Positions 1 through 64,000 of a stretch of 64,000 bases of DNA are shown piece by piece. Origin of the DNA: Alphaproteobacteria bacterium (GTDB lineage Bacteria; Pseudomonadota; Alphaproteobacteria; Micropepsales; Micropepsaceae); assembly GCA_947473475.1 (NCBI GenBank), contig CANJBZ010000004.1, positions 1 through 64,000 on the forward strand. The letters are read 5' to 3'. The notes under the pieces are model-generated. The model was not told where the DNA came from and ran no database searches. It saw nothing but the letters and a program-made list of their open reading frames with translations. The stretch's first letter is position 1, and the number at the start of each line of letters is the position of its first letter. The translations under genes were made by a program, and so were the position numbers.

Positions 1-110
1 GCGGCCCCCGCGACTGTTCGGGTTCAATGGAACGGCAGGCGGAGAGCCTTGCTCCCCACGGGCTCGAACCCTGGGGGGAATCGGTCTTCCGCCCGCCACC
101 GCATCGGACA
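1..110. ncRNA. structured region, possible 3' part of a 6S-like RNA (tentative)
   Basis: The first 110 bases hold no clear protein. Positions 15-45 resemble the 3' core of 6S RNA (GGGTTCAA followed by GG and a GC-rich tail). A strong hairpin is also visible: GGCAGGCGG (34-42) pairs with CCGCCCGCC (89-97), with an inner CTCCCCA/TGGGGGG stem. If this is 6S RNA, its 5' half lies before the window and cannot be checked. It could equally be an intergenic hairpin repeat. The strand is uncertain because the hairpin pairs on either strand, slightly better on the minus strand. Confidence 0.25.
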
Positions 111-119
111 GCTTATCCG

Positions 120-567
120 ATGACGACGATTTCAAGTTACAAGGGGGACTCTCCGCGCGCGCTCACTTCGCAAGAAATCCACCGAAGCCGAAAAGAAGCT
201 TTGGGCGAAACTCCGCCGCAAGCAGTTTCATGGCTTACGCTTTCGCCGTCAGTATCCGCTTGGGCCTTACTTCGCTGACTTCGTCTGCCTTCCTGCGCGG
301 TTGATTGTTGAAGTCGACGGCGCCGGACACGCAGAAGCCGAGCAAGTCGAATATGACGAACGTCGGACCGAGTGGCTCGTCAGCCAAAACTTCCGCGTGC
401 TTCGCTTCTGGAATATTGAGATTTTTGAAAACATCGACGGCGTTGTCGCTAGGATAGATGCCGTTATGCGGGAAGGCCCCCTCCCCCCACCCCCTCCCGC
501 GAGGGGAGGGGGAAGAAAAAGCACGGCGAAATCGTTCTCCGATGAAGGCTCCCCAACCAAGCGGTGA
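120..567 (+). pseudogene. DUF559 endonuclease-like protein, 5' end frame-disrupted
   Basis: The frame from 124 to 567 encodes a good DUF559 (very-short-patch-repair endonuclease-like) domain: EKKLWAKLRRKQF, then FRRQYPLGPYFADFVC, then LIVEVDGAGHAE and VLRFWN. That frame has a stop at 121-123 and no ATG or GTG before the domain. The nearest ATG (120) is in another frame that would join by a shift near 150-160. The gene is therefore a frameshifted pseudogene or carries a sequencing error. The only in-frame start, TTG at 301, would remove half of the domain. The 3' end runs into a C/G-rich repeat, giving a low-complexity PPPPPARGGG tail. Confidence 0.6.
470..525. repeat. C/G-rich REP-like palindrome
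   Basis: CCCCTCCC and GAGGGGAGGGGG form an inverted repeat of the kind seen again at 34507-34566 and 36660-36796. It lies inside the 3' end of the disrupted DUF559 gene. Confidence 0.5.
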
Positions 568-573
568 CGCAGA

Positions 574-2067
574 ATGAAAACCCTATCCCACTTTATTGGC
601 GGCGCGCATGTGAACGGCTCGTCCGGCCGCTTTGGCGATGTATTCGATCCGGCAACCGGCGAGGTGCAGGCGCGGGTGCCGTTTGCCAGCGCGGCGGAAC
701 TGCGCAGCGCGGTGGAGGCCGCGCAGAAAGTCCTGCCGGAATGGGCGGGGCTGAATCCGCAGCGGCGCGCCCGCGTGATGTTTAATTTCAAGGCGTTGAT
801 CGAGAAGAACATGGACGCGCTGGCCAAGCTGCTGTCCAGCGAGCACGGCAAAGTCATCGCCGATTCCAAGGGCGACATTCAGCGCGGACTCGAAGTCATC
901 GAGTTCGCGTGCGGTATTCCGCATCTGACCAAAGGCGAATTTACCGAAGGCGCGGGTCCCGGCATTGACGTTTATTCCATCCGGCAGCCGCTCGGCGTCG
1001 TCGCGGGCATCACGCCATTCAACTTCCCCGCCATGATTCCGATGTGGATGTTCGGCGTCGCAATTGCCTGCGGCAATTGTTTCATCCTGAAGCCCAGCGA
1101 AAAAGCGCCGGGCGTTCCGCTTCGCCTTGCCGAACTGATGATCGAGGCCGGCGCACCGCCGGGCGTGTTGCAGGTCGTCAACGGCGACAAGGAAGCCGTT
1201 GACGCCATTCTGGAAGATGAAGACATCGCGGCGGTGAGTTTCGTCGGCTCGTCGGCCATCGCCGAATATGTCTATGCAAAGGGCGCCGCGACCGGCAAAC
1301 GCATTCAGGCCATGGGCGGCGCCAAGAACCACGCCATCGTGCTGCCTGACGCGGACCTCGACGCGACGGTAAACGAATTGATGGGCGCGGGTTACGGATC
1401 GGCGGGCGAACGCTGCATGGCGATTTCCGTCGTCGTGCCGGTCACCGAGCGCATCGCGGAATCGCTGGCGCACAAACTGAAGAAGCGCGTGCAATCCCTG
1501 AAGATTGGATTGCCCACCGATCCGGATGCGGCTTACGGCCCACTGGTGACGGCGGCGCACCGGCAGAAAGTGCTCGATTACATTGCGATGGGCGAAGAGG
1601 AAGGCGCGGAGCTTGTCGTGGACGGCCGCGGCTTCTCACTGCAAGGCAATGAGAACGGCTTCTTCCTGGGCGCATCGCTGTTCGACCATGTGAAGCCGTC
1701 GATGCAGACCTATCGGGAAGAGATATTCGGTCCCGTGCTGCAAATCGCGCGCGCACGTGACTTCGAAGAAGCCTTGGCGCTCCCGTCCAAACACCAATAC
1801 GGAAACGGCGTCGCCATCTTCACACACGACGGCGATGCGGCGCGCGAATTCGCTTCGCGCGTCAATGTCGGGATGGTCGGGATCAATGTGCCCATTCCCG
1901 TTCCCCTCGCCTATTACAGCTTCGGCGGCTGGAAGCGTTCCGCCTTCGGCGATGCCAACCAGCACGGCAGCGACGGCGTGCGGTTCTTCACGCGGCTGAA
2001 AACCGTGACCGCGCGCTGGCCCAAAGGCGCGCGCGATTCGAGCTATGTGATGCCGACGATGCGGTGA
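574..2067 (+). CDS. mmsA: CoA-acylating methylmalonate-semialdehyde dehydrogenase
   Basis: This 497-residue protein has the length of MmsA. MmsA oxidises methylmalonate semialdehyde (valine catabolism) or malonate semialdehyde to propionyl-CoA or acetyl-CoA with NAD+ and CoA. The aldehyde dehydrogenase fold is clear: the ITPFNFPAM block, the KPSEKAPG cofactor segment, and the nucleophile Cys281 in SAGERCMAIS, which is typical of the CoA-dependent subgroup. The end (YYSFGGWKRSAFGD, then RFFTRLKTVTARW) also fits. The start is ATG 574. It lies 7 bp before a GNAT acetyltransferase, so the two may be co-transcribed. MmsA rather than a generic aldehyde dehydrogenase is supported by the GERCM context. 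Confidence 0.93.
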   Translation: MKTLSHFIGGAHVNGSSGRFGDVFDPATGEVQARVPFASAAELRSAVEAAQKVLPEWAGLNPQRRARVMFNFKALIEKNMDALAKLLSSEHGKVIADSKGDIQRGLEVIEFACGIPHLTKGEFTEGAGPGIDVYSIRQPLGVVAGITPFNFPAMIPMWMFGVAIACGNCFILKPSEKAPGVPLRLAELMIEAGAPPGVLQVVNGDKEAVDAILEDEDIAAVSFVGSSAIAEYVYAKGAATGKRIQAMGGAKNHAIVLPDADLDATVNELMGAGYGSAGERCMAISVVVPVTERIAESLAHKLKKRVQSLKIGLPTDPDAAYGPLVTAAHRQKVLDYIAMGEEEGAELVVDGRGFSLQGNENGFFLGASLFDHVKPSMQTYREEIFGPVLQIARARDFEEALALPSKHQYGNGVAIFTHDGDAAREFASRVNVGMVGINVPIPVPLAYYSFGGWKRSAFGDANQHGSDGVRFFTRLKTVTARWPKGARDSSYVMPTMR

Positions 2068-2074
2068 ACCGTTC

Positions 2075-2578
2075 ATGACGTTGGTCATCGCTCGCGCCGG
2101 AATGGAAGCGGTTGCGCAAACCGATGCGCTGATGCACGAGGCTGCCAACTGGCTCGTTGCCAAGGGCGAGGCCCTGTGGGGACCCAATGAACTTTCCTAC
2201 GAAGAACTGACGAGGGTTGCTGAGGCCGGCGAACTGATTACCGGACGCATCGATGGCGCGCTGGCCGGCTGCATGTACCTGCACAATGAAGACAAACTTT
2301 TCTGGCCCCAGGATGAGCCGGGACAAGCCTTTTACGTGCATCGATTGGCGGTAGCGCGCCGGTATGCGGGCCAAGGTTACGCACACGCGATGCTCGCTTG
2401 GGCCGAAGGCGAAACGCGGCGGCAGAACCGGCCGTTTCTGCGCCTGGACTGCGCGCCGCGCGCCAAGCTCCTGGCGCTCTACCAAAGCGTGGGATTTGTG
2501 CGTGTGGACGCCGATCCCATCGAGGTGATCGGCCATTTCGTTGTCCGGCATGAAAAACGTTTAGGGTTGCCGGCATAG
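2075..2578 (+). CDS. GNAT-family N-acetyltransferase
   Basis: This 167-residue protein has the GNAT acetyl-CoA binding core. VHRLAVARRYAGQGYAHAML matches motif A (R/Q-x-x-G-x-G/A), followed by LRLDCAPRAKLLALYQSVGF, the usual beta5-alpha4 end of the fold. The substrate cannot be read from the sequence. It follows mmsA by 7 bp. The product is presumably cytoplasmic, with no signal peptide or membrane segment. Confidence 0.85.
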   Translation: MTLVIARAGMEAVAQTDALMHEAANWLVAKGEALWGPNELSYEELTRVAEAGELITGRIDGALAGCMYLHNEDKLFWPQDEPGQAFYVHRLAVARRYAGQGYAHAMLAWAEGETRRQNRPFLRLDCAPRAKLLALYQSVGFVRVDADPIEVIGHFVVRHEKRLGLPA

Positions 2579-2630
2579 GCGCACGCGCGCTTTGCACCTA
2601 TATTCCCGGTGAGGACGCGGAGCGGACGTC

Positions 2631-3596
2631 ATGAGCGAACGCCACGACCACGCATGGACGCACGACCACGTGTATCTCGGTGCGGGTCAGGCACGCGCCG
2701 AGAGCCGCACCCGTCTGGTGATTTATATCACCGCGGTCTTCATGGTCGTGGAGATCATCGCCGGCCTAGCCTACGGTTCTATGGCGCTTCTGGCCGATGG
2801 CGTACACATGGCGACCCATGTCGGCGCGTTGGGTCTTGCGGCCTGGGCTTACTGGATGGCGCGCCGCCACGCCGCCAACCGGCGCTTTTCGTTCGGCTCA
2901 GGCAAGTTCGGCGATCTCGCAGGATTTTCCAGCGCGCTCATTCTGGGAATCATCTCGCTTGGCATCGGCTTTGAATCGGTCATGCGCATCTATGCGCCCG
3001 TTCCGATTCAATATGGCGAAGCGATGGTGGTGGCGGCCATCGGCCTGCTGGTGAACATCGTCAGCGCCTTCGCCCTGCAGGAAGACGACCAAGACGCGGA
3101 AGATGACGCGGAAGACCATGTACACCCGCATGGCCATGGCCATGCCCATGGCCACCACGATCACAATCTGAAAGCCGCCTATGCGCACGTCATCGCGGAT
3201 GCGGCGACGTCCGTTCTGGCGCTGATCGCATTGGCGGCGGGCGCCTGGTTCGGCGTCAGCACGCTCGATCCTGTGGTTGGCCTGCTCGGCGCGTTCGTCA
3301 TCGCGCGCTGGTCCATTCAGTTGATGCGTCAGGCTGGGCTGGTGCTGCTCGATGTCGAAGACGACCCGTCCCTGTCGGAGGACATCCGCAGCACGCTGGA
3401 AGGCGACCTGAAGGCGCACATTGCCGATATGCATCTGTGGCGCCTTGGACCGGGTCACCGGGGTTTGATCGTCTCCCTGGTCAGCCCGGTGCCGTGCTCG
3501 GCGGACGACATTAAGACCGAACTGCGCCGCCGCCACACGGGACTGTCGCATGTGACCGTCGAAGTGGCGGTCTGCCGCGATTGCACGCCCGGCTGA
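2631..3596 (+). CDS. dmeF: CDF-family Co(II)/Ni(II) efflux transporter, DmeF type
   Basis: This 321-residue inner-membrane protein belongs to the cation diffusion facilitator family. The N-terminus carries the HDHAWTHDHVYLGAG segment characteristic of DmeF, followed by transmembrane helices with the metal-site motif ALLADGVHMATH. A histidine-rich cytoplasmic loop (HPHGHGHAHGHHDH, around residues 163-180) separates the third helix pair. The second site lies in HVIADAATSVLAL. DmeF exchanges cytoplasmic cobalt or nickel for protons. The window also contains a nickel importer with NikR (42-44 kb), so the cell both imports and exports this metal. The start ATG at 2631 follows a gagcggac sequence, a weak ribosome site. 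Confidence 0.87.
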   Translation: MSERHDHAWTHDHVYLGAGQARAESRTRLVIYITAVFMVVEIIAGLAYGSMALLADGVHMATHVGALGLAAWAYWMARRHAANRRFSFGSGKFGDLAGFSSALILGIISLGIGFESVMRIYAPVPIQYGEAMVVAAIGLLVNIVSAFALQEDDQDAEDDAEDHVHPHGHGHAHGHHDHNLKAAYAHVIADAATSVLALIALAAGAWFGVSTLDPVVGLLGAFVIARWSIQLMRQAGLVLLDVEDDPSLSEDIRSTLEGDLKAHIADMHLWRLGPGHRGLIVSLVSPVPCSADDIKTELRRRHTGLSHVTVEVAVCRDCTPG

Positions 3597-3600
3597 AACG

Positions 3601-3626
3601 AAAAAGGGCCGCAACAAAGCGGCCCC
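3601..3626 (-). terminator. rho-independent terminator of rpsU
   Basis: GGGCCGC (3606-3612) and GCGGCCC (3619-3625) form a stem with a six-base loop. Read on the minus strand it is followed by TTTTT, placing it just after rpsU. Confidence 0.8.
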
Positions 3627-3652
3627 AAATCATCTATCAGGAGAAAACGCGC

Positions 3653-3865
3653 TTAGCGCGGCAACAAGCCTTCGCGCTGCATACGCTTGCGCTGCAGCTT
3701 GCGGTACCGGCGGATCGCCTCGGCCCGCTCGCGCGCACGCTTCTCAGACGGTTTCTCGTAAGCGCCCCGGAGCTTCATCTCGCGAAAGATGCCTTCTCTC
3801 TGCATCTTCTTTTTCAGCGCTTTCAGCGCCTGATCGATGTTGTTGTCGCGAACGATGATCTGCAA
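3653..3865 (-). CDS. rpsU: 30S ribosomal protein S21
   Basis: This basic 70-residue protein has the S21 pattern: [19 protein letters not shown] at the N-terminus, then [18 protein letters not shown], then an arginine-rich helix ending [14 protein letters not shown]21 binds the 30S platform near the anti-Shine-Dalgarno region. In many alphaproteobacteria rpsU is divergent from a COQ9 gene. Here the divergent block also contains a GlcG-like gene and def before COQ9. A terminator lies immediately downstream. Confidence 0.96.
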
Positions 3866-4119
3866 GCGGGGCTCCTTGATTTCAAATAGGCGCGGGTTCC
3901 TATCAGACCTGCCGTAAACTGTCTACTACCGGCCCTTTCCGAAAATCAGTTTCCGCACGCGCCCAGCCCGTAAATAGCGGCATACCGCCTTTTTCCTTTG
4001 TTCGCGTCCCAAACATATTCTTCTTAAGGGCCGTTCTTGCTGATTTCCGGAGCGGTTGACCCGAACCGTGCCATGGGCCAAGCAGAGCAAAGCGAGCCGC
4101 TCTCGCCAGAGGAGGAACC

Positions 4120-4521
4120 ATGCGTACCAAAACCGCTCTTACCCTTGAAGACGCTCAGAAAATGATGGCCGCCGCCAAAGCCGAAGCGGTCAAACAGAAT
4201 TGGGGCGTCACAATCGCCATTGTGGACGATGCCGGCCTGCTTCTGATGCTGGAGCGCATGGACGGCGCCAGGGCGCAGACCGCCGAGGTGGCAACCCTGA
4301 AAGCACGCTCGGCCGCGGTGACCCACCGTCCCGGGAAGACCTGGGAGGACACGGTCAAGACCCGGCCCGGCGTGCTGAATTTCCCGGATGCCTTCCATGT
4401 CCAGGGTGGGATGCCGATCCTTTATAAGGGTGAGGTTATTGGCGCGGTGGGCGTTTCCGGCGTGCAGAGCTTTGAGGACGAGCAGGTGGCCACGGCCGGC
4501 ATTGCCGCCCTCGGCCTCTAA
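4120..4521 (+). CDS. GlcG/HbpS-family heme-binding-like protein
   Basis: This 133-residue single-domain protein starts with LTLEDAQKMMAAAKAEA and has VTIAIVDDAGLLLMLERMDGA, both diagnostic of the GlcG/HbpS (DUF336) family. The family includes haem-binding and redox-sensing proteins and vitamin-B12 accessory proteins, and the role of this member is unknown. There is no signal peptide. The ATG follows a strong gaggagga ribosome site. It lies 15 bp before def, and def overlaps COQ9, so the three are probably one transcript. Confidence 0.85.
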   Translation: MRTKTALTLEDAQKMMAAAKAEAVKQNWGVTIAIVDDAGLLLMLERMDGARAQTAEVATLKARSAAVTHRPGKTWEDTVKTRPGVLNFPDAFHVQGGMPILYKGEVIGAVGVSGVQSFEDEQVATAGIAALGL

Positions 4522-4536
4522 CCCCATATCGCCCGC

Positions 4537-5103
4537 ATGGCTATTTTGAAGATTGCCCGTATGGGGCATCCGGTCTTGTCCGAGGTGGCAAAGCCGGTTC
4601 GCGATCCGACCGCGCCGGAGATCAAACGGCTGGTCGCCGACATGGTTGAAACCATGAAGGACGCCAATGGCGCGGGCCTTGCCGCGCCGCAGGTCCACGT
4701 GCCGCTCCGCGTGGTCGTGTTCCAGGCGCCCGCCGCGCGGGCGGAAGCGGACCTGTCCGATTCCGAAGTCTATGACCACACCGCCACCCTCACAGTGCTC
4801 GTTAACCCGATCATTGAGGTGGTCGATGCGGCCACCGAGGGTGGCTGGGAAGGCTGCCTTTCGGTGCCCGGCATGCGCGGCTGGGTCGAGCGGCCCCGGC
4901 ATATCCGTTACGTCGGCTACGATCTCGACGGTAAGCGCATCCTACGGACGGCCAAGGGCTTTCACGCCCGTGTGGTGCAGCATGAGTGCGATCACCTCGA
5001 CGGCACGCTGTACCCGCAGCGCATGCGCGATCTGAAGAAGTTCATCTTCGAAAGCGAGATTCAGCATTGGCTGAAGCGCGGCGATGAGGAGGAGGACGAA
5101 TGA
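4537..5103 (+). CDS. def: peptide deformylase
   Basis: This 188-residue enzyme removes the formyl group from nascent N-terminal methionine. All three class motifs are present: GAGLAAPQ (about residues 45-52), EGCLS with metal ligand Cys107, and the zinc-type QHECDH (residues 148-153) with two metal His and the catalytic Glu150. It lacks a C-terminal extension. Its stop overlaps the COQ9 start by four bases (ATGA), which suggests translational coupling. fmt is not adjacent, so this may be a second def copy, but that cannot be decided from the window. Confidence 0.93.
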   Translation: MAILKIARMGHPVLSEVAKPVRDPTAPEIKRLVADMVETMKDANGAGLAAPQVHVPLRVVVFQAPAARAEADLSDSEVYDHTATLTVLVNPIIEVVDAATEGGWEGCLSVPGMRGWVERPRHIRYVGYDLDGKRILRTAKGFHARVVQHECDHLDGTLYPQRMRDLKKFIFESEIQHWLKRGDEEEDE

Positions 5104-5738
5104 CCGATACCCTGCGCGAGCGCATTCTGTTGGAAGCCCTTACCGAAATTCCGGTGACCGGCTTTACCGATGCGGCGTTGTCGAACGCCGCCGCGCGGAC
5201 TGGTCTTTCCAAACGCGAAATCCTGGATGCGTTTCCGCATGGCCCGGCAAGCCTGGTCGAGGCGTTTTCGCACTGGGCGGATGCCCGGATGGCGGAGATG
5301 CAGCAAGCCCGCGAGGCCGAGAAGCGAATCCGCGACCGTATCGCGAGCGCGGTGCGCGCGCGGATCGAAGTCCTGGCCCCCCACAAGGAAGCGGCACGCC
5401 GGGCGGCGGCCTTTCTGGCCCAACCGCAGAACACCATGATGGCGACCCGTCTGACGCTGCGCACGGTCGATGCGATGTGGCGTGCTTGCGGCGACCGTTC
5501 GAGCGATTTTTCCTATTACACCAAGCGCGCCACCTTGGCGGGCGTGTACGCGACGACGCTGGCCTATTGGTTCAGCGACTCCAGCGAAGGCAATCAAGCG
5601 ACCTGGACGTTCCTCGGACATCGCATCGACAATGTGATGCAATTCGAGAAATTCAAACGGGACGCCCAGGATGCGCTGGCAAAAATCCCCGGCCCGCTGA
5701 AATTCTTCGACGCGCTCCGCCGCGGCAATTCGCGCTGA
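5100..5738 (+). CDS. COQ9-family ubiquinone biosynthesis accessory protein
   Basis: This 212-residue all-helical protein has a TetR-like N-terminal half (RERILLEALTEIPVTGFTDAALSNAAARTGLSKREI) and a COQ9 C-terminal domain (DFSYYTKRATLAGVYATTLAYWFSD). COQ9 proteins bind lipid and assist ubiquinone ring hydroxylation or deamination. Bacterial members are annotated as rpsU-divergently transcribed proteins, and this one sits on the divergent side of rpsU, three genes away. It overlaps def by four bases. Confidence 0.88.
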   Translation: MTDTLRERILLEALTEIPVTGFTDAALSNAAARTGLSKREILDAFPHGPASLVEAFSHWADARMAEMQQAREAEKRIRDRIASAVRARIEVLAPHKEAARRAAAFLAQPQNTMMATRLTLRTVDAMWRACGDRSSDFSYYTKRATLAGVYATTLAYWFSDSSEGNQATWTFLGHRIDNVMQFEKFKRDAQDALAKIPGPLKFFDALRRGNSR

Positions 5739-5794
5739 TAGCCTGAGACACGGAACTACGCTTATCCTGGGTGTCCCTCAGGAGAGCCTCGTCC

Positions 5795-7120
5795 ATGATC
5801 CGTCTGGCTGTTGCCGTCTTTGCCGCCACGCTTGCCGTCCAATCCGCCGCGGCGCAAACGCCGGCCCAATCGGCCGATGCGGTTCGCCGCGTCATGGCGA
5901 GCGGCCAATACAAAGACGCCATCGCCTTTCTGGATAAGGATCACGACAGGATTGTCGATGAAACGATCCGGCTGACCGAGATTCCCGCGCCGCCCTTCAA
6001 GGAGGCCGCCAAGGCCCGCGCCTATTCCGAGCTGATGCGCCAATACGGACTGGCCGATGTACACATCGATGAAGAAGGCAACGTCATCGGTTTGCGCAAA
6101 GGCAGCGGCGGACGGCTGATCGCGGTCAGCGCGCATCTCGACACCGTTTTCCCTGAAGGCACCAACGTCAAAGTCAAACGCGAAGGCGCCAAGCTGCTGG
6201 CGCCGGGCGTATCGGACGATACGCGAGGGCTGGCGGCCATGCTTGCGCTCATTCGCGCCCTGGATGCGGCGAAAATTCAAACCGGCAGCGATATTCTTTT
6301 TGTCGCTTCGGTTGGCGAAGAGGGCCTGGGCGACCTGCGCGGCATGAAGCACCTGTTTCTCAAAAGCGCCTACAAGGACAAGATCGACACCTTCATCGGC
6401 TTGGACGGCGGCACGCCGGCACGGTTGGTGACCACCGCGTTGGGGAGCCGCCGCTACAAGCTCACCTTCAACGGACCCGGCGGCCACAGCTACGCGGCGT
6501 TCGGCACGGTCAATCCGATGTTCGCGATGGGGCAATTCCTCAGCGGATTTGGCGAAACCAAAGTGCCGGCGCAGACGAGCTACAGCGCCAGCGTCGCGGG
6601 CGGCGGCACGTCGGTAAATGCCATCCCGATGGAATCCTGGATGGAAATCGACATGCGTTCGGCGTCACCTTCCGAATTGACGAAGCTCGAAACCCGCATG
6701 AAGGATCTCGCAAACGCAGCTGCCGCTGCCGAAAACAAAGCGCGCTCGACCAAGAACGGCAGCATTAAAGTGAAACTCGAACTCGTGGGCGACCGTCCCG
6801 CCGGATCGATGCCGCTGCCGGACGGCGCCTCGGCCAGCGCGGCGGACACGCCGGTAACCGTGAAGCGCCAAACGCCGCTGGTGCTGTTTGCATCGGAAGC
6901 CATGAAGGCAAACGGCTTGAAACCGGAATATGTCGCGAGCAGCACCGATGCGAATGTCGCGATGAGCATCGGCATTCCGGCTATCACCATGGCTTCAGGG
7001 ACCGGCGACCGCGCGCACGCCTTGGACGAATGGCTCGATGTGGAAAAGGCGGGAAGCATGCGCCAGCTCGGCATCATCCTGACGACCGTGCTCGCAACCG
7101 CCGGAATGCAGGGCAATTAA
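5795..7120 (+). CDS. exported M20-family metallopeptidase
   Basis: This 441-residue protein begins with a signal peptide (MIRLAVAVFAATLAVQSAAAQ). I chose ATG 5795, preceded by aggaga with good spacing, over an upstream GTG at 5771. The M20 metal-site motifs are present: SAHLDTVFPEG (metal His and Asp), PGVSDDTRGLAAML, and SVGEEGLGDLRG (catalytic Glu and metal Glu). The dimerisation domain contains the usual NGPGGHSYAAFG. It is probably a periplasmic aminoacylase or di/tripeptidase. The 3' end overlaps the convergent purK by four bases. Confidence 0.9.
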   Translation: MIRLAVAVFAATLAVQSAAAQTPAQSADAVRRVMASGQYKDAIAFLDKDHDRIVDETIRLTEIPAPPFKEAAKARAYSELMRQYGLADVHIDEEGNVIGLRKGSGGRLIAVSAHLDTVFPEGTNVKVKREGAKLLAPGVSDDTRGLAAMLALIRALDAAKIQTGSDILFVASVGEEGLGDLRGMKHLFLKSAYKDKIDTFIGLDGGTPARLVTTALGSRRYKLTFNGPGGHSYAAFGTVNPMFAMGQFLSGFGETKVPAQTSYSASVAGGGTSVNAIPMESWMEIDMRSASPSELTKLETRMKDLANAAAAAENKARSTKNGSIKVKLELVGDRPAGSMPLPDGASASAADTPVTVKRQTPLVLFASEAMKANGLKPEYVASSTDANVAMSIGIPAITMASGTGDRAHALDEWLDVEKAGSMRQLGIILTTVLATAGMQGN

Positions 7121-8208
7121 CGCAAAGGAGACAGCGTCGTGATGTGGCCCATTTTGCGGCCCGGACGCACGACGCGCTTGCCATAGATGTGCAGACCGGC
7201 GTGACGGCTCGCCAGGGCCTGCCACGGCTCCACTTCGGCGCCGATGAGGTTTTCCATCACGGCGTTGGAATGGCGTTCGCAAGAGCCAAGCGGCCAGCCG
7301 GCAACAGCGCGAATATGCTGCTCGAACTGGCTGACCACGCAGGCGTCCATGGTCCAGTGCCCGGAATTGTGGACGCGCGGTGCGATTTCGTTGACGGCGA
7401 TTTCGCCACTGTGTCCGATGAACAGCTCCACGCCCAAGACACCCACATAATCCAGCGCCTCGGCAATTTTGCGCGCGATGTCAAAGCATTGCTTTACGCC
7501 GCCGGCGGAAAGCGGCGAGGGCACGATCGAGCGGCGCAGGATGTGATGTTCGTGCTCGTTCTTCGGCGGATCGAATGCCGCGAAAGAACCGTCGCGCGCC
7601 CGTGCGCCGACGACAGAGGCTTCGAATGCGAAGTCGACGAACTTTTCCAGAATCGCCGGCACACGCCCGAACTCGGCGAACGCGGCGGCGCAATCATCCG
7701 CACTGCGGACAATGCGCTGGCCCTTTCCGTCATAGCCGAGCCGGCGCGTTTTCAGCACGGCCGGTCCGCCAAGCGCGGAAAAAGCTTCCTTCGCTTCGGC
7801 TTCGCTCAGCACATTTCGGAACGGCGCCGTCGCAATGCCGAGGCCCGACACGAAGGTTTTTTCCAGAAAGCGATCCTGGGCGGTCGCCAGCGATGTGGCG
7901 TTCGGCGCTACCGCGACATGCTCGGCAAGAACACGCACGGTTGCGTCGGGCACGTTCTCGAATTCGAAGGTCACCACGTCGCACGCGTCCGCAAATTCGG
8001 CCAACGCCGCTGCATCGTCGTAGTGCGCGCGCGTCGCCGCGGTCGCGACGTTGAAGGCGCAGGATTCGCTTTCGTCGGAAAAGATGTGCGTGCGCAAGCC
8101 CAGTTTCGCCGCGGACAAAGCCAGCATGCGGCCCAGTTGCCCGCCGCCGAGAATGCCGATCGTCGCCCCTGGCGCCAGCGGGCCGGACAAAAGCTTGGCA
8201 GTGCTCAC
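7117..8208 (-). CDS. purK: 5-(carboxyamino)imidazole ribonucleotide synthase
   Basis: This 363-residue ATP-grasp enzyme carboxylates AIR to N5-CAIR in purine synthesis. It has the N-terminal [21 protein letters not shown] motif, [23 protein letters not shown] and [24 protein letters not shown]. The start is taken as the GTG at 8208 because it overlaps the purE stop by four bases (GTGA). The frame remains open upstream, but only as a shadow inside purE. Confidence 0.95.
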
Positions 8209-8750
8209 CGGCGTTTGCTTTTCGGTTTGTCGTCGGGATGGAGCACAACCGCGTCCGTCTGCCGGGCGCGCCACGCTTCCAGACGCTTGGAGAGGTTTGC
8301 GTCCGCCAGGGCCAGAAGCGATGCCGCAAACAGCCCCGCATTCTTGGCCCCCGCTTCCCCGATAGCGAAGGTGGCCACGGGAATGCCGCCTGGCATCTGC
8401 ACGATGGACAGCAGACTATCGAGCCCGTTCAAGCTCTTGGAGAGAACCGGGACACCCAAAACCGGTAATACCGTCATGGACGCCGCCATACCCGGAAGAT
8501 GCGCCGCGCCACCTGCGCCGGCGATAATGACCTTCAGGCCCCGTTCCTTGGCCGTTGTCGCGTAATCGTAGAGCCGCCGCGGCGTGCGGTGCGCCGAGAC
8601 CACCCGCGCCTCATAGGACACTCCCAGCTCGTCCAATATGAGGGCGGCCGCCTGCATGGTGGGCCAATCGGACTGACTGCCCATAATGATGCCGACGATG
8701 GGAGGAGAGGCCTTTTTGCGCTGAGGCATGAAGAGGATTTCAGCTTCCAT
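8205..8750 (-). CDS. purE: N5-carboxyaminoimidazole ribonucleotide mutase
   Basis: This 181-residue protein converts N5-CAIR to CAIR. The class I PurE motifs are clear: [19 protein letters not shown], and [17 protein letters not shown]. It is translationally coupled to purK. The ATG at 8750 and an internal ATG at 8729 are both possible starts, and neither has a strong ribosome site. The C-terminal tail (DDKPKSKRR) is short and basic. Confidence 0.95.
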
Positions 8751-8869
8751 TCAATCGAAACCGGAGCGGTGCGCCCCAATCGGAAGCGGGCGATTATAGG
8801 GGTGTGTTCGCTGGAAGAAAGCGATTTTCGCTGCGCAGCGCCCGGCGGATTTGCTACCAATTCTCGCGC

Positions 8870-9628
8870 ATGGGTGAGTCGCATGCTTCCAAACAGGATT
8901 GCATGAAAGTCGGCAAGACGGATCGTACCAGCCGCACGGGCCGGGTGAAGAGCGGCCGGAAGGCCGCTGACGGGCAGGAGCCGGCATCGGCTTTTTCGCC
9001 GTTGAACGTCACCACCTCGGTGCTTGGGATTCCCGAAGCGGAATTCACGCCGCGCGTTCGTGACGCCATCATGACGTTGATGCACGAAGTCGAGCGCTTG
9101 CGGCACGAGTTGGAGCATACAAACGTCCGGCTTGAGGAACTGGCCAAGGCCGCCGACCAGGATATGCTGCTCCCGATCCTGAACCGCCGCGCCTTCATTC
9201 GCGAGGTTTCGCGGTTTACGGCCTTCGCGGAACGCTATGGCACGCCTTCCAGCCTGGTTTATATCGATCTGGACAATTTCAAGACGGTCAATGACGCCCA
9301 TGGCCATTCGGCCGGCGATGCCGTGCTGCGGCATTTTTCGGATCTGATCGCCGGGCAAATCCGGGAAGGCGACGTGCTCGCCCGCATTGGCGGCGATGAG
9401 TTCGCGGTCATCCTCGCCCATTCCACATTGGACCAGGCGATGAAAAAGAGCCTGAGCCTTCTCGAAAGCCTGCGCGACAATCCTCCAACGTGGAATGGGC
9501 AGACAGTCAGCCTGACGTTCTCCTGCGGCGTCTGCGAATTGCAGGCGGGGATAGAGCCCGACCAGGCGATATCGCGCGCGGATAAGGCCATGTACGCGGA
9601 AAAACGCACAAGCTCGAAAAAGAGTTAG
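8870..9628 (+). CDS. GGDEF-domain diguanylate cyclase
   Basis: About 252 residues from ATG 8870. The C-terminal half is a GGDEF domain that makes cyclic di-GMP from GTP: DLDNFKTVNDAHGHSAGDAVL then RIGGDEFAVIL with the catalytic GGDEF intact. No RxxD inhibitory site lies five residues before GGDEF. The N-terminal half is basic and then helical (VRDAIMTLMHEVERLRHELEH, a likely coiled coil), with no sensory domain or membrane segment. It resembles the soluble cyclases of alphaproteobacteria. A start at 8903 is possible. The 3' end overlaps the convergent small gene by four bases. Confidence 0.9.
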   Translation: MGESHASKQDCMKVGKTDRTSRTGRVKSGRKAADGQEPASAFSPLNVTTSVLGIPEAEFTPRVRDAIMTLMHEVERLRHELEHTNVRLEELAKAADQDMLLPILNRRAFIREVSRFTAFAERYGTPSSLVYIDLDNFKTVNDAHGHSAGDAVLRHFSDLIAGQIREGDVLARIGGDEFAVILAHSTLDQAMKKSLSLLESLRDNPPTWNGQTVSLTFSCGVCELQAGIEPDQAISRADKAMYAEKRTSSKKS

Positions 9629-9831
9629 GCGGAGATGTCCGGCAGCAACGCATCCTCGAGCTGCGAAATCTGATCTTTTAATTGCAGTTTGCGCTTCTTG
9701 AGGCGCGTCAACTGCAATTGATCGCAATGCGCCGCTACGGAAACGGCGGCGATAGCGACATCGAGATCGCCGTGCTCCCGACGGAGCTGCGCCAGCTTTG
9801 CGTGTAAGGCTTGTTCTTCTTCGTCTGTCAT
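9625..9831 (-). CDS. YdcH-like DUF465 small coiled-coil protein
   Basis: 68 residues starting MTDEEEQALHAKLAQL. The end has the DUF465 signature LQLTRLKKRKLQLKDQISQLED. It is a two-helix hairpin of unknown function. A second member is encoded divergently at 10038. Confidence 0.8.
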   Translation of the reverse strand: MTDEEEQALHAKLAQLRREHGDLDVAIAAVSVAAHCDQLQLTRLKKRKLQLKDQISQLEDALLPDISA

Positions 9832-10037
9832 GGTGCGCCGAAAACGCTTCTTGACCCGTGTGAGGCCGCTTGTCGAGGCCTGATTTCTTGTGGCGCAATA
9901 CCGGCTGAGGCCCAGTCTCACGCTCTTTTTGCTCGCGCTGAGGTGAAAAGCCTTAGGTAACCTTCGCGCGATTCAAGGGATGACAACGGCCTTTCAGGGT
10001 GATCTAATTTCCGGGCCTTTTAACCATGAGGCTACCG

Positions 10038-10211
10038 ATGGCTGTAGAGTCACACATCAGCGAAATCGCTGACAAACACCATAAACTTCAAGAGCTTATA
10101 GAGGACGAACTGGCGCATAGCAGTTGGGACGAGATGCGCGTCGCGGCACTGAAAAAAGAAAAGCTCCTCCTCAAGGACGAACTCGAAAGACTGCGAACGC
10201 ACAGCCACTAA
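10038..10211 (+). CDS. YdcH-like DUF465 small protein
   Basis: 57 residues (MAVESHISEIADKHHKLQEL, then RVAALKKEKLLLKDELERL). This is the same family as its divergent neighbour. ATG 10038 is chosen over 10026 because a gagg sequence sits six bases before it and family members begin MA-x-E-x-H. Its function is unknown. Confidence 0.82.
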   Translation: MAVESHISEIADKHHKLQELIEDELAHSSWDEMRVAALKKEKLLLKDELERLRTHSH

Positions 10212-10251
10212 GGCGCTGCGGATTTCTCCTGACGCCCCTCAATCCGTGGCG

Positions 10252-12162
10252 TCAGTTGAGCGATTTCGCCTGCTCGCGCAGCCGGAACTTCTGAATTTTG
10301 CCCGTGGTTGTTTTCGGCAATTCGCAAAACACCACCGTCTTCGGGCATTTGAAGTGGGCCAGATTTTCGCGGCAGAAGGCGATGAGTGCTGCCTCGCTGA
10401 CCTGATCGTGCCCCGGCTTTTTCTCGACAAAAGCGCATGGGGTTTCGCCCCATTTCGCGTCCGGCCTGGCGACGACGGCGGCGAACAATATGGCGGGATG
10501 CCGGTACAGCACATTCTCCACTTCGATGGAGGAAATGTTCTCACCGCCTGAAATGATGATGTCCTTGGAACGGTCTTTAAGCTGAATATAGCCGTCCGCG
10601 TGCTGAACACCGAGATCGCCGGAATGAAACCAGCCGCCGGCGAACGCATCGTTCGTGGCTTTGGGATTTTTCAGATAGCCCTTCATAACGATATTGCCGC
10701 GGAACATCACTTCACCAAGCGTATCGCCATCGGCCGGAACCGGCTCCATCGTTTGGGGATCCAGCACCGCCAATTGCTCCAGCGCCGCGTAGGCAACACC
10801 TTGGCGGATGCGCTTGGCGCCCTGCTCTTTTAATGGCAAATCGCTCCATTCCGCGTGCCATTCGTTCACCGTCGCGGGGCCATAGGTTTCCGTCAGCCCA
10901 TAGACGTGGGTGACATCGAAGCCTGACTCCAGCATGGCCAGCAAAATCGCTTCCGGCGGCGGCGCGGCGGCATGCACGAAATTGACGCGATGCGCAAAGC
11001 CGCGCTTCTCCTCGGGCCTGGCGTTCAACAGAACCGACATCACCGTCGGCGCACCGCACAGATGCGTGACTTTGTGGTCCGCGATCGCATCGTACATATC
11101 GCGCGCCCGTACCCATCTGAGGCACACATGCGTGCCCGCGATCAGCGACAGCGTCCAGGGGAAGCACCAGCCATTGCAGTGGAACATCGGCAGCGTCCAC
11201 AAATACACGGGATGCTGCGTCATGTGGCAGGCAAGAATGTTGGCGTAACCCATCAACGCCGCGCCGCGATGGTGGCAAACCACGCCTTTGGGATTGCCTG
11301 TCGTTCCGGACGTATAATTCAGAGAAATCGCGTCCCATTCGTCCTGCGGCATCTCCCACGCGAAGCCGGGATCGCCGCTCATCAGGAACGCTTCGTAATC
11401 GTCCGCATCGGATAATTCGCCGGACTGCGGAAATACCGGATCGTCGTACACGATCACGCGCGGCTTCACCGCCGCAAGCGCCAGCGCGCCATTGGCGCAA
11501 TCGGCGAATTCCTTATCGACGATGAAAATCTTCGCGTCCGAATGATCCAGCATGAAAGCAATCGCGGCCGAATCCAGGCGCGTATTGAGCGCATTCAGCA
11601 CGCCGCCGGTCATGGGCACGGCGTGGTGTGCTTCCAGCATGGCCGGCGTGTTCGCGAGCAGCGCGGACACGGTGTCGCCGCGGCCAATGCCTTCGCGCGC
11701 CAGCGCGGACGCCAGCCGCCGCGAACGGGCGTAAAACGCCGCGTAGGAATACCGCTGCGAGCCGTGAATGATGGCCGTCGTTTCGGGATAGGCCTGGGCC
11801 GCACGCTGCAGAAACGACACCGGCGTCAACGGCTGAAAATTCGCCGGATTGCGGTCTAGATTCATGTCGTAGGGATTGCCGGCGAGCAGCTTGGGACGCG
11901 CGGTGGGAACCGCCCGCGGCTGCGGCAGCGCCGGACGGGAACGCGGGCGCCGTCGATTGCCGGGAATGGGCTTGGCAGCGGCCTTGCCAACGGGGGGGCG
12001 CTGTTTTGGCACAGCCGCCTTGGTTTTCCCACGCGCGGGCGCTTTTGCCGCCTTTGGCTTTACGAGCTTCGCCTTCGGTTTTTTTGCCGGAGCAGCACGC
12101 GAAGACCGCGCATTGGTCTTCGATGTCTTCTTGCGGGAACCGCTCTTGGATCGCGTCGCCAT
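10252..12162 (-). CDS. acyl-CoA synthetase with lysine/alanine-rich N-terminal tail
   Basis: The 636-residue frame contains an ANL-superfamily acyl-CoA synthetase from about residue 100: YTSGTTGNPKGV (P-loop), VYGLTETYGPA, GWFHSGDLGV, KDRSKDIISGGENIS and the C-terminal lysine in TTGKIQKFRLR. It activates a fatty or short acid with ATP and CoA. Residues 1-92 are a low-complexity K/A/P/R tail (KKPKAKLVKPKAAKAPARGK) like the tails of histone H1-like bacterial proteins. An internal ATG at 11865 (MNLDRNPANFQPL) would give a normal-length enzyme. Neither start has a clear ribosome site. The catalytic part is well supported and the tail is an open question. Confidence 0.88.
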   Translation of the reverse strand: MATRSKSGSRKKTSKTNARSSRAAPAKKPKAKLVKPKAAKAPARGKTKAAVPKQRPPVGKAAAKPIPGNRRRPRSRPALPQPRAVPTARPKLLAGNPYDMNLDRNPANFQPLTPVSFLQRAAQAYPETTAIIHGSQRYSYAAFYARSRRLASALAREGIGRGDTVSALLANTPAMLEAHHAVPMTGGVLNALNTRLDSAAIAFMLDHSDAKIFIVDKEFADCANGALALAAVKPRVIVYDDPVFPQSGELSDADDYEAFLMSGDPGFAWEMPQDEWDAISLNYTSGTTGNPKGVVCHHRGAALMGYANILACHMTQHPVYLWTLPMFHCNGWCFPWTLSLIAGTHVCLRWVRARDMYDAIADHKVTHLCGAPTVMSVLLNARPEEKRGFAHRVNFVHAAAPPPEAILLAMLESGFDVTHVYGLTETYGPATVNEWHAEWSDLPLKEQGAKRIRQGVAYAALEQLAVLDPQTMEPVPADGDTLGEVMFRGNIVMKGYLKNPKATNDAFAGGWFHSGDLGVQHADGYIQLKDRSKDIIISGGENISSIEVENVLYRHPAILFAAVVARPDAKWGETPCAFVEKKPGHDQVSEAALIAFCRENLAHFKCPKTVVFCELPKTTTGKIQKFRLREQAKSLN

Positions 12163-12352
12163 GCTACCCGGACAACAAAGTGGAAAACGGAAGGGAACCT
12201 AAAGAAAGCATTCCAAGCGGGCAAGCACGCGCCGGGCCAACCTCATCTTTTGGGTGCGGCTATCGTGCCGAGAATGGCATAATGCTCTTTCCGCGTTTTT
12301 CTCGTACAAGAGCGGAAGAAGCCGCCGAAGGCGTTTCCCCGCATTGCGCTCC

Positions 12353-13603
12353 ATGTCCTCGCCGGGTTCGAGCATCGCCGCAATCCTGGTTGCGACTGCG
12401 TTTTTCCTGATGGGCAACGGCCTCATCGGAACGCTGACACCGTTGCGCGCGCACGCCGCGGGCTTTTCCGACATTGCCATCGGGGCGCTTGGCGCCTGGT
12501 ATTATCTGGGTTTCGTCGCCGGCTGCGTCGTGGGGCCGCGCCTCCTTTCCCGTGTGGGACATATCCGCGCCTTTTCGGTAGCCGCGGTGCTGATTGCGGC
12601 GGCGACGCTGGTTCAGCCTTTGTCGCCGAATACGACGGTCTGGTTCGCGGCACGCGCCGTCACCGGGCTTTGCATGGCCATCCTCTATATGAGCGTGGAA
12701 AGCTGGCTGAACGACCGCGCCAGCAATACCAACCGCGGCCGATTGCTTTCGCTCTATGTCGTCGTGAATTTGAGCGCCTTGCTGCTGGGGCAATGGCTGC
12801 TGCTGCTGGGCGACCCGCAGTCGTACGAATTGTTCAGCATTGGCGCGATCGCTTACTGCATTTGTGTTGTGCCGATGGGGCTGACGCGCCTGCCCGCCCC
12901 CGCAGCGCGGGAACGGCCGCGCATCGATATTCCCCGGCTCCTCAGCATATCGCCGGTTGGCGCGGCCGGATGCGTGACGGTGGGTCTGGCGAACGGTGCG
13001 TTTTGGACGCTGGCGCCGATTTACGGCCAATCGCTGGGCTTCACGACACGGGATATCGCGCTTTTCATGAGCGTCTTCATCGCCGGCGGCGCCCTGGTGC
13101 AATGGCCGCTGGGCCGCATATCCGATGGCATGGACCGGCGCTGGATGATTGCCGCGATATGCTCGGCGGCTTCCGTCAGCGGTCTGATCCTTGGCGCTTT
13201 GGGCTGGTATCTCTTTCCGACGGGAAATCTCTTTTACGCCGTCGTGTTTGTGCTCGGCGCGACCATGCTGCCGCTCTATTCGCTGTCCATCGCGCACGCC
13301 AACGACCGGCTGTCGCGGGCGGAATTCGTCGACGCTTCGGCAGGCCTGTTGATGATAACGGCGGCGGCATCGATCCCAGGACCCCTGCTTGCCTCCTTCG
13401 TGATTGCCACGGCAGGGCCATTTTCACTATTCATCTATACAGCCCTTGTACACGCCGCGATGGCCTTTTACGCCTTCACGCGCATGCGGATGAAAGAACC
13501 GGCCCCGTTCGACACGCGCGACCTATTTTCGCCGGTGCCTCAGAGCTCCCCCGCGGCGCTGCCGCTTGATCCACGCGGGCCCCAACAGGAAAAGCCTCTA
13601 TGA
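12353..13603 (+). CDS. MFS transporter
   Basis: A 416-residue, 12-helix major facilitator. From ATG 12353 the protein opens with a membrane helix (SSIAAILVATAFFLMGNGLIGTL); the longer upstream reading is not hydrophobic. MFS features include GPRLLSRVGHIRAF (motif A region) and WLNDRASNTNRGRLLSLY. This resembles the YcaD-like group, whose substrate is unclear. Its stop overlaps the start of the next gene by four bases. Confidence 0.85.
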   Translation: MSSPGSSIAAILVATAFFLMGNGLIGTLTPLRAHAAGFSDIAIGALGAWYYLGFVAGCVVGPRLLSRVGHIRAFSVAAVLIAAATLVQPLSPNTTVWFAARAVTGLCMAILYMSVESWLNDRASNTNRGRLLSLYVVVNLSALLLGQWLLLLGDPQSYELFSIGAIAYCICVVPMGLTRLPAPAARERPRIDIPRLLSISPVGAAGCVTVGLANGAFWTLAPIYGQSLGFTTRDIALFMSVFIAGGALVQWPLGRISDGMDRRWMIAAICSAASVSGLILGALGWYLFPTGNLFYAVVFVLGATMLPLYSLSIAHANDRLSRAEFVDASAGLLMITAAASIPGPLLASFVIATAGPFSLFIYTALVHAAMAFYAFTRMRMKEPAPFDTRDLFSPVPQSSPAALPLDPRGPQQEKPL

Positions 13604-14214
13604 ACGAACGCACCGCCACGCCCAAGCGCAGCCTCCTTCGCGGCCTCTACGATTGGACGATGGCCAATGCGTCCGGGCGGCACGCCTGGGCGGCGCTGTT
13701 CGCGATCTCCTTTGCCGAAAGCTCGTTCTTTCCGATCGCCCCGGACGTGATGCTGATGCCGATGGTCCTTGCTGACCGCAAGCGTGCCTTCCTGCTGGCC
13801 GCGTGGTGTACCCTCGCCTCCGTGCTTGGCGGCATGTTCGGCTACGCGATAGGGGCCATCCTTTACGACTCGCTCGGCGTTTGGCTGATCCGGGTCTACG
13901 GCTATGGCCAAAGCATGGAAGCGTTCCGGGAGTCCTATGCCCAGTGGGGCGCGTGGATCATCCTGATCAAGGGCCTGACGCCTATCCCGTACAAGCTGGT
14001 GACGATCGCTTCGGGCTTTGCCGGCTACAATTTCCCGCTGTTTGTTCTGTTGTCCGTGATCACACGCGGCGCACGGTTCACGATCGTCGCGGGGCTCATC
14101 TACTGGTTTGGCGAGCCCATCCGCCACTTCGTCGAAAAGCGATTGGAACTCGTGATGCTGGCCGTTCTCGGGACCATCATCGCGGGCGTGTTGATCGCGA
14201 AATATCTATTTTAG
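13600..14214 (+). CDS. YqaA-family membrane protein (VTT/DedA-like)
   Basis: A 204-residue inner-membrane protein with SFAESSFFPIAPDVMLMP and ILIKGLTPIPYKLVTIASGF. These match the re-entrant loop motifs (E-x(4)-P-x-P and the G-x-x-P-x-P/S-K core) of YqaA/VTT proteins, a family that includes lipid scramblases and polyprenyl-phosphate carriers. It is coupled to the MFS gene by a four-base overlap. Its TAG stop is the first three bases of a composite repeat. Confidence 0.85.
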   Translation: MNERTATPKRSLLRGLYDWTMANASGRHAWAALFAISFAESSFFPIAPDVMLMPMVLADRKRAFLLAAWCTLASVLGGMFGYAIGAILYDSLGVWLIRVYGYGQSMEAFRESYAQWGAWIILIKGLTPIPYKLVTIASGFAGYNFPLFVLLSVITRGARFTIVAGLIYWFGEPIRHFVEKRLELVMLAVLGTIIAGVLIAKYLF

Positions 14215-14358
14215 AGCGCAATCCAGCGAAGTGCCCAGCGCGCGTTGCGCGCTTTCTTACAATTTCGGACGGCAAGGCCGCATTAGCGGTTCGCCGCTAG
14301 ATTGCGCGGCAAACCAAGGAAACGAGAGCATGATCTGACGTAATCTGATCATGCTCTC
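14212..14358 (-). repeat. composite palindromic repeat, copy 1
   Basis: Reverse-oriented copy of the element at 38206 and 51957. Shared parts are the GAGCATGATC...GATCATGCTC palindrome, the CCTTGGTTTG..GCGCAATCT linker and the GGATTGCGCTCTA end. This copy has about 45 extra bases in its middle. It starts at the TAG stop of the YqaA gene. Confidence 0.8.
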
Positions 14359-14362
14359 GGCG

Positions 14363-14989
14363 TTACTCGCCGTCGTTCGCCCCGTCGTCGACGGAAGCCT
14401 GACCGCCGGTTGTCTCTTCGATCGACTTCATGCCGTCACCGCCTTTGCGTACCAACCGCGGCTTGCGATGCGCCGCCCGGCCGACCACGAAATCCAGTTC
14501 GATCTGAGAACACAGGCCCAGCGTCACGGGATCGACCGCCTTGATGTTCTGCGTGTTCCAATGGCCGCGGTCCCGGATTTTGGCGATGGTCGCTTTCGTC
14601 GTGCCGATCAGCTTCATCAGGTCGGCGTCGTTCAGCTCCGGGTGGTTGCGGAGGAGCCAATAGATCGCGTCCGGCTTGTCCTGGCGCTTGGAAACCGGCG
14701 TGTAGCGCGGTGTCTTCTTCTGTTTGATGTGAGGCATCTTGTACTTCGGCGGCGCCATCTTCAGGCGCACTTCGGGGTTATTTTCCGCCTGTTCGATCTG
14801 CTCATGGGTCAACTGCCCCGCATTGACCGGATCGCTGCCTTTGATTCCCTTCGCGACGTCCTCGTCCGCGATACCTTTGATTTCGAGCGGATGCATGCCG
14901 CAGAATTCGGCGATCTGCTCGAAGGAGAGGCGGGTGTTGTCGATCAGCCAAACGGCAGTCGCTTTGGGCATCAACGGCTTGTCGGACAT
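14363..14989 (-). CDS. trcR: cell-cycle transcriptional regulator TrcR (DUF1013)
   Basis: This 208-residue protein is of DUF1013, an alphaproteobacterial family named TrcR. It opens with PLMPKATAVWLIDNTRLSFEQIAEFCGMHPLEIKGIADE, a helix-turn-helix-like segment, and has a second block DAIYWLLRNHPELNDADLMKLIGTTKATI. It is expected to bind DNA or RNA polymerase. Together with rcdA 1.5 kb away it forms a small cell-cycle grouping. Downstream lies repeat copy 1. Confidence 0.87.
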   Translation of the reverse strand: MSDKPLMPKATAVWLIDNTRLSFEQIAEFCGMHPLEIKGIADEDVAKGIKGSDPVNAGQLTHEQIEQAENNPEVRLKMAPPKYKMPHIKQKKTPRYTPVSKRQDKPDAIYWLLRNHPELNDADLMKLIGTTKATIAKIRDRGHWNTQNIKAVDPVTLGLCSQIELDFVVGRAAHRKPRLVRKGGDGMKSIEETTGGQASVDDGANDGE

Positions 14990-15100
14990 AATATTTCCCT
15001 TTTCGTAGCGGGGCTTTTCAGGACCCCACGCCGCTCTCCAGGTACCAGCCTTTCGAGGAAGGCCCTTCTTAACCCCGAAATGCTCCCTACGGAAGGAGAT

Positions 15101-16096
15101 TTACGGGGCCAGCAGGATTTTCCCGATATGGCCGCTTTCCCGCATGATCTGGTGCGCACGATCGGCTTCGGCAAGCGGGAGAACCTGATGGGTAACCGGC
15201 TTCAGACGCCCCGTGTCGAACAGCGGCCAGACCTCCCGGGCCAGATGGTCCCGAATGAGCACCTTTTCGGAGTCGGGACGCCCGCGCAGGCCTGTAGCGC
15301 CCATGGTCAGCATCCGCGCCTGGACGATCCGGAAGTCGATCTCCACCTTGGCGCCCTTCTGGTAGGCGATGTTCACCAGCCGCCCGCCGCGCGCCAAAGT
15401 CTGCAGATTGCGCATGACGTAGTCGCCGCCGACCATGTCCAGAATGACCTCGACGCCTTTGCCGTTGGTTTCCGCCTTCACCAGCGCAACGAAATCCTCG
15501 TTGCGGTAATCGATGGCGCGCGTCGCGCCCAGTTTGACGCAAGCTTCGCACTTCTCCTGGCTGCCGGCCGTCGTAAAGACCCGGTGCCCGCGTGCGTGCA
15601 TGAGCTGGATCGCCGCCGTACCGATGCCGCTCGACCCACCATGCACCAGAAAATCTTCGCCCGGCCGCAGCCGCGCGGTATCGAAGACATTGCTCCAGAC
15701 CGTGAAGTAAACCTCCGGCAAGCCGCCGGCGTCCGTCAGGCTGACGCTTTTGGGGACAGGCAGCGTGCAAAGAGCCGAGGCCACGGCGTACTCCGCATAA
15801 CCTCCACCCGACAGCAGGACACAGACTTCATCGCCTTCGCGTATTCCGCTGACGGCCTGATCGACGGCAACGACGGTACCCGACGCTTCCAGCCCCGGCG
15901 TGTCGGGCGCGCCCGGCGGCGGCGGATGATGACCTTGCACCTGTAGCAAATCGGCACGGTTCACCCCGGCGGAAGCGACCTTGATCAAAATCTGACCGGG
16001 CCCGGGATGCGGGACCAGGATTTCCTTCGCCACCAGTTTCGCGCCCGGCTCCGTGCGCTCCGCTGCAATCGCCATCATTGTCTTGGGCAGTGCCAT
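15101..16096 (-). CDS. zinc-independent NAD(P)H-quinone oxidoreductase (MDR family, PIG3-like)
   Basis: This 331-residue medium-chain reductase is related to QOR and human PIG3. It has the GroES-like N-terminal domain (GVNRADLLQVQGHHPPPPG, then DTPGLEASGTV), the Rossmann motif FLVHGGSSGIGTAAIQL, and LGATRAIDYRNEDF for NADPH 2'-phosphate recognition. The zinc ligands of alcohol dehydrogenases are absent. It probably reduces quinones or enones. It is divergent from the DUF1192 gene. Confidence 0.9.
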   Translation of the reverse strand: MALPKTMMAIAAERTEPGAKLVAKEILVPHPGPGQILIKVASAGVNRADLLQVQGHHPPPPGAPDTPGLEASGTVVAVDQAVSGIREGDEVCVLLSGGGYAEYAVASALCTLPVPKSVSLTDAGGLPEVYFTVWSNVFDTARLRPGEDFLVHGGSSGIGTAAIQLMHARGHRVFTTAGSQEKCEACVKLGATRAIDYRNEDFVALVKAETNGKGVEVILDMVGGDYVMRNLQTLARGGRLVNIAYQKGAKVEIDFRIVQARMLTMGATGLRGRPDSEKVLIRDHLAREVWPLFDTGRLKPVTHQVLPLAEADRAHQIMRESGHIGKILLAP

Positions 16097-16166
16097 GACA
16101 TTCGCCTTTCTTGCTCCGCGCTATCGTTATGCCAAAATTGAGCGAAAGCGCAAAAGGAGTCCCGCC

Positions 16167-16364
16167 ATGGCCAGCGACCTCGACGAATTGATGCCGAGAA
16201 AACCAAAAGTGCAAACCGCCATCGGTGAAGATTTGTCCGCGATGTCGGTTCGCGAACTCGAAGCGCGCATCGCAAATCTCGAAGCGGAAATTGTGCGAAC
16301 AAAAGATGCGTTGCGCGCACGCTCCGCGACCAAATCCGCGGCGGATGCATTCTTCAAACGTTAA
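16167..16364 (+). CDS. DUF1192-family small protein
   Basis: 65 residues with the DUF1192 pattern: LMPRKPKVQTAIGEDLSAMS then VRELEARIANLEAEIVRTK and a polar end with FFKR. It is a short coiled coil of unknown function found in alphaproteobacteria. ATG 16167 is preceded by aaaggag with good spacing. It is often found near rcdA, as here. Confidence 0.85.
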   Translation: MASDLDELMPRKPKVQTAIGEDLSAMSVRELEARIANLEAEIVRTKDALRARSATKSAADAFFKR

Positions 16365-16537
16365 GAGCACGCGCGTTAACAATTGCGCGCGCGTTAACCG
16401 CGGTAAATTGGTGAATGCGAAATGCTGCGGATTTACCGCAACAAATAACCTTGCTGCGATGTTTCGCGCATTCGCGCTATCGCGCACAAATCGAGCTTGC
16501 TAAGGTCGCGTCCTCTTCGGGGTGGGACAAGCGGGAC

Positions 16538-17056
16538 ATGAGCACGGATATTTTAGAACAAGAAACTTTCGGCGGTCTTACGCTGAACAGCTTTCGCGCA
16601 TCGGCAATGTTTGAACGCACCTTCGATGAAGGCATGGCGCTGGTCGAAGAATGCGCGCGCTATCTTGACGGACGCGGCAGCACGGAATCGCGCACACTCT
16701 CGCGCAAAGCTGCGCTTGTGTATGCGGGCGAGAGCATGCGCGTCACCACGCGTTTGATGCAGGCGGCAAGCTGGCTTCTGATTCAGCGCGCCGTGCACGA
16801 AGGCGACATGACGACGGAAGATGCAGCATCCGATCGGTATCGGCTCGGTGCGCGCGAAATATGCATGGGCAAGCGTGAAGAAGGCATGGATGGTCTGCCG
16901 GGCAAATTGCTCGAATTGCTGGAGCGCAGTGAAAGTCTGTATCGCCGCATTGCGCGTCTCGATGACGAGCTGTTTCGCCATGGCGATGCAGCGGCCGGGG
17001 TTCAATCGCAAATGGCGCGTCTCAGCGCGGCCTTCAGCACCGGCGACGTGGGCTGA
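16538..17056 (+). CDS. rcdA: RcdA-family regulator of CtrA degradation (DUF1465)
   Basis: 172 residues, all helical. The DUF1465 core is visible: TFDEGMALVEECARYLDGRG, RVTTRLMQAASWLLIQRAVHEGDM, and SDRYRLGAREICMG. In Caulobacter RcdA is a ClpXP adaptor that helps deliver CtrA for proteolysis at the pole. ATG 16538 follows gcgggac and gives the family length. The in-frame stretch upstream is unlike the family. A terminator follows. Confidence 0.87.
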   Translation: MSTDILEQETFGGLTLNSFRASAMFERTFDEGMALVEECARYLDGRGSTESRTLSRKAALVYAGESMRVTTRLMQAASWLLIQRAVHEGDMTTEDAASDRYRLGAREICMGKREEGMDGLPGKLLELLERSESLYRRIARLDDELFRHGDAAAGVQSQMARLSAAFSTGDVG

Positions 17057-17103
17057 CAATTTCGCCGCCGCGGCAGACGATCTTTTCAGATCACAGGAAC
17101 GGC

Positions 17104-17131
17104 CTGGCGCGGATCGCTCCGCGCCAGATTT
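17104..17131 (+). terminator. rho-independent terminator after rcdA
   Basis: CTGGCGCGGA (17104-17113) pairs perfectly with TCCGCGCCAG (17118-17127) around a TCGC loop, followed by a T-rich stretch. Confidence 0.75.
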
Positions 17132-17186
17132 CTATTTGTCCGAGTAAGATAGCTGCGTCTTGTGAGGCAGCGGCAAAGAGAGCCGC

Positions 17187-17411
17187 TTAGCTCTTCACGA
17201 AATCGCCGAAGCGCTTGTTGAAGCGCGAGAGACGTCCGCCGCGATCCATCAGATGCTGCTGGCCGCCCGTCCACGCGGGATGCGTGGTGGGATCGATATC
17301 GAGCGTCATTTTGCCTTCGGGCTCGCCCCAGGTCGTACGCGTACGATACGTCGAACCGTCGTTCAACTGAACTGTCACGAAGTGATAGTCCGGATGGATG
17401 CCTTTTCTCAT
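17187..17411 (-). CDS. rpmE: 50S ribosomal protein L31, zinc-free (C-minus) form
   Basis: This 74-residue protein begins [20 protein letters not shown] and ends [13 protein letters not shown], matching L31. The CxxC zinc ligands of the C-plus form are absent. This C-minus form is common in alphaproteobacteria. The start is ATG 17411. Confidence 0.95.
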
Positions 17412-17632
17412 ATCGCAAGCCCTGCCGCTTTCAGAAGGGTTGGGCTTATAGAAGATGCCGCGCCCCGAAGCAAGGCGGGGCTTGGAACCCAGATCAACCC
17501 CCGAAAATTCCATGGTCTTTTGTGAAGCCCGCCACGCTGGACGGGTTAATGCAGCGACACTAGCATTGCGGCGGAGGGGCGGCCGAGGGCAGCGTAACCG
17601 AACGTGGCGCCATGCCGGCCGATGGGGCGCAA

Positions 17633-19975
17633 ATGAAACGCCTGCGGAGATTTGGCTCGCTGGGGGCCGTTCTGTGCCTATGCGCCTGTGGCGGCGGCGG
17701 AGGTGGTGGGACACCCGCGGCCAGCGTGATAACGCCATCCATCAGCAATCAGCCCTCGAACAGCATTGTGCCCGCGGTTAGCGGCGCCGATGCCTTCCGT
17801 ACCACGGAATATTCCCGGATGGGGGGATTGGATCAGATCCGGGCGGCCGACGCTTACGCGCTGGGGTACACCGGCAGAGGCGTGATCATCGGCATTGTCG
17901 ATTTCAATTTCGACTTTGGCACGGGCGAGGTGAATTTCCATCCCGGCAGCGTGGGGCCGGACGATCAGGCAATCGCCTGGTACACGGCCCAGACACGCAG
18001 CGCGCCGGGAACGGACAAACACGGCTACGCGGTCGCGGTTACCGCTGCCGCCCTTAAGAACGATGCGGGCAGCCACGGCATTGCCTTCGACGCGACCGTG
18101 CTCGGGGTCGATTACTTCTCGCGCGTCAACGAGCAATTGGTCCCACAGAATGGCACGCTGTACCATGTGTCCGATCCATGGACCTACATCACGGCGCGCG
18201 GCGGCCGCGTAATCAATATCTCCTACGGTTACGAGGCCGGCGACACGATCTCCAACCCGCCACGGGTAAGCGAAGTCTATGTTACGGCATCGCCGGCAAC
18301 AGCGATCGCCAACGGCGCGCTGCTGGTCTCGGCGGCGGGAAACGCCGCCGGCGCAAGCCCCTCGCTCTCGAATTTCGACATCGTCGGCGACATGCAGGCA
18401 TTCGGGGTTACGAGCAACAGTCCTGGGGCCTTCCTTGTTGTCGGCGCTGTCGACGGCGCCAATCTGTTGGCGAATTTCAGCGACAAAGCGGGTGAATTGA
18501 AGGACCGCTACATCGTTGCCCCAGGAACGCACCTCCTTCTGCCGTGGGACAATGGCACGGCGTTTCTTTCGGGAACGTCGTTCTCGACACCGCTTGTTTC
18601 GGGCGCTGCGGCTTTACTGTTCCAGCGGTGGCCCACTCTGACCGCGCATCAGGTTGCCGACATCCTTTTGAACACGGCGACCGACCTCGGCGCGGCAGGC
18701 GTGGACACCACGTACGGACACGGCTTGCTGAATCTGGCGGCGGCGCTGCAGCCCGTGGGGGTGACGACATTTGCAGTCGCCAGCGGCGTATCGCCCGCGG
18801 TGTCCGCAAGCGGGATTGTAATCGGGCCGGTGTTCGGCGACGCGCCGGCGCTGCGCGCCGCTCTGTCGTCCATGATGATCCTGGACAGCTATGCCCGCGA
18901 TTTCCAAATGGACGTTTCGGGTTCGGTCGCCACGCGACCGAATTTGCCCGATCTGTTCGGCGCCATGGAGCAGCGCCTCGGCTGGCATTCGACGGGCTTT
19001 TTGGTGGGAGAGCAGACAGCATTCTCCTTCGATATAAGGCGCAAACCCGAGGACGGGATCGTGCCTTTCCAGGCGCTCGCCGGACCGCAGGATGCCTTTA
19101 CGCACGAAACGGTTTTTCGCCTGACTGGGTCGGGTGAGGGATTTGGCTGGTCGATGGGACGAGGCTTATCGTTGCGAGATGGAATAGCGGGCGAAAGTGC
19201 GTTTGCCGGTGCATCTTTAACCGCGCCGTTTTCGCCGGCTGTTGCAGCGGCGCCCAGCGCATTTGCCAGCATGCGCGTGCCGCTTTCGGGTGAAACCGAT
19301 TTGTCCTTCGGCGCCGCGCACGCCGATAATCAAGGGCTTACCGAAAACTTCCGCACGCCATTCCGTAACACGTCCGACATCACTTCGCTGCGCCTCGATC
19401 ACAGCACCGGCGGCGCCCACTTCCGTTTTGAAATGGGTGACGTGCTGGAAACCGGCGGTTTCATGGGCTCGCTTGCGGCAGGCGGCTTGAAAATGGCCGA
19501 GCACGCCTCCACCATGTGGACCACGGGGTCGGCCGAGACTTCGCTCGATGCCCATTGGTCCATCAAAGGCGCGATGACAGTAACCGCAAGCGCGGCTGCG
19601 CATCCGCAAGGAAGTCTGATCAACGCCATCGGGCCGGTTTACGCGACGAGCTTCGCCGCCGGGATTGCCGGGCACGATCTTTTCCGCGTCGGCGATGCGC
19701 TGAGCTTTACATTCGCGCAGCCCCTGCGCGCCGAACACGCATCCGCGACGCTGCTCACCGGCATCGGCCGCAATTGGTCGACCGGGGGCGTCATCATGGG
19801 CGAGACGCGCACATCGCTGTTGCCGTCTGGCCGCGAGCTGGATTTCGAAGCCGGTTACCGCTTCGCATTTGCCGGCTGGTCCACCGGCGCCAACCTCGCC
19901 TATGTCATCGACGCCAATCATTTGCGCGGTCAGGCCGCCGTGGTCGGGCTATTTACGGTACAACGGTCATGGTGA
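17633..19975 (+). CDS. lipidated subtilisin-like autotransporter (NalP/SphB1-like)
   Basis: About 780 residues. From ATG 17633 there is a lipoprotein signal with the lipobox cysteine at residue 19 followed by seven glycines, a layout known from the outer-membrane subtilases NalP and SphB1. The S8 peptidase domain follows with catalytic Asp90 ([10 protein letters not shown]), His130 (DKHGYAV) and Ser316 ([17 protein letters not shown]). Residues from about 500 to the end look like a beta-barrel autotransporter domain ending in the aromatic QRSW. It probably cleaves surface or secreted proteins. A 111-bp relic of a related gene lies at 21630. An upstream ATG at 17612 would spoil the signal. Confidence 0.85.
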
Positions 19976-20046
19976 GTGGTGAATAGGGAATGGTGAGTAG
20001 TAGCGGCAGCTGAAGCCCGGCCAGGCCTACTCACCACTCACCCTTC
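19971..20046. repeat. inverted repeat GTGAGTGGTGAATAGG / CTACTCACCACTCACC
   Basis: GGTGAGTGGTG and GGTGAGTAG on the left are mirrored by CTACTCACC and ACTCACC on the right (20026-20043), between convergent genes. It could act as a bidirectional terminator or be a small intergenic repeat. Confidence 0.5.
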
Positions 20047-20048
20047 TC

Positions 20049-21536
20049 TCATCCCGCCGCCGGATTATACTCCCCGCCGCCGATGACGATGTTGATGACT
20101 TTTTCTTCCGTGTACGACAGAAGCTCGCTGATGCCTTCTTCGCGGCCGATGCCAGAATTCTTGAACCCGCCATAGGGGACGCCACGATAATGCTGTCCGA
20201 CGCCGTTGATCCAGACATATCCGGCTTGTACCGCCTGCGCGACTTTCAGCGCGCGGTTGATGTCATTGGTCCAGACCGCCGCCGTTAACCCCAGATCGGT
20301 CGCGTTGGCCATTTCGACGGCTTCGCTTTCCGTCCTGAATTTCAGGATCGACATAACCGGCCCAAAAACTTCTTCCTTGGCGAGCCGCATGGACATGTTC
20401 ACATCGCCGAACACCGTCGGCTCCACCCAGAATCCGCGCTTGAAGTCATCGCCCTGCGGGATGCCGCCACCGTGCAGCAGCGTTGCCCCGCCGGTGCGGC
20501 CGATGTCGATGTAAGAGAGCACCTTCTGATATTGCTGCTTGTTATTAATCGGCCCCATATTGGTCGCCGGATCGAGCGGGTGTCCGACCCTAATCTTCCG
20601 TACACGCTCCAAGATCTTTTCCACCACGCGGTCGTGGATGGATTCGTGCAGCAGAATGCGGCTCATCGAACCGCAGGATTGGCCTTGCCAGCCGAAATTC
20701 ATGCCGCCGACGGAGCACGCCGCGACCTTTTCCAGATCGGAATCTTCGAACGCGATCAGCGGGTTTTTGCCGCCCAATTCCAGGGTGACATATTTCACCG
20801 CCGTTTCGGCCGCCGCCTTCTGAATCGCCATGCCCGATGCGGGCTGCCCGATGAATGCAATGCGCTTAACCTTGGGATGGCGCACCAGCGTTTCGCCGGT
20901 TTCACGCCCGCCGGTGACGATGTTCACGACGCCGGCCGGCAAAATCTCTTTCACGATTTCGCCCAGAATAGATGCCGACAATGGGCTTTGCTCGGACGGC
21001 TTCACCACCATGGTGTTGCCGGAGATGATCGCCGGTGCGATGCGCGACGCCGCAAAGCCGATGGGGTGATTGAACGGAATGATGCGCCCAATCACGCCAT
21101 AGGGCTGGCGGATGGTCATGTGAATATTTCCGGGAGTCGCCGGGATCGTCTCGCCCTTGATCTCGTAGGCGAGACCGGCCGCAAAGCGCATGCGCTCGAC
21201 GGCAGTGCGCACGTCGCGCTTCATGGGGCCGAGCGTGTTGCCGGTATCGAGCGATTCGATGCGCGCGATTTCATCGCCGCGTTTTAAAATGGCATCGCCG
21301 AGTTTGTGGATGTATTCCGCGCGCTGCGCCATCGACAGCGCGGCCCATGCCGGTTGCGCTTTGTCCGCTGCCGCTACGGCATCGGCCATATCTTCGGCGC
21401 TGCCCATCGGCACGCGGCCGAGCGCGGTTTCATCGGCGGGATTGATGCTTTCGAGCCATTGACCGCTTTTGCTTTCGACCAGCTCGCCGCCGATCAGCAT
21501 CTTGCCCGTCATATAGGGCATGCTCGTCTCGTGCAT
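20049..21536 (-). CDS. NAD(P)+-dependent aldehyde dehydrogenase
   Basis: 495 residues from ATG 21536, which has a GGAGGG ribosome site. Classical aldehyde dehydrogenase motifs are present: IIPFNHPIGFAASRIAPA, VKPSEQSPLSA, VTLELGGKNP with the general-base Glu, and the nucleophilic Cys in GWQGQSCGSMSR. The end has EEVFGPVMSILKF and PYGGFKNSGIGREEG. It resembles the betaine/gamma-aminobutyraldehyde group, but the substrate is undetermined. It is flanked by the complete subtilase gene and by a relic of a second one. Confidence 0.92.
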   Translation of the reverse strand: MHETSMPYMTGKMLIGGELVESKSGQWLESINPADETALGRVPMGSAEDMADAVAAADKAQPAWAALSMAQRAEYIHKLGDAILKRGDEIARIESLDTGNTLGPMKRDVRTAVERMRFAAGLAYEIKGETIPATPGNIHMTIRQPYGVIGRIIPFNHPIGFAASRIAPAIISGNTMVVKPSEQSPLSASILGEIVKEILPAGVVNIVTGGRETGETLVRHPKVKRIAFIGQPASGMAIQKAAAETAVKYVTLELGGKNPLIAFEDSDLEKVAACSVGGMNFGWQGQSCGSMSRILLHESIHDRVVEKILERVRKIRVGHPLDPATNMGPINNKQQYQKVLSYIDIGRTGGATLLHGGGIPQGDDFKRGFWVEPTVFGDVNMSMRLAKEEVFGPVMSILKFRTESEAVEMANATDLGLTAAVWTNDINRALKVAQAVQAGYVWINGVGQHYRGVPYGGFKNSGIGREEGISELLSYTEEKVINIVIGGGEYNPAAG

Positions 21537-21629
21537 TTCATCCCTCCATTTTTCTGTTGGCGCGGACCTTAATGTGAGGTCCCACATGCCGCAACGACCG
21601 CTGGCCGGGGCGTTACGCGCAGCCGCACA

Positions 21630-21740
21630 CTGCTCACCGGCATGGGCCGCAATAGGTCGGGCGGTGGCGTGCCCATGGGCGAGACGCGCCCATTGCTGTT
21701 GCCGTCAGGCCGCAAGCTCGCTTGCGAAACCGGCTTTCGC
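21630..21740 (+). pseudogene. 111-bp relic of a subtilase-autotransporter barrel
   Basis: Positions 21630-21740 align without gaps to 19751-19861 inside the barrel-coding end of the intact autotransporter. Shared runs include CTGCTCACCGGCAT, GGGCGAGACGCGC and GCTGTTGCCGTC, with scattered substitutions. The reading frame carries a stop (TAG near 21653). It is therefore the remains of a duplicated gene, in the same orientation as the intact copy. Confidence 0.8.
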
Positions 21741-21776
21741 AAGCGGGAAGGTCCTGCGAGGCTAGCGCCTGGAATG

Positions 21777-22214
21777 TTAGGCGGCGGGCTTTGAGGCGTT
21801 CGGGGTTAGGACGCAGTTGGTTTCGACGGGGGCGTTGGGGCGGCTGCGCATGACGCGGCGGTCGCGTGCGAGGAGGCGGTAGCCTTCCTTGCTGCAGGTG
21901 ATGACCACTTTGCTGGCATCGACGCGCTTGGAAAATCCGGGAATGCGGTAGTGGCCGCGGCTGTCGGCTTGCACCACGAACGTGGACCCCGTCGGGGTCT
22001 TCGCCGAGATGGTTGCTTCCGGGATGACCTTGCCTTTGGAATCGCGCACGAAGCCGAAATAGGGCACGCCGTCGTCGCTGTTGTCGTGGAAATTGGCCAT
22101 CATCTCTTCGAAGAAGTCGCCGCCATTGGCAAACGCAGGCGAAGAGACAGCCGCATTGGCCACGAGAGCGCACACCAGTAGGCCCAAGCAGAGCTTTGAT
22201 GAACCGCTACGCAT
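21777..22214 (-). CDS. secreted carboxypeptidase-regulatory-like domain protein A
   Basis: 145 residues from ATG 22214. A signal peptide (ending SSPAFA) precedes NGGDFFEEMMANFHDNSDDGVPYFGFVRDSKG. An Ig-like carboxypeptidase-regulatory/CnaB-type fold follows (KVIPEATISAKTPTGSTFVVQADSRGHYRIPGF). Two cysteines (TCSKEGYR and ETNCVL) could pair. It is clearly paralogous to the protein at 23329: both share NGGDFF, GHY-K/R-IPG, AKAGYR/SKEGYR, DRRV and the final Cys. It lies in one transcript direction with two membrane proteins. Function unknown. Confidence 0.82.
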   Translation of the reverse strand: MRSGSSKLCLGLLVCALVANAAVSSPAFANGGDFFEEMMANFHDNSDDGVPYFGFVRDSKGKVIPEATISAKTPTGSTFVVQADSRGHYRIPGFSKRVDASKVVITCSKEGYRLLARDRRVMRSRPNAPVETNCVLTPNASKPAA

Positions 22215-22276
22215 GATCGTCGACTCCGTGTTTAGCGGGCTTGCGGACCTTACGATCCGCATCCGCTACCCACGGA

Positions 22277-22636
22277 TTATAGACCGAACCAGACGCGTTC
22301 CCAATTCCACAAAAACGCGAACGCGGCGATGGGCACGATCCAAATGCTTGATGCCCAAAGCTTTTCGGTTGCCCGCTCCGGTAACAATGACGCGATGATG
22401 GCGCAGACGAGCCCAACCAGAGCCGCCGATGCGATCCAGCCGTACCACCACATCGGCGGTCCGATGGTGTCGTTGCCGGCGACGAGACCCCAGCGCCACT
22501 CGTTGATTTCCGGGAAGTAGGTGAACAGCGGCCACGTGAATGCCGAGGTCGCGCCGGTGAAGGAATAGGCCGGAGCGTAGTAAGCGGCGAAGCCAATGGC
22601 GAAGGCCGGAAAGGCCCGGGATGCGATCTTGTCCAT
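22277..22636 (-). CDS. small polytopic membrane protein
   Basis: 119 residues with about three hydrophobic segments (AFAIGFAAYYAPAYSFTG, WIASAALVGLVCAIIASLL, IWIVPIAAFAFLWNWERVWF) and many aromatic residues. It touches the next gene upstream, with its start at that gene's stop. I do not recognise the family. With its partner it looks like a membrane complex subunit served by the two secreted proteins on either side. Confidence 0.75.
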   Translation of the reverse strand: MDKIASRAFPAFAIGFAAYYAPAYSFTGATSAFTWPLFTYFPEINEWRWGLVAGNDTIGPPMWWYGWIASAALVGLVCAIIASLLPERATEKLWASSIWIVPIAAFAFLWNWERVWFGL

Positions 22637-23094
22637 CAGAGCAGTCCTCTGGCGTTATTGACCAAGTGCCCAGCGATCATATCGTACCAGACGGTCGCGA
22701 ACAGAATCGCCGTCAGGGCGGCGCGCGTCGTCTTGTAATCGGGATAGCGCTTCCAGAAATACCAGTAGGACGGAAGCATCGCGAGCACGATGGCGGCGAA
22801 GTTCTCCTTCACCTCAAACAGGCCGATGACATAGGTCAGCTGCAAATCCTGCAGCGGCGGCCGCGCCAGCACGCGATAGGTCGGATACAGGATCGCGCCC
22901 AGCACGAATTCGATGACGTAAAGAATGATAATCGCCTGGACATAACCGCCCGGATTGATGCCGCGGGCGCGCGCAACGAAATCGCTTTGCCCCGGTTTGC
23001 GCGGCCAGAAGACGCTCAGAAATTGGTGCGTCACCGCGCCGAGCAGAAACACGGAAAAGATTCCGTGCAGGACCAGCAAGAAGGTAATCGGCAT
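22636..23094 (-). CDS. polytopic membrane protein with intramembrane histidines
   Basis: 152 residues and about four membrane helices. Histidines lie within or near helices (LLVLHGIFSVFLLGAVTHQF near residues 9 and 22, and MIAGHLVNN near the end), which could be haem ligands. This is an inference from position only. It is immediately upstream of, and translationally coupled to, the 119-residue membrane protein. Family not recognised. Confidence 0.75.
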   Translation of the reverse strand: MPITFLLVLHGIFSVFLLGAVTHQFLSVFWPRKPGQSDFVARARGINPGGYVQAIIILYVIEFVLGAILYPTYRVLARPPLQDLQLTYVIGLFEVKENFAAIVLAMLPSYWYFWKRYPDYKTTRAALTAILFATVWYDMIAGHLVNNARGLL

Positions 23095-23275
23095 TAGCTC
23101 CCCCGATGATGCAATCCGATGGCGCCGTTTTCCCCCACGTGCCGCCGGTTACTCACTCTTTTCGTTTGGATTGGGCGCCGCCTGCAGCGGCACCGTGCTT
23201 CCTTGAGCGCAACCTAAGCTTCGCGCGATGATGCCCGAAGCCCTTCAACGAATGCAAATGGAATTCTCGTAAAGA

Positions 23276-23312
23276 AAAAGGCGCGAGAAAAGCTTCCGCG
23301 CGCCTTTTCAAA
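23276..23312 (-). terminator. rho-independent terminator
   Basis: On the minus strand, AAAAGGCGCG and CGCGCCTTTTT form a stem with a run of T, directly after the secreted protein gene ending at 23329. The membrane-protein genes downstream would then need some read-through or their own promoter in 23095-23275. Confidence 0.7.
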
Positions 23313-23328
23313 CTCTATGGCAGGCCGA

Positions 23329-23766
23329 TCAGCTGACGGGCGTGCTGGCCTGCATCTTACAATCGACTTCGATCGGCGCCTTAGGCATCGTGCGGAGCAC
23401 GCGGCGGTCCTGCGCCATCGTCCGATAACCGGCTTTGGCGCATTCGATCAGAATGTTCTTCGCGTTGATCTCTTTGCCAAGGCCTGGAATTTTGTAGTGG
23501 CCGAGATTGTCGGAGATGATGGTCACGGCCTGACCGTCCACACCGCCGACGACCGTGGCCGTGACGATGGCGCGCGCGATGGGCTTGCCCTTCGTGTCAC
23601 GTACCCAGCCGAAGAAGGGGGTGCCGGTATCGGCGTTGGAGCCCCAGCTTTCCGAAAGCTCATTGAAGAAGTCGCCGCCATTGGCCAGTGCCGGCGAAAC
23701 GAATGCCGTTGCCGCCAAGCCCAGAGCTGCAATGCCGCCCATGCCGATCAAGGATTTCATCTTCAT
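23329..23766 (-). CDS. secreted carboxypeptidase-regulatory-like domain protein B
   Basis: 145 residues from ATG 23766, with a GGAGAG ribosome site. The signal peptide ends VSPALA, then NGGDFFNELSESWGSNADTGTPFFGWVRDTKG and a single beta-sandwich domain (PIARAIVTATVVGG, LGHYKIPGLG). It is paralogous to protein A at 21777 over the full length. Two cysteines lie near the end. Such domains usually bind other proteins or carbohydrate and have no catalysis of their own. Confidence 0.84.
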   Translation of the reverse strand: MKMKSLIGMGGIAALGLAATAFVSPALANGGDFFNELSESWGSNADTGTPFFGWVRDTKGKPIARAIVTATVVGGVDGQAVTIISDNLGHYKIPGLGKEINAKNILIECAKAGYRTMAQDRRVLRTMPKAPIEVDCKMQASTPVS

Positions 23767-23885
23767 ATCCGCTCTCCTGCCAGCTTCGCGGGATCGCCCC
23801 GCTCTCCCACCTCTGGTGCTCACTATATAAGAAGACGCCTGAAATCGCCAACTGCCCAGACCGGGAACTTGGCCATCCTCTCAGT

Positions 23886-25358
23886 TTATTGTTGTAAAAT
23901 CTCTTGCGCCGCCCGCTCACCCGACCAGAGCGCGCCCTCCATCCAGCCGTTGAAGGGGGCGATATGCTCCCCGGCGAAATGCACGCGGCCTTCGGGCAGG
24001 CCCATCACGGGCGCCCAGGCGGTCATTTGCCCCGGGCGGAAAACCGTGAAGGCCCCGCGGGCGAAGGGGTTTTCCGACCAGCGCTGGACGTAGGTTTTTT
24101 GCAATTCGCTCTCGAGCTCAAGGAACGCCTGTTTGGCGAGCCCCGCTCCGAACTGGGCCCGGCCGGCTTCGGGAAGAGAGCTCAGGCGCTGGTCGATCGC
24201 GGTGTTGCCGGTCGTCAGCGAGATCAGGCCGCGGGCAGCCTTCTGGCCGTAGCTCATATCCCAGATGTCGGCCGGACCGTCGGTACGCGCCCCGCCGTTC
24301 AGTCCGGCTTTGGTCCAGAAGCGCGTCTTGGTCTGAAGCAGAAAACGGGTCGCCTCGTGATAAATAAGGCTCTGAATGATCTTGGTCTTCTGCGGCGAGA
24401 AGGCCGGCTCAATCGCAACCTGCTTCAAGGTGGAAAACGGAATCGCCAGCACGGCGCGGTTCGCGGCGAATATGTCCATGCCCGCCGGCGTGCGGCAGGT
24501 GGCGCGGACGCCCGTGGCGGTCCGCTCCAGACGGGTCAGCTCGCAATTGTAGTGGATCGCATCTTTCAGGCGGGCGGCGATGGCGCGCGGCAGGCGGTCC
24601 ATGCCGCCCTCGATTTTCAAGTAAGAGCGCGAATCGCGGTGCAGCATGATCTGCTGCAAGAGGAAGAGTGCGGAAAAACCGCTCGAATCCCCGCCCAAGG
24701 TAATCAGCTGAATGGCGGCCTTGCTGGCCCCGCGCGATGCCAGCCAGGCCGGCCACGTCACCGAATCGAAGGGACGCCAGCGCTGATCGGCAAGATCGAT
24801 GTCCGGATTGGCAAGGTCGTCCGGGACGCCGCTGAGATATTTGATCATCAGTTGGGACACCGAAAGATTGCGCTCGTCCGGCTTCAGCCCAGGGGCCATG
24901 CGTTCGCGCGCCGCCAAATCATCCGTGCGCGCGTGCAAATTCCCGATGGCCTGAACGCCCGCGCCGGACGGCGCAAAGGGGATGAGCGACAGATCGAGTT
25001 CGTTCAGCCAGTGGATCACATATTCGTGGGTTTCGGCGACCCGCGCCGCGCCAAGCTCCGCATAAAGACCATCATCGAAATAGCCGCGCAGGGTGCGCAC
25101 GCGCCCCCCCGGTTCGGCGCGCGCTTCGATCAGCGTCACCCGCAAGCCGGCGTCGCGCAGCCGGTACGCGCAGGCGAGCCCCGACAAACCCGCGCCCACC
25201 ACGAGCACGGATTCGGGTGCAGGACGCGGCGGAGCGCGGGCGGCAATGGCACGCGACGTACCTGACGTCGCAATGGCCCCTGCGGCGGCCTGCAGGAAGC
25301 CCCTGCGGTTCACGTCCGGCAACCTTGGCTTGCGGCGCGGCGGGTGTGCTTGATCCAT
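23886..25358 (-). CDS. Tat-exported flavin monoamine oxidase
   Basis: 490 residues. The N-terminus has a twin-arginine signal (NRRGFLQAAAGAIA). The FAD-binding motif is VLVVGAGLSGLACAYRL, followed by LIEARAEPGGRVRT (the GG doublet typical of amine oxidases). The C-terminal flavin site reads GRVHFAGEHIAPFNGWMEGALWSGERAA. It oxidises an amine or L-amino acid in the periplasm, giving an imine/aldehyde and H2O2 or reducing an acceptor. It is divergent from an amino-acid binding protein. Confidence 0.9.
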   Translation of the reverse strand: MDQAHPPRRKPRLPDVNRRGFLQAAAGAIATSGTSRAIAARAPPRPAPESVLVVGAGLSGLACAYRLRDAGLRVTLIEARAEPGGRVRTLRGYFDDGLYAELGAARVAETHEYVIHWLNELDLSLIPFAPSGAGVQAIGNLHARTDDLAARERMAPGLKPDERNLSVSQLMIKYLSGVPDDLANPDIDLADQRWRPFDSVTWPAWLASRGASKAAIQLITLGGDSSGFSALFLLQQIMLHRDSRSYLKIEGGMDRLPRAIAARLKDAIHYNCELTRLERTATGVRATCRTPAGMDIFAANRAVLAIPFSTLKQVAIEPAFSPQKTKIIQSLIYHEATRFLLQTKTRFWTKAGLNGGARTDGPADIWDMSYGQKAARGLISLTTGNTAIDQRLSSLPEAGRAQFGAGLAKQAFLELESELQKTYVQRWSENPFARGAFTVFRPGQMTAWAPVMGLPEGRVHFAGEHIAPFNGWMEGALWSGERAAQEILQQ

Positions 25359-25421
25359 GACCCATCCTCTCTATCATCGCGGCGCGTTGCCCTCCACCCG
25401 CGGAAACGGACCCTTTTGCGC

Positions 25422-26444
25422 ATGCGCGTCACTTTGCCGAGAAGCCTTGCTCTGTTGGCGTCCTTGCTGTGCGTGAGCCTGCTCGTGGCAAGCGCGCATG
25501 CGGGTGAACGCCTCGACGCCATAAAGGGCCGCGGATTTCTTATCTGCGGTATCGGCGCCAATGTGCCGGGATTCTCCCAGCGCGACGCGAACGGCGCCTG
25601 GCGCGGCTTCGATGTCGATATGTGCAAAGCCATCGCGGCGGGAATTTTCGGCGATTCGAGCAAAATCCGTTTCCAACCGATCGACACCCTCGCCAATTTC
25701 ATGGCCGGCGGTGACATCGATGTGGTGCTGCGGGGCCTCACCTGGACATCGGGCCGCGAAATTTCGGGCGGCCTGCGGTTCGGACCAATCATTCTTTATG
25801 ATGGGCAAGGATTTCTAGTCCCCAGGAAGCTGGGCATCGCGAGCCCGGAGCAGCTCTCCGGCAAGTCCATCTGCCTTTCAACGGATGCGGCGTTTCTGAC
25901 GGGCGTGCGGACCTATTTTCGCAACCGGAATTTGACTCTGAAGGCCATCATCAAGGACCGCCGGGCGCAAGCCGAAGACGCCTTTTTCGCCGGCGAGTGC
26001 GATGCCATGTCGGCCGACGCCTCCGAGCTTGCTGAGGCGATCATCGGAAAAGCTCCGAACCCGGCGGATTACGTGATTCTTTCGCAGCAGATCACCAAGG
26101 AGCCGTTGGCGCCGCTGCTGCGCAAAGGCGACGACCAATTGCTCGATGCCGTGCGCTGGTCGATCTTTGCACTGATCAACGCGGAGGAGCTTGGTATCCG
26201 AGCGGACAATATCGATCGCATGCGGGCGAGCGAGTATCCGGACGTTAAGTTTTTCTTTACTCCTGCCCCCGCAAATACACCGGCACTAAGCCCGAATTGG
26301 ACGACTGCGATTATTTCGGCTGTCGGCAATTATGGGGAAATCTACGACCGCAATCTCGGCAGTAAATCGAAAGCCAAGCTTCCACGCGGACTGAGCCGCC
26401 TTTGGTCCGACGGCGGCGCACTCTATGCGCCGCCCATTCACTAA
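25422..26444 (+). CDS. amino-acid ABC transporter substrate-binding protein (AapJ-like), orphan
   Basis: 340 residues from ATG 25422 with a signal peptide (SLLVASAHA). It has the family-3 solute-binding pattern: ERLDAIKGRGFLICGIGANVPGFS, GFDVDMCKAIAAGIFGD, then VLRGLTWTSGRE. AapJ-type proteins bind L-amino acids for an ABC importer. No permease or ATPase gene is nearby. A periplasmic sensing role with the following histidine kinase is possible but unproven. Two cysteines are conserved-looking (Cys in LICGIG and DMCKA). Confidence 0.87.
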   Translation: MRVTLPRSLALLASLLCVSLLVASAHAGERLDAIKGRGFLICGIGANVPGFSQRDANGAWRGFDVDMCKAIAAGIFGDSSKIRFQPIDTLANFMAGGDIDVVLRGLTWTSGREISGGLRFGPIILYDGQGFLVPRKLGIASPEQLSGKSICLSTDAAFLTGVRTYFRNRNLTLKAIIKDRRAQAEDAFFAGECDAMSADASELAEAIIGKAPNPADYVILSQQITKEPLAPLLRKGDDQLLDAVRWSIFALINAEELGIRADNIDRMRASEYPDVKFFFTPAPANTPALSPNWTTAIISAVGNYGEIYDRNLGSKSKAKLPRGLSRLWSDGGALYAPPIH

Positions 26445-26706
26445 GCCGTTCCAAAATGCGCCGCTGACAGCGGCTAAGCAATCTTAAGCTGCACCTTATG
26501 CAACATTTAAGCATCAAATCTCAGCGTAAACGCTTCTTTAACCATACGCCGCATTACCATCGCCATATCCTTGGTGGCTCATACCGTGCCTCCTCCCGCG
26601 AAGCTTTGATTAAACGTTGTGCTTTAGCATCCGAGATGCTGCGGCACTGCAACCTCAAAGCGCGCAGCGGCGAACTCGGTAGACGACGGAGTGTTGTGGC
26701 CCGCAC
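26445..26706 (+). other. 262-bp intergenic region upstream of a histidine kinase
   Basis: There is a hairpin GCCGCTGACAGCGGC near 26460 that may end the preceding gene, then a more AT-rich stretch likely to hold the kinase promoter. No convincing gene was seen; one 70-codon frame here has no family features. Confidence 0.4.
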
Positions 26707-28662
26707 ATGAAGCGGCTCTTTTCCATCAGCGTGCTCCTGCAGACAGCAACCATTGTCATGACGCTGGCAATCGCGGCTGTTTGCGGTGTGTACGCCCTGA
26801 GCGCATTGCGCAATCAGGAACAGGCACGCCGCGTGCCGCAGGTTTTGGAGCTCTCCAACAATCTTTATGCGGCGCTGGGCGCTATTCGTGCCGAGCGCGG
26901 GCGTGCATTCCGGCTCGTTGCTTCGTCACGGTTCGCAACCCGCGCCGACAACGCCGAACTCGACCGCATGCGTGCCGCGTCCGATAAAATCCTGACGGCG
27001 ACGCTTGCGGAACTGGCCGTTCTCGCGTTCGACCAACGCGACAAATCCGTCACCGAAATCCGCGATGCCCGGATTGGTTTTGAGGCGCTCCGGCAGCAAC
27101 TCGATGCCACGCTTAAGATGCCACTGGAGGATCGGCCTGCCGACCTCACCGAACGTTGGGCGGCAACCTACAATCGACTGGCGGACGCTATAGATCAGGT
27201 ATCGAACCGGCTTGAGAACGAACTCACCGTTACCGACGCCGTAGTGGCCGGACTGGTTCGCATAAAGCAGGTCGCATGGTCGCTGCGCACGGAAATCGGA
27301 CGCGACCGCGTCCGTGTTGCCACCGCGATCGCCAAGGGCCAGAGCCCGGATGGAGACTTTCGGCTCGAACTGGCTACGATAGCCGGACGGATCGATGGCC
27401 AATGGAAGATCCTCAAAGATCGCGTTGCTTTGTCGGATATCCCGCCGCAATTGAAAGAGTCCGTCGCGAAAGCAGAGAAGCTCTATTTTGGCGAGACCCG
27501 CGCTGCGCACGATGCGGCGCTCGCGGACCTTGCAGACGGGCGCACAACCTCACCGCAGATCAAAAAATGGTTGCAGTTGGTCAATCCGGCCCTGGACAGC
27601 GTTTTCGCGATCGGACAGGTCGCGCTGGATAGCGCGGGCGTTTATGCGCGCGCGCAATTTTCCATCGCGCAACGCGATTTCTATGCTGCTATCCTGCTGA
27701 TGAGCTGCTTTTGTATCATCGGTGTTCTGACCTCGGTCTATGTTGTCTTTGGCGTCGTGCGTCCCATGACCAGGGTGACCGAGGCGATGCGCTTAATTAC
27801 GGACGGAAACCTCACCAGTCACATCCCCTACAAAAATCGCGGCGATGAAATCAGATCGCTGGCGCATGGCTTACGGGTGTTCCGCGATAACGCCCTGGAA
27901 AAACAGCGTCTGCGCATAGAAAAGGACGGCGCCGTTGCGGCAAGCCGCGCCAAGTCGGAATTTCTCGCCAATGTCAGCCACGAATTGCGTACACCGCTGA
28001 ACGCCATTATCGGCTTCTCGGAGGTAATGAAGACCGAGCTGTTCGGCCCCGTCAGCGAACGGTATGGCGGCTATTCGACGGACATCTACAACAGCGGCAC
28101 GCATTTGCTGGGCCTCATCAACGAGATTCTCGATCTTTCCAAAGCGGAAGCAGGCCAGTTGGAGCTGCGCGAGGAAGTTGTCGATATCGCCGCGACGGTC
28201 GAAGCCTGTGTAAATCTAATCCGGGAGCCGGCGCGGAAGGCCGGCGTGCATTTGTCGGTGTATTTGGATTACGACGTGCCGTTCCTGCTGGCTGACGAGC
28301 GGCGCATGCGGCAGATCCTTATCAACCTCCTGTCCAATGCGGTGAAGTTCACGCCCGAAGACGGAGAGGTGACGGTCGCGACAGTGCGCGTCCCAGACGG
28401 GCTCGCTATCGAAGTGCGCGATACCGGCATCGGGATCGCGCCAGAAGATATTCCCAAGGCGCTAACGCCGTTCGGGCAGGTAGACAGCAAGATCAGCCGA
28501 AAATACGAAGGCACAGGTCTTGGCTTGCCGCTGGTGAAGCATCTGGCCGAATTGCATGGCGGCTCGCTGAGTATCGCGAGCGAGGTGAATGTTGGCACCA
28601 CGGTGACCGTGCTCCTGCCCGGTCTGCGCATTGTGCGGGTGGCGCAGCCGCTGCGGGCCTGA
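26707..28662 (+). CDS. membrane sensor histidine kinase (PleC/DivJ-like core)
   Basis: 651 residues. Helix 1 is at residues 5-30. A long helical periplasmic domain to about residue 330 contains LSNNLYAALGAIRAERGRAF, reminiscent of NIT or four-helix sensor domains. Helix 2 (AAILLMSCFCIIGVLTSVYVV) follows, then HAMP (PMTRVTEAMRLITDGNLTSHI), a HisKA box FLANVSHELRTPLNAIIGFS with the phospho-His, and an ATPase domain (LLSNAVKFTPEDG, DTGIGIAPEDIPKALTPFGQ, GTGLGLPLVKHL). No response regulator is adjacent. It lies directly upstream of the first ThDP-enzyme gene, in the same direction. Confidence 0.9.
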   Translation: MKRLFSISVLLQTATIVMTLAIAAVCGVYALSALRNQEQARRVPQVLELSNNLYAALGAIRAERGRAFRLVASSRFATRADNAELDRMRAASDKILTATLAELAVLAFDQRDKSVTEIRDARIGFEALRQQLDATLKMPLEDRPADLTERWAATYNRLADAIDQVSNRLENELTVTDAVVAGLVRIKQVAWSLRTEIGRDRVRVATAIAKGQSPDGDFRLELATIAGRIDGQWKILKDRVALSDIPPQLKESVAKAEKLYFGETRAAHDAALADLADGRTTSPQIKKWLQLVNPALDSVFAIGQVALDSAGVYARAQFSIAQRDFYAAILLMSCFCIIGVLTSVYVVFGVVRPMTRVTEAMRLITDGNLTSHIPYKNRGDEIRSLAHGLRVFRDNALEKQRLRIEKDGAVAASRAKSEFLANVSHELRTPLNAIIGFSEVMKTELFGPVSERYGGYSTDIYNSGTHLLGLINEILDLSKAEAGQLELREEVVDIAATVEACVNLIREPARKAGVHLSVYLDYDVPFLLADERRMRQILINLLSNAVKFTPEDGEVTVATVRVPDGLAIEVRDTGIGIAPEDIPKALTPFGQVDSKISRKYEGTGLGLPLVKHLAELHGGSLSIASEVNVGTTVTVLLPGLRIVRVAQPLRA

Positions 28663-28932
28663 AGCGCGGAACGCAGCGCGCAGGCCGTCTTCAATTACGA
28701 AAAACTGAGGCCCGGCAAGAACTCTCCTTGGGGCGGGGTCATATTCATGAAGCGAGCGGAATTTTCCTCGCCTGTCCCAGGGCTTAGCTCAACGGGGCCC
28801 CCTCTGCCCCGCTGTGCCGGCTGGACGCCCGGCTTCCTTGGCAAATCTTGTCGTTGACTTTTGCGGGTGGTAAACTCTTTGCGGCTTACCTCGGCCACAG
28901 AGGCGATCCACCAAATCCAAGGGACGGGAACC
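28663..28932 (+). promoter_or_regulatory. 270-bp leader region before ThDP enzyme 1
   Basis: A GC-rich stretch (GGGGCCCCCTCTGCCCC near 28795) with potential hairpins precedes TTGACTTTTG and TAAACT elements around 28850-28880 that could be part of a promoter. I looked for the conserved THI-box bases of a TPP riboswitch and did not find them. Confidence 0.3.
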
Positions 28933-30870
28933 GTGTCGAATAAGACGCCAGAGATGAAACGCCGCCAATTTCTTGCTGGAGCTGTAGCTGCACCGGCTGT
29001 CACCTTGGCGGCGAGCGCCACCAGGGCCGTGGCGCAGCCTGCGCCGGCACGGGCGGCTGTCCCCGCCAAGCCGCAGACAGTGGGCGACACCCAGGCTCCT
29101 TCCGAGCAGAGGATCGTCACCAGCGGCAAAGTCGGCGGCGACTTTATGGTCGACTGCCTTCGCGCACTGAACATCGATTTTGTCGCCTCCTGCCCAGGCT
29201 CGACCTTCCGCGGTCTGCAGGAGTCGCTCATCAACTACGGCATGAACACCAAGCCGGAGTTCATCACCTGTCTGCATGAAGAAGTGTCGGCGGCCATGTG
29301 TCATGGCTATGCGAAGATCGCCGGCAAGCCGATGTCGTGCCTGGTGCATGGCGTCGTCGGCACGCAGCATGCCGCGATGCCGATCTACAACGCTTATTGC
29401 GACCAGGCCCCGATGCTGGTCATGGCCGGCAATGTCGGCGAAGGCACCTCGAGGCGTCCCGGCGTGGAATGGGCGCACAGCGCGCATGACCAGGCGACCA
29501 TCGTCCGCGATTACGTGAAGTGGGACGATCAGGCGGCCAACCTGCAGGATTTCGCGGAAGGTGTTGTCCGTGCGTACGACATCGCCACGATCGCGCCCAT
29601 GGGGCCGGTCTTCGTGGTGGTCGATGCCGATCAGCAGGAAGAAGAAATCGACCCGAAAGAAAAGCTGTTCATTCCCAAGCTGCGCAAACGGTCCCAGCCG
29701 ATGGGCGATGCGGTCGCCGTTGCGGAAGCCGCCAAGATGCTGGTTGCGGCGGAAAATCCAGTGATCGTAGCGGGCCGTTATCAGCGCACCGCCGCCGGGC
29801 CCCAACTGCTGGCGCAACTCGCCGACACGCTGAATGCACCTGTGTTGGACGAGCGTTCGCGCATGAACATGCCGAACCGTCACCCCCTCAATCATACCGA
29901 ACGCGGCGCGGCGCTGCTGCGTCAGGCCGATGTGATTCTCTGCCTCGAGCCGATGGATCTGTTCGGCACGCTCAACAACGTCACCGACCTGATCGGCCGT
30001 CCGTCGACGCCGAAGATTCGCCCCGATGCCAAGGTGATCGTAATCGGCACCACGGATGCGCAAATCAAGGCGAACATCACGGCCTATGAGCGTTACAATC
30101 AGGCCGATCTGGGCATCACAGGCGATGCTGAAACGACCACGCCGTCCTTGATCCAGGCGATCGAGAAGGAAATCACGCCAAACCGCCGGTCTGCCCTGGC
30201 GACGCGTGGCCAAAAGCTTCGCGAGCAATCGACGGGCTTCATGAAGGCTGTCTATGCGCAGGCGGCCATGGGCTGGACGGCGAACCCGATCTCCACCGCG
30301 CGCACCTGCGCCGAAGTGTGGGAGCAGCTCAAGACCAGCGGCGGCGAATACACCATGTCGTCGGAAGCCAATTTCTTGAGCGATTGGCCGTACCGTCTTT
30401 GGAACATGGACAAGCCGTGGAATTCGATGGGCCGTTCCGTCGGCGGCGGCGTCGGCTACACCGCACCGGCATCGCTCGGCGCCGCGCTCGCCAACAAGGA
30501 GCATGGCCGCATCACGGTTTCGCTCAACGGCGACGGTGACCTGTTGATGCAGCCAGGCACGCTGTGGACCGCCGCGCACCATGAGATTCCTATCCTCTAT
30601 GTGGTGCACAACAACCGCGCCTACCATCAGGAATACATGCACGTTCAGCGCATGGCGCAGCGCAATCAGCGCGGCATCGATCGCGCCCATATCGGCACCA
30701 CGATCGACAATCCGAACATCGACTTCGCGACGCTGGCAAAATCCTATGGCGTCTACAGCGAAGGCCCGATCAGCAATCCGGTCGACCTTGGCCCCGCCAT
30801 TACACGCGCGCTTGCCGTGGTGAAAAAAGGCCAGCCCGCGCTGATCGACGTCGTGTCGCAGCCGCGCTAA
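28933..30870 (+). CDS. Tat-exported ThDP-dependent enzyme 1 (acetolactate synthase/pyruvate oxidase fold)
   Basis: 645 residues. A twin-arginine signal (MKRRQFLAGAVAAPAVTLAA) at residues 8-35 means export of a folded, cofactor-loaded protein. The three ThDP domains follow. The Pyr domain carries the catalytic Glu116 in LHEEVSAAMCHGYAKIAGKP. The middle domain has DERSRMNMPNRHPLNHT. The PP domain carries GDGD (533-536) and NN (560-561), the Mg-ThDP motif, and NRAYHQE. The GTG start is chosen by analogy with the GTG start of copy 2. It is followed after 26 bp by a cytochrome c gene. The reaction is unknown; by family it would decarboxylate or oxidise a 2-oxo compound. Confidence 0.88.
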   Translation: MSNKTPEMKRRQFLAGAVAAPAVTLAASATRAVAQPAPARAAVPAKPQTVGDTQAPSEQRIVTSGKVGGDFMVDCLRALNIDFVASCPGSTFRGLQESLINYGMNTKPEFITCLHEEVSAAMCHGYAKIAGKPMSCLVHGVVGTQHAAMPIYNAYCDQAPMLVMAGNVGEGTSRRPGVEWAHSAHDQATIVRDYVKWDDQAANLQDFAEGVVRAYDIATIAPMGPVFVVVDADQQEEEIDPKEKLFIPKLRKRSQPMGDAVAVAEAAKMLVAAENPVIVAGRYQRTAAGPQLLAQLADTLNAPVLDERSRMNMPNRHPLNHTERGAALLRQADVILCLEPMDLFGTLNNVTDLIGRPSTPKIRPDAKVIVIGTTDAQIKANITAYERYNQADLGITGDAETTTPSLIQAIEKEITPNRRSALATRGQKLREQSTGFMKAVYAQAAMGWTANPISTARTCAEVWEQLKTSGGEYTMSSEANFLSDWPYRLWNMDKPWNSMGRSVGGGVGYTAPASLGAALANKEHGRITVSLNGDGDLLMQPGTLWTAAHHEIPILYVVHNNRAYHQEYMHVQRMAQRNQRGIDRAHIGTTIDNPNIDFATLAKSYGVYSEGPISNPVDLGPAITRALAVVKKGQPALIDVVSQPR

Positions 30871-30896
30871 TCACAGAATATATAGGAAGAAAACGC

Positions 30897-31253
30897 GTGA
30901 TCAGACATTTGCAAGTTTACGGGGCCGGCATGCTTGCCGGCCTCCTCGTTGCGGGCAGCGCCTTTGCGCAAGGCGCACCGAACGGCAACACCGCCAATGG
31001 CAAGAAATTGTTCGAGACGGTCGGCTGCTTCCAATGCCACGGTTATGTGGGGCAGGGCGGCGGCGCCGGTCCGAAGTTGATCGATCCGCCGGTGTGGGAG
31101 GCGTTTATCGTGCAGTTGCGGACGCCGCGTCAGCAGATGCCGCCGTTCACGGCGAAGGTTCTGACGGACCAGCAAGCGGCGGACATTTATTCCTACGTGC
31201 AGACGTTCCCGAAACCGGCCGACCCGGCAACGATTCCGATGCTGCGGAATTAA
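30897..31253 (+). CDS. exported small cytochrome c 1, partner of ThDP enzyme 1
   Basis: 118 residues: a signal peptide (GLLVAGSAFA), then one class I cytochrome c domain with haem motif CFQCH at residues 44-48 and a probable axial methionine in QQMPPF. TDQQAADIYSYVQTF is the usual C-terminal helix. It is transcribed with the ThDP enzyme and ends at a strong terminator. It is presumably the periplasmic electron acceptor of that enzyme. This is an inference from the repeated pairing at three loci. Confidence 0.92.
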   Translation: MIRHLQVYGAGMLAGLLVAGSAFAQGAPNGNTANGKKLFETVGCFQCHGYVGQGGGAGPKLIDPPVWEAFIVQLRTPRQQMPPFTAKVLTDQQAADIYSYVQTFPKPADPATIPMLRN

Positions 31254-31271
31254 GGCTGCACTGAAGCGTAC

Positions 31272-31308
31272 AAAAGCCACCCTTCGGAAACGGAGGGTGG
31301 CTTTTTAT
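31272..31308 (+). terminator. strong rho-independent terminator after cytochrome c 1
   Basis: AAAGCCACCC pairs with GGGTGGCTTT through a 12-13 bp stem (one G-U), with loop GAAA, followed by TTTTTATTATT. Confidence 0.9.
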
Positions 31309-31311
31309 TAT

Positions 31312-31463
31312 TCTCGCGGAGCCGCGGGGAAATAAAAAGGGGAACCACAAAGGATACTAACAGACACCAAGAACACAAAGATTAAATCGTGCGCTTTGCG
31401 CGCCAAAACTTTTCTTCGTGATCTTCGTGTCTTCTTTGTGTCCTTTGTGGTTCCCCTTTTTTT
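31312..31463. repeat. bipartite inverted repeat with CTTTGTGGTTCCCC arms
   Basis: AAAAGGGGAACCACAAAGGA (about 31335-31355) is repeated inverted as TCCTTTGTGGTTCCCCTTTT (about 31439-31459), 85 bp apart. The interior is rich in CACAAAG and TTCGTG. The left flank CTCGCGGAGCCGCGG...AAGGGGAACC is partly repeated at 61366-61398. It is probably a small mobile or REP-like element. Confidence 0.7.
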
Positions 31464-31479
31464 GCGATTCCAAGCGACT

Positions 31480-32784
31480 CTAAAGCTTGCGTCCCGCGAT
31501 CCAGACGGAATCGATTTCCCGCGTGTTGCGGATGTTGGTCAGCGGATTGGCGTTCAGCACCAGCAAGTCGGCCGCCTTGCCCGGCGCGATGGCGCCGACA
31601 TCGTTCAGCTTCATGATGCGCGCGGCATCGCCGGTGGCAGATTTAATCACCTGCATCGGCGTCAAACCGGCCTGCGCCATCATCTCCATTTCGACGTGCT
31701 CGAAATAACCGGGCCAGCGGCCAAGATCGTTGGGGGAGGATGTATCCGTCCCCATGCCGATCAGAACACCCGCGTCGGCCAGCGCCTTCAGGTTCTTGTT
31801 GGCTTGCAGCAGCGCCTTTTTGATGTTTTGCACCGCCGGACTGTTGCGCGTTTCTTCCTGCAGTTTCGGATTCTTCAAGATGTCGACTTCGGTTTGGTAG
31901 CGATACAGCCCCTTCCTAAAAAACGGCTCCTGCCAGAAGGCCGGCTCGGTTTCATAGACGAAGACGGACAGATCGCGCGTCAGTGTCGGCACATAGCCGA
32001 TGTTGTTGCGCTTCATCATGTCGATGAGCTGCGTATCGACATCCTGGTCGCGCACGCTGTGCACGAGCGCGTTAGTGCCCTTCTCGATCGCGAGCTTGGC
32101 ATCCTTCAAATAGAAGATATGCACCGCCGTCATTAGCCCGCGCTTTTTGGCTTCATCGACCAGCGCGCCATAGATTTCGGGCGTCATGTCATCGGCGCGG
32201 CCATTGATGTGATATTTGATCAAGTCGGCCTTGACGCTCTGAAGCCGGGCGACACTGGCGCGTGCTTCCTCCGGCGTTTTGCCGATGGCGTTCATGCCGG
32301 CAGTAACCAGACGCGTGCGATCGGGAACGCCTGTGCGTTGCGCCTCACGGATGCGGAAGCCTTCGGCCTCGTCGGCGAGGGTGGAGGACCCGAGGCTGAC
32401 GACGGTTGTAACGCCGTAATCCGAATAGGCCTTCAATACCTGTTGCAGGTGCGCGGGCATCGGCAGCTTGGTGTTGTCATCGACCGTGACATGGCCGTGC
32501 GTGTTGATAAGGCCGGGCACGATCGTCTTACCCGTCATGCTCACACGGGTCGCATTGGCCGGGATCGTTACCGAAGCAGACGGCCCAACCGCGGTGATAC
32601 GGCCGTTCGCCATCAGGATGGTCGCGTTCTCGATCGCCGCGGCGCCCGTCCCGTCGATGACCCGCGCGCCCGTCAGGGCAACCGGTCCATTTTGCTGCGC
32701 CTGCGAGGGTCCCCAGGCAAGAGCGGTGGCGGCCAGAAATGCAGCGGCGCATATGGCGCGGCGCGACAGGTGGGTTTGAATCAC
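31480..32784 (-). CDS. exported amidohydrolase-family protein
   Basis: 434 residues with a signal peptide (AAAFLAATALAWGPSQA). The amidohydrolase fold is clear: GARVIDGTGAAAIENATILMANGRI, then metal-site VPGLINTHGHVTVDD, later AVHIFYLKDAKLAIEKGTNALVHSV, and the Asp of LIGMGTDTSSPNDLG. The end (GKAADLLVLNANPLTNIRNTREIDSVW) is typical. Related proteins hydrolyse cyclic amides, imides or peptidic prolines, and the substrate here is unknown. It lies between ThDP pairs 1 and 2 on the opposite strand. Confidence 0.9.
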   Translation of the reverse strand: MIQTHLSRRAICAAAFLAATALAWGPSQAQQNGPVALTGARVIDGTGAAAIENATILMANGRITAVGPSASVTIPANATRVSMTGKTIVPGLINTHGHVTVDDNTKLPMPAHLQQVLKAYSDYGVTTVVSLGSSTLADEAEGFRIREAQRTGVPDRTRLVTAGMNAIGKTPEEARASVARLQSVKADLIKYHINGRADDMTPEIYGALVDEAKKRGLMTAVHIFYLKDAKLAIEKGTNALVHSVRDQDVDTQLIDMMKRNNIGYVPTLTRDLSVFVYETEPAFWQEPFFRKGLYRYQTEVDILKNPKLQEETRNSPAVQNIKKALLQANKNLKALADAGVLIGMGTDTSSPNDLGRWPGYFEHVEMEMMAQAGLTPMQVIKSATGDAARIMKLNDVGAIAPGKAADLLVLNANPLTNIRNTREIDSVWIAGRKL

Positions 32785-32916
32785 GTTCTCCTCCTATTGG
32801 CTTTTCGCGCAGTCTAAGGCGGTTACGTGGAGTTCACCAGCGAGAAAGGCCAGGGACATATCTGCGCGCTGTGTTAACATTCGCGAAGCAGCAAGCCGAG
32901 GGAGGAACAACGGGCT

Positions 32917-34503
32917 ATGGCGAGGAATTCAGGCAAGTGGACGGTGTTGGCACTGATGGGCGGCGCCGCGATGGCGCTGGCGGGGGCGGCATCCGCTCAG
33001 CCGCAGCCGACGGCCCAATCGGTATTGGCGGCGGTGTCCAAAAACATGGGCGCCGACAATCTGAAGTGCATCACCTTCTCCGGCACCAGCGGCTATATCG
33101 GAATGGTCGGCCAGGCGCACGACATCAGGGATGATTGGCCGCGCGTGGAAATTTCCAATTACACGCGCACGATCAATTACGACGCGAAATCCTCCTATGA
33201 GGACCGCACCATTCGCCAGGGCAATTATCCGCGCATCGGCGGCGGCGGCATTCCCCTTCAGGGCGAGCAGCGGGCGCAGAACTATCTTGTCGATAAGGCG
33301 GCGTGGACCATGCAGGGCGGCAACGCCGTGGCGCAGCCGGACGCGGCCGATGTGCGCGCTATCGACATCTGGATGAGCCCGCACGGTTTCATCAAGGGCG
33401 CGATGGCGCCGGGCGCCAATCCGGTGTTGATCACGCGCTATGAGAACGGCGCGGTCGGTACGCCGGCCGGGCTGCGTTATCGCAAGCTCAACATCATTTC
33501 CTTCTCGTTCGGCAAATACCGGATCAACGGCACCATCAACGAGGACAATCTGCTGGAGCGCGTGGAAACACGCATTGCCAATCCGGTACGCGGCGACTTG
33601 AACTACGAAGCTGAATACAGCCAGTGGAAAGAGGTCAACGGCGTCAAATTCCCCGGCAATTTCCACAATCACACCGACTGGGATAACGAGACGCAGCCGC
33701 CGAACTACAATGGCGGACACAATTCGTTCGGTCTGACCGTCGCGGATATCAAGCCCAACGATTGCGGACAGGCGCTTACCGTTCCGGGGGGCGTCGCCAA
33801 CGCGCAAATCCCCGCGCCGGTCGTGACCACGCAAACGCTGGCGCCGGGCGTCACCTATTTGACCGGCGGTACGCATCACAGCGTAGCGGTGGAATTCCGC
33901 GATTACATCGCGTTGGTGGAAGCGCCGGTCGATCAAGCGCGGACGCTGGCGGTGTTCGATGCGGTGCGCCGCATGTATCCGAACAAGCCCATCAAATATG
34001 TGGTGAATTCGCACAATCACTTCGATCATCTGGGCGGTCTGCGCACCGCCTTCCATGAAGGCGCGGTGATCATCACCCATTCCAGCAACAAGGATTTCTA
34101 CAAGAACGAAGTCCTCAGCCACGATGTGTGGACACTCAATCCCGACCGCCTCTCGCTGTATCCGCCGACGGAATGGGACGAGGGCTATCAATTCGAGCCC
34201 GTCGATACGACCTACACGCTGAGCGACGGTCAGCGGCAGTTGCAGGTGTTCTACATGCAGGGCAGCCCGCACGCCGAAGGCATGGTGTTCGCCTATTTGC
34301 CGGCGGATAAGATTCTGATCGAGGCCGATGTCTACACGCCACCGGCCGCGGGCGCACCGTTGCCCGCACAGGCTCCTGCCGCCGCAGTGAATCTGTACGA
34401 CAACATCAAGGGCTATAAGCTCGACGTGACCACCGTCGTCGGTCTGCACGGCCGCGCGGTCCCATGGGCGGAATTCCTCCGCTTCGTGCAAAAGCCGAAC
34501 TAA
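32917..34503 (+). CDS. exported metallo-beta-lactamase-fold hydrolase
   Basis: 528 residues. The signal peptide ends AGAASA. Residues about 25-300 form an N-terminal domain I do not recognise (GYIGMVGQAHDIRDDWPR, YNGGHNSFGLTVADI). The C-terminal MBL domain has the dinuclear zinc motif VNSHNHFDHLGG, then QGSPHAEGMVFAYLP and ILIEADVYTPP. It is located 191 bp upstream of ThDP enzyme 2, same strand. As a periplasmic hydrolase it could supply the ThDP enzyme with substrate (inference). Confidence 0.88.
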   Translation: MARNSGKWTVLALMGGAAMALAGAASAQPQPTAQSVLAAVSKNMGADNLKCITFSGTSGYIGMVGQAHDIRDDWPRVEISNYTRTINYDAKSSYEDRTIRQGNYPRIGGGGIPLQGEQRAQNYLVDKAAWTMQGGNAVAQPDAADVRAIDIWMSPHGFIKGAMAPGANPVLITRYENGAVGTPAGLRYRKLNIISFSFGKYRINGTINEDNLLERVETRIANPVRGDLNYEAEYSQWKEVNGVKFPGNFHNHTDWDNETQPPNYNGGHNSFGLTVADIKPNDCGQALTVPGGVANAQIPAPVVTTQTLAPGVTYLTGGTHHSVAVEFRDYIALVEAPVDQARTLAVFDAVRRMYPNKPIKYVVNSHNHFDHLGGLRTAFHEGAVIITHSSNKDFYKNEVLSHDVWTLNPDRLSLYPPTEWDEGYQFEPVDTTYTLSDGQRQLQVFYMQGSPHAEGMVFAYLPADKILIEADVYTPPAAGAPLPAQAPAAAVNLYDNIKGYKLDVTTVVGLHGRAVPWAEFLRFVQKPN

Positions 34504-34506
34504 TTC

Positions 34507-34566
34507 ACACCCTCCCCTTGAGGGAGGATCGAATTTTCGGCGAAGCGAAAATTCGGGGAGGGGATA
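34507..34566. repeat. REP-like hairpin
   Basis: CCCTCCCCTTGAGGGAGG followed by CGAATTTTCG-GCGAAG-CGAAAATTCG and GGGGAGGGG. This is a nested palindrome of the same family as 36660-36796, downstream of the MBL gene. Confidence 0.75.
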
Positions 34567-34694
34567 ATGTCTCCTCCCCTTTTTTCTATCCAGACATCCC
34601 CTGTTCGCTTGCTTCACGCCATCTTCGAGCGCCGCGCTTGGATTTGCGCGGTGCCAGTGGCACATTCTCCGTAAAACGCCCGGGAGGAGCGCGA

Positions 34695-36626
34695 GTGTCC
34701 AAACAGCCCAAACTAAAGCGCCGCCAATTTTTGGCGGGTGCGCTGGCCGCCGGCCCGGTCGCCAGTATCGCGGCGGCGACCAAGGCCAATGCGCAAGCTG
34801 CTCCGGCGCGGGTGACGAGCGTGCCACCGGTGCCGCCGAACGAGAACGTGCTGCCCGATGGGACGCCGCTGACGGAAGCGCGCAGCGGCTCGGATTACAT
34901 TGTCGATGTCATCAAGACGCTGAACATCGAATATGTGGCCTCGCTGCCGGCGGCGACGTTCCGGGGCTTGCAGGAATCGCTGCTGAATTACGGAAACAAC
35001 ACCAAGCCGGAATTCATCATGTGCCTGCATGAGGAAATCGCCGTTGCGATGGCGCATGGCTATGCCAAGGTGGCGCGCAAGCCGATGGCCGCCATGGTGC
35101 ATGGCACCGTCGGCCTGCAGCATGCGTCCATGGCGATGTACAACGCCTATGCCGACCGGGCGCCGATTCTGGTCATCTCCGGCAATATCCAAAATTCGTC
35201 GGCCCGGCGTCCGAACGTCGAATGGAATCACGCCGCCGTCGATCAAAACGCCATGGTTCGCGATTTCACCAAATGGGATGCGCAGCCGACTTCGCTGCAG
35301 GCGAGCGCGGAAGCCTTGGTGCAGGCTTACGATCTTGCCGTCACCGCCCCGATGGCGCCAGTGCTGGTGACGCTCGACGCGGATATTCAGGAAGACCCGC
35401 TGCATAAGGAGGAAGAGGCTAAGCTCGTCCTTCCCAAATTGCGCAGAAGCCGTCATCCGCAAGGCGACGCCGAATCGCTACACGAAGCGGCCAAGATGCT
35501 AGTCGCCGCCGAAAACCCGGTGATCTATGCGAACCGTTATGGCCGCACGGAGAAAGCGCCCGCGCTGCTGGTGCAGCTTGCGGAGCTTTTGCATGCGCCG
35601 GTGATCGACGGCCGTTCGCGGATGAATTTCCCGAGCCGCCACAAATACAATCACAACGGCCGCCGCGAGCAGGCGCTGGCGCAGGCCGATCTGCTTCTGG
35701 CGCTGGAGCCCGTGGACCTGTGGGGCCTCACCAACGATGTGCAGGATCTGATCGGCCGTCCGAACCGGCGTCTGAACCGGCAGGCCAATCTGAAGATCGT
35801 CCATATCGGCACGGAAGGCCTGCTGCTGAAGGCCAATTACGGCGACGTGCAGCGTTATGCGCCGTCCGATCTGACGATTGCGGGCGATGCGGAAGCAACA
35901 ATGCCCGTGCTGATCGAAGCGGTGAAGCGCGAGCTGACGCCGTCGCGCGCGGCCGCCTTGGCGCAACGCGGCGAAAAGCTGAGCGCCATGGCGCCGCGCT
36001 TTCTCGAACAAGCGCGTACCGAAGCGACATATGGCTGGGATGCCTCGCCGATTTCGGTCGCGCGCACCTGCATGGAATTGTGGGACGCGCTGAAAGGCGA
36101 AGAGTGGACAATGCCGACGGAGACGGTGTTTCTATCGGACTATCCGCACCGTCTCTGGGACATCAACAAGCCGCACAATTGGATCGGCGGCTCAGGCGCG
36201 CAAGGCGTCGGCTACAACGCACCAGCGGCGCTAGGCGCGGCGCTCGCCAACAAAGGGACGGGCCGCATCACGGCAGCGATTATCGGCGACGGCGAGATGA
36301 TGATGACCAATCAGTCCCTATGGACGGCGGCGCATCACCAGATACCCATCCTGTACATCGTGCATAACAACCGCGCCTACCACATGGAGGTCATGCACAC
36401 TCTGCGCATGGCTGACCGCCGCTCGCGCGACACGCAGCGTATCCATATCGGCACGGATATCAGCAAGCCGAACATCGACTTCGCGACGCTGGCGAAATCC
36501 ATGGGCGTGTACGGGCAAGGTCCAATCGACAGTCCCAACGATCTCGGCCCCGCCATCAAGCGCGCCATCGATGTGGTGAAACGCGGCGAACCCGCGCTGA
36601 TCGACGTTGTCTCGCAGCCAAGGTGA
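34695..36626 (+). CDS. Tat-exported ThDP-dependent enzyme 2
   Basis: 643 residues from GTG 34695, preceded by gggagga at six bases. The Tat signal is KRRQFLAGALAAGPVAS. The catalytic Glu113 is in LHEEIAVAMAHGYAKVARKP. The Mg-ThDP motif is GDGE (531-534) followed 23 residues later by NN. It is collinear with copies 1 and 3 over the whole length, including RSRMNFPSRHKYNHNG, the LWTAAHH-IPILY core and the closing PALIDVVSQPR. The longer open frame upstream runs into the preceding REP repeat and is not used. Cytochrome c 2 follows after 185 bp. Confidence 0.88.
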   Translation: MSKQPKLKRRQFLAGALAAGPVASIAAATKANAQAAPARVTSVPPVPPNENVLPDGTPLTEARSGSDYIVDVIKTLNIEYVASLPAATFRGLQESLLNYGNNTKPEFIMCLHEEIAVAMAHGYAKVARKPMAAMVHGTVGLQHASMAMYNAYADRAPILVISGNIQNSSARRPNVEWNHAAVDQNAMVRDFTKWDAQPTSLQASAEALVQAYDLAVTAPMAPVLVTLDADIQEDPLHKEEEAKLVLPKLRRSRHPQGDAESLHEAAKMLVAAENPVIYANRYGRTEKAPALLVQLAELLHAPVIDGRSRMNFPSRHKYNHNGRREQALAQADLLLALEPVDLWGLTNDVQDLIGRPNRRLNRQANLKIVHIGTEGLLLKANYGDVQRYAPSDLTIAGDAEATMPVLIEAVKRELTPSRAAALAQRGEKLSAMAPRFLEQARTEATYGWDASPISVARTCMELWDALKGEEWTMPTETVFLSDYPHRLWDINKPHNWIGGSGAQGVGYNAPAALGAALANKGTGRITAAIIGDGEMMMTNQSLWTAAHHQIPILYIVHNNRAYHMEVMHTLRMADRRSRDTQRIHIGTDISKPNIDFATLAKSMGVYGQGPIDSPNDLGPAIKRAIDVVKRGEPALIDVVSQPR

Positions 36627-36659
36627 TTGATGCGTTCTTCAGGTCGCCCCCAAAAATCG

Positions 36660-36796
36660 CCTCCCCCTTGCGGGGAGGCCGAAATTGCGAAGCAATTTCG
36701 GGTGGGGGGAGCCATCCGGAACAATCCCCCCACCCGAAATACGTCGCGGCTGTCGCCGCTTCGGCATTTCGACCTCCCCGCGAGGGGGAGGTGATA
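36660..36796. repeat. 137-bp giant hairpin of two REP-like units
   Basis: CCTCCCCCTTGCGGGGAGG and GGGTGGGGGGA on the left mirror TCCCCCCACCC and CCTCCCCGCGAGGGGGAGG on the right, with inner CGAAATTGCGAAGCAATTTCG. It lies between the ThDP enzyme 2 gene and cytochrome c 2, so it would fold in their common mRNA and may change their ratio. Confidence 0.8.
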
Positions 36797-36811
36797 TTGA
36801 GAGTTGTCCGT

Positions 36812-37153
36812 ATGAAGATTAACCTATTACTTGGCGCCGCGCTCGTGTTGTTCAGCGCCGCTGCGTTTGCGCAAGATTCGCTCAAAGGCAACGCGCAGAC
36901 AGGTAAGGACCTGTTCGTCGCAAAGGGCTGTTATTCCTGCCACGGCTTTGTCGGGCAGGGCAGCCGCGAAGGGCCGCGCCTGATGCCCGCGCTTCCCTAT
37001 CCGGCGTTTGTCGCGCAGCTTCGCACGCCGCGCACCATCATGCCGCCCTACACGGCAACTCTGGTGAACGACCAGCAAGCCGCTGACATCCACGCCTATC
37101 TGGAAAGCCAGCCCAAGCCGCCCGATCCGAAATCCATCAAGCTGCTGCAATAG
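36812..37153 (+). CDS. exported small cytochrome c 2, partner of ThDP enzyme 2
   Basis: 113 residues from ATG 36812: signal peptide (VLFSAAAFA), haem motif CYSCH at 40-44, a probable axial Met in TIMPPY, and DQQAADIHAYLES. It closely resembles cytochromes 1 and 3 (HGFVGQG, QLRTPR, MPPY). It follows the ThDP gene across the large hairpin and is 32 bp ahead of a lipoprotein gene. Confidence 0.92.
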   Translation: MKINLLLGAALVLFSAAAFAQDSLKGNAQTGKDLFVAKGCYSCHGFVGQGSREGPRLMPALPYPAFVAQLRTPRTIMPPYTATLVNDQQAADIHAYLESQPKPPDPKSIKLLQ

Positions 37154-37185
37154 GTATAAGCGGCCCTTCCCGCGAGGAGAACCTC

Positions 37186-38208
37186 ATGCGCGTCACAGTG
37201 TATGGCACGTTGATCGTTGCGACCGCGCTTGCGCTTGCCGCGTGCGGGCAACCCGCGCAGCAGACGGCGGCGCCCGCTCCCGTAGAGACGAAGGCAGCAA
37301 GCGCCACCGAAACAAAGCCGGGCGCCGCGCAGAAGCCGCTCGCCATTCCGGATCGCTTCGACGAGGCGGGAGTCTTTTCCGATGGCCTCGCCAGCGTCCG
37401 CGTCGGCGCGAAGTTCGGCTACATCGATACAAAAGGCGAGGTCGTCATCAAGCCGCAATTCGATTTCGCCGGCCCGTTTGCCGAAGGCGTCGCGCATGCC
37501 GGCATCGGCGGCAAGGTCGGTTTCATCGACAAAACCGGCAATTTCGTCATCACGCCCAAGCTGGAAATCGTCGATCTGTCCGCGTTTTCAGAAGGGCTGG
37601 CGGCGGTTCGCATCGGCGAATATCTCCAGGGCAAATGGGGCTTTGTCGACAAGCAAGGCAAGCTCGTCATTCCTGCCCAATACGATGTGGCGGGTTCGTT
37701 TTCCGATGGGCTGGCGGTTGTCCGCGTCGATGGAAAATGGGGCTATATCGACAAGCAGGGAAAAACGGTTATCAAACCGCAATTCGCCTCGGCCGGTTCG
37801 TTCTCGGATGGCCTCGCCTCCGTACGCACCGGCGATTTCGTCACCGGCAAGGACGGCTATATCGGCAAAGACGGCAAGATGGTCATCCCGGCGCAATTCG
37901 ATGGCGCTTTTCCGTTTCGCGACGGTCTGGCCGATGTGCGCGTCGGTGACAAATACGGCTTCATCGACAAACAAGGGAAATTCGTCATCGAGCCGAAATT
38001 CGAATTTGCGGATTCGTTCTCCGGCGGTTTGGCGGCCATTCGCACGGGCGGCGAAGCAACTGGTAAATACGGATTCATCGATCGCGACGGCAAAACGGTC
38101 ATCGCGCCGCAGTTCGATTTCGCCGATCTTTTTTCGCCGTCGAATGGATTGGCCGCCGTGCGTATCGGCGCCCAGGATACCGGCAAATATGGCTACATCG
38201 CGCGCTAG
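37186..38208 (+). CDS. WG-repeat lipoprotein
   Basis: 340 residues. The lipoprotein signal has lipobox LAAC (Cys19), and a short Pro/Ala/Thr-rich linker follows. Seven or eight WG/KWGxID-type repeats come next (FGYIDTKGEVVIKPQFDFAGPFAEG and variants such as KWGFVDKQGKLVIPAQYD). WG repeats fold into beta-rich binding domains with no known catalysis. It follows cytochrome c 2 by 32 bp, so it may belong to the ThDP system. Its TAG stop is shared with repeat copy 2. Confidence 0.9.
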   Translation: MRVTVYGTLIVATALALAACGQPAQQTAAPAPVETKAASATETKPGAAQKPLAIPDRFDEAGVFSDGLASVRVGAKFGYIDTKGEVVIKPQFDFAGPFAEGVAHAGIGGKVGFIDKTGNFVITPKLEIVDLSAFSEGLAAVRIGEYLQGKWGFVDKQGKLVIPAQYDVAGSFSDGLAVVRVDGKWGYIDKQGKTVIKPQFASAGSFSDGLASVRTGDFVTGKDGYIGKDGKMVIPAQFDGAFPFRDGLADVRVGDKYGFIDKQGKFVIEPKFEFADSFSGGLAAIRTGGEATGKYGFIDRDGKTVIAPQFDFADLFSPSNGLAAVRIGAQDTGKYGYIAR

Positions 38209-38309
38209 AGCATGATCCGATCAAAATGAATCGGAACATGCTCTAGATTCTTTGGTTTTGCGCGCAATCTTGCGGCGAACCGGCGTCCACTTCGCCGGAT
38301 TGCGCTCTG
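38206..38309 (+). repeat. composite palindromic repeat, copy 2
   Basis: TAGAGCATGATCCGATC...GATCGGAACATGCTCTA-type palindrome, then TTTGGTTTTGCGCGCAATCT and ACCGGCGTCCACTTCGCCGG ending GGATTGCGCTCT. Almost identical to copy 3. It starts at the stop codon of the WG-repeat gene. Confidence 0.88.
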
Positions 38310-38477
38310 GTTTCCGCAAGGTAAACAGAATTACGCAACGTATTTGCGGGCAAATAAATCCCCCACTTTCGTGAGCTGGAATCAACTCCCGTTAAGGAAT
38401 GAAGCGTAGCCTTTTCACCAGCGAATTACTTTCGATGGTGGAACGCAGCTTTACAGACTGACGGAAAGGTCCCGGTC

Positions 38478-39047
38478 ATGGCGAAAAGCAAGCTCTCGAT
38501 TCTTCTCTGCGCGTTGATGTTGTCTGTTGGAAGCGGAATGACGGCTTCCCGCGCCGATGACCAAGGCGAAGAGTGCAAGGGCACGCCGATGGAGGCCGTG
38601 ATGCAGCTTCCGGCGCCATTGCGCAAATGGGGCCAAATCAATTGCACGCCCTACGGCCATTCGCTGGTAAGCCGCGGCGGTTGGGTCTGGGCTTCGCTGG
38701 ATGACGGGGCCAAGGTGCGCATCCCCTCGCAGATCTCACGCGGCAAGCTGGCCGAGATCGGCAATTCTTCCTACTTCACGTCTATCCGCGAAACCCAAGT
38801 CAGCGGCGATGATCGGACCCACGCAGCCGCGGTCTTCGATATCGGGCTCGATATGAAGGACGAGGCATCGAATGTTTACCGCGTAGAACTTACGGCGGTA
38901 TCGGGTTACGTGATGGTCGTCTATTTCTTCGACTTCGGAAACTTTGCGGGCGGCATGTGGTGCCCTGAAGATGGCTGCGTCCCGGAATCGCGCTTCCTCA
39001 TCATGGAACAAGACGAAGACCACAAACCGCACTCGCCATCGGTGTGA
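38478..39047 (+). CDS. small secreted protein of unknown function
   Basis: 189 residues with a signal peptide (ALMLSVGSGMTASRA). The mature part has four cysteines (EECKGTP, QINCTPYG, MWCPEDGCVPE) that could form two disulfides, and ends in an acidic/His tail. I recognise no family. Its place 200 bp before ThDP enzyme 3, same strand, suggests a link but no more. ATG 38478 is preceded by ggaaaggtcc. Confidence 0.75.
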   Translation: MAKSKLSILLCALMLSVGSGMTASRADDQGEECKGTPMEAVMQLPAPLRKWGQINCTPYGHSLVSRGGWVWASLDDGAKVRIPSQISRGKLAEIGNSSYFTSIRETQVSGDDRTHAAAVFDIGLDMKDEASNVYRVELTAVSGYVMVVYFFDFGNFAGGMWCPEDGCVPESRFLIMEQDEDHKPHSPSV

Positions 39048-39092
39048 GGTAGGCGGAAGGCCCTCGCCCCCTTCGTCGCGCTGCGCGCGCCA

Positions 39093-39116
39093 CTTCCCCC
39101 GTAAAAACGGGGGAAG
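39093..39116. repeat. perfect 10-bp-stem hairpin
   Basis: CTTCCCCCGT-AAAA-ACGGGGGAAG lies between the small secreted protein gene and ThDP enzyme 3. No T-run follows, so it is not a classical terminator. Confidence 0.6.
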
Positions 39117-39247
39117 AAATACGATACGCTGCGCGGGGGGTATCCGATCCCGCGTGACCGGCTTGGAATTGGGCGTTCCGGGTGGCAAACTCCCGCGCTG
39201 AATTCGGACCCCTAAGGGGCCGATGCCGCTCGCCTGGGAGGGCCTTC

Positions 39248-41176
39248 ATGTCGAAGAAAATTAAGCGCCGTCAATTTCTTGCCGGCCTCGCAGCGGCGCC
39301 GGCCGTAAGTGTTGCGGCAAGCGCCACCAAAGCGATGGCGCAACCGGCAGCGCAGCCCGCCTCCAGCGTTCCGCCGATCCCGATGACGGACCGGCCGACC
39401 AACGACATGCCGCCGCAGACCATCGGCAAAACCGGCTCGGACTTCATGGTGGACATCCTGAAGTCGCTCGACATCCAGTATATCGCCTCGTGCCCGGGCT
39501 CGACCTTCCGCGGCCTCCATGAGTCGATCATCAATTACGGCGATAACAAATCGCCGGAATTCATCACCACGCTGCACGAAGATACAGCGGCCGCGATGTG
39601 CCACGGCTATTACAAAGTGGCGAAGAAGCCGATGGCCTGCATGGTCCACGGCACGGTCGGTCTGCAGCACGCATCGATGGCGATCTACAACGCGTTTGCC
39701 GACCGCGTGCCGATGCTGGTGCTGTCGGGCAATATCGGCAATCCGGCGACGCGTCAGGTTTACATCGAATGGAACCACTCGGCGCAGGATCAGGCCGCCA
39801 CGGTTCGCGACATTACGAAATGGGACGACCAGCCGGCATCACTGCAGGGCTTCGCCGAGTCGATGGTGCGGGCCTACGATCTGATGACGACCGCGCCGAT
39901 GGCGCCGGTGCTCATTACCGCCGACGGGGATCTGCAGGAAGACCCCATTCCGCCGGACATCGAAAAGAAGCTGCACATTCCCAAGCTGAAAATGCGTTCA
40001 CAGCCGTCGGGCGATGTGATGGCGGTGCGGGAAGCCGCGAAGATGCTGCTCGCCGCGGAAAATCCGGTGATCTACACCAACCGCTATGCGCGCACCGAAA
40101 ACGGACCGGCGCTGCTGCTTCAAGTGGCGGAAATGATCGGCGCGCCGGTGGTCGACGGCCATATGCGCATGAACATTTCCAACCGCCATCCGCTCAACCA
40201 TTCGCAACGCAGCGAAGCCACGTTGCAGCAGGCCGACTGCATTCTGGCACTGGAGCCGATTTTCCTCTGGGGCCTGAACAATTACGTGCCCGATCTGGTG
40301 ACGCGTCCGAACGATCCGCGGCGGCGCAATCCCAATCTGAAGCTGATTCACATCGGCACCGAAAGCATGATGACGAAGGCCAATTATCAGGACTTCCAGC
40401 GTTATGCCGAAGCCGATCTTTCTATCCCCGGCGATGCGGAAGCAACGATGCCGCTTCTGATCGAGGCGCTGAAAACGCAGATGTCGGCGGCTGACAAAGC
40501 CCGCTGCGATGGGCGCTGCGCCAAGGTGAAGGAACTGACCGCCAAGCAGCTCGAACAATTCCGCGAACGCGTGGCCTTCGAATGGGATGCCAAGCCGATT
40601 TCGTCGGGGCGTCTCGTTATGGAATTGTGGGACCAGATCAAAAACGAAGACTGGATGATGCCCACGGAAACCCAGTTTCTAAGCGACTGGCCGTATCGTC
40701 TGTGGGACATCGATAAGCCCTACCGGACGATGGGCGGCTCGGGCGCGCAGGGTATCGGCTACAATACGCCGGCGGCGTTGGGCGCGGCGCTCGCCAACAA
40801 GGACAAGGGCCGCCTGACGGTGGCGATGGTCGGCGACGGCGATTTCAACATGGCGCCGGGCGTGCTGTGGACCGCCGCGCACCACAAGATCCCGATCCTC
40901 TACATCGTGCACAACAACCGCGCCTATCATCAGGAAGTCATGATGATCCTGCGCATGGCCTCGCGCCGGCAGCGGGTCAATCACAAGAACGTCTATGTCG
41001 GCACGCTCATCGACAATCCGGCGCCCGATTACGCCAAGATCGCGCAAGGCTACGGGCTGTTTGCCGAAGGGCCGATTACCGACCCCAAAGATCTGGCAGG
41101 CGCTATGCGGCGCGCCATGGATGTGGTGAAGCGCGGTGAACCCGCGCTTCTCGATGTGGTTTCGGACGGACGCTGA
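39248..41176 (+). CDS. Tat-exported ThDP-dependent enzyme 3
   Basis: 642 residues from ATG 39248 with a gggaggg ribosome site. The Tat signal is IKRRQFLAGLAAAPAVS. The catalytic Glu111 lies in TLHEDTAAAMCHGYYKVAKKP. The Mg-ThDP motif is GDGD (529-532) with NN 23 residues later. It is collinear with copies 1 and 2, with local differences around the active site (HED for HEE, and VVSDGR for VVSQPR at the end). These may reflect a different substrate. Cytochrome c 3 begins only 5 bp after the stop. Confidence 0.88.
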   Translation: MSKKIKRRQFLAGLAAAPAVSVAASATKAMAQPAAQPASSVPPIPMTDRPTNDMPPQTIGKTGSDFMVDILKSLDIQYIASCPGSTFRGLHESIINYGDNKSPEFITTLHEDTAAAMCHGYYKVAKKPMACMVHGTVGLQHASMAIYNAFADRVPMLVLSGNIGNPATRQVYIEWNHSAQDQAATVRDITKWDDQPASLQGFAESMVRAYDLMTTAPMAPVLITADGDLQEDPIPPDIEKKLHIPKLKMRSQPSGDVMAVREAAKMLLAAENPVIYTNRYARTENGPALLLQVAEMIGAPVVDGHMRMNISNRHPLNHSQRSEATLQQADCILALEPIFLWGLNNYVPDLVTRPNDPRRRNPNLKLIHIGTESMMTKANYQDFQRYAEADLSIPGDAEATMPLLIEALKTQMSAADKARCDGRCAKVKELTAKQLEQFRERVAFEWDAKPISSGRLVMELWDQIKNEDWMMPTETQFLSDWPYRLWDIDKPYRTMGGSGAQGIGYNTPAALGAALANKDKGRLTVAMVGDGDFNMAPGVLWTAAHHKIPILYIVHNNRAYHQEVMMILRMASRRQRVNHKNVYVGTLIDNPAPDYAKIAQGYGLFAEGPITDPKDLAGAMRRAMDVVKRGEPALLDVVSDGR

Positions 41177-41181
41177 TACCG

Positions 41182-41538
41182 ATGACAAACATTCGTAATT
41201 TTTGGCTTGGTGCGGCGCTGGCCGTGTTCGCGATCAGCGGCGCCGCCGCGCAGGACGCGCCGAAAGGCGACGCCAAAGCGGGCCTCGCCAATTTCCAGAA
41301 ATATGGCTGCTACACGTGCCACGGCATTCTCGGCCAGGGCACGCTGCGCGATGGGCCGAAGCTTAACCCGACCGCGCTTGGCTATCCGGCGGTGCTGCAG
41401 CAATTGCGCACGCCGCGCTACGAGATGCCTGCCTACACAGCGGTGCAGATTTCCGATCAGCAGGTGGCGGACATTTTCACCTATCTCGCCACCCTGCCCA
41501 AAGGCCCCGATCCGAAGAGTCTGAAGCAGTTGCAGTAA
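41182..41538 (+). CDS. exported small cytochrome c 3, partner of ThDP enzyme 3
   Basis: 118 residues: signal peptide (AVFAISGAAA), haem motif CYTCH (43-47), GILGQGTLRDGPKLNP, a probable axial Met in YEMPAY, and DQQVADIFTYLATL. This is the tightest of the three pairings (5 bp from the ThDP gene), which strongly suggests co-translation and joint function. Confidence 0.92.
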   Translation: MTNIRNFWLGAALAVFAISGAAAQDAPKGDAKAGLANFQKYGCYTCHGILGQGTLRDGPKLNPTALGYPAVLQQLRTPRYEMPAYTAVQISDQQVADIFTYLATLPKGPDPKSLKQLQ

Positions 41539-41575
41539 GACAGGGTTTTGTTGCTGGGACGTCAACGTCTACCAC

Positions 41576-42397
41576 ATGTCTATCATATTCAAAGCCGTGC
41601 GACTGGCCGTTCTGGACGCGCATGAAACTGAGATATGTCACGCGAGTGGTTTCTTCATTCATAGGGGGGAAGAGTGCAGATTATGCACATGTTGGCACGT
41701 CGTTACGGGACTCGATTTCTTCCAACCGAGTGTAACTGCATCTTATTGGCCGCCGCACAGGCGGAAACTTCGGATTGAATTTAACGGCAACCCCGCTCCG
41801 ACCTCCGTTCCACCGGGTCTGCATCAAACACTTTCATTATACGACGACTCTTCAGGCAGCTTCCGCCCGATGTGGCGGCAAGAGCAGCAGCAACGGCCCC
41901 ATAAGGACCTCGATGAGGTGGGAATAAAAATTCCCCGTAGTTGCGACGTCGTTTCAATGTCGGTCAGCATTGCGCCAGAGGTTCTGGCAGGCCTATCAAC
42001 TTCAATTGAGGAGGTTGAATTTCGCTCGCCAGTTATTGGCAGCCGGGTGATTATTGTCGGATTTCCGTATGGTTACACTATTGGCGTCGCCACGCTTAAT
42101 CTGCCTATAGCTCTGACACGTTTTACCGCGAGCTATGAGATTCCACGGTCACCTGAGAGCCTACTTGCCGGTGCTTACTTGTTAGATGGTAAGGCGGCTC
42201 CCGCTATGTCTGGCGCACCAGTTTTTATGGACTTGGGCAATTTCAACATGAAATTAATTGGTATCTATACCGGCTGCATATTTCCCGACGAGCCATTGCT
42301 ATCTAAGAGTTCCGTCTCAGGTCGCCAAGTAAACGATAGAAACGCTGCACTTGGCGTGGTTTGCTGTACTGGTGTCATTCGAGATGACAATCTGTAA
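41576..42397 (+). CDS. trypsin-like serine peptidase domain protein
   Basis: 273 residues without a signal peptide. Catalytic triad candidates are His in CTCWHVVTG, Asp in DLDEVGIKI and Ser in APAMSGAPVFM (the GxSG-type loop is altered but SGAPV is typical). The layout matches short cytoplasmic trypsin-like domains often found as effectors or regulators. Codon use and GC are visibly lower than in the neighbours, suggesting horizontal acquisition. It follows cytochrome c 3 by 37 bp but is probably unrelated to it. Confidence 0.72.
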   Translation: MSIIFKAVRLAVLDAHETEICHASGFFIHRGEECRLCTCWHVVTGLDFFQPSVTASYWPPHRRKLRIEFNGNPAPTSVPPGLHQTLSLYDDSSGSFRPMWRQEQQQRPHKDLDEVGIKIPRSCDVVSMSVSIAPEVLAGLSTSIEEVEFRSPVIGSRVIIVGFPYGYTIGVATLNLPIALTRFTASYEIPRSPESLLAGAYLLDGKAAPAMSGAPVFMDLGNFNMKLIGIYTGCIFPDEPLLSKSSVSGRQVNDRNAALGVVCCTGVIRDDNL

Positions 42398-42414
42398 GAG
42401 ATAATCAAACTGAC

Positions 42415-43452
42415 TCATAACCCGATCTGGTTTCCTGCCGTGTCCAGGCGGTCGTAGCCTTTGAAGCGGTAGAACAGCACCGACACCATCCAGCTCACGA
42501 CGAACATGGCGATGATCACATAGCCGAGTATGCCGAAATCGTCGTTCAGCATACTGACCCATTCCCAGAAGCCGCCGTGGAGATCGAGCTTGTTGGCAAT
42601 GAGGCCCAGCGCTTCCACCGATCCGACCAGCAGCGCCACCAGCACTGAAACGGCCGTGATGGTGAGATTGTAGTAGAGCTTGCGGATCGGCTTCACGAAC
42701 GCCCAGCCATAGGCGCGCGTCATCAGCGCGGAATCGGCCGTATCCACCAGCGCCATTCCCACCGTGAAAAGCGTCGGGAAAATCAGCAAGGGCAGAAGGG
42801 ACAAGCCTTTCGCCGCCTGTGCCGCGGAAATCCCAAGCACGCCAATTTCCGTCGCCGTATCGAAGCCCAGACCGAAAAGAAGTCCCAACGGATACATCTG
42901 CCACCCCGCACGGATGAAACCGAACAGCGGCTTGAACAGACGCCCCAGAAAACCGGACAGCAGCATGTCCAAATCGTCTTCCACCAGCCGTCCACCGCTT
43001 TTGACCCGCTGGAACGTGCGGTAGACGCCGGCGAGAATGAACAGATTGGCGATGGCGATGGCGTAAAGGAAAAGCGCCGACACCGATGTGCCGATCAGTC
43101 CACCGACGTCTCTAACCGCGGCGAATCGGGTGTTCAGCGCGCCCGCGCCCAGCGCGATCAACAGCGAGGCGACCACCACCACCGTCGAATGCCCAAGCGA
43201 AAAATACAGACCCACCGTCGCCGGCCGCTTCCCGCTCTGCATCAGCTTGCGTGTGACATTGTCGATGGCCGCGATGTGGTCGGCATCCACGGCATGGCGC
43301 AGGCCGAAGCTATAGGCGAGCAGCGCCGTTCCGAGCAGAACCGGATAATCGTGAAAGGCCGCAATCGCCCACGCCCATGCGCCCGCATTGGCGGCAATCA
43401 GCGCGGCGAAAAGCGCGCAGGTTCTTGGCGGGACAAGGCTACGCAACGACAT
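42415..43452 (-). CDS. NiCoT-family nickel/cobalt permease
   Basis: 345 residues with about eight membrane helices. The NiCoT signature HAVDADHIAAIDN (H-x4-D-H) is present in helix 2, and FGLGFDTATEIGVLG and SLGHSTVVV mark the other conserved segments. It is a secondary importer for Ni2+ or Co2+ (HoxN/NixA type). It begins 8 bp after nikR ends, so one NikR-controlled operon is expected. Confidence 0.93.
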   Translation of the reverse strand: MSLRSLVPPRTCALFAALIAANAGAWAWAIAAFHDYPVLLGTALLAYSFGLRHAVDADHIAAIDNVTRKLMQSGKRPATVGLYFSLGHSTVVVVASLLIALGAGALNTRFAAVRDVGGLIGTSVSALFLYAIAIANLFILAGVYRTFQRVKSGGRLVEDDLDMLLSGFLGRLFKPLFGFIRAGWQMYPLGLLFGLGFDTATEIGVLGISAAQAAKGLSLLPLLIFPTLFTVGMALVDTADSALMTRAYGWAFVKPIRKLYYNLTITAVSVLVALLVGSVEALGLIANKLDLHGGFWEWVSMLNDDFGILGYVIIAMFVVSWMVSVLFYRFKGYDRLDTAGNQIGL

Positions 43453-43460
43453 CGCGCTGT

Positions 43461-43937
43461 TTATCCCGCCTTCCGCACATGCAGATGCGTGTGTTTGTGA
43501 CTCGGCTCGCCGGGATGCGCGTGCTTTTCAGCTTCTTCTTCCACCGGCACCATGACGAGCCGGCCGTGGCGGACACCGCGTTCGGCAATGACGTGATCGG
43601 CCAGATGGCGCACCTGCTTGGCGTCGCCCTTCAGAACGGTGATTTCCATGCAACTGCCATGATCCAGATGCACATGCATCGCCGACAGCGCCAGGTCGTG
43701 GTGGTCGTGGAAGGTGTGCGTGAGCCGTTTGGCGAGCTCGCGCGCCTCATGGTCGTACACATAGACCAGGGCGGCCACGCAAGTGCCGGTTTCGCCGGTC
43801 GCTTCCGTCGCTTGGCGCATTCCTGAGCGGGCGAGATCGCGGATGGCTTCGGAGCGGTTTTGATAGCCGCGTTGCGCCATCATCCGGTCGAGTTCGTCAA
43901 CGAACTCGTCGTCAAGGGTGATGGTAACGCGCTGCAT
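43461..43937 (-). CDS. nikR: nickel-responsive transcriptional repressor NikR
   Basis: 158 residues from ATG 43937. The N-terminal ribbon-helix-helix is MQRVTITLDDEFVDELDRMM with NRSEAIRDLAR. The ACT-like nickel domain has the His/Cys site residues in THTFHDHHDL, HVHLDHGSCME and later HLADHV. A C-terminal His-rich tail (HAHPGEPSHKHTHLHV) is an additional possible metal reservoir. A perfect operator lies 11 bp upstream. Confidence 0.95.
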   Translation of the reverse strand: MQRVTITLDDEFVDELDRMMAQRGYQNRSEAIRDLARSGMRQATEATGETGTCVAALVYVYDHEARELAKRLTHTFHDHHDLALSAMHVHLDHGSCMEITVLKGDAKQVRHLADHVIAERGVRHGRLVMVPVEEEAEKHAHPGEPSHKHTHLHVRKAG

Positions 43938-43948
43938 GAACCCACTCG

Positions 43949-43976
43949 GTATGATTTTTCGAGCCAACAATCATAC
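43949..43976. promoter_or_regulatory. NikR operator (GTATGA-N16-TCATAC)
   Basis: GTATGA at 43949-43954 and TCATAC at 43971-43976 are exactly 16 bp apart, which is the full Escherichia coli nik operator pattern. It lies just upstream of the nikR start and implies nickel-dependent autoregulation of nikR and the permease. Confidence 0.93.
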
Positions 43977-44078
43977 TTTGCGGAGGGTCGCAAGCCTATT
44001 CCCCTAAGGATCGCGCACATGCTTGTCGCGGGCTGTCGGAGAGGTGCAAATTGCACCCGCGCTAGGGGAGAATAGGTC

Positions 44079-45026
44079 ATGGAACGGCGGAAAATCGGCA
44101 ACAGCGGGCTGGAAACGGCCCCCATCATCTTTGGCGGCAATGTCCTGGGCTGGACCGTGGATCAGGCGAGCGCCTTCCGGCTGCTCGATGCTTTCGTTGA
44201 CGCCGGGTTCAACGCCATCGACACGGCGGACACCTATTCGCGCTGGGTGCCCGGCAACAAAGGCGGCGAGTCGGAGACCATCATCGGCAACTGGCTGAAG
44301 CAGGGCGGACGGCGCGAGCGGGTTTTGATCTTTACCAAAGTCGGTCACGAAATGGCGCCGGACAAAAAGGGCCTGTCGCCGCGCTACATTAGGGCGGAAG
44401 TGGAAGACAGTCTGAAGCGGCTGCGGATCGACACGATCGATCTCTATCAATCGCACCGCGACGATTCATCGACGCCAATGCTGGAAACGCTGGAGGCTTA
44501 TGCCGGCCTCATCAAAGAAGGAAAGGTGCGGGCCATCGGCGCGTCCAATTTCTCGGCAGAACGTCTGAAGGAGGCGCTGGATGTTTCGAAGGCGCATGGG
44601 TTGCCGCGCTACGAATGCTTGCAGCCGGAATTCAATCTGTACGAGCGCGGCGCGTTTGAAGGGCCGCTGGAACAGCTTTGCAGGAAAGAGAATGTCGGCG
44701 TTATTCCCTATTACCCGCTGGCGAGCGGGTTTCTGACGGGCAAGTACAGAAGCCCCGCGGATTTTGGCAAGAGCCAACGCGGTGGCCGCATGAGCGCCTA
44801 TCTGAACGCGAAAGGAAAAAAGATTCTCGCCGCGTTGGATGAAGTGGCAGCTTCCCATAACGTAAATCCCGCCGCCGTCGCCCTGGCATGGCTGATCGCG
44901 CGCCCGTCCATCACCGCGCCAATCGCGAGCGCGACGAAGGAAGAGCAGTTGAAAGACTTCGCCTCCGCAGCAAACCTCAAGCTGAGCAAGAACGAGATTG
45001 CGAAGCTCGACGCCGCAGGCATGTAA
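44079..45026 (+). CDS. aldo/keto reductase
   Basis: 315 residues of the AKR fold. The catalytic Tyr is in NAIDTADTYSRW, the Lys is in LIFTKVGHEM and the His is in DLYQSHRDD. The NADPH loop ends with GASNFSAERLKEAL and ITAPIASATKEEQL. It resembles the YajO/AKR11-12-like group that reduces aldehydes and ketones. The gene stands alone. Confidence 0.92.
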   Translation: MERRKIGNSGLETAPIIFGGNVLGWTVDQASAFRLLDAFVDAGFNAIDTADTYSRWVPGNKGGESETIIGNWLKQGGRRERVLIFTKVGHEMAPDKKGLSPRYIRAEVEDSLKRLRIDTIDLYQSHRDDSSTPMLETLEAYAGLIKEGKVRAIGASNFSAERLKEALDVSKAHGLPRYECLQPEFNLYERGAFEGPLEQLCRKENVGVIPYYPLASGFLTGKYRSPADFGKSQRGGRMSAYLNAKGKKILAALDEVAASHNVNPAAVALAWLIARPSITAPIASATKEEQLKDFASAANLKLSKNEIAKLDAAGM

Positions 45027-45072
45027 TTATTTCGTCGCGGAGACTCTCGGGAGTCATGCCCGCTCATCTCTG

Positions 45073-45113
45073 AAAACAAAACAGCCCCCGCGCAATATTG
45101 CGCGGAGGCTGTT
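45073..45113 (-). terminator. rho-independent terminator of the Vgb-like gene
   Basis: ACAGCC-C-CCGCGCAATATTGCGCGG-A-GGCTGT is a near-perfect palindrome. On the minus strand it is followed by TTTTGTTTT. Confidence 0.85.
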
Positions 45114-45136
45114 CCGTAAGCGGATGAACCGTTCGG

Positions 45137-46780
45137 CTATTCCAGCGGCTCGATGTGCATCACTGTCGCCTGGTGCTGCGCGCCGACCCACAGCGCCGGC
45201 TTGCTGCCGCGATCGTCGACGGAAATGCGGCGCAGGTTGGTTTCGATCGGCATCAGATACTGCACGAACTGGCCATTGGTCGGATTTAACCGCGTGATGC
45301 GGTCGTCCATCATATTGCCGGTCCAGACTTGGCCAGCCTTGTCGGACTGCGCGTCATAGGGCGACGAATATTTGAACGGCACTGACCATTCCATGAACTC
45401 GCCGGACTTGGTGTCGAACATTGCGATCTTGTCGCCCCACCATTCCGCGAACCACAGCCGGTCCTGTGCGTCCATACGCCCACGGCGCGGACGGGATTCT
45501 TTCGTGGGCACCATGTAAGCGGTGGACTTGCCGGTCTTCGCGTCGATCTTCCAGATGTACTGGCTCGGGAAGTCGGCGAGGTAAGCGTTGTTCTGCGAGT
45601 CGGTATAGACGCCATAGGCGGAATGGGTGCCACCCATGCCGTTCCATGGCACCTTCCAGCCCTCGAATTTGCCGGTCTTCAGATCGAGGCGCGAAACGCG
45701 TGGTTTCTCGGCCGAGTTGATCCAGACCTTGCCGTCGACATGCGAATAGACAGGCGCGACCATGGCGGTCTGCGTTTCCTCGTCCAGCATCTCTTTGGGG
45801 ATCGGATAGAAGGTGAACTTCTCGGTCTTGCGGTCGAACTTGGCGGCGCCCGTCTGGTTCATCATGCCCAGCCAGACATTGCCGTCCTTGTCGAATTCCA
45901 GATCGAGATTGCCGTTGGCATAAGCGCCGGGGCGGGTCTGCTCATATTTATATTCCGTGACCTTGCCGGTCTTCGGGTCGAGCTTGGACAGCGAGTTCTC
46001 GCCGAAATTGGACAGCCACACATAGCCGTCATCGCCCATGACCGAATCGTGCGGCTGCATGGTTTTGCGCGGCAGGTCATAGGAGGTGATGATGACCTTC
46101 GTCGCTTTGCCCTTCGGACGGGGAAGGCCTTTCAGCTCGAACTTGTGCTCTTGCGAGCTGGAGAGGTTCACGCTCGCCAGATAATTCGCGAGCCGATCCA
46201 AACCGCCGAAGGTGCGGGCCTGATCGCGCTGCACGAGACGCTTCTGCACAAGGCCGGGCATCGCCTGGCTGGCCATGTCGGCCATGCGCGGGAAGAGGTC
46301 TCCTTTGAGCTGTTCCTTGGTGTAGTTCGAGAACATCGGCCGCATCAGCGTGTGGCAGGTAGCGCAGCCGACCAGGTCGCGCTTTTCCGCATCCGAACCC
46401 GGCATGCTGTTCAGCCATTCGACGTTCGTCATCTGCGGCGCGATGTTCGGCGTCGTGTTCAGCTTGATGTCGGCAGTCGTCGCGGCGGCGCCGACATCAA
46501 CCGCGCGCGGACCGTCGAGGACATAGCCGATCGCGCGGACCTTCAGATTGTAATGGCCCGGAGACAGGCGGCCGTCGGGGAAGGAGTAGCGGCCCTTATC
46601 GTCGGAAACGACGGTCACCGACATGGTCGAGCCGTCTTTCTTGGCGGTGACCAGAACGCCCTCCATGTTGCCTTCCTTGGCGGAGGTCACGGTGCCCGTC
46701 AGCGTCGCGGCAAAGGACGGCGCGCCTGCGGCGAAAACAAACGCCCCACCCAGCAACAGCGCCATTTTGAATTTCTGCAT
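45137..46780 (-). CDS. exported three-part protein: carboxypeptidase-regulatory-like domain, c-type haem motif, Vgb-like propeller
   Basis: 547 residues from ATG 46780, with a GGAGG site. After a signal peptide (AAGAPSFAA), residues 25-110 form a beta-sandwich (LTGTVTSAKEGNMEGVLVTA, SFPDGRLSPGHYNLKVRAIG). Residues 120-225 hold one haem c motif, CATCH (139-143), with helical LANYLASVNLSS. Residues 240-547 are a beta-propeller of Vgb (virginiamycin B lyase-like) repeats (DGYVWLSNFGENSLSKLDPKTGKVTEY and similar). It is probably a periplasmic redox protein. The architecture links features of the carboxypeptidase-regulatory pair at 22-24 kb and the cytochromes of the ThDP region. Confidence 0.88.
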   Translation of the reverse strand: MQKFKMALLLGGAFVFAAGAPSFAATLTGTVTSAKEGNMEGVLVTAKKDGSTMSVTVVSDDKGRYSFPDGRLSPGHYNLKVRAIGYVLDGPRAVDVGAAATTADIKLNTTPNIAPQMTNVEWLNSMPGSDAEKRDLVGCATCHTLMRPMFSNYTKEQLKGDLFPRMADMASQAMPGLVQKRLVQRDQARTFGGLDRLANYLASVNLSSSQEHKFELKGLPRPKGKATKVIITSYDLPRKTMQPHDSVMGDDGYVWLSNFGENSLSKLDPKTGKVTEYKYEQTRPGAYANGNLDLEFDKDGNVWLGMMNQTGAAKFDRKTEKFTFYPIPKEMLDEETQTAMVAPVYSHVDGKVWINSAEKPRVSRLDLKTGKFEGWKVPWNGMGGTHSAYGVYTDSQNNAYLADFPSQYIWKIDAKTGKSTAYMVPTKESRPRRGRMDAQDRLWFAEWWGDKIAMFDTKSGEFMEWSVPFKYSSPYDAQSDKAGQVWTGNMMDDRITRLNPTNGQFVQYLMPIETNLRRISVDDRGSKPALWVGAQHQATVMHIEPLE

Positions 46781-46908
46781 AAGTTTCCTCCTCAGGTCAC
46801 CAAAGCGGCCACAACCCTCCGCCGGCGCGGATAGATAGGCCCAGTGGGAATAGTTGGGCAAACCGGGGGTACAGTCAACGGGATGGATGGTAGCGGTTCC
46901 GTTCTGAA

Positions 46909-47121
46909 TTACGGAAGTGGTAACCCATCTGCTCCGTTATCATGCGCCGGACATTTGCGCTGCCAAATGTCGGTGCCGTTGGCCCCATATTCGTGGCCGC
47001 AATCTAGGCATTTCAACCGATACTTGATCGCGTTGTGATCGTTTCCTGGTAGCCCAGTATTCTCAAGTACGCGTTGCCGATTGGTGTTTTCATAACCTGG
47101 CTTTGTAGTACCTTTTCCCAT
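46909..47121 (-). CDS. small zinc-ribbon protein
   Basis: 70 residues from ATG 47121: GKGTTKPGYENTNRQRVLE, TGLPGNDHNAIKYRLKCLDCGHEYGANGTDIWQRKCPAHD. CxxC plus CPxH gives a likely zinc site. Similar short proteins are widespread, but I cannot name a function. The GC content is lower than in the neighbours. Confidence 0.65.
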   Translation of the reverse strand: MGKGTTKPGYENTNRQRVLENTGLPGNDHNAIKYRLKCLDCGHEYGANGTDIWQRKCPAHDNGADGLPLP

Positions 47122-47469
47122 CTCGCCGCTCCAAGAAATATTCGAAGACTTCGCGCTCAAGGAACCAGCGCACCAAATGCTTGTGACTAACGGCGCATCT
47201 TGCCACAAGCCCCCTCCCCCAACGCGGGGGGCGTCGCTGGGACGGCGTCAGCCGACCGGGCGGGGGGGGGGCCTCTCCGCTTGACGCCTTTCGCCGCGAT
47301 TTGCCGATCCCGGCCAGTTCAGGCAAATTTTCCACATAATGCGCGCGACCGGGAACCTTAAGCCACGGTTACGGTTCATTGGTAAATGACGTGTCAAAAT
47401 CCCATATGACGCATGTCAATGTGGGCCACTTCAGGCCCGCTATCCTGCGCCACCGTTAGGAGGGCCATG
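47122..47469 (+). other. 348-bp intergenic region upstream of fadE
   Basis: It contains a C/G-rich run with ten consecutive G near 47262-47272, similar to REP-like units, then two half-palindromes TGACGTGTCA (47387-47396) and TGAC-N4-GTCA (47407-47418) that could be operator sites. No protein was seen. Confidence 0.35.
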
Positions 47470-49743
47470 ATGACTGCATCCCTGAGCTGGCGAGCCCGTA
47501 CGATCACCAAGCCAATCCTTTCCTGGTACCGCAAAGTGCTGCCGCCGATTTCGCCGACCGAACGCGACGCCATCGCCGCCGGGACGGTGTGGTGGGACGC
47601 GGACCTGTTCTCCGGCAAACCCCGTTGGGAAAAGCTGCGCGGCTTCGCCCCGCCACGTCTGACCGCGGAAGAACAAGCCTTCCTGGACGGCCCCGTCGAA
47701 AAACTCTGCGCCATGTTGGACGACTGGGAAATCCGGCGTGCCGGCGACCTGCCCGAGCATGTGTGGTCGTTCATCCGCGACAACGGCTTCATGGGCATGA
47801 TCATCCCCAAGGAGCGCGGCGGCCTGGGCTTTTCGGCGCTGATGCATTCCTACGTGGTGATGAAAGTCGCCTCGCGCAGCCCGGCCGCGGCGGTCACCGT
47901 GATGGTGCCCAATTCACTGGGGCCCGCCGAGCTGCTGATGCGATACGGCACTGACGCGCAGCGCGATTACTATCTGCCGCGTCTGGCGAAGGGTGTGGAA
48001 ATTCCCTGCTTCGCACTGACCGCGCCGGAAGCCGGTTCCGACGCAGCCTCCATCCCGGATCGCGGCATCGTTTGTTACGGCGACTACAAGGGCCAGCGCG
48101 TGCTCGGCATGCGCGTGACCTGGAACAAGCGCTACATCACGCTGGCGCCTGTCGCGACCATTCTGGGCCTCGCCTTTCGCCTCTACGATCCCGAACATTT
48201 GCTGGGTGACCATGAGGACATCGGCATCACGCTGGCGCTGGTCCCGACCAACACGCCGGGCGTGCAAATCGGCCGCCGTCATTTCCCCGCCGACCAATCC
48301 TTCCAGAACGGCCCGACGCGCGGCATCGATGTGTTCATCCCCTTGGATTACATCATTGGCGGTCGCGAGCGCGCCGGCCAAGGCTGGCGCATGCTGATGG
48401 ATTGCCTCGCCGCCGGGCGGGCCATTTCTCTGCCCGCGCTTGGAACAGGTGCGGCTATGTTTTCCGCGCGTCTCGCCGGCGCCTATGCCCGCGTGCGCCG
48501 CCAATTCGGTCTACCCATCGGAAAATTCGAAGGCATCGAAGCGCCGCTCGCGCGCATTGCCGGTTACGCCTATGTCCTCGACGCCGCGCGCCGTTTGACG
48601 GCCTCGTCCCTGGACCATGGCGAGCAGCCGTCCGTGCTTTCAGCCATCCTGAAATATCACGCCACCGAGCGCATGCGCACTGCGCTGAATGACGCCATGG
48701 ATATTCATGGCGGCCGCGCCATTTGCGACGGCCCGCGCAATTATCTGTTCGGCACCTATATGAGCGTGCCCGTGGCGATCACGGTCGAAGGCGCGAACAT
48801 CCTCACACGTTGTCTGATGATTTTTGGCCAGGGCGCAATCCGCTGCCATCCCTATCTTCTGAAGGAAATGGAAGCGGCCAATCTTCCGGACAAGGACGAA
48901 TCGCTCAGCGCCTTCGACCGCGTGCTGTGGAATCACGTGGGAAGCGCCACGTCCAACGTTACGCGTGCGTTGCTGCACAATCTGACCTTTGGCGCTTTCG
49001 CGCGCGTTCCCGACGTTCCGCACATCAAACCGTTCTATCGCGGTCTGCATGTCGCGGCCGTCACCTTCGCAGCCGTCGCCGATCTGGTGATGGGCACGCT
49101 GGGCGGCGAGATGAAGCGGCGCGAATCCTTGTCCGCCCGGCTCGGCGATTGTCTGAGCGAGCTGTACCTGATGTCGTGCGTGCTCAAACGATTCGAAGAC
49201 GAAGGCTGCAAGCGCGAAGACCTGCCGCTGGTCGAATGGAATTACCTGAACACACTGCACACCATTCAGTCGCGGCTGGATGAAGTGCTGCAGAACCTGC
49301 CGAACCGTTTCGCCGCTGCGTTCCTGCGGCTTGTCGCATTCCCGTTGGGCCGTTTCCGCCGTCTGCCGTCGGACCGTCTGGCGCACCGCTGTGCGGCGCT
49401 GATTATGTCGCCCACCGAAACCCGCGAACGGCTGACCAGCGGCATCTATATCAGCCGCCTTCCGACCGACCCCGTTGGCCGCATGGAAGCGGCATTTGCC
49501 GCGGCCATCGAGCGCGACGCGATCGAAGACAAGATCAAAGCCGCAGGACTCGCGGGGCGCAAAGCGCTTTCCGATATTCCGCGACTGGTGCGCGAGAACG
49601 TCATCACGCCGGCAGAAGCCGATGCGCTGGCGCGCGCCAATGCGATTATCCGCGATGCCATCGACGTGGACGATTTCGCGCCGTCCGAATTGACGGGGCG
49701 GGAAAGCTCGACAATTCACTCCGCCGCCGCAGCCGCGGAGTAG
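47470..49743 (+). CDS. FadE-type acyl-CoA dehydrogenase
   Basis: About 757 residues, the long form seen in FadE (E. coli 814). The start ATG 47470 lies six bases after AGGAGG. The N-terminal hydrophobic part of E. coli FadE is shortened. The dehydrogenase core has PEHVWSFIRDNGFMGMIIPKE, CFALTAPEAGSDAAS, the FAD-binding YITLAPVA region, and RRQFGLPIGKFEGIE. The C-terminal extension (the DUF1974-like part, GYRxLSxFxRVLWNH to the end) is present. It introduces the 2,3 double bond into long acyl-CoAs in beta-oxidation. It may cooperate with the acyl-CoA synthetase at 10 kb. Confidence 0.92.
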   Translation: MTASLSWRARTITKPILSWYRKVLPPISPTERDAIAAGTVWWDADLFSGKPRWEKLRGFAPPRLTAEEQAFLDGPVEKLCAMLDDWEIRRAGDLPEHVWSFIRDNGFMGMIIPKERGGLGFSALMHSYVVMKVASRSPAAAVTVMVPNSLGPAELLMRYGTDAQRDYYLPRLAKGVEIPCFALTAPEAGSDAASIPDRGIVCYGDYKGQRVLGMRVTWNKRYITLAPVATILGLAFRLYDPEHLLGDHEDIGITLALVPTNTPGVQIGRRHFPADQSFQNGPTRGIDVFIPLDYIIGGRERAGQGWRMLMDCLAAGRAISLPALGTGAAMFSARLAGAYARVRRQFGLPIGKFEGIEAPLARIAGYAYVLDAARRLTASSLDHGEQPSVLSAILKYHATERMRTALNDAMDIHGGRAICDGPRNYLFGTYMSVPVAITVEGANILTRCLMIFGQGAIRCHPYLLKEMEAANLPDKDESLSAFDRVLWNHVGSATSNVTRALLHNLTFGAFARVPDVPHIKPFYRGLHVAAVTFAAVADLVMGTLGGEMKRRESLSARLGDCLSELYLMSCVLKRFEDEGCKREDLPLVEWNYLNTLHTIQSRLDEVLQNLPNRFAAAFLRLVAFPLGRFRRLPSDRLAHRCAALIMSPTETRERLTSGIYISRLPTDPVGRMEAAFAAAIERDAIEDKIKAAGLAGRKALSDIPRLVRENVITPAEADALARANAIIRDAIDVDDFAPSELTGRESSTIHSAAAAAE

Positions 49744-50126
49744 TTTCGAGAGCCGCTCCCAACCTGGCCTTACGGCGCCGCTTGGGGTTATCGTCCAAGC
49801 ATTGTTCTCGGCGCCGTCCGAGTGGTGCTGCTGATTTGGGTTCCAATTGGGCGGGTTTAGAAGGCGATTGTTCCGCGATGGCCGGACGGGACACCTACCT
49901 GCCCGCCGTAATTTCAAGATCACCGCGGAGCCCCGTGGGCAGGTCGCGCGCAGCAAGGCGAAGGCTTCGCGCTTCGGGTTTGGGCGCCGCGGCCTTTGGC
50001 GCCTGGGCCTTGGAGTCTCTTTTCCCGCTCTTCTTTGCAGCCGCCAAGTCCGTCACCTTCCCCCTACGCCTTACCTTGCGAGATACCGCTTTGCCATTTC
50101 ACCGGCCAGCCCACCCCATCGGCTTC
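49744..50126 (+). other. non-coding or weakly coding stretch before the stress island
   Basis: About 380 bp with no recognisable gene apart from the small candidate at 49895-50056. It ends at an EcfG-type promoter. Confidence 0.3.
49895..50056 (-). CDS. candidate 53-residue K/A-rich small protein
   Basis: A GTG start after a gggggaag sequence gives 53 codons. The first thirty residues are K/A/P-rich (LAAAKKSGKRDSKAQAPKAA), like small histone-like proteins. The rest (SLRLAARDLPTGLRGDLEIT) is a plausible short fold. It has no homologue that I recognise and may be chance. Confidence 0.28.
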   Translation of the reverse strand: MTDLAAAKKSGKRDSKAQAPKAAAPKPEARSLRLAARDLPTGLRGDLEITAGR

Positions 50127-50152
50127 GGAACGTTGAGGCAAGGCCGCGCGTT
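50127..50152 (+). promoter_or_regulatory. EcfG-type promoter
   Basis: GGAAC at 50127-50131, 17 bp, CGTT at 50149-50152. It is 33 bp before the start of the next gene. Confidence 0.8.
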
Positions 50153-50184
50153 CCCATGGCCGGTAGCCCCAAGTCTGATCCTAT

Positions 50185-50460
50185 ATGAAAAATGCCAACT
50201 TTGTTCAGGACGCGAAGCTCGATCCGTCCCGTTATTATCGTAACCCTTCCGATGTCGTGAGAGACCGGCGCCTGACCAATCAGGACCGCCTCGAAATTTT
50301 GTCGGCCTGGGAACGCGAAGCGCGCGAACGTCAGCGGAACGAAGGTTCCGCCGAGTCAGACGACGAGACATTCCAGCACCTTCTACGCGTGCGTTCGGAA
50401 TTGGAGCGCATCGTGGAAGGTACACGCGCGACCCATCCGATCGCGGAAGCGCAACAGTAA
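50185..50460 (+). CDS. conserved small protein, probable general-stress gene
   Basis: 91 residues, soluble: DPSRYYRNPSDVVRDRRLTNQDRLEILSAWEREARER and a helical end. This pattern is found in short alphaproteobacterial proteins of unknown function. The EcfG promoter just upstream indicates expression under general stress. Confidence 0.78.
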   Translation: MKNANFVQDAKLDPSRYYRNPSDVVRDRRLTNQDRLEILSAWEREARERQRNEGSAESDDETFQHLLRVRSELERIVEGTRATHPIAEAQQ

Positions 50461-50536
50461 TGGCTGAAACGTCAGTCATCTTGGCGAGAACAACAGGACC
50501 CGTGTGGGCGTTACCGGCTTCAAGGCGAGTATTCGT

Positions 50537-50562
50537 GCAACGCCTTCCCGCCAGGGGGCGTT
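50537..50562 (+). promoter_or_regulatory. possible EcfG-type promoter (one mismatch)
   Basis: GCAAC (consensus GGAAC) at 50537-50541, 17 bp, CGTT at 50559-50562, 33 bp before a small membrane-protein gene. Confidence 0.5.
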
Positions 50563-50595
50563 CTCTTCTTCGGAACATCACAACGGAGAAGGCAG

Positions 50596-50784
50596 ATGCC
50601 TCAAATCAATCAATGGAACCGGGCGGTACACACACCAGCCCCTGAGAATGCCACACACGGAGCCATCCTGACTTCGGTAGAAGCGCGCGGGGGCGTCGTT
50701 TCCGGACGGATTATACTCTTGCTCGCCGCGAGCCTGACGCTGGTCGTTGTGGCTTTTGTGATTGTGTATGCGGTGCAGGTTTAG
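50596..50784 (+). CDS. single-helix small membrane protein
   Basis: 62 residues from ATG 50596 after ggagaaggc. Residues 38-60 form one membrane helix (RIILLLAASLTLVVVAFVIV). The cytoplasmic part is polar. Its end overlaps the convergent AI-2E-type gene by 74 bp, which is unusual and slightly lowers confidence. Confidence 0.6.
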   Translation: MPQINQWNRAVHTPAPENATHGAILTSVEARGGVVSGRIILLLAASLTLVVVAFVIVYAVQV

Positions 50785-51925
50785 GGTTGCGCTTGCGGCG
50801 CCGCGTTAGGGTGTCGTTTTCCGCCGCAAGCAGAAGCGCGATCGGGCGCAAACCGGGCATGTGCTGCGCAACCGTGTGAAAGGAAATCAGGATCGGCACC
50901 GCCGTGATGGCGGCGGGCGCTCCCCACATCCACACGAGCGTAATGATCGTCAAGAATATCGCCACGGGCGAAATAACTATTCGCCGGGAAAGCAGCCATG
51001 GCTGGACGAGATTGGCTTCGATGGTGTTCAGGCCAACCAGGATGAGGGCGGGAATAAGCCCCAATGCGATCGTATCGGCCGTTGCGATGCCGATGATAAG
51101 GGCGAACACGATGACCGAGGTGGGCCCGATAATCGGAATGTAGTTCAACACCCCGAACGCAATACCCCACAGATAGGCGTTCTCGATGCCGGCGAGCGAA
51201 AAGCACAGCGTCGTTATCGCAGCCAATCCGATATTGATGAGCGACAAAATAAACAGATAGCCAGAGACGCGGCTTCGCACATCGCGGCAGATTCGCGCCA
51301 TGCGCAGCCGATTCTGAAAGCTGCGCGGCATAAGGATCAGCTGAACGGTGTAATGACGCCGGTAAGCCAGCAGGAAAATCGTCAGTATCGTGACATAGAC
51401 CGTGGTTTCCACGACGCTCGGCGCAGAGCGCGCCGCGCTCATCAGGAACCCGTCGGACGTGCTGACGCTGCGCACCGTTGCCTCGGTGCTGACCGCGGTC
51501 GCCAGCTGATCTGAGAAATGCTCCAGCGCAGCGATCTGGCTGGTGATGGGCTTGAGCTTCTGTTGGATGGATTGGGCGATTTGCGGCGCCTCCATCATCC
51601 AACTCGTCACTTCCGGTGTGAGCGCAAAAACCGCCGCCGCAATAAGCGATACCGCGGCCACCACCGTGAGTACGGCGGCGGCCCCTGCGGGCACTCTCAG
51701 CTTTTCCAGCGCGTGCGCCGCCGGTGCGAGCACCAGGGCAAGCGTGGTGGCAATCGCTACCGGCGCTAGAATCTCCGCACCCGCGATGCTGGCCGCGATG
51801 ATTGCGAGTACCAGCAGGAAAACCGCAGCGTTGCGAATGACCTTCAGGTCGCGCGCGACCCGTGTCAGACGCCTGGGATTGCGCTGATCCGGAGGCGCCC
51901 CGCGGTGTGGAAAACTGATGTTCAA
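50711..51925 (-). CDS. AI-2E/PerM-family transporter
   Basis: 404 residues with seven or eight membrane helices. Family features are SAPSVVETTVYVTILTIFLLAYR, GYLFILSLINIGLAAITTL, and YLWGIAFGVLNYIPIIGPTSVIV, then LNTIEANLVQPWLLSRRIVISPVAIFL. These proteins export peptides, quorum signals or ions, and the substrate is unknown. The C-terminal 60 residues are basic and polar and overlap a convergent gene. The last residues may therefore not be essential. Confidence 0.88.
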   Translation of the reverse strand: MNISFPHRGAPPDQRNPRRLTRVARDLKVIRNAAVFLLVLAIIAASIAGAEILAPVAIATTLALVLAPAAHALEKLRVPAGAAAVLTVVAAVSLIAAAVFALTPEVTSWMMEAPQIAQSIQQKLKPITSQIAALEHFSDQLATAVSTEATVRSVSTSDGFLMSAARSAPSVVETTVYVTILTIFLLAYRRHYTVQLILMPRSFQNRLRMARICRDVRSRVSGYLFILSLINIGLAAITTLCFSLAGIENAYLWGIAFGVLNYIPIIGPTSVIVFALIIGIATADTIALGLIPALILVGLNTIEANLVQPWLLSRRIVISPVAIFLTIITLVWMWGAPAAITAVPILISFHTVAQHMPGLRPIALLLAAENDTLTRRRKRNPKPAPHTQSQKPQRPASGSRRARV

Positions 51926-51956
51926 GGCCGACTCGTCTGAATGGCTTTTGCCAGCC

Positions 51957-52062
51957 TAGAGCATGATCCGATCAAAATGAATCGGATCATGCTCTAGATT
52001 CCTTGGTTTGGCGCGCAATCTAACGACGAACCGGCGTCCACTTCGTCGGATTGCGCTCTAGA
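51957..52062 (+). repeat. composite palindromic repeat, copy 3
   Basis: TAGAGCATGATCCGATC-AAAATGA-ATCGGATCATGCTCTA is a perfect palindrome here. It is followed by CCTTGGTTTGGCGCGCAATCT and ACCGGCGTCCACTTCGTCGG ending GCGCTCTAGA. It matches copy 2 at nearly every base. Confidence 0.9.
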
Positions 52063-52204
52063 ATCATCCAGAGCCGAAAACCATGTGGCGTTGTAGGAGA
52101 ACGAGCGGACCGCCGAAACCGACTGTCGAGGGGGGCAAATTGACGTAGCCTGGGTTCAGGGCCCGCTCGCCTATCATAATGCCCGGCAAACCATCCGGTT
52201 CCCC

Positions 52205-52438
52205 TTACCCGCGCATCTTAACGATATTTATCGCTTTTTCCTCTGGGCAAGGAGAAAGGTCTGTCAGATGCAGGCTTGAGCCGTCTTGCCCTGACGGAGG
52301 ATTGCGTGGACCGCAAGCGGTCTGGCCCGCAGCAAACGCTTGGCTATGTGCGGCGGAGGAAGGTGAGCCATCGTTGATGCTGACGGTCAGGGCCAACAGC
52401 AACGCAGCTGCGAATATACTCTGGACTGGATGCACCAT
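52205..52438 (-). CDS. candidate small secreted protein
   Basis: 77 residues with a signal-like start (HPVQSIFAAALLLALTVS) after an agaagggg site. The mature part is short, with two cysteines (TACGPRN and SPCPEE), and has no recognised family. It lies directly downstream of a DUF1328 gene, possibly in the same transcript. The rest of the 52063-52456 gap shows nothing else. Confidence 0.4.
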   Translation of the reverse strand: MVHPVQSIFAAALLLALTVSINDGSPSSAAHSQAFAAGQTACGPRNPPSGQDGSSLHLTDLSPCPEEKAINIVKMRG

Positions 52439-52456
52439 ATGCCCCTTCTGAATGTC

Positions 52457-52630
52457 TCAGACGGGCGGCTCGCGCTGGACCAAACTTAAAACGCCGCTTA
52501 CCGCCAACAGCACCAGAAATACGGCCAGCAAAAGCTTGACGATGACTGCTGCCAAGCCGCTCAGGCCGAAGAAGCCGAGATAGGCGGCGACGATGGACAA
52601 GACCAAAAATGTTACAGCCCAGCCGAACAT
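52457..52630 (-). CDS. DUF1328 small membrane protein 1
   Basis: 57 residues with two membrane helices: MFGWAVTFLVLSIVAAYLGF and VIVKLLLAVFLVLLAVSGVL, ending VQREPPV. This is the YtjA/DUF1328 pattern, a family often induced by stress. It is read directly from the bases. An EcfG promoter lies 26 bp upstream. Confidence 0.85.
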   Translation of the reverse strand: MFGWAVTFLVLSIVAAYLGFFGLSGLAAVIVKLLLAVFLVLLAVSGVLSLVQREPPV

Positions 52631-52655
52631 CGACGATCACCGCTCCATAGGAGAA

Positions 52656-52680
52656 AACGCGGGAGCGATGTTTCTGTTCC
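52656..52680 (-). promoter_or_regulatory. EcfG-type promoter
   Basis: On the minus strand GGAAC (52676-52680), 16 bp, CGTT (52656-52659), 26 bp before the DUF1328 gene. Confidence 0.82.
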
Positions 52681-52687
52681 CGGTGTG

Positions 52688-53089
52688 TCAGCGTTCGTGT
52701 TTCCGGCGCGTGATGGCGTCCGCCACGCCCAGGATTCCGGCAAACATCACCGCCAACAGAGGCTTTTCCTCGGCGACTTTTGCGAGAAGCCGCAGTGTAG
52801 TGTCCTCGGCGCTTGGCGATCTTATGTGCTCCGCTGGGATCTGGAAGGGTTTGCGTGTCCGCTGCGGCGGTCCGAACAGCACGATGACGGCAGCCCCTAA
52901 GGGGCCGGCAATAAGAATGGCCGAAGCGATCGCCGCCGCCATCGGCGCGCCGGATTGCGGCAGGAATGCGAGATAAAGCGCATAACCGGCAAATGCCACG
53001 GCGACCCAGATCAGCGCCGACGCGAAGATCAGTACGATAGCTCCCATCGGCGCGTTGGCGCCGAGCCGCTGCCATAGCCCCGTTAGCAT
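52688..53089 (-). CDS. phage-holin-like stress membrane protein
   Basis: 133 residues from ATG 53089. Two long hydrophobic segments (MGAIVLIFASALIWVAVAFA and AAIASAILIAGPLGAAVIVLF) are followed by an amphipathic end (TLRLLAKVAEEKPLLAVMFAGILGVADAI). It resembles the holin-superfamily/DUF1469-type proteins that accompany DUF883 genes. Co-transcribed with DUF883 (5 bp). Confidence 0.72.
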   Translation of the reverse strand: MLTGLWQRLGANAPMGAIVLIFASALIWVAVAFAGYALYLAFLPQSGAPMAAAIASAILIAGPLGAAVIVLFGPPQRTRKPFQIPAEHIRSPSAEDTTLRLLAKVAEEKPLLAVMFAGILGVADAITRRKHER

Positions 53090-53094
53090 ACCTT

Positions 53095-53394
53095 TCAGCG
53101 CAGCAGCAGCGCGCCGATAATCGCGCCCGCACTCATGGAAAGGACGCATGCCGCCAAGGGCTGCGTCCGCACCGCGTGACGCACGCCTTCTATATTGCGT
53201 TCGACGGTCTGGGAGGCGGTATCGGCGGCGCTGCTGATAGCTGTCTGCACCTGATCGGCAGCTACATCGCCGGCATCGCTCATCAAGCCGCGCATATCCT
53301 GCTGCAGCGTGTCGAAGTCTTCACGCAACGAGGCAAGCCGTCCTTGCAGATCGGCGCCATTACGGGTGCTTTTGCGTTTGCCTGCCGTGGGCAT
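53095..53394 (-). CDS. DUF883/ElaB-YqjD-type stress protein
   Basis: 99 residues from ATG 53394. A long amphipathic helix (LQGRLASLREDFDTLQQDMRG, then AADQVQTAISSAADTASQ) and a C-terminal membrane helix (PLAACVLSMSAGAIIGALLL) give the ElaB/YqjD layout, associated with membranes and ribosomes in stress. Its EcfG promoter is at 53431-53456. Confidence 0.83.
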   Translation of the reverse strand: MPTAGKRKSTRNGADLQGRLASLREDFDTLQQDMRGLMSDAGDVAADQVQTAISSAADTASQTVERNIEGVRHAVRTQPLAACVLSMSAGAIIGALLLR

Positions 53395-53430
53395 CGTTCC
53401 CTCCGCTGATAGAGTCAATTGCGCGGAGGG

Positions 53431-53456
53431 AACGTGCGATATGCGGCGACGGTTCC
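53431..53456 (-). promoter_or_regulatory. EcfG-type promoter
   Basis: GGAAC (minus, 53452-53456), 17 bp, CGTT (53431-53434), 37 bp before the DUF883 start and just after phyR. Confidence 0.82.
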
Positions 53457-53458
53457 GT

Positions 53459-54259
53459 TTAAGCCGCCGCGTCGCGGCGCAGCGAATGGAAGAACAACGC
53501 CTGCCCGATGGTGGCCTGGATCGTTTCCGGGAGGAACGGCTTGGTGATCAGATAGGTCGGTTCGGGACGTTCGCCCGTGAGCAGGCGCTCTGGATATGCG
53601 GTTACGAAGATGATCGGTATGTCGAAGCTGCGCAGAATTTCCGTCACCGCATCGATGCCCGACCCGCCTTCGCCCAAATTGATGTCCGCAAGGACAAGGC
53701 CGGGTTGCTGCATGCGTGCTTTGTTCACGGCTTCGTCTTTCGACGCAGCCGTGCCGACAACCTTGTGGCCGAGTTCGGTCACCAGAGTTTCCAAATCCAA
53801 GGCAATGATCGATTCATCCTCAATGATAAGGACGCGTGAAGCGAGCTGCCGTTCGATAGCATGCTGGGCTTCCACGATGGACTGCTCAACGTCTTCCGGC
53901 GACTCGCTCAGAATCTTACCGGCTTCGCTGAGCGAAAACCCTTCGACCGCAGTGAGCAGCAAAGCAGCACGATCCGTCGATGGCAGCGAACGCAGCCGCT
54001 CCTCCGGCGTCAATTGGCGAACATCGGCCGAGACGTCTTGGCCGAGTTGGCTGGCGCTGCTGCTCGCCCAAATAGCGTGGAACAGCTGATACAATGCCAC
54101 GCGCGGCGGCAAGTCGTTGGAAAGGTCGGTTTTCCCGGCCAAAAGGGCGGTCAGCGCCGCGCGCACATAAGCGTCTCCGCTTTGCTGTGAGCCGGTAAGC
54201 GCCCGGGCATAGCGGCGCAGATAAGGCAGGTGAGGAGCTAGTGATTCCGTGATTGTCAT
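53459..54259 (-). CDS. phyR: general stress response regulator PhyR
   Basis: 266 residues from ATG 54259. The N-terminal half is a sigma-factor mimic (SLAPHLPYLRRYARALTGSQ, then LTPEERLRSLPSTDRAALLLT). The C-terminal half is a receiver domain with phospho-acceptor Asp in LVLADINLGEGGSG, the Thr/Lys of IIFVTAYPE and ITKPF. Phosphorylated PhyR sequesters NepR and frees EcfG. It is divergent from nepR-ecfG with back-to-back EcfG promoters. Confidence 0.96.
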   Translation of the reverse strand: MTITESLAPHLPYLRRYARALTGSQQSGDAYVRAALTALLAGKTDLSNDLPPRVALYQLFHAIWASSSASQLGQDVSADVRQLTPEERLRSLPSTDRAALLLTAVEGFSLSEAGKILSESPEDVEQSIVEAQHAIERQLASRVLIIEDESIIALDLETLVTELGHKVVGTAASKDEAVNKARMQQPGLVLADINLGEGGSGIDAVTEILRSFDIPIIFVTAYPERLLTGERPEPTYLITKPFLPETIQATIGQALFFHSLRRDAAA

Positions 54260-54285
54260 GGGGTTTCCCTCGATCGCCACCTTAA

Positions 54286-54310
54286 AACGGATAAGGCCGA
54301 AGAATGTTCC
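54286..54310 (-). promoter_or_regulatory. EcfG-type promoter of phyR
   Basis: GGAAC (minus, 54306-54310), 16 bp, CGTT (54286-54289), 27 bp before the phyR start. Confidence 0.88.
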
Positions 54311-54319
54311 GTCCGTTCG

Positions 54320-54344
54320 GGAACTAGTTTTGAGGTTGCCCGTT
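54320..54344 (+). promoter_or_regulatory. EcfG-type promoter of nepR-ecfG
   Basis: GGAAC (54320-54324), 16 bp, CGTT (54341-54344), about 127 bp before nepR. It is back to back with the phyR promoter. Confidence 0.88.
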
Positions 54345-54470
54345 TCTGGAACTCAAGGAAACCCTTCGCTCAGAAGGGGGCTCTGAAACAACTTGGTTTA
54401 GGGTGCATCGGCTATGGACAGACGCTTTGCTGACGGGCCTGCTGCAGGACGTGAGGGCGGGAATTCACAC

Positions 54471-54650
54471 ATGAAGAGAGAAGAACCTGACAGAGAGGAA
54501 GTGATCGCCGCGCGCGCCAGGCAGCGGGCGATCGGGCGTGAATTGCGGCGGCTGTACGACGAAGTCGTTCAAGAGCCGGTGCCTGACGATTTTCTGGACC
54601 TGCTTAAGAAGATCGATGAGACCAAAGGCAAGAAGGACGGAACGTCGTGA
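54471..54650 (+). CDS. nepR: anti-sigma factor NepR
   Basis: 59 residues. It has the NepR core IGRELRRLYDEVVQEPVPDDFLDLLKKID, two helices that wrap the sigma factor. The N-terminus (MKREEPDREEVIAARARQR) is charged. The TGA stop overlaps the GTG start of ecfG. Confidence 0.93.
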   Translation: MKREEPDREEVIAARARQRAIGRELRRLYDEVVQEPVPDDFLDLLKKIDETKGKKDGTS

Positions 54651-55327
54651 TATCCCACAATTTTGACGAGCCATCCTTGAGTGCGAGCGGGGAAGCTGCG
54701 GCTGTGCCCGGACGCGACGAGGACTTCCGGCGGGATCTGTTGGGCCTGATCCCGTTCCTGCGCGCATTTTCGCGCTCGCTTTGCGGCGACCGGGAATTGG
54801 CGGACGATTTGGCGCAAGAGGCGCTGGCAAAGGCGTGGCAGTCCCGCGAATCATTCCGCGCGGGCTCTAACTTGAAGGCCTGGCTGTTCACCATCTTGCG
54901 CAATCAGTTTTATTCGGATCGCCGCCGCGCATGGCGGCAAGCGCCATGGGATGAGAGCGCCGCCGAGCGGGTGCCGGTTGCCCGAGGCGAACAGACATGG
55001 GCCATGCATCTTTCCGACACGGCGCGAGCCCTCAGAGGCCTTCCCGCCGAACAGCGCGAGGCGCTCATTCTGGTTGGCGCCGGCGGCTTTTCTTACGAGG
55101 ACGCCGCGCGAATCAGCAATTGCGCCGTCGGCACGGTGAAGAGCCGCGTGGCACGCGCCCGCAAGGCGCTGTCCGCCGCATTGGAAGGAACTGGACCGCT
55201 TTCGGCTGAGCCCCGTCCGGCAGGGGGAAATGCTACCAATGAAATCATGGCGCAGCTTAATCGATTGGCTCCGCAAGGATTCAGCGAAGCCGGGTCCGGA
55301 CCCGTTGAAGGCAAAGATTCCGCTTGA
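54647..55327 (+). CDS. ecfG: ECF sigma factor EcfG
   Basis: 226 residues from GTG 54647. Region 2 has LADDLAQEALAKAWQSRESF and the promoter-melting FTILRNQFYSDRRR. Region 4 has LPAEQREALILVGAGGFSYEDAARISNCAVGTVKSRVARARKAL. It directs transcription from GGAAC-N16/17-CGTT promoters. The last 30 residues overlap the following kinase gene and look non-conserved. Confidence 0.95.
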   Translation: MISHNFDEPSLSASGEAAAVPGRDEDFRRDLLGLIPFLRAFSRSLCGDRELADDLAQEALAKAWQSRESFRAGSNLKAWLFTILRNQFYSDRRRAWRQAPWDESAAERVPVARGEQTWAMHLSDTARALRGLPAEQREALILVGAGGFSYEDAARISNCAVGTVKSRVARARKALSAALEGTGPLSAEPRPAGGNATNEIMAQLNRLAPQGFSEAGSGPVEGKDSA

Positions 55328-57065
55328 GGCAGGGGGGCGGCCTCTTCGCCTTCGGCTTTTATTCTGGATCATCATTTGGTTGCTGCCGGCGGCGTTGGTC
55401 AGCCTTGTGCAGGGTTTCGACCGTGTACAACGCGACGTCGCCGATGTGCGCGAGCGCCTGATCCAAACAGCGGAAGCGGCGGCCTCCGATGAGGCCACGC
55501 TGCTCACTTCGGGAAGCCAGATGCTGAGAGCGTTGGCGAACCAGCCTGACGTTCGCAGCGGCACAGCAGCTTGCGTTCCAGCCCTCCAGAATGCGCTCAA
55601 GGGGCTGACTTACATCACAAATATCTTGCGTTTCGATGCGGCCGGGCAGGCGCTGTGTCTGGCCAGGCACGCACCCGAGACCCCGACCGATGCCTCAAAG
55701 CGCATATGGTGGCCGGAAGCACAAAAGCGCACGGATTTCTTCATTACACCGCTGGCCTACAGCAATGTTTCACGCACCAATGTTATCGGCGGCGTCCTGC
55801 CGCTGCAGACTGCAACGGGACAATTCGACGGCGTAATTGCGCTGGCGCTCGATGTGTCCTGGCTGGACGTGCCATTGCACACGCGTCGTATCCCCGCGGG
55901 CGCCGTGCTGGCCGTTTTCGACCCTGCCGGAAAAATGATCGTGGCAAACGATTTCCCGATCGCGGCGAAAGTCTTCGCCAACCGTCCGGCCGGCGTGCAA
56001 CGCGATGCATTGCTTTCCGCCTCGATCGACGGCCGGAGCTGGAGTTACGTTTTCGTCCCGCTGCTGAACAATCCGAGCTCGATCGGATTTGCGATGCGCA
56101 ACCGCACACTTTTTGCTTCCACCTATCTTCATGTCGCGACCGATTTGCTGCTTCCTGTGCTGATGCTGGGGCTTGCTTCCGCGGCGATCTGGATCGCGAC
56201 CGACCGGCAAGTCACGCGCTGGATTGTATATCTGCGCCGTATCGCGACGGCTTACGCCCACGGACATTACGCCATACGCCCCGTTGCGCTGGAACAAGCG
56301 CCCGCCGAATTCCGCATGTTGGGAGAAACCCTTTCCACGATGGCGGCAGCCGTGCAGGACCGCGACCGGCGTCTGCGCGAGGCGCTGGCCCAGAAGACCC
56401 TGCTGATCAAAGAGACCCATCACCGCGTAAAGAACAATCTTCAGATCGTCATGAGTTTGCTGTCGCTGCAGGCCGGGCAGTTGCGCGACCCGCAAGCGCA
56501 AAGTGCTCTCCGGCAGGCGCAGAACCGCGTGAATGCGCTCGCGCTGGTCCATCGAATTCTGCACGAAATTGAAGATTTTGGCGCGGTCGATCTCAAGCGC
56601 CTGCTCGAAGATCTGGCCCACCAGCTTCATGAAGGAGCCGGCGCCGGCCGGCGCGATCTCGAGTTGCAACTCGACATTGCCGCGCGGCACGCACCGAGCG
56701 ATCTGGCCGTTCCGCTGACGCTTTTCACCGCCGAGGCGCTGACCAACGCCTTCAAGCACGCCTACCCGTCCGCCGCACGCGGGGGTTTTATCCGCGTAAG
56801 CCTGCTTCCGATCGAGGACGGAAAGTTGCGGCTGGCCATCGAGGACGATGGCGTTGGCGTTCCCGATGCCCCGCGCGGCAACGGCATTGGCTCTCGTCTT
56901 ATTAAGGCATTCGCGCAGCAGGTAGGCGGCGCCGCAACGGTGAGCGGACGCGACACCGGCGGGACGATTGTGGAATTGGTCTTTGCGGATCCGCTATGCG
57001 ATCCGGATGGGATGAATTTCGACGAAGTGGAAAAAAATGAGGAGCGGCAGAGCGCTCTTCTTTGA
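55239..57065 (+). CDS. HisKA_2-family membrane histidine kinase of the stress locus
   Basis: 608 residues from ATG 55239 (55230 also possible). It overlaps ecfG by about 90 bp. Membrane helices at 35-55 and about 290-310 bracket a Cache-like periplasmic domain (VLPLQTATGQFDGVIALALDVSW). HAMP-like sequence leads to the HisKA_2 box LLIKETHHRVKNNLQIVMSLLSLQA with its phospho-His. The ATPase has FTAEALTNAFKHAYP and IEDDGVGVPD. This is the PhyK class that phosphorylates PhyR. Confidence 0.92.
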   Translation: MKSWRSLIDWLRKDSAKPGPDPLKAKIPLEAGGRPLRLRLLFWIIIWLLPAALVSLVQGFDRVQRDVADVRERLIQTAEAAASDEATLLTSGSQMLRALANQPDVRSGTAACVPALQNALKGLTYITNILRFDAAGQALCLARHAPETPTDASKRIWWPEAQKRTDFFITPLAYSNVSRTNVIGGVLPLQTATGQFDGVIALALDVSWLDVPLHTRRIPAGAVLAVFDPAGKMIVANDFPIAAKVFANRPAGVQRDALLSASIDGRSWSYVFVPLLNNPSSIGFAMRNRTLFASTYLHVATDLLLPVLMLGLASAAIWIATDRQVTRWIVYLRRIATAYAHGHYAIRPVALEQAPAEFRMLGETLSTMAAAVQDRDRRLREALAQKTLLIKETHHRVKNNLQIVMSLLSLQAGQLRDPQAQSALRQAQNRVNALALVHRILHEIEDFGAVDLKRLLEDLAHQLHEGAGAGRRDLELQLDIAARHAPSDLAVPLTLFTAEALTNAFKHAYPSAARGGFIRVSLLPIEDGKLRLAIEDDGVGVPDAPRGNGIGSRLIKAFAQQVGGAATVSGRDTGGTIVELVFADPLCDPDGMNFDEVEKNEERQSALL

Positions 57066-57105
57066 GTGCTCCCCATCGCTGCCGATGCCGGCGGAGGCGG
57101 TAGGA

Positions 57106-57282
57106 TTACAGCGCCGGCGGGCGGCCACGCGCCATCGCCACCAAGAGACTGACGATAAATAGCGCAAGAAACACAACGAACAAAATTTGCGCCACACTGC
57201 TTGCGGCCGCGGCCACGCCGCCGAACCCGAAAACGGCCGCGATGATCGCGATCACCAGAAAAGTCAGAGCCCAACCCAGCAT
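57106..57282 (-). CDS. DUF1328 small membrane protein 2
   Basis: 58 residues with two helices ([20 protein letters not shown] and [18 protein letters not shown]), paralogous to the protein at 52457. It starts 3 bp after the DAGK-like gene ends and has its own EcfG promoter inside that gene. Confidence 0.85.
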
Positions 57283-57284
57283 GA

Positions 57285-58316
57285 TTACACCTGCTTGCGG
57301 CTTGCCGTTTCACCGTTGTCACGGCTTTCCGGGATGGCAACGGAAGAGTGCCCGCGAAAGTTCCATGAGCGCCCCGTATCGCCCACCTGTCCGTAGGGAA
57401 GGCGGGCAGCTCTTTTCGCGTTGCCCCTGGCGATTTGGAGGCCGGGCGCAAACATGCAGGTTTCAAGCCCGCCTGCGATGAGTTGAACGCCGGTGCCGCC
57501 GCGTAGCCGCAAAGGCTCTCCATCGAGCAATATCCAGGCGCCGTACTGCGTGTGCAGATCGACCTCACTGCAGACGAAATGCTCCTCACGCCCGCCTTGC
57601 CATTCGCCGCCGGTACATCCGCGCGCAACGCCGAGAAGATAGCCAAGTGGCCCATAGTTGAAGGCAGTGGCGCTAAGCACAGGAAAATGCGAATCGGATA
57701 CACTCCCGGTTTGCACGTTCCCGCTCGCACGAAGAACCAAGGCCGATGCGCGCCTTGATTGATCACCTTGTGGGGTAAATTCGACACCCCGCCGCAGGAG
57801 ACAGTAGCCAGCATCGACGGCCCGGCGGACGGCGTGCCAGCCCTCGGAGAAGCCCTCGGAATCGGAGATGTCACGCCGAAGTTCCGGCACAAACGGTAAA
57901 AGGCCGCACCGCGCATCGTTTAGAAAAACGTGGGCGCCCGCGAGGCCGACCGTCAAACGCACCCGCTTGATCTCACTTCGTGCCAGCGCGGCAATCGCCT
58001 CGTCCAGGTTCAGAGAACCCCAGAGCCCAGCAGCCCAATCAGACGCATTCAGTCCCGGCAGAAAAATGACCGGCGCCTTCTGTTCATATGCGAGTTGGCC
58101 GGCGCGGCGCGCAGAACGCGCGCAGCCTGCAACGACGAGGACGTCGGGCTTTTCCGCCAAAGCCGAGGCATAGGCGACATCGAATAGCCTAGGCGCAGCC
58201 AGCCGGATCGAGTCCAACCGTGTGCCGAGACGCTCCAGCAGAAGCAGTTGCGTGCTCACCGCCTGCTTCAGGGTTTCGGGGCCGTGTCCTACATCGATGA
58301 CGGCTGCGAATTTCAT
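57285..58316 (-). CDS. diacylglycerol-kinase-fold protein lacking the catalytic GGDGT
   Basis: 343 residues. The layout of DAGK/YegS lipid kinases is recognisable: PDVLVVAG (residues 57-64), [39 protein letters not shown], and [16 protein letters not shown]. At the position of the nucleotide-binding GGDGT, the protein has GCARS (64-68). It should be inactive as a kinase or act on a different principle. The C-terminal domain ([25 protein letters not shown]) retains the substrate lobe. An EcfG promoter precedes it. Confidence 0.75.
57339..57364 (-). promoter_or_regulatory. EcfG-type promoter inside the DAGK-like gene
   Basis: GGAAC (minus, 57360-57364), 17 bp, CGTT (57339-57342), 57 bp before the DUF1328 protein 2 start. 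Confidence 0.75.
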
Positions 58317-58369
58317 AAAACGCGCTGTCTACGCCCAACCGGCGCAGACTTCCCAAGGTTCCAAGAGAG

Positions 58370-58395
58370 AACGTCGCATCGGGAACACAAGTTCC
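58370..58395 (-). promoter_or_regulatory. EcfG-type promoter of the DAGK-like gene
   Basis: GGAAC (minus, 58391-58395), 17 bp, CGTT (58370-58373), 54 bp before the start. Confidence 0.82.
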
Positions 58396-58560
58396 TAAAC
58401 TGTTGCTGGACAGCACCTTTTCGGCCGGACAGCGCGCATCCAGAAACACTGCGGAAATCCGAACCGCAGCCGCATTTTGCCGGGCAAGCGGAGCCTTTGC
58501 GTCACACACAATTGTACAGCTCGCGTGCCACGATCAGGCTCACGCCTCATCTTCGCGTGT

Positions 58561-58831
58561 TCAGAGCTTCAGGCGAACGGTCACGCCATAGGTACGCGGG
58601 TCGCCGAGAAGACCAACCACAGCGCCGGAATTGCCGGTCTGTGCTTGCAGGTACTGGAAGTAGTGCGTGTCGATGTCGAAGACGTTCTTTGCCCAGACGA
58701 CGCACTCCCAATTGCCCGAGGTAAATAAGACCCGCGCGCAGATTGATGAGCGTGTAGCTTTCAATTTTCAGATATTTGGAGTCGGACGCATCCAAATAAG
58801 CCGTCGAGCGATAACTCGCGTCGGTGCCGGC
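58561..58831 (-). pseudogene. C-terminal relic of a TonB-dependent receptor
   Basis: Two frames together spell the last 90 residues of a receptor barrel: TDASYRSTAYLDASDSKYLK, IESYTLINLRAGL, then after a frameshift near 58720 SGNWECVVWAKNVFDIDTHY and GDPRTYGVTVRLKL with a stop at 58561. A stop lies just upstream at 58832. The plug and most of the barrel are missing. Confidence 0.8.
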
Positions 58832-59019
58832 TTATGTATGCCCGAAAACCCTCATGTCCTGCTCCGGACCCGCTCGCGGAGGTGCCGTCGCAAGCCCCTC
58901 CACCTCTACTGCATCCCTAGACATTCTGATAAAATGCTTAATTCGCGACGGCGCGCTTTTGGGCGGAAACACTGATAAAAGAGGGAAGAAACCGGGGGTA
59001 CCCCGGCTGGGGAGGGATT

Positions 59020-59799
59020 ATGAAAAGCAAAGTTCTTGGAGCGGCCGTCGCGGCTCTGCTCGTGGTGTCGCAGATTTCAATGGCGGACGCCGCTGAGCTG
59101 AAAGTCTTCGTCGGCGGCGCGATGACCGAGACGGTCAAGAAAATCGGCGCCGATTTCGCCAAGGCCAGCGGCAATACGCTGACCTATGTCTCTGACACCA
59201 CGGGCGCTCTGCAGAAACGGCTGCAAAGCGGCGAGAAAGCGGACGTGCTGGTGGTGACAGCCGCGGGTCTGGACTCGCTGGAGAAGGAAAACCGCGTCGC
59301 CGCCGGCACGCGCACCACATTGGTGCGCGCATTGATCGGCGTGGCGATGCAGCCGGGCGGCACGGCGCCCGATCTCTCCTCGCAGGACAGCTTCAAGCAA
59401 TCGCTGCTGAAGGCGCGCACGGTCTCTTACGTTAATCCGGCCGCGGGCGGCACGTCAGGCACCTATTTCGAAGGCCTGATGAAGAAGATGGGCATTTACG
59501 ACCAGATGAAAAGCAAGATCGTCTATCGCAACCAGGGTTCGGAAGTCGCCGACGCGGTGGCCAAACACGATGCCGAACTGGGCATCAGCTTCATCGCGGA
59601 ATTGGCCCCGAACAAAGGCGTGAAGGTGGCCGGTCCCTTGCCGGACGCGATCCAAGCCCCGACGGATTATGTCGCGGGCGTCGCTGCGGGCAGCGCCAAT
59701 GCAGCGGCTGCGCGCGCCTTTATCAATGCGATGACAAGTCCATCTGGCGGTGCAGTGTTTAAGGCCGCCGGCCTCACCGTTTTACCCGCGAGCCATTGA
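59020..59799 (+). CDS. ModA-like periplasmic binding protein 1
   Basis: 259 residues. A signal peptide (ALLVVSQISMADA) precedes a type II binding fold of the molybdate-binding ModA family: AELKVFVGGAMTETVKKIGADFAK, SDTTGALQKRLQSGEKADVLVV, GTSGTYFEGLMKKMGI, and ELGISFIAELAPNKGV. The ggaggg site precedes ATG 59020. The upstream sequence has a GGGGTACCCC palindrome near 58998. It is the first of three tandem paralogues without modB or modC; the ligand is unknown. Confidence 0.86.
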   Translation: MKSKVLGAAVAALLVVSQISMADAAELKVFVGGAMTETVKKIGADFAKASGNTLTYVSDTTGALQKRLQSGEKADVLVVTAAGLDSLEKENRVAAGTRTTLVRALIGVAMQPGGTAPDLSSQDSFKQSLLKARTVSYVNPAAGGTSGTYFEGLMKKMGIYDQMKSKIVYRNQGSEVADAVAKHDAELGISFIAELAPNKGVKVAGPLPDAIQAPTDYVAGVAAGSANAAAARAFINAMTSPSGGAVFKAAGLTVLPASH

Positions 59800-59807
59800 G
59801 GGTCATC

Positions 59808-60572
59808 ATGCGCAAAGGCGTTTTTCTTTCGTTGGTTCTCGCCACAGCTTTCGCGATCTCTCCCGCGGCTGCTGTGGAACTCACCATATTCGCTACCGGC
59901 TCAATGGCCGATCCTCTCAAAGAGTTGGGCGAAGACTTCACGCACCAGACCGGTCACACGCTGAAATTCTCGCTCGGCACGACGGGCGGCGTGATGAACA
60001 AGCTGAAGGCGGGCGAAAAAGGCGATGTCATCGTCATCTCCGACGAAGCCGCGGACACCCTGGAGAAGCAGGGCACATTCGCGCCCGGCACGCGCAAGGA
60101 CGTCGCCAGTTCGCTGTTCGGCGTCGTGGTGAAACGGAATGCGCCGGCGCCCGATGTCTCCACGCCCGATGCGCTGAAGAAGGCGGTGCAATCCGCGCGG
60201 CATATTTCTTATCCCGACCCCGTCGCGGCGGCAGCATCGGGCGGTTATGTGGAATCGGTACTGAAGAATTTCGGCATCCTCGATGACAGCCGCAAAAAAG
60301 CGTCGCTGAAACCGATGGGCTATCTGGTCGGTGAAGCGGTGGAGAAAGGGGAAGCCGATCTCGGCCTTTCCTTCATGAGCGAATTCGTCGCCGACAAGGA
60401 TCTCAAGGTCGTGCCCTTCCCGGCCGCACTTCAAAAGCCGCAGCTTTATGTGGCGGGCGTCTTTGCGGGCGCACCGAATGCCGAGGCGGCGCGCGCCTTC
60501 ATTGCATTTGTGACCAAGCCGGAAAATCGCGCGAAATTGAAAGCCGCCGGCGTCGAACCGGCGGTCCATTAA
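59808..60572 (+). CDS. ModA-like periplasmic binding protein 2
   Basis: 254 residues from ATG 59808, with GAGGG before it (a TTG at 59796 that overlaps the previous stop is an alternative). The signal peptide ends FAISPAAA. The core is VELTIFATGSMADPLKELGEDF, LGTTGGVMNKLKAGEKGDVIVIS, and LGLSFMSEFVADKDLKVVPFP. It diverges most from copies 1 and 3 in the ligand-side loop (ASGGYVESVLKNFG instead of GTS-x-YFEGL). Confidence 0.86.
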   Translation: MRKGVFLSLVLATAFAISPAAAVELTIFATGSMADPLKELGEDFTHQTGHTLKFSLGTTGGVMNKLKAGEKGDVIVISDEAADTLEKQGTFAPGTRKDVASSLFGVVVKRNAPAPDVSTPDALKKAVQSARHISYPDPVAAAASGGYVESVLKNFGILDDSRKKASLKPMGYLVGEAVEKGEADLGLSFMSEFVADKDLKVVPFPAALQKPQLYVAGVFAGAPNAEAARAFIAFVTKPENRAKLKAAGVEPAVH

Positions 60573-60596
60573 GCCGATTCGAAAAGGAAGAACGTC

Positions 60597-61358
60597 ATGC
60601 GCAACGTCTTGATCGCTTCCGCGGTGTTGCTGTTTGCGGCGAACGCAGCCGACGCCGCGCAGATGAAGTTGCTTGTCGCCGGCTCTATGCAGGAGCCGTT
60701 CAAGGAAGTGGGCGCCGGCTTCGGCAAGAAGAACGGCCACACGATCGAGTACATCGCCGACACAACCGGCGCGCTGCAAAAGCGTATGCGCGCCGGCGAG
60801 AAGGTGGACATTATCCTGTTGTCGTCGGCCGGAATGGATGCGATGGAAAAAGAACATCTGGTCGTGCCGGGCACGCGTGTCGATCTAGCCATCGCCGCCA
60901 TCGGCGTTTCGGTCAAGGCAGGTGCGCCATCGCCCGATCTTTCGTCGGCCGATGCTTTCAAGAAAATGCTGCTGTCCGCGCGCTCAGTTGCCGTGGTTGA
61001 TCCCAAAGCCGGCGGCACATCGGCCATTTATTTTGAAGGCCTGTTTCAGCGCATGGGTATCGCCGGCGAGATCGAGAAAAAGGTCGTGTACGGACAACAG
61101 GGATCGCAGGTTGCGAGCGCCGTCGCGGACGGACGTGCGGAGATCGGCATGACGTTCATCAGCGAGATGCTGCCCAACAAAGGCGTGAAGATCGCCGGGC
61201 CGTTGCCGCCTGCCGTTCAGAACGCGACCAATTATACGGTCGCCATTCCTGCAAACGCGCCCAATCCCGATGCGTCCCGCGCCTTCATCGCCGCCATGCG
61301 CACGCCCGAAGCCCGCGCCGCCATTGTGCATGCGGGCCTGGAGCCGCTACCGAAGTAA
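60597..61358 (+). CDS. ModA-like periplasmic binding protein 3
   Basis: 253 residues. The signal peptide ends AANAADA; then QMKLLVAGSMQEPFKEVGAGF, DTTGALQKRMRAGEKVDIILLS, GTSAIYFEGLFQRMGI, and EIGMTFISEMLPNKGVKIAGP. It is closest to copy 1. It is probably in one transcript with copies 1 and 2. Confidence 0.86.
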   Translation: MRNVLIASAVLLFAANAADAAQMKLLVAGSMQEPFKEVGAGFGKKNGHTIEYIADTTGALQKRMRAGEKVDIILLSSAGMDAMEKEHLVVPGTRVDLAIAAIGVSVKAGAPSPDLSSADAFKKMLLSARSVAVVDPKAGGTSAIYFEGLFQRMGIAGEIEKKVVYGQQGSQVASAVADGRAEIGMTFISEMLPNKGVKIAGPLPPAVQNATNYTVAIPANAPNPDASRAFIAAMRTPEARAAIVHAGLEPLPK

Positions 61359-61398
61359 TCGGTTCTCGCGGAACCGCGGATAAAAAGAAGGGGAACCG
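61359..61398. repeat. short hairpin resembling the 31.3-kb element flank
   Basis: CGGTTC-TCGCG-GAACCG hairpin, then ATAAAAAGAAGGGGAACC, matching the left arm region at 31312-31345. It lies between convergent genes. Confidence 0.5.
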
Positions 61399-61399
61399 C

Positions 61400-61864
61400 T
61401 TACTCCGCAGGGGCCGGTTGGCGCGTGCGTTTGGGTTGGGGAACCGTGCCGGTTTCATCAAGCCCTTCGGCCAGCGTCCGGCTTTCCAGGATGTGCGCCG
61501 TCGTGTCGCGTACCGCGAGCAGCACTTTGCGCAATACGCAGGTCGCCTCATCGACGCAGTCGTCGCAGCGGCGATAGGCTGTCACGCTAACGCAGGGGCT
61601 CAGCGCCAACGGCCCGTCGATGGTGCGAATAACTTCGGCAAAGGAGATCTTGTCCGGCGAACGCCCAAGCGTGTAGCCGCCGAACTTGCCGCGTACGCTG
61701 TGCAGGATGCCGCGCTTTTTCAGTTCGAGAAGTATCTGCTCAAGGAACTTCCGTGGAATGCGAGCTTCCGCGGCAATTTCCGCAATCGTCACGGGCTGAC
61801 CGATGGGCCGCTTGGCCAAAAGAAACAGCGCGCGGAGAGCGTAACGGGCCTTTTGAGATAGCAT
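61400..61864 (-). CDS. Rrf2-family regulator with four cysteines
   Basis: 154 residues from ATG 61864. The winged-helix DNA-binding domain is MLSQKARYALRALFLLA, TIAEIAAEARIPRKFLEQILLELKKRG and VRGKFGGYTLGRSP. Cys91, Cys100, Cys103 and Cys109 in the C-terminal half could hold an Fe-S cluster, as in IscR or NsrR, although the spacing differs from both. It is convergent with the ModA-like genes and divergent from the efflux operon. Confidence 0.88.
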   Translation of the reverse strand: MLSQKARYALRALFLLAKRPIGQPVTIAEIAAEARIPRKFLEQILLELKKRGILHSVRGKFGGYTLGRSPDKISFAEVIRTIDGPLALSPCVSVTAYRRCDDCVDEATCVLRKVLLAVRDTTAHILESRTLAEGLDETGTVPQPKRTRQPAPAE

Positions 61865-62042
61865 GATTAAGTCCACGTAATATATAGAGTATGAGGATCT
61901 TTCAGCTCCCGTTCAAGTGAGGCGGCTAAACAGGCGGGTAAGTGGCATCATTCCTGCGAATGTGGACAATTGGGCGTTTAGATAGGGATCGTTGTTTCCG
62001 ACAGTCTGATTGCACCAAATTGAGCTTGGCAGGATCGCCGAT

Positions 62043-63416
62043 ATGAATGTTCAAAGTCCGATACGGAATATCCAGGCCACCGCCCCCCGGGTAAAAGCGC
62101 CACCCAAAAAGCGTGGCCGTGGCTGGCTGGTCCTTGCTTTCATCCTCTGTGTGCTGCTCGGCGCAGGCGCGTACTGGTATTACGGCGGCAGCAGCACCAG
62201 CACGCCCGAGCCGGTTATCGTCACCGCAACGCGCGGCGATGTGGAAGACGTGGTCACCGCCGTCGGCAGTCTAACACCCCTGAACAGCGTGGATGTCGGC
62301 GCGCAGGTCTCCGGTCAGCTTGAAAAGCTGTATGTGAAAATTGGCGACGAGGTTGAGCAAGGCAAGCTCCTCGCCGAGATCGATTCGTCGGTGATGGCGG
62401 CGAAGGTCGATGCCGGCAAAGCGCAATTGCAGAATTTGCAGGCGCAGCTCGCCGAGAAGCAGTCGCAAGCGACCCTCGCGCATGTTCAAGCGGAGCGGCA
62501 AGACAAGCTGTTTGCCATCGGCGGCACCAGCAAGGACTTGCTCGATCAGGCGCAGGCGGGGGCAAAAGTCGCCGATGCGCAGATAAAATCCGTGCAGGCG
62601 CAGATCATGCAGGCGGAATCTTCGTTGAAGGCGGATAGCGCGACACTCAGCTACAGCAAGATCTTTGCGCCGATGACGGGAACGGTGACGGCCATCCCCG
62701 CGAAACAGGGCCAGACACTCAACGCCAATCAATCGGCGCCGCTTATCCTCACCATTTCCGATCTGTCGACCATGACTGTATCGACACAAGTGTCCGAAGC
62801 GGACGTCTCGAAGCTGCGCGTCGGCGTGGAGGCTTATTTTACGACGCTCGGAAATCCCAACCGGCGCTTTCGCGGCACGCTGCGGCAGATACTTCCGACG
62901 CCGACGGTCACCAACAATGTCGTGCTCTACACGGCGCTGTTCGATGTGGCCAACACCGACAAGCAGCTTCTGCCGCAAATGACGGCGCAGGTGTTCTTCG
63001 TCAGGGCATCCGCGCAAGATGCCGTTCTGGTTCCGGTGGCGGCATTGCAGTTCGGTGGCGCGCGTGCCGGTGGGACGCCGCAAGGCGCCGCGAATGACGG
63101 CGCCCGCGCGGGCCGCAATGGCGCGGGACGCGCGGGGCGTGGCGGACGAGGCGGCGCGGGCTTCGACCCGACAGCGGGATTGCGCCCGAGGGCCGCGACA
63201 CTCACCGTCGTGAAGGATGACGGTTCGCAGGAAACGCGCAGCGTCATGGCGGGCGTCACCGATCGCGTGAATGCGCAAATCATTTCAGGCTTGAACGAAG
63301 GCGAAAGCATTATCGCCGGTGTTCAGACCGCGGATGCAGGAAACGGAGCGCAACGGCGCCAGCAACAGCGGCCGGGCGGCGCCGGCGGCCCGGCGGGACT
63401 TGGAGGCTTCCGGTGA
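62043..63416 (+). CDS. MacA-like periplasmic adaptor of an efflux pump
   Basis: 457 residues from ATG 62043. One N-terminal membrane helix ([20 protein letters not shown]) is followed by a periplasmic biotinyl-lipoyl-like domain ([44 protein letters not shown]), a coiled-coil hairpin ([23 protein letters not shown]), and a barrel domain ([24 protein letters not shown]). A glycine/alanine/arginine-rich insert ([21 protein letters not shown]) lies near residues 350-385 and is unusual. The stop overlaps the next start (GTGA). Confidence 0.9.
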
Positions 63417-64000
63417 ACGAACTCGCCCTTCGCACGGTTCAGCTCGCAGCCGAGACAACACCGCTTGTCGAGCTGCAAGACATCGGCAAAACGTTTTTCA
63501 CCGGCGAAGACATTCAGGTCGAAGCGCTGCGCGGCGTGACGCTGTCGATCTATCCGGGCGAGTTTGTCGCCATCATGGGCACGTCGGGCTCCGGCAAATC
63601 GACGCTGATGAACATCCTAGGCTGTCTCGACAAGCCCACCAGCGGCGCCTACCGCTTCGCCGGCTACGATGTTGCCGAGATGGATTCCGATGCGCTCGCC
63701 TGGCTGCGGCGCGAAGCATTCGGCTTTGTGTTTCAAAGCTACAATCTATTGCCCGGCGCAACGGCAGAAGAGAACGTCGAAATTCCGGCTATCTATGCCG
63801 GGCTCTCGCCGGTGGCCCGGCGCGAGCGGGCCGAACAACTCCTGACCGCACTGGGCCTTTCGGAACGGCTGACCCATCGTCCCAGCCAGCTCTCGGGCGG
63901 CCAGCAGCAGCGCGTCTCCATTGCGCGCGCATTGATGAATGGCGGACAGGTTATCCTTGCCGACGAGCCCACAGGCGCACTCGACAGCAAGAGCGGCGCC
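63413..64000 (+). CDS. MacB-like ABC transporter, 5' part
   Basis: GTG 63413 overlaps the adaptor stop. The first 196 residues are an ABC ATPase: Walker [11 protein letters not shown]-loop [12 protein letters not shown], signature LSGGQQQR, Walker [13 protein letters not shown]. The end lies beyond the window, where a MacB-type membrane domain is expected. With MacA and an outer-membrane factor it would export macrolides, lipids or peptides. Confidence 0.88.

Follow-up and report, generated by a model that had tools for sequence, protein, structure and literature searches.

The window, i.e., the whole analyzed stretch of 64,000 nucleotides, harbors three genes for ModA-like binding proteins (genes 1 to 3, hereafter the trio), which are arranged head to tail on the plus strand with spacers of 8 bp and 24 bp. 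They are followed by a regulator gene of the Rrf2 family and by the genes of a MacAB exporter:

59020–59799, plus strand: gene 1, orphan ModA-like binding protein of 259 aa with signal peptide (PF13531, E 1.2e-40)
59808–60572, plus strand: gene 2, orphan ModA-like binding protein of 254 aa with signal peptide (PF13531, E 2.8e-40)
60597–61358, plus strand: gene 3, orphan ModA-like binding protein of 253 aa with signal peptide (PF13531, E 2.8e-43)
61400–61876, minus strand: Rrf2-family regulator (PF02082, E 6.7e-38) with the motif C-X8-C-X2-C-X5-C
62010–63416, plus strand: MacA-type periplasmic adaptor (TIGR01730 RND_mfp, 169 bits against 94.9)
from 63413 onward: macB, directly after macA

The start of gene 2 was taken to be the ATG; an alternative, longer reading from a TTG at 59796 results in an overlap of 4 bp with gene 1. 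The domain SBP_bac_11 (PF13531) spans the entire mature length of each protein (E 3e-40 to 3e-43), and the pairwise identity within the trio is 40–51%, in agreement with the preliminary description of three paralogous ModA-like genes with signal peptides in head-to-tail order. A Sec-type signal peptide was recognized by eye at each N-terminus (..MADA/AE, ..PAAA/VE, and ..AADA/AQ), and no lipobox cysteine was seen in the three signal peptides when read in the same way.

Compared to the orthologues in sister genomes, all three genes were found to be under purifying selection, with a dN of 0.12, 0.44, and 0.37 for genes 1, 2, and 3, respectively, against a dS of about 1. For gene 1, the dS of 1.08 corresponds to a dN/dS of about 0.11, and the amino acid divergence of genes 2 and 3 is larger than that of gene 1. 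Since dN is well below dS, the genes appear to be maintained and not decaying. Scans for promoters and terminators gave results no better than chance. The trio probably arose by tandem duplication and is probably co-transcribed.

Just upstream of the trio, at 58567–58843 on the minus strand, a remnant of the C-terminus of a TonB-dependent receptor with a frameshift and a stop codon was observed. It shares 48% identity over 50 residues with a receptor on contig C42, which also adjoins an orphan ModA-like gene.

The Rrf2 regulator and the MacAB exporter

As described before, neither modB nor modC is located near the trio; none was found in the window, and the adjacent ABC genes encode MacA and MacB, which form an exporter and not an importer. 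For the adaptor gene, the best NCBIfam model is MacA with 287 bits, which is under the cut-off of 342 for that model.

The Rrf2 gene with its four cysteines is indeed convergent with the trio, and it is divergent from macA, starting at a distance of 133 bp. The preliminary description had noted this regulator beside the binding proteins; a link between the two is not supported. In two sister genomes (G004 and G006) an orthologous Rrf2 gene, with all four cysteines conserved, is divergent from macA, macB, and the gene of an outer membrane factor (OMF), and no ModA-like gene is present there. The most likely assignment of the regulator is thus to the exporter and, judged by this conserved gene order, it most likely regulates macAB. 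As it travels with macAB, it was rejected as a regulator of the trio. The Rrf2 gene and the MacAB exporter would thus form a unit separate from the trio.

Fold, binding pocket and phylogeny

The AlphaFold model of gene 3, calculated from an input alignment of 40 relatives, has a mean pLDDT of 94.8. The best solved structure (VIA-align 2) was the tungstate-bound ModA of E. coli (1wod; Z 27.2, rmsd 2.2, 19% identity, 228 residues), with other ModA proteins and the YvgL-like protein Lmo1041 ranking equally. The latter (PBP2_YvgL-like, PDB 7tav) was the top Foldseek match with an E-value of 1.9e-19; it is a protein of a Gram-positive organism that shares the ModA-like fold at 17–19% identity and is likened to the trio by its fold alone. 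The predicted fold of gene 3 is thus ModA-like, and the ligand is not given by the fold alone.

With 84.9, 74.3, and 80.1 bits, genes 1 to 3 exceed the cut-off of the modA model TIGR01256 (62.5 bits), whereas the scores with the stricter NCBIfam molybdate models are far under the cut-off. The WtpA model NF003196 was not reached either, with 18–20 bits against 355 for genes 2 and 3 and no match for gene 1. The comparison of binding sites that the preliminary description had proposed was covered by this score for WtpA and, for E. coli ModA, by an alignment of the pocket.

In E. coli ModA, molybdate is held through S12, S39, A125, V152, and Y170. At these five positions, an alignment of about 40 relatives revealed A-T-S-G-F for gene 1 and S-T-S-G-F for genes 2 and 3, so that none, one, and one of the five E. 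coli residues, respectively, are kept. Classical molybdate residues in all three proteins had been named beforehand as an outcome that speaks against the preliminary description; they are absent from all three. The pocket set is altered in all orphans and not in the trio alone. The hydroxyl group of Tyr170 is lost in the trio, and several small or hydroxyl residues are still present in the pocket, which keeps an anion of some kind plausible as ligand. Oxyanion binding in ModA is largely achieved by main-chain NH groups, and the altered side chains of the trio would for this reason be compatible with molybdate, tungstate, or another oxyanion.

In the phylogenetic tree, the ModA clade and the orphans are split with a support of 100/100, and the branch between them measures 1.7 changes per column. 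The trio groups with relatives in a clade of 11 members, supported at 97/91 in this tree and less firmly in a larger one. Altogether, the trio resembles E. coli ModA (PDB 1wod/1amf) in fold, size, signal peptide, and the passed TIGR01256 cut-off, and differs from it by an identity of about 19%, a replaced pocket (A or S/T/S/G/F), the absence of modBC, and its position in a separate clade. By pocket and by phylogeny the three proteins are not ModA proteins, although the fold and one curated score say so.

Molybdate transport genes and orphan receptors

The host genome (3.87 Mb, 66 contigs) contains 13 PF13531 genes that score at least about 100 bits; a stop codon interrupts one of them. A single permease scores over the modB cut-off; it is located on contig C17 with modC adjoining, and no PF13531 gene was found on this contig. 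The genuine ModA of the host is encoded on contig C15 (C15:49789) beside a modE-like gene and agrees with E. coli ModA at each of the five pocket positions (S, S, A, V, Y). The five residues are also kept in the ModA proteins of three sister genomes, and a modE-like neighbor was found for three of the four ModA genes including that of the host. The host ModA is therefore itself unlinked to modBC, and the two contigs together provide a complete set of parts for molybdate uptake without the trio. A separation of the modE-like gene and modA from modBC on different contigs was also observed at L046:7231–8479 and L045:5319–7099, and the modB contig of sister genomes is likewise free of ModA-like genes.

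About 12 of the ModA-like genes of the host, including the trio, have no transporter of their own, and the paralogous receptors far outnumber the transporters (13 ModA-like genes against one ModB over the cut-off). Other genomes of the genus contain three to eight related genes. In a sample of 289 alphaproteobacterial genomes, relatives counted at an E-value of up to 1e-25 were found in 11 genomes besides the host, and these are solitary too where the surrounding genes could be called. The preliminary description had also named modBC directly adjacent in related genomes as an outcome contradicting it. A BLAST search with ModB in about 50 neighborhoods of the family and the class revealed no ModB homologue adjoining an orphan; the matches were the ModB of the host itself, a cysT/cysW-like pair at an orphan-free locus, and a weakly matching permease at a distance of four genes. 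No ABC transporter family was matched by two or more of the 73 immediate neighbors of orphans, and four ABC_tran and three BPD_transp_2 matches were obtained for genes four to five places away.

The immediate neighbors of orphans in the lineage of the trio are varied. Overlaps with other genes, or very short distances to them, are common among the orphans, and several of the genes concerned encode exported enzymes; MFS genes are not enriched next to orphans (3 vs. 2 of 73). The orthologue of gene 1 in the sister genome G002 is 83% identical and lies in an unrelated gene context. Based on sequence, the trio is part of a lineage-specific expansion of orphans that is distinct from true ModA.

A frequent neighbor of the orphans is a family of secreted proteins of approximately 300 aa (cluster C1), for which about 90 gene-like matches were counted in the host genome, with roughly 20 of them in a tandem array on contig C7 (C7:49776–66316). 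One member was scanned and gave no Pfam match. As a candidate partner of the orphans this family was rejected, since with about 90 copies in the genome its proximity is uninformative.

Expansions of orphan receptors are already recognized, and the trio represents such a case in the ModA-like family and on a smaller scale. Rhodoplanes sp. Z2-YC6860 carries 434 TctC genes, for which shared transporters or a role in sensing were proposed (PMC5994714), and the Bug proteins of Bordetella are orphan receptors of the TctC family, two of which bind quinolinate (PMC11452294). These sets have in common with the genes described here that periplasmic receptors expanded in a particular lineage without cognate membrane genes. 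They differ in the family, which is TctC and not ModA-like PF13531, and in number (434 and 76–79 there, about 12 here). A literature search for ModA-like orphan receptors found nothing direct.

Possible ligand and partners of the trio

A tblastn search in a plasmid collection yielded 119 records with relatives at an E-value of up to 1e-10 which, where annotated, are mostly termed substrate-binding domain-containing protein. For several of the inspected relatives, the directly adjacent gene encodes an MFS protein and has the same orientation, with an overlap of 8 bp in Cronobacter and 4 bp in Sphingomonas and a distance of 11–54 bp in Klebsiella, Paraburkholderia, Burkholderia, and Caballeronia. 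Two of these orphan-linked MFS proteins were scanned and reached 739 and 656 bits with the model of the tricarballylate symporter TcuC (NF011656; 445 bits). Operon-like pairs of a TcuC-type MFS gene and an orphan ModA-like gene occur in three classes of Proteobacteria (L228:4614–6720 in Cronobacter pESA3, L229:4604–6720, and L225:5887–8015), and such pairs possibly represent MFS uptake assisted by a binding protein.

Other relatives are located inside gene clusters for the 4,5-cleavage of gallate or protocatechuate. ModA-like proteins without a signal peptide were observed beside amidohydrolase genes at L220:5968–6645, L223:5932–6642, and L236:5896–6597, two of the three in such cleavage clusters. 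These proteins belong to one subclade and are perhaps a cytoplasmic pathway enzyme reusing the ModA fold.

The TcuC-type or citrate-type MFS genes and the gallate/protocatechuate genes next to these relatives suggest organic acids rather than oxyanions as their ligands. The relatives linked to MFS genes or cleavage clusters are 30–38% identical to the trio and belong to other subclades, and an organic acid as ligand of the trio itself is inferred by analogy. The MFS-linked receptors of Cronobacter pESA3, Klebsiella, and Paraburkholderia share the orphan ModA-like superclade with the trio (30–37% identity to gene 3). They differ in being paired with an MFS symporter and in having Q instead of F at the position of Tyr170; no MFS gene is located beside the trio.

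The loss of the pocket residues in the trio, together with an orphan set without transporters, indicates that the ligand is probably not molybdate. The trio is best explained, with a probability of roughly 0.6, as tandem, exported, transporter-less ModA-fold binders of small organic anions whose partner is encoded elsewhere or which take part in sensing. In the periplasm, each protein would close like a Venus flytrap around a small anion, for which an organic acid is the most likely candidate and not molybdate. The anion would then be delivered to an uptake system that is unlinked or shared, to an enzyme of the periplasm, or to a sensor.

It is rather unlikely that the three proteins are instead additional ModA-type receptors which share the lone ModBC, itself unlinked, and enable it to accept further oxyanions such as tungstate, chromate, or sulfate-like ions. 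Such sharing would be consistent with the ModA fold (Z 27), the passed modA cut-off, and the small or hydroxyl residues remaining in the pocket. Docking in trans must moreover already occur, since the host ModA is unlinked to ModBC. The pocket is changed in the trio and in all other orphans, however, the clade is separate, a host ModA with a full pocket exists, and it would be unusual for one transporter to be served by 12 additional receptors.

Unlinked secondary transporters as partners appear quite unlikely. Three tandem MFS genes on C17 (C17:47286–51174), at a distance of about 5 kb from the single modBC of the host, are 50–53% identical to the TcuC-like symporter of Sphingomonas, and Cronobacter, Klebsiella, Burkholderiales, and Sphingomonas contain pairs of a TcuC-type MFS gene and an orphan ModA-like gene. 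This linkage is missing in the host genome, though, and the trio is placed outside the MFS-linked subclade. Across the 289 alphaproteobacterial genomes, TcuC-like MFS genes were not consistently located together with orphan genes; three genomes of this sample have close TcuC-like genes, none of them beside an orphan. In the papers found, no MFS carrier is named as dependent on a binding protein.

A partnership with the neighboring MacAB-outer-membrane-factor exporter, in which the trio feeds it a periplasmic substrate or senses for it, is very unlikely. It is suggested by the sister genome G001, where two ModA-like genes that correspond to genes 2 and 3 (an orthologue of gene 2 with 54% and a relative of gene 3 with 56% identity) directly precede macA-macB-OMF in the same orientation. 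The flanking genes are also syntenic between G001 and the window, so the adjacency may simply be inherited and is weak evidence of a functional link. No such genes are present at the same macAB locus of G003, G004, and G006 or at related loci of two other genera; between the trio and macAB lies the convergent Rrf2 gene, and the 83% orthologue of gene 1 is found elsewhere in G002.

The least probable explanation is that the three proteins have lost the receptor function and employ the fold as periplasmic enzymes or chaperones, as the signal-peptide-less, cytoplasmic-looking relatives beside amidohydrolase genes might suggest, since the trio has signal peptides, the model of gene 3 is normally two-lobed, and no catalytic motif was recognized.

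The preferred reading of the trio as transporter-less binders of organic anions could be extended to the entire orphan ModA-like clade, whose members would then be organic-acid receptors that hand their ligand to MFS carriers or periplasmic enzymes and not to ABC importers. This extension is speculative and improbable at present; if true, it would add a binding-protein-dependent mode of MFS uptake next to the TRAP and TTT systems. Whether an MFS carrier can be served by a binding protein is directly testable in the relatives that are paired with MFS genes.

Genes that pass the modA model can be named molybdate-binding protein. A large sister group was found here in which the pocket is changed and ModBC is absent, so that many soil bacteria probably carry wrong annotations of this kind. 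The ligands, if found, would show the role of a common class of orphan receptors.
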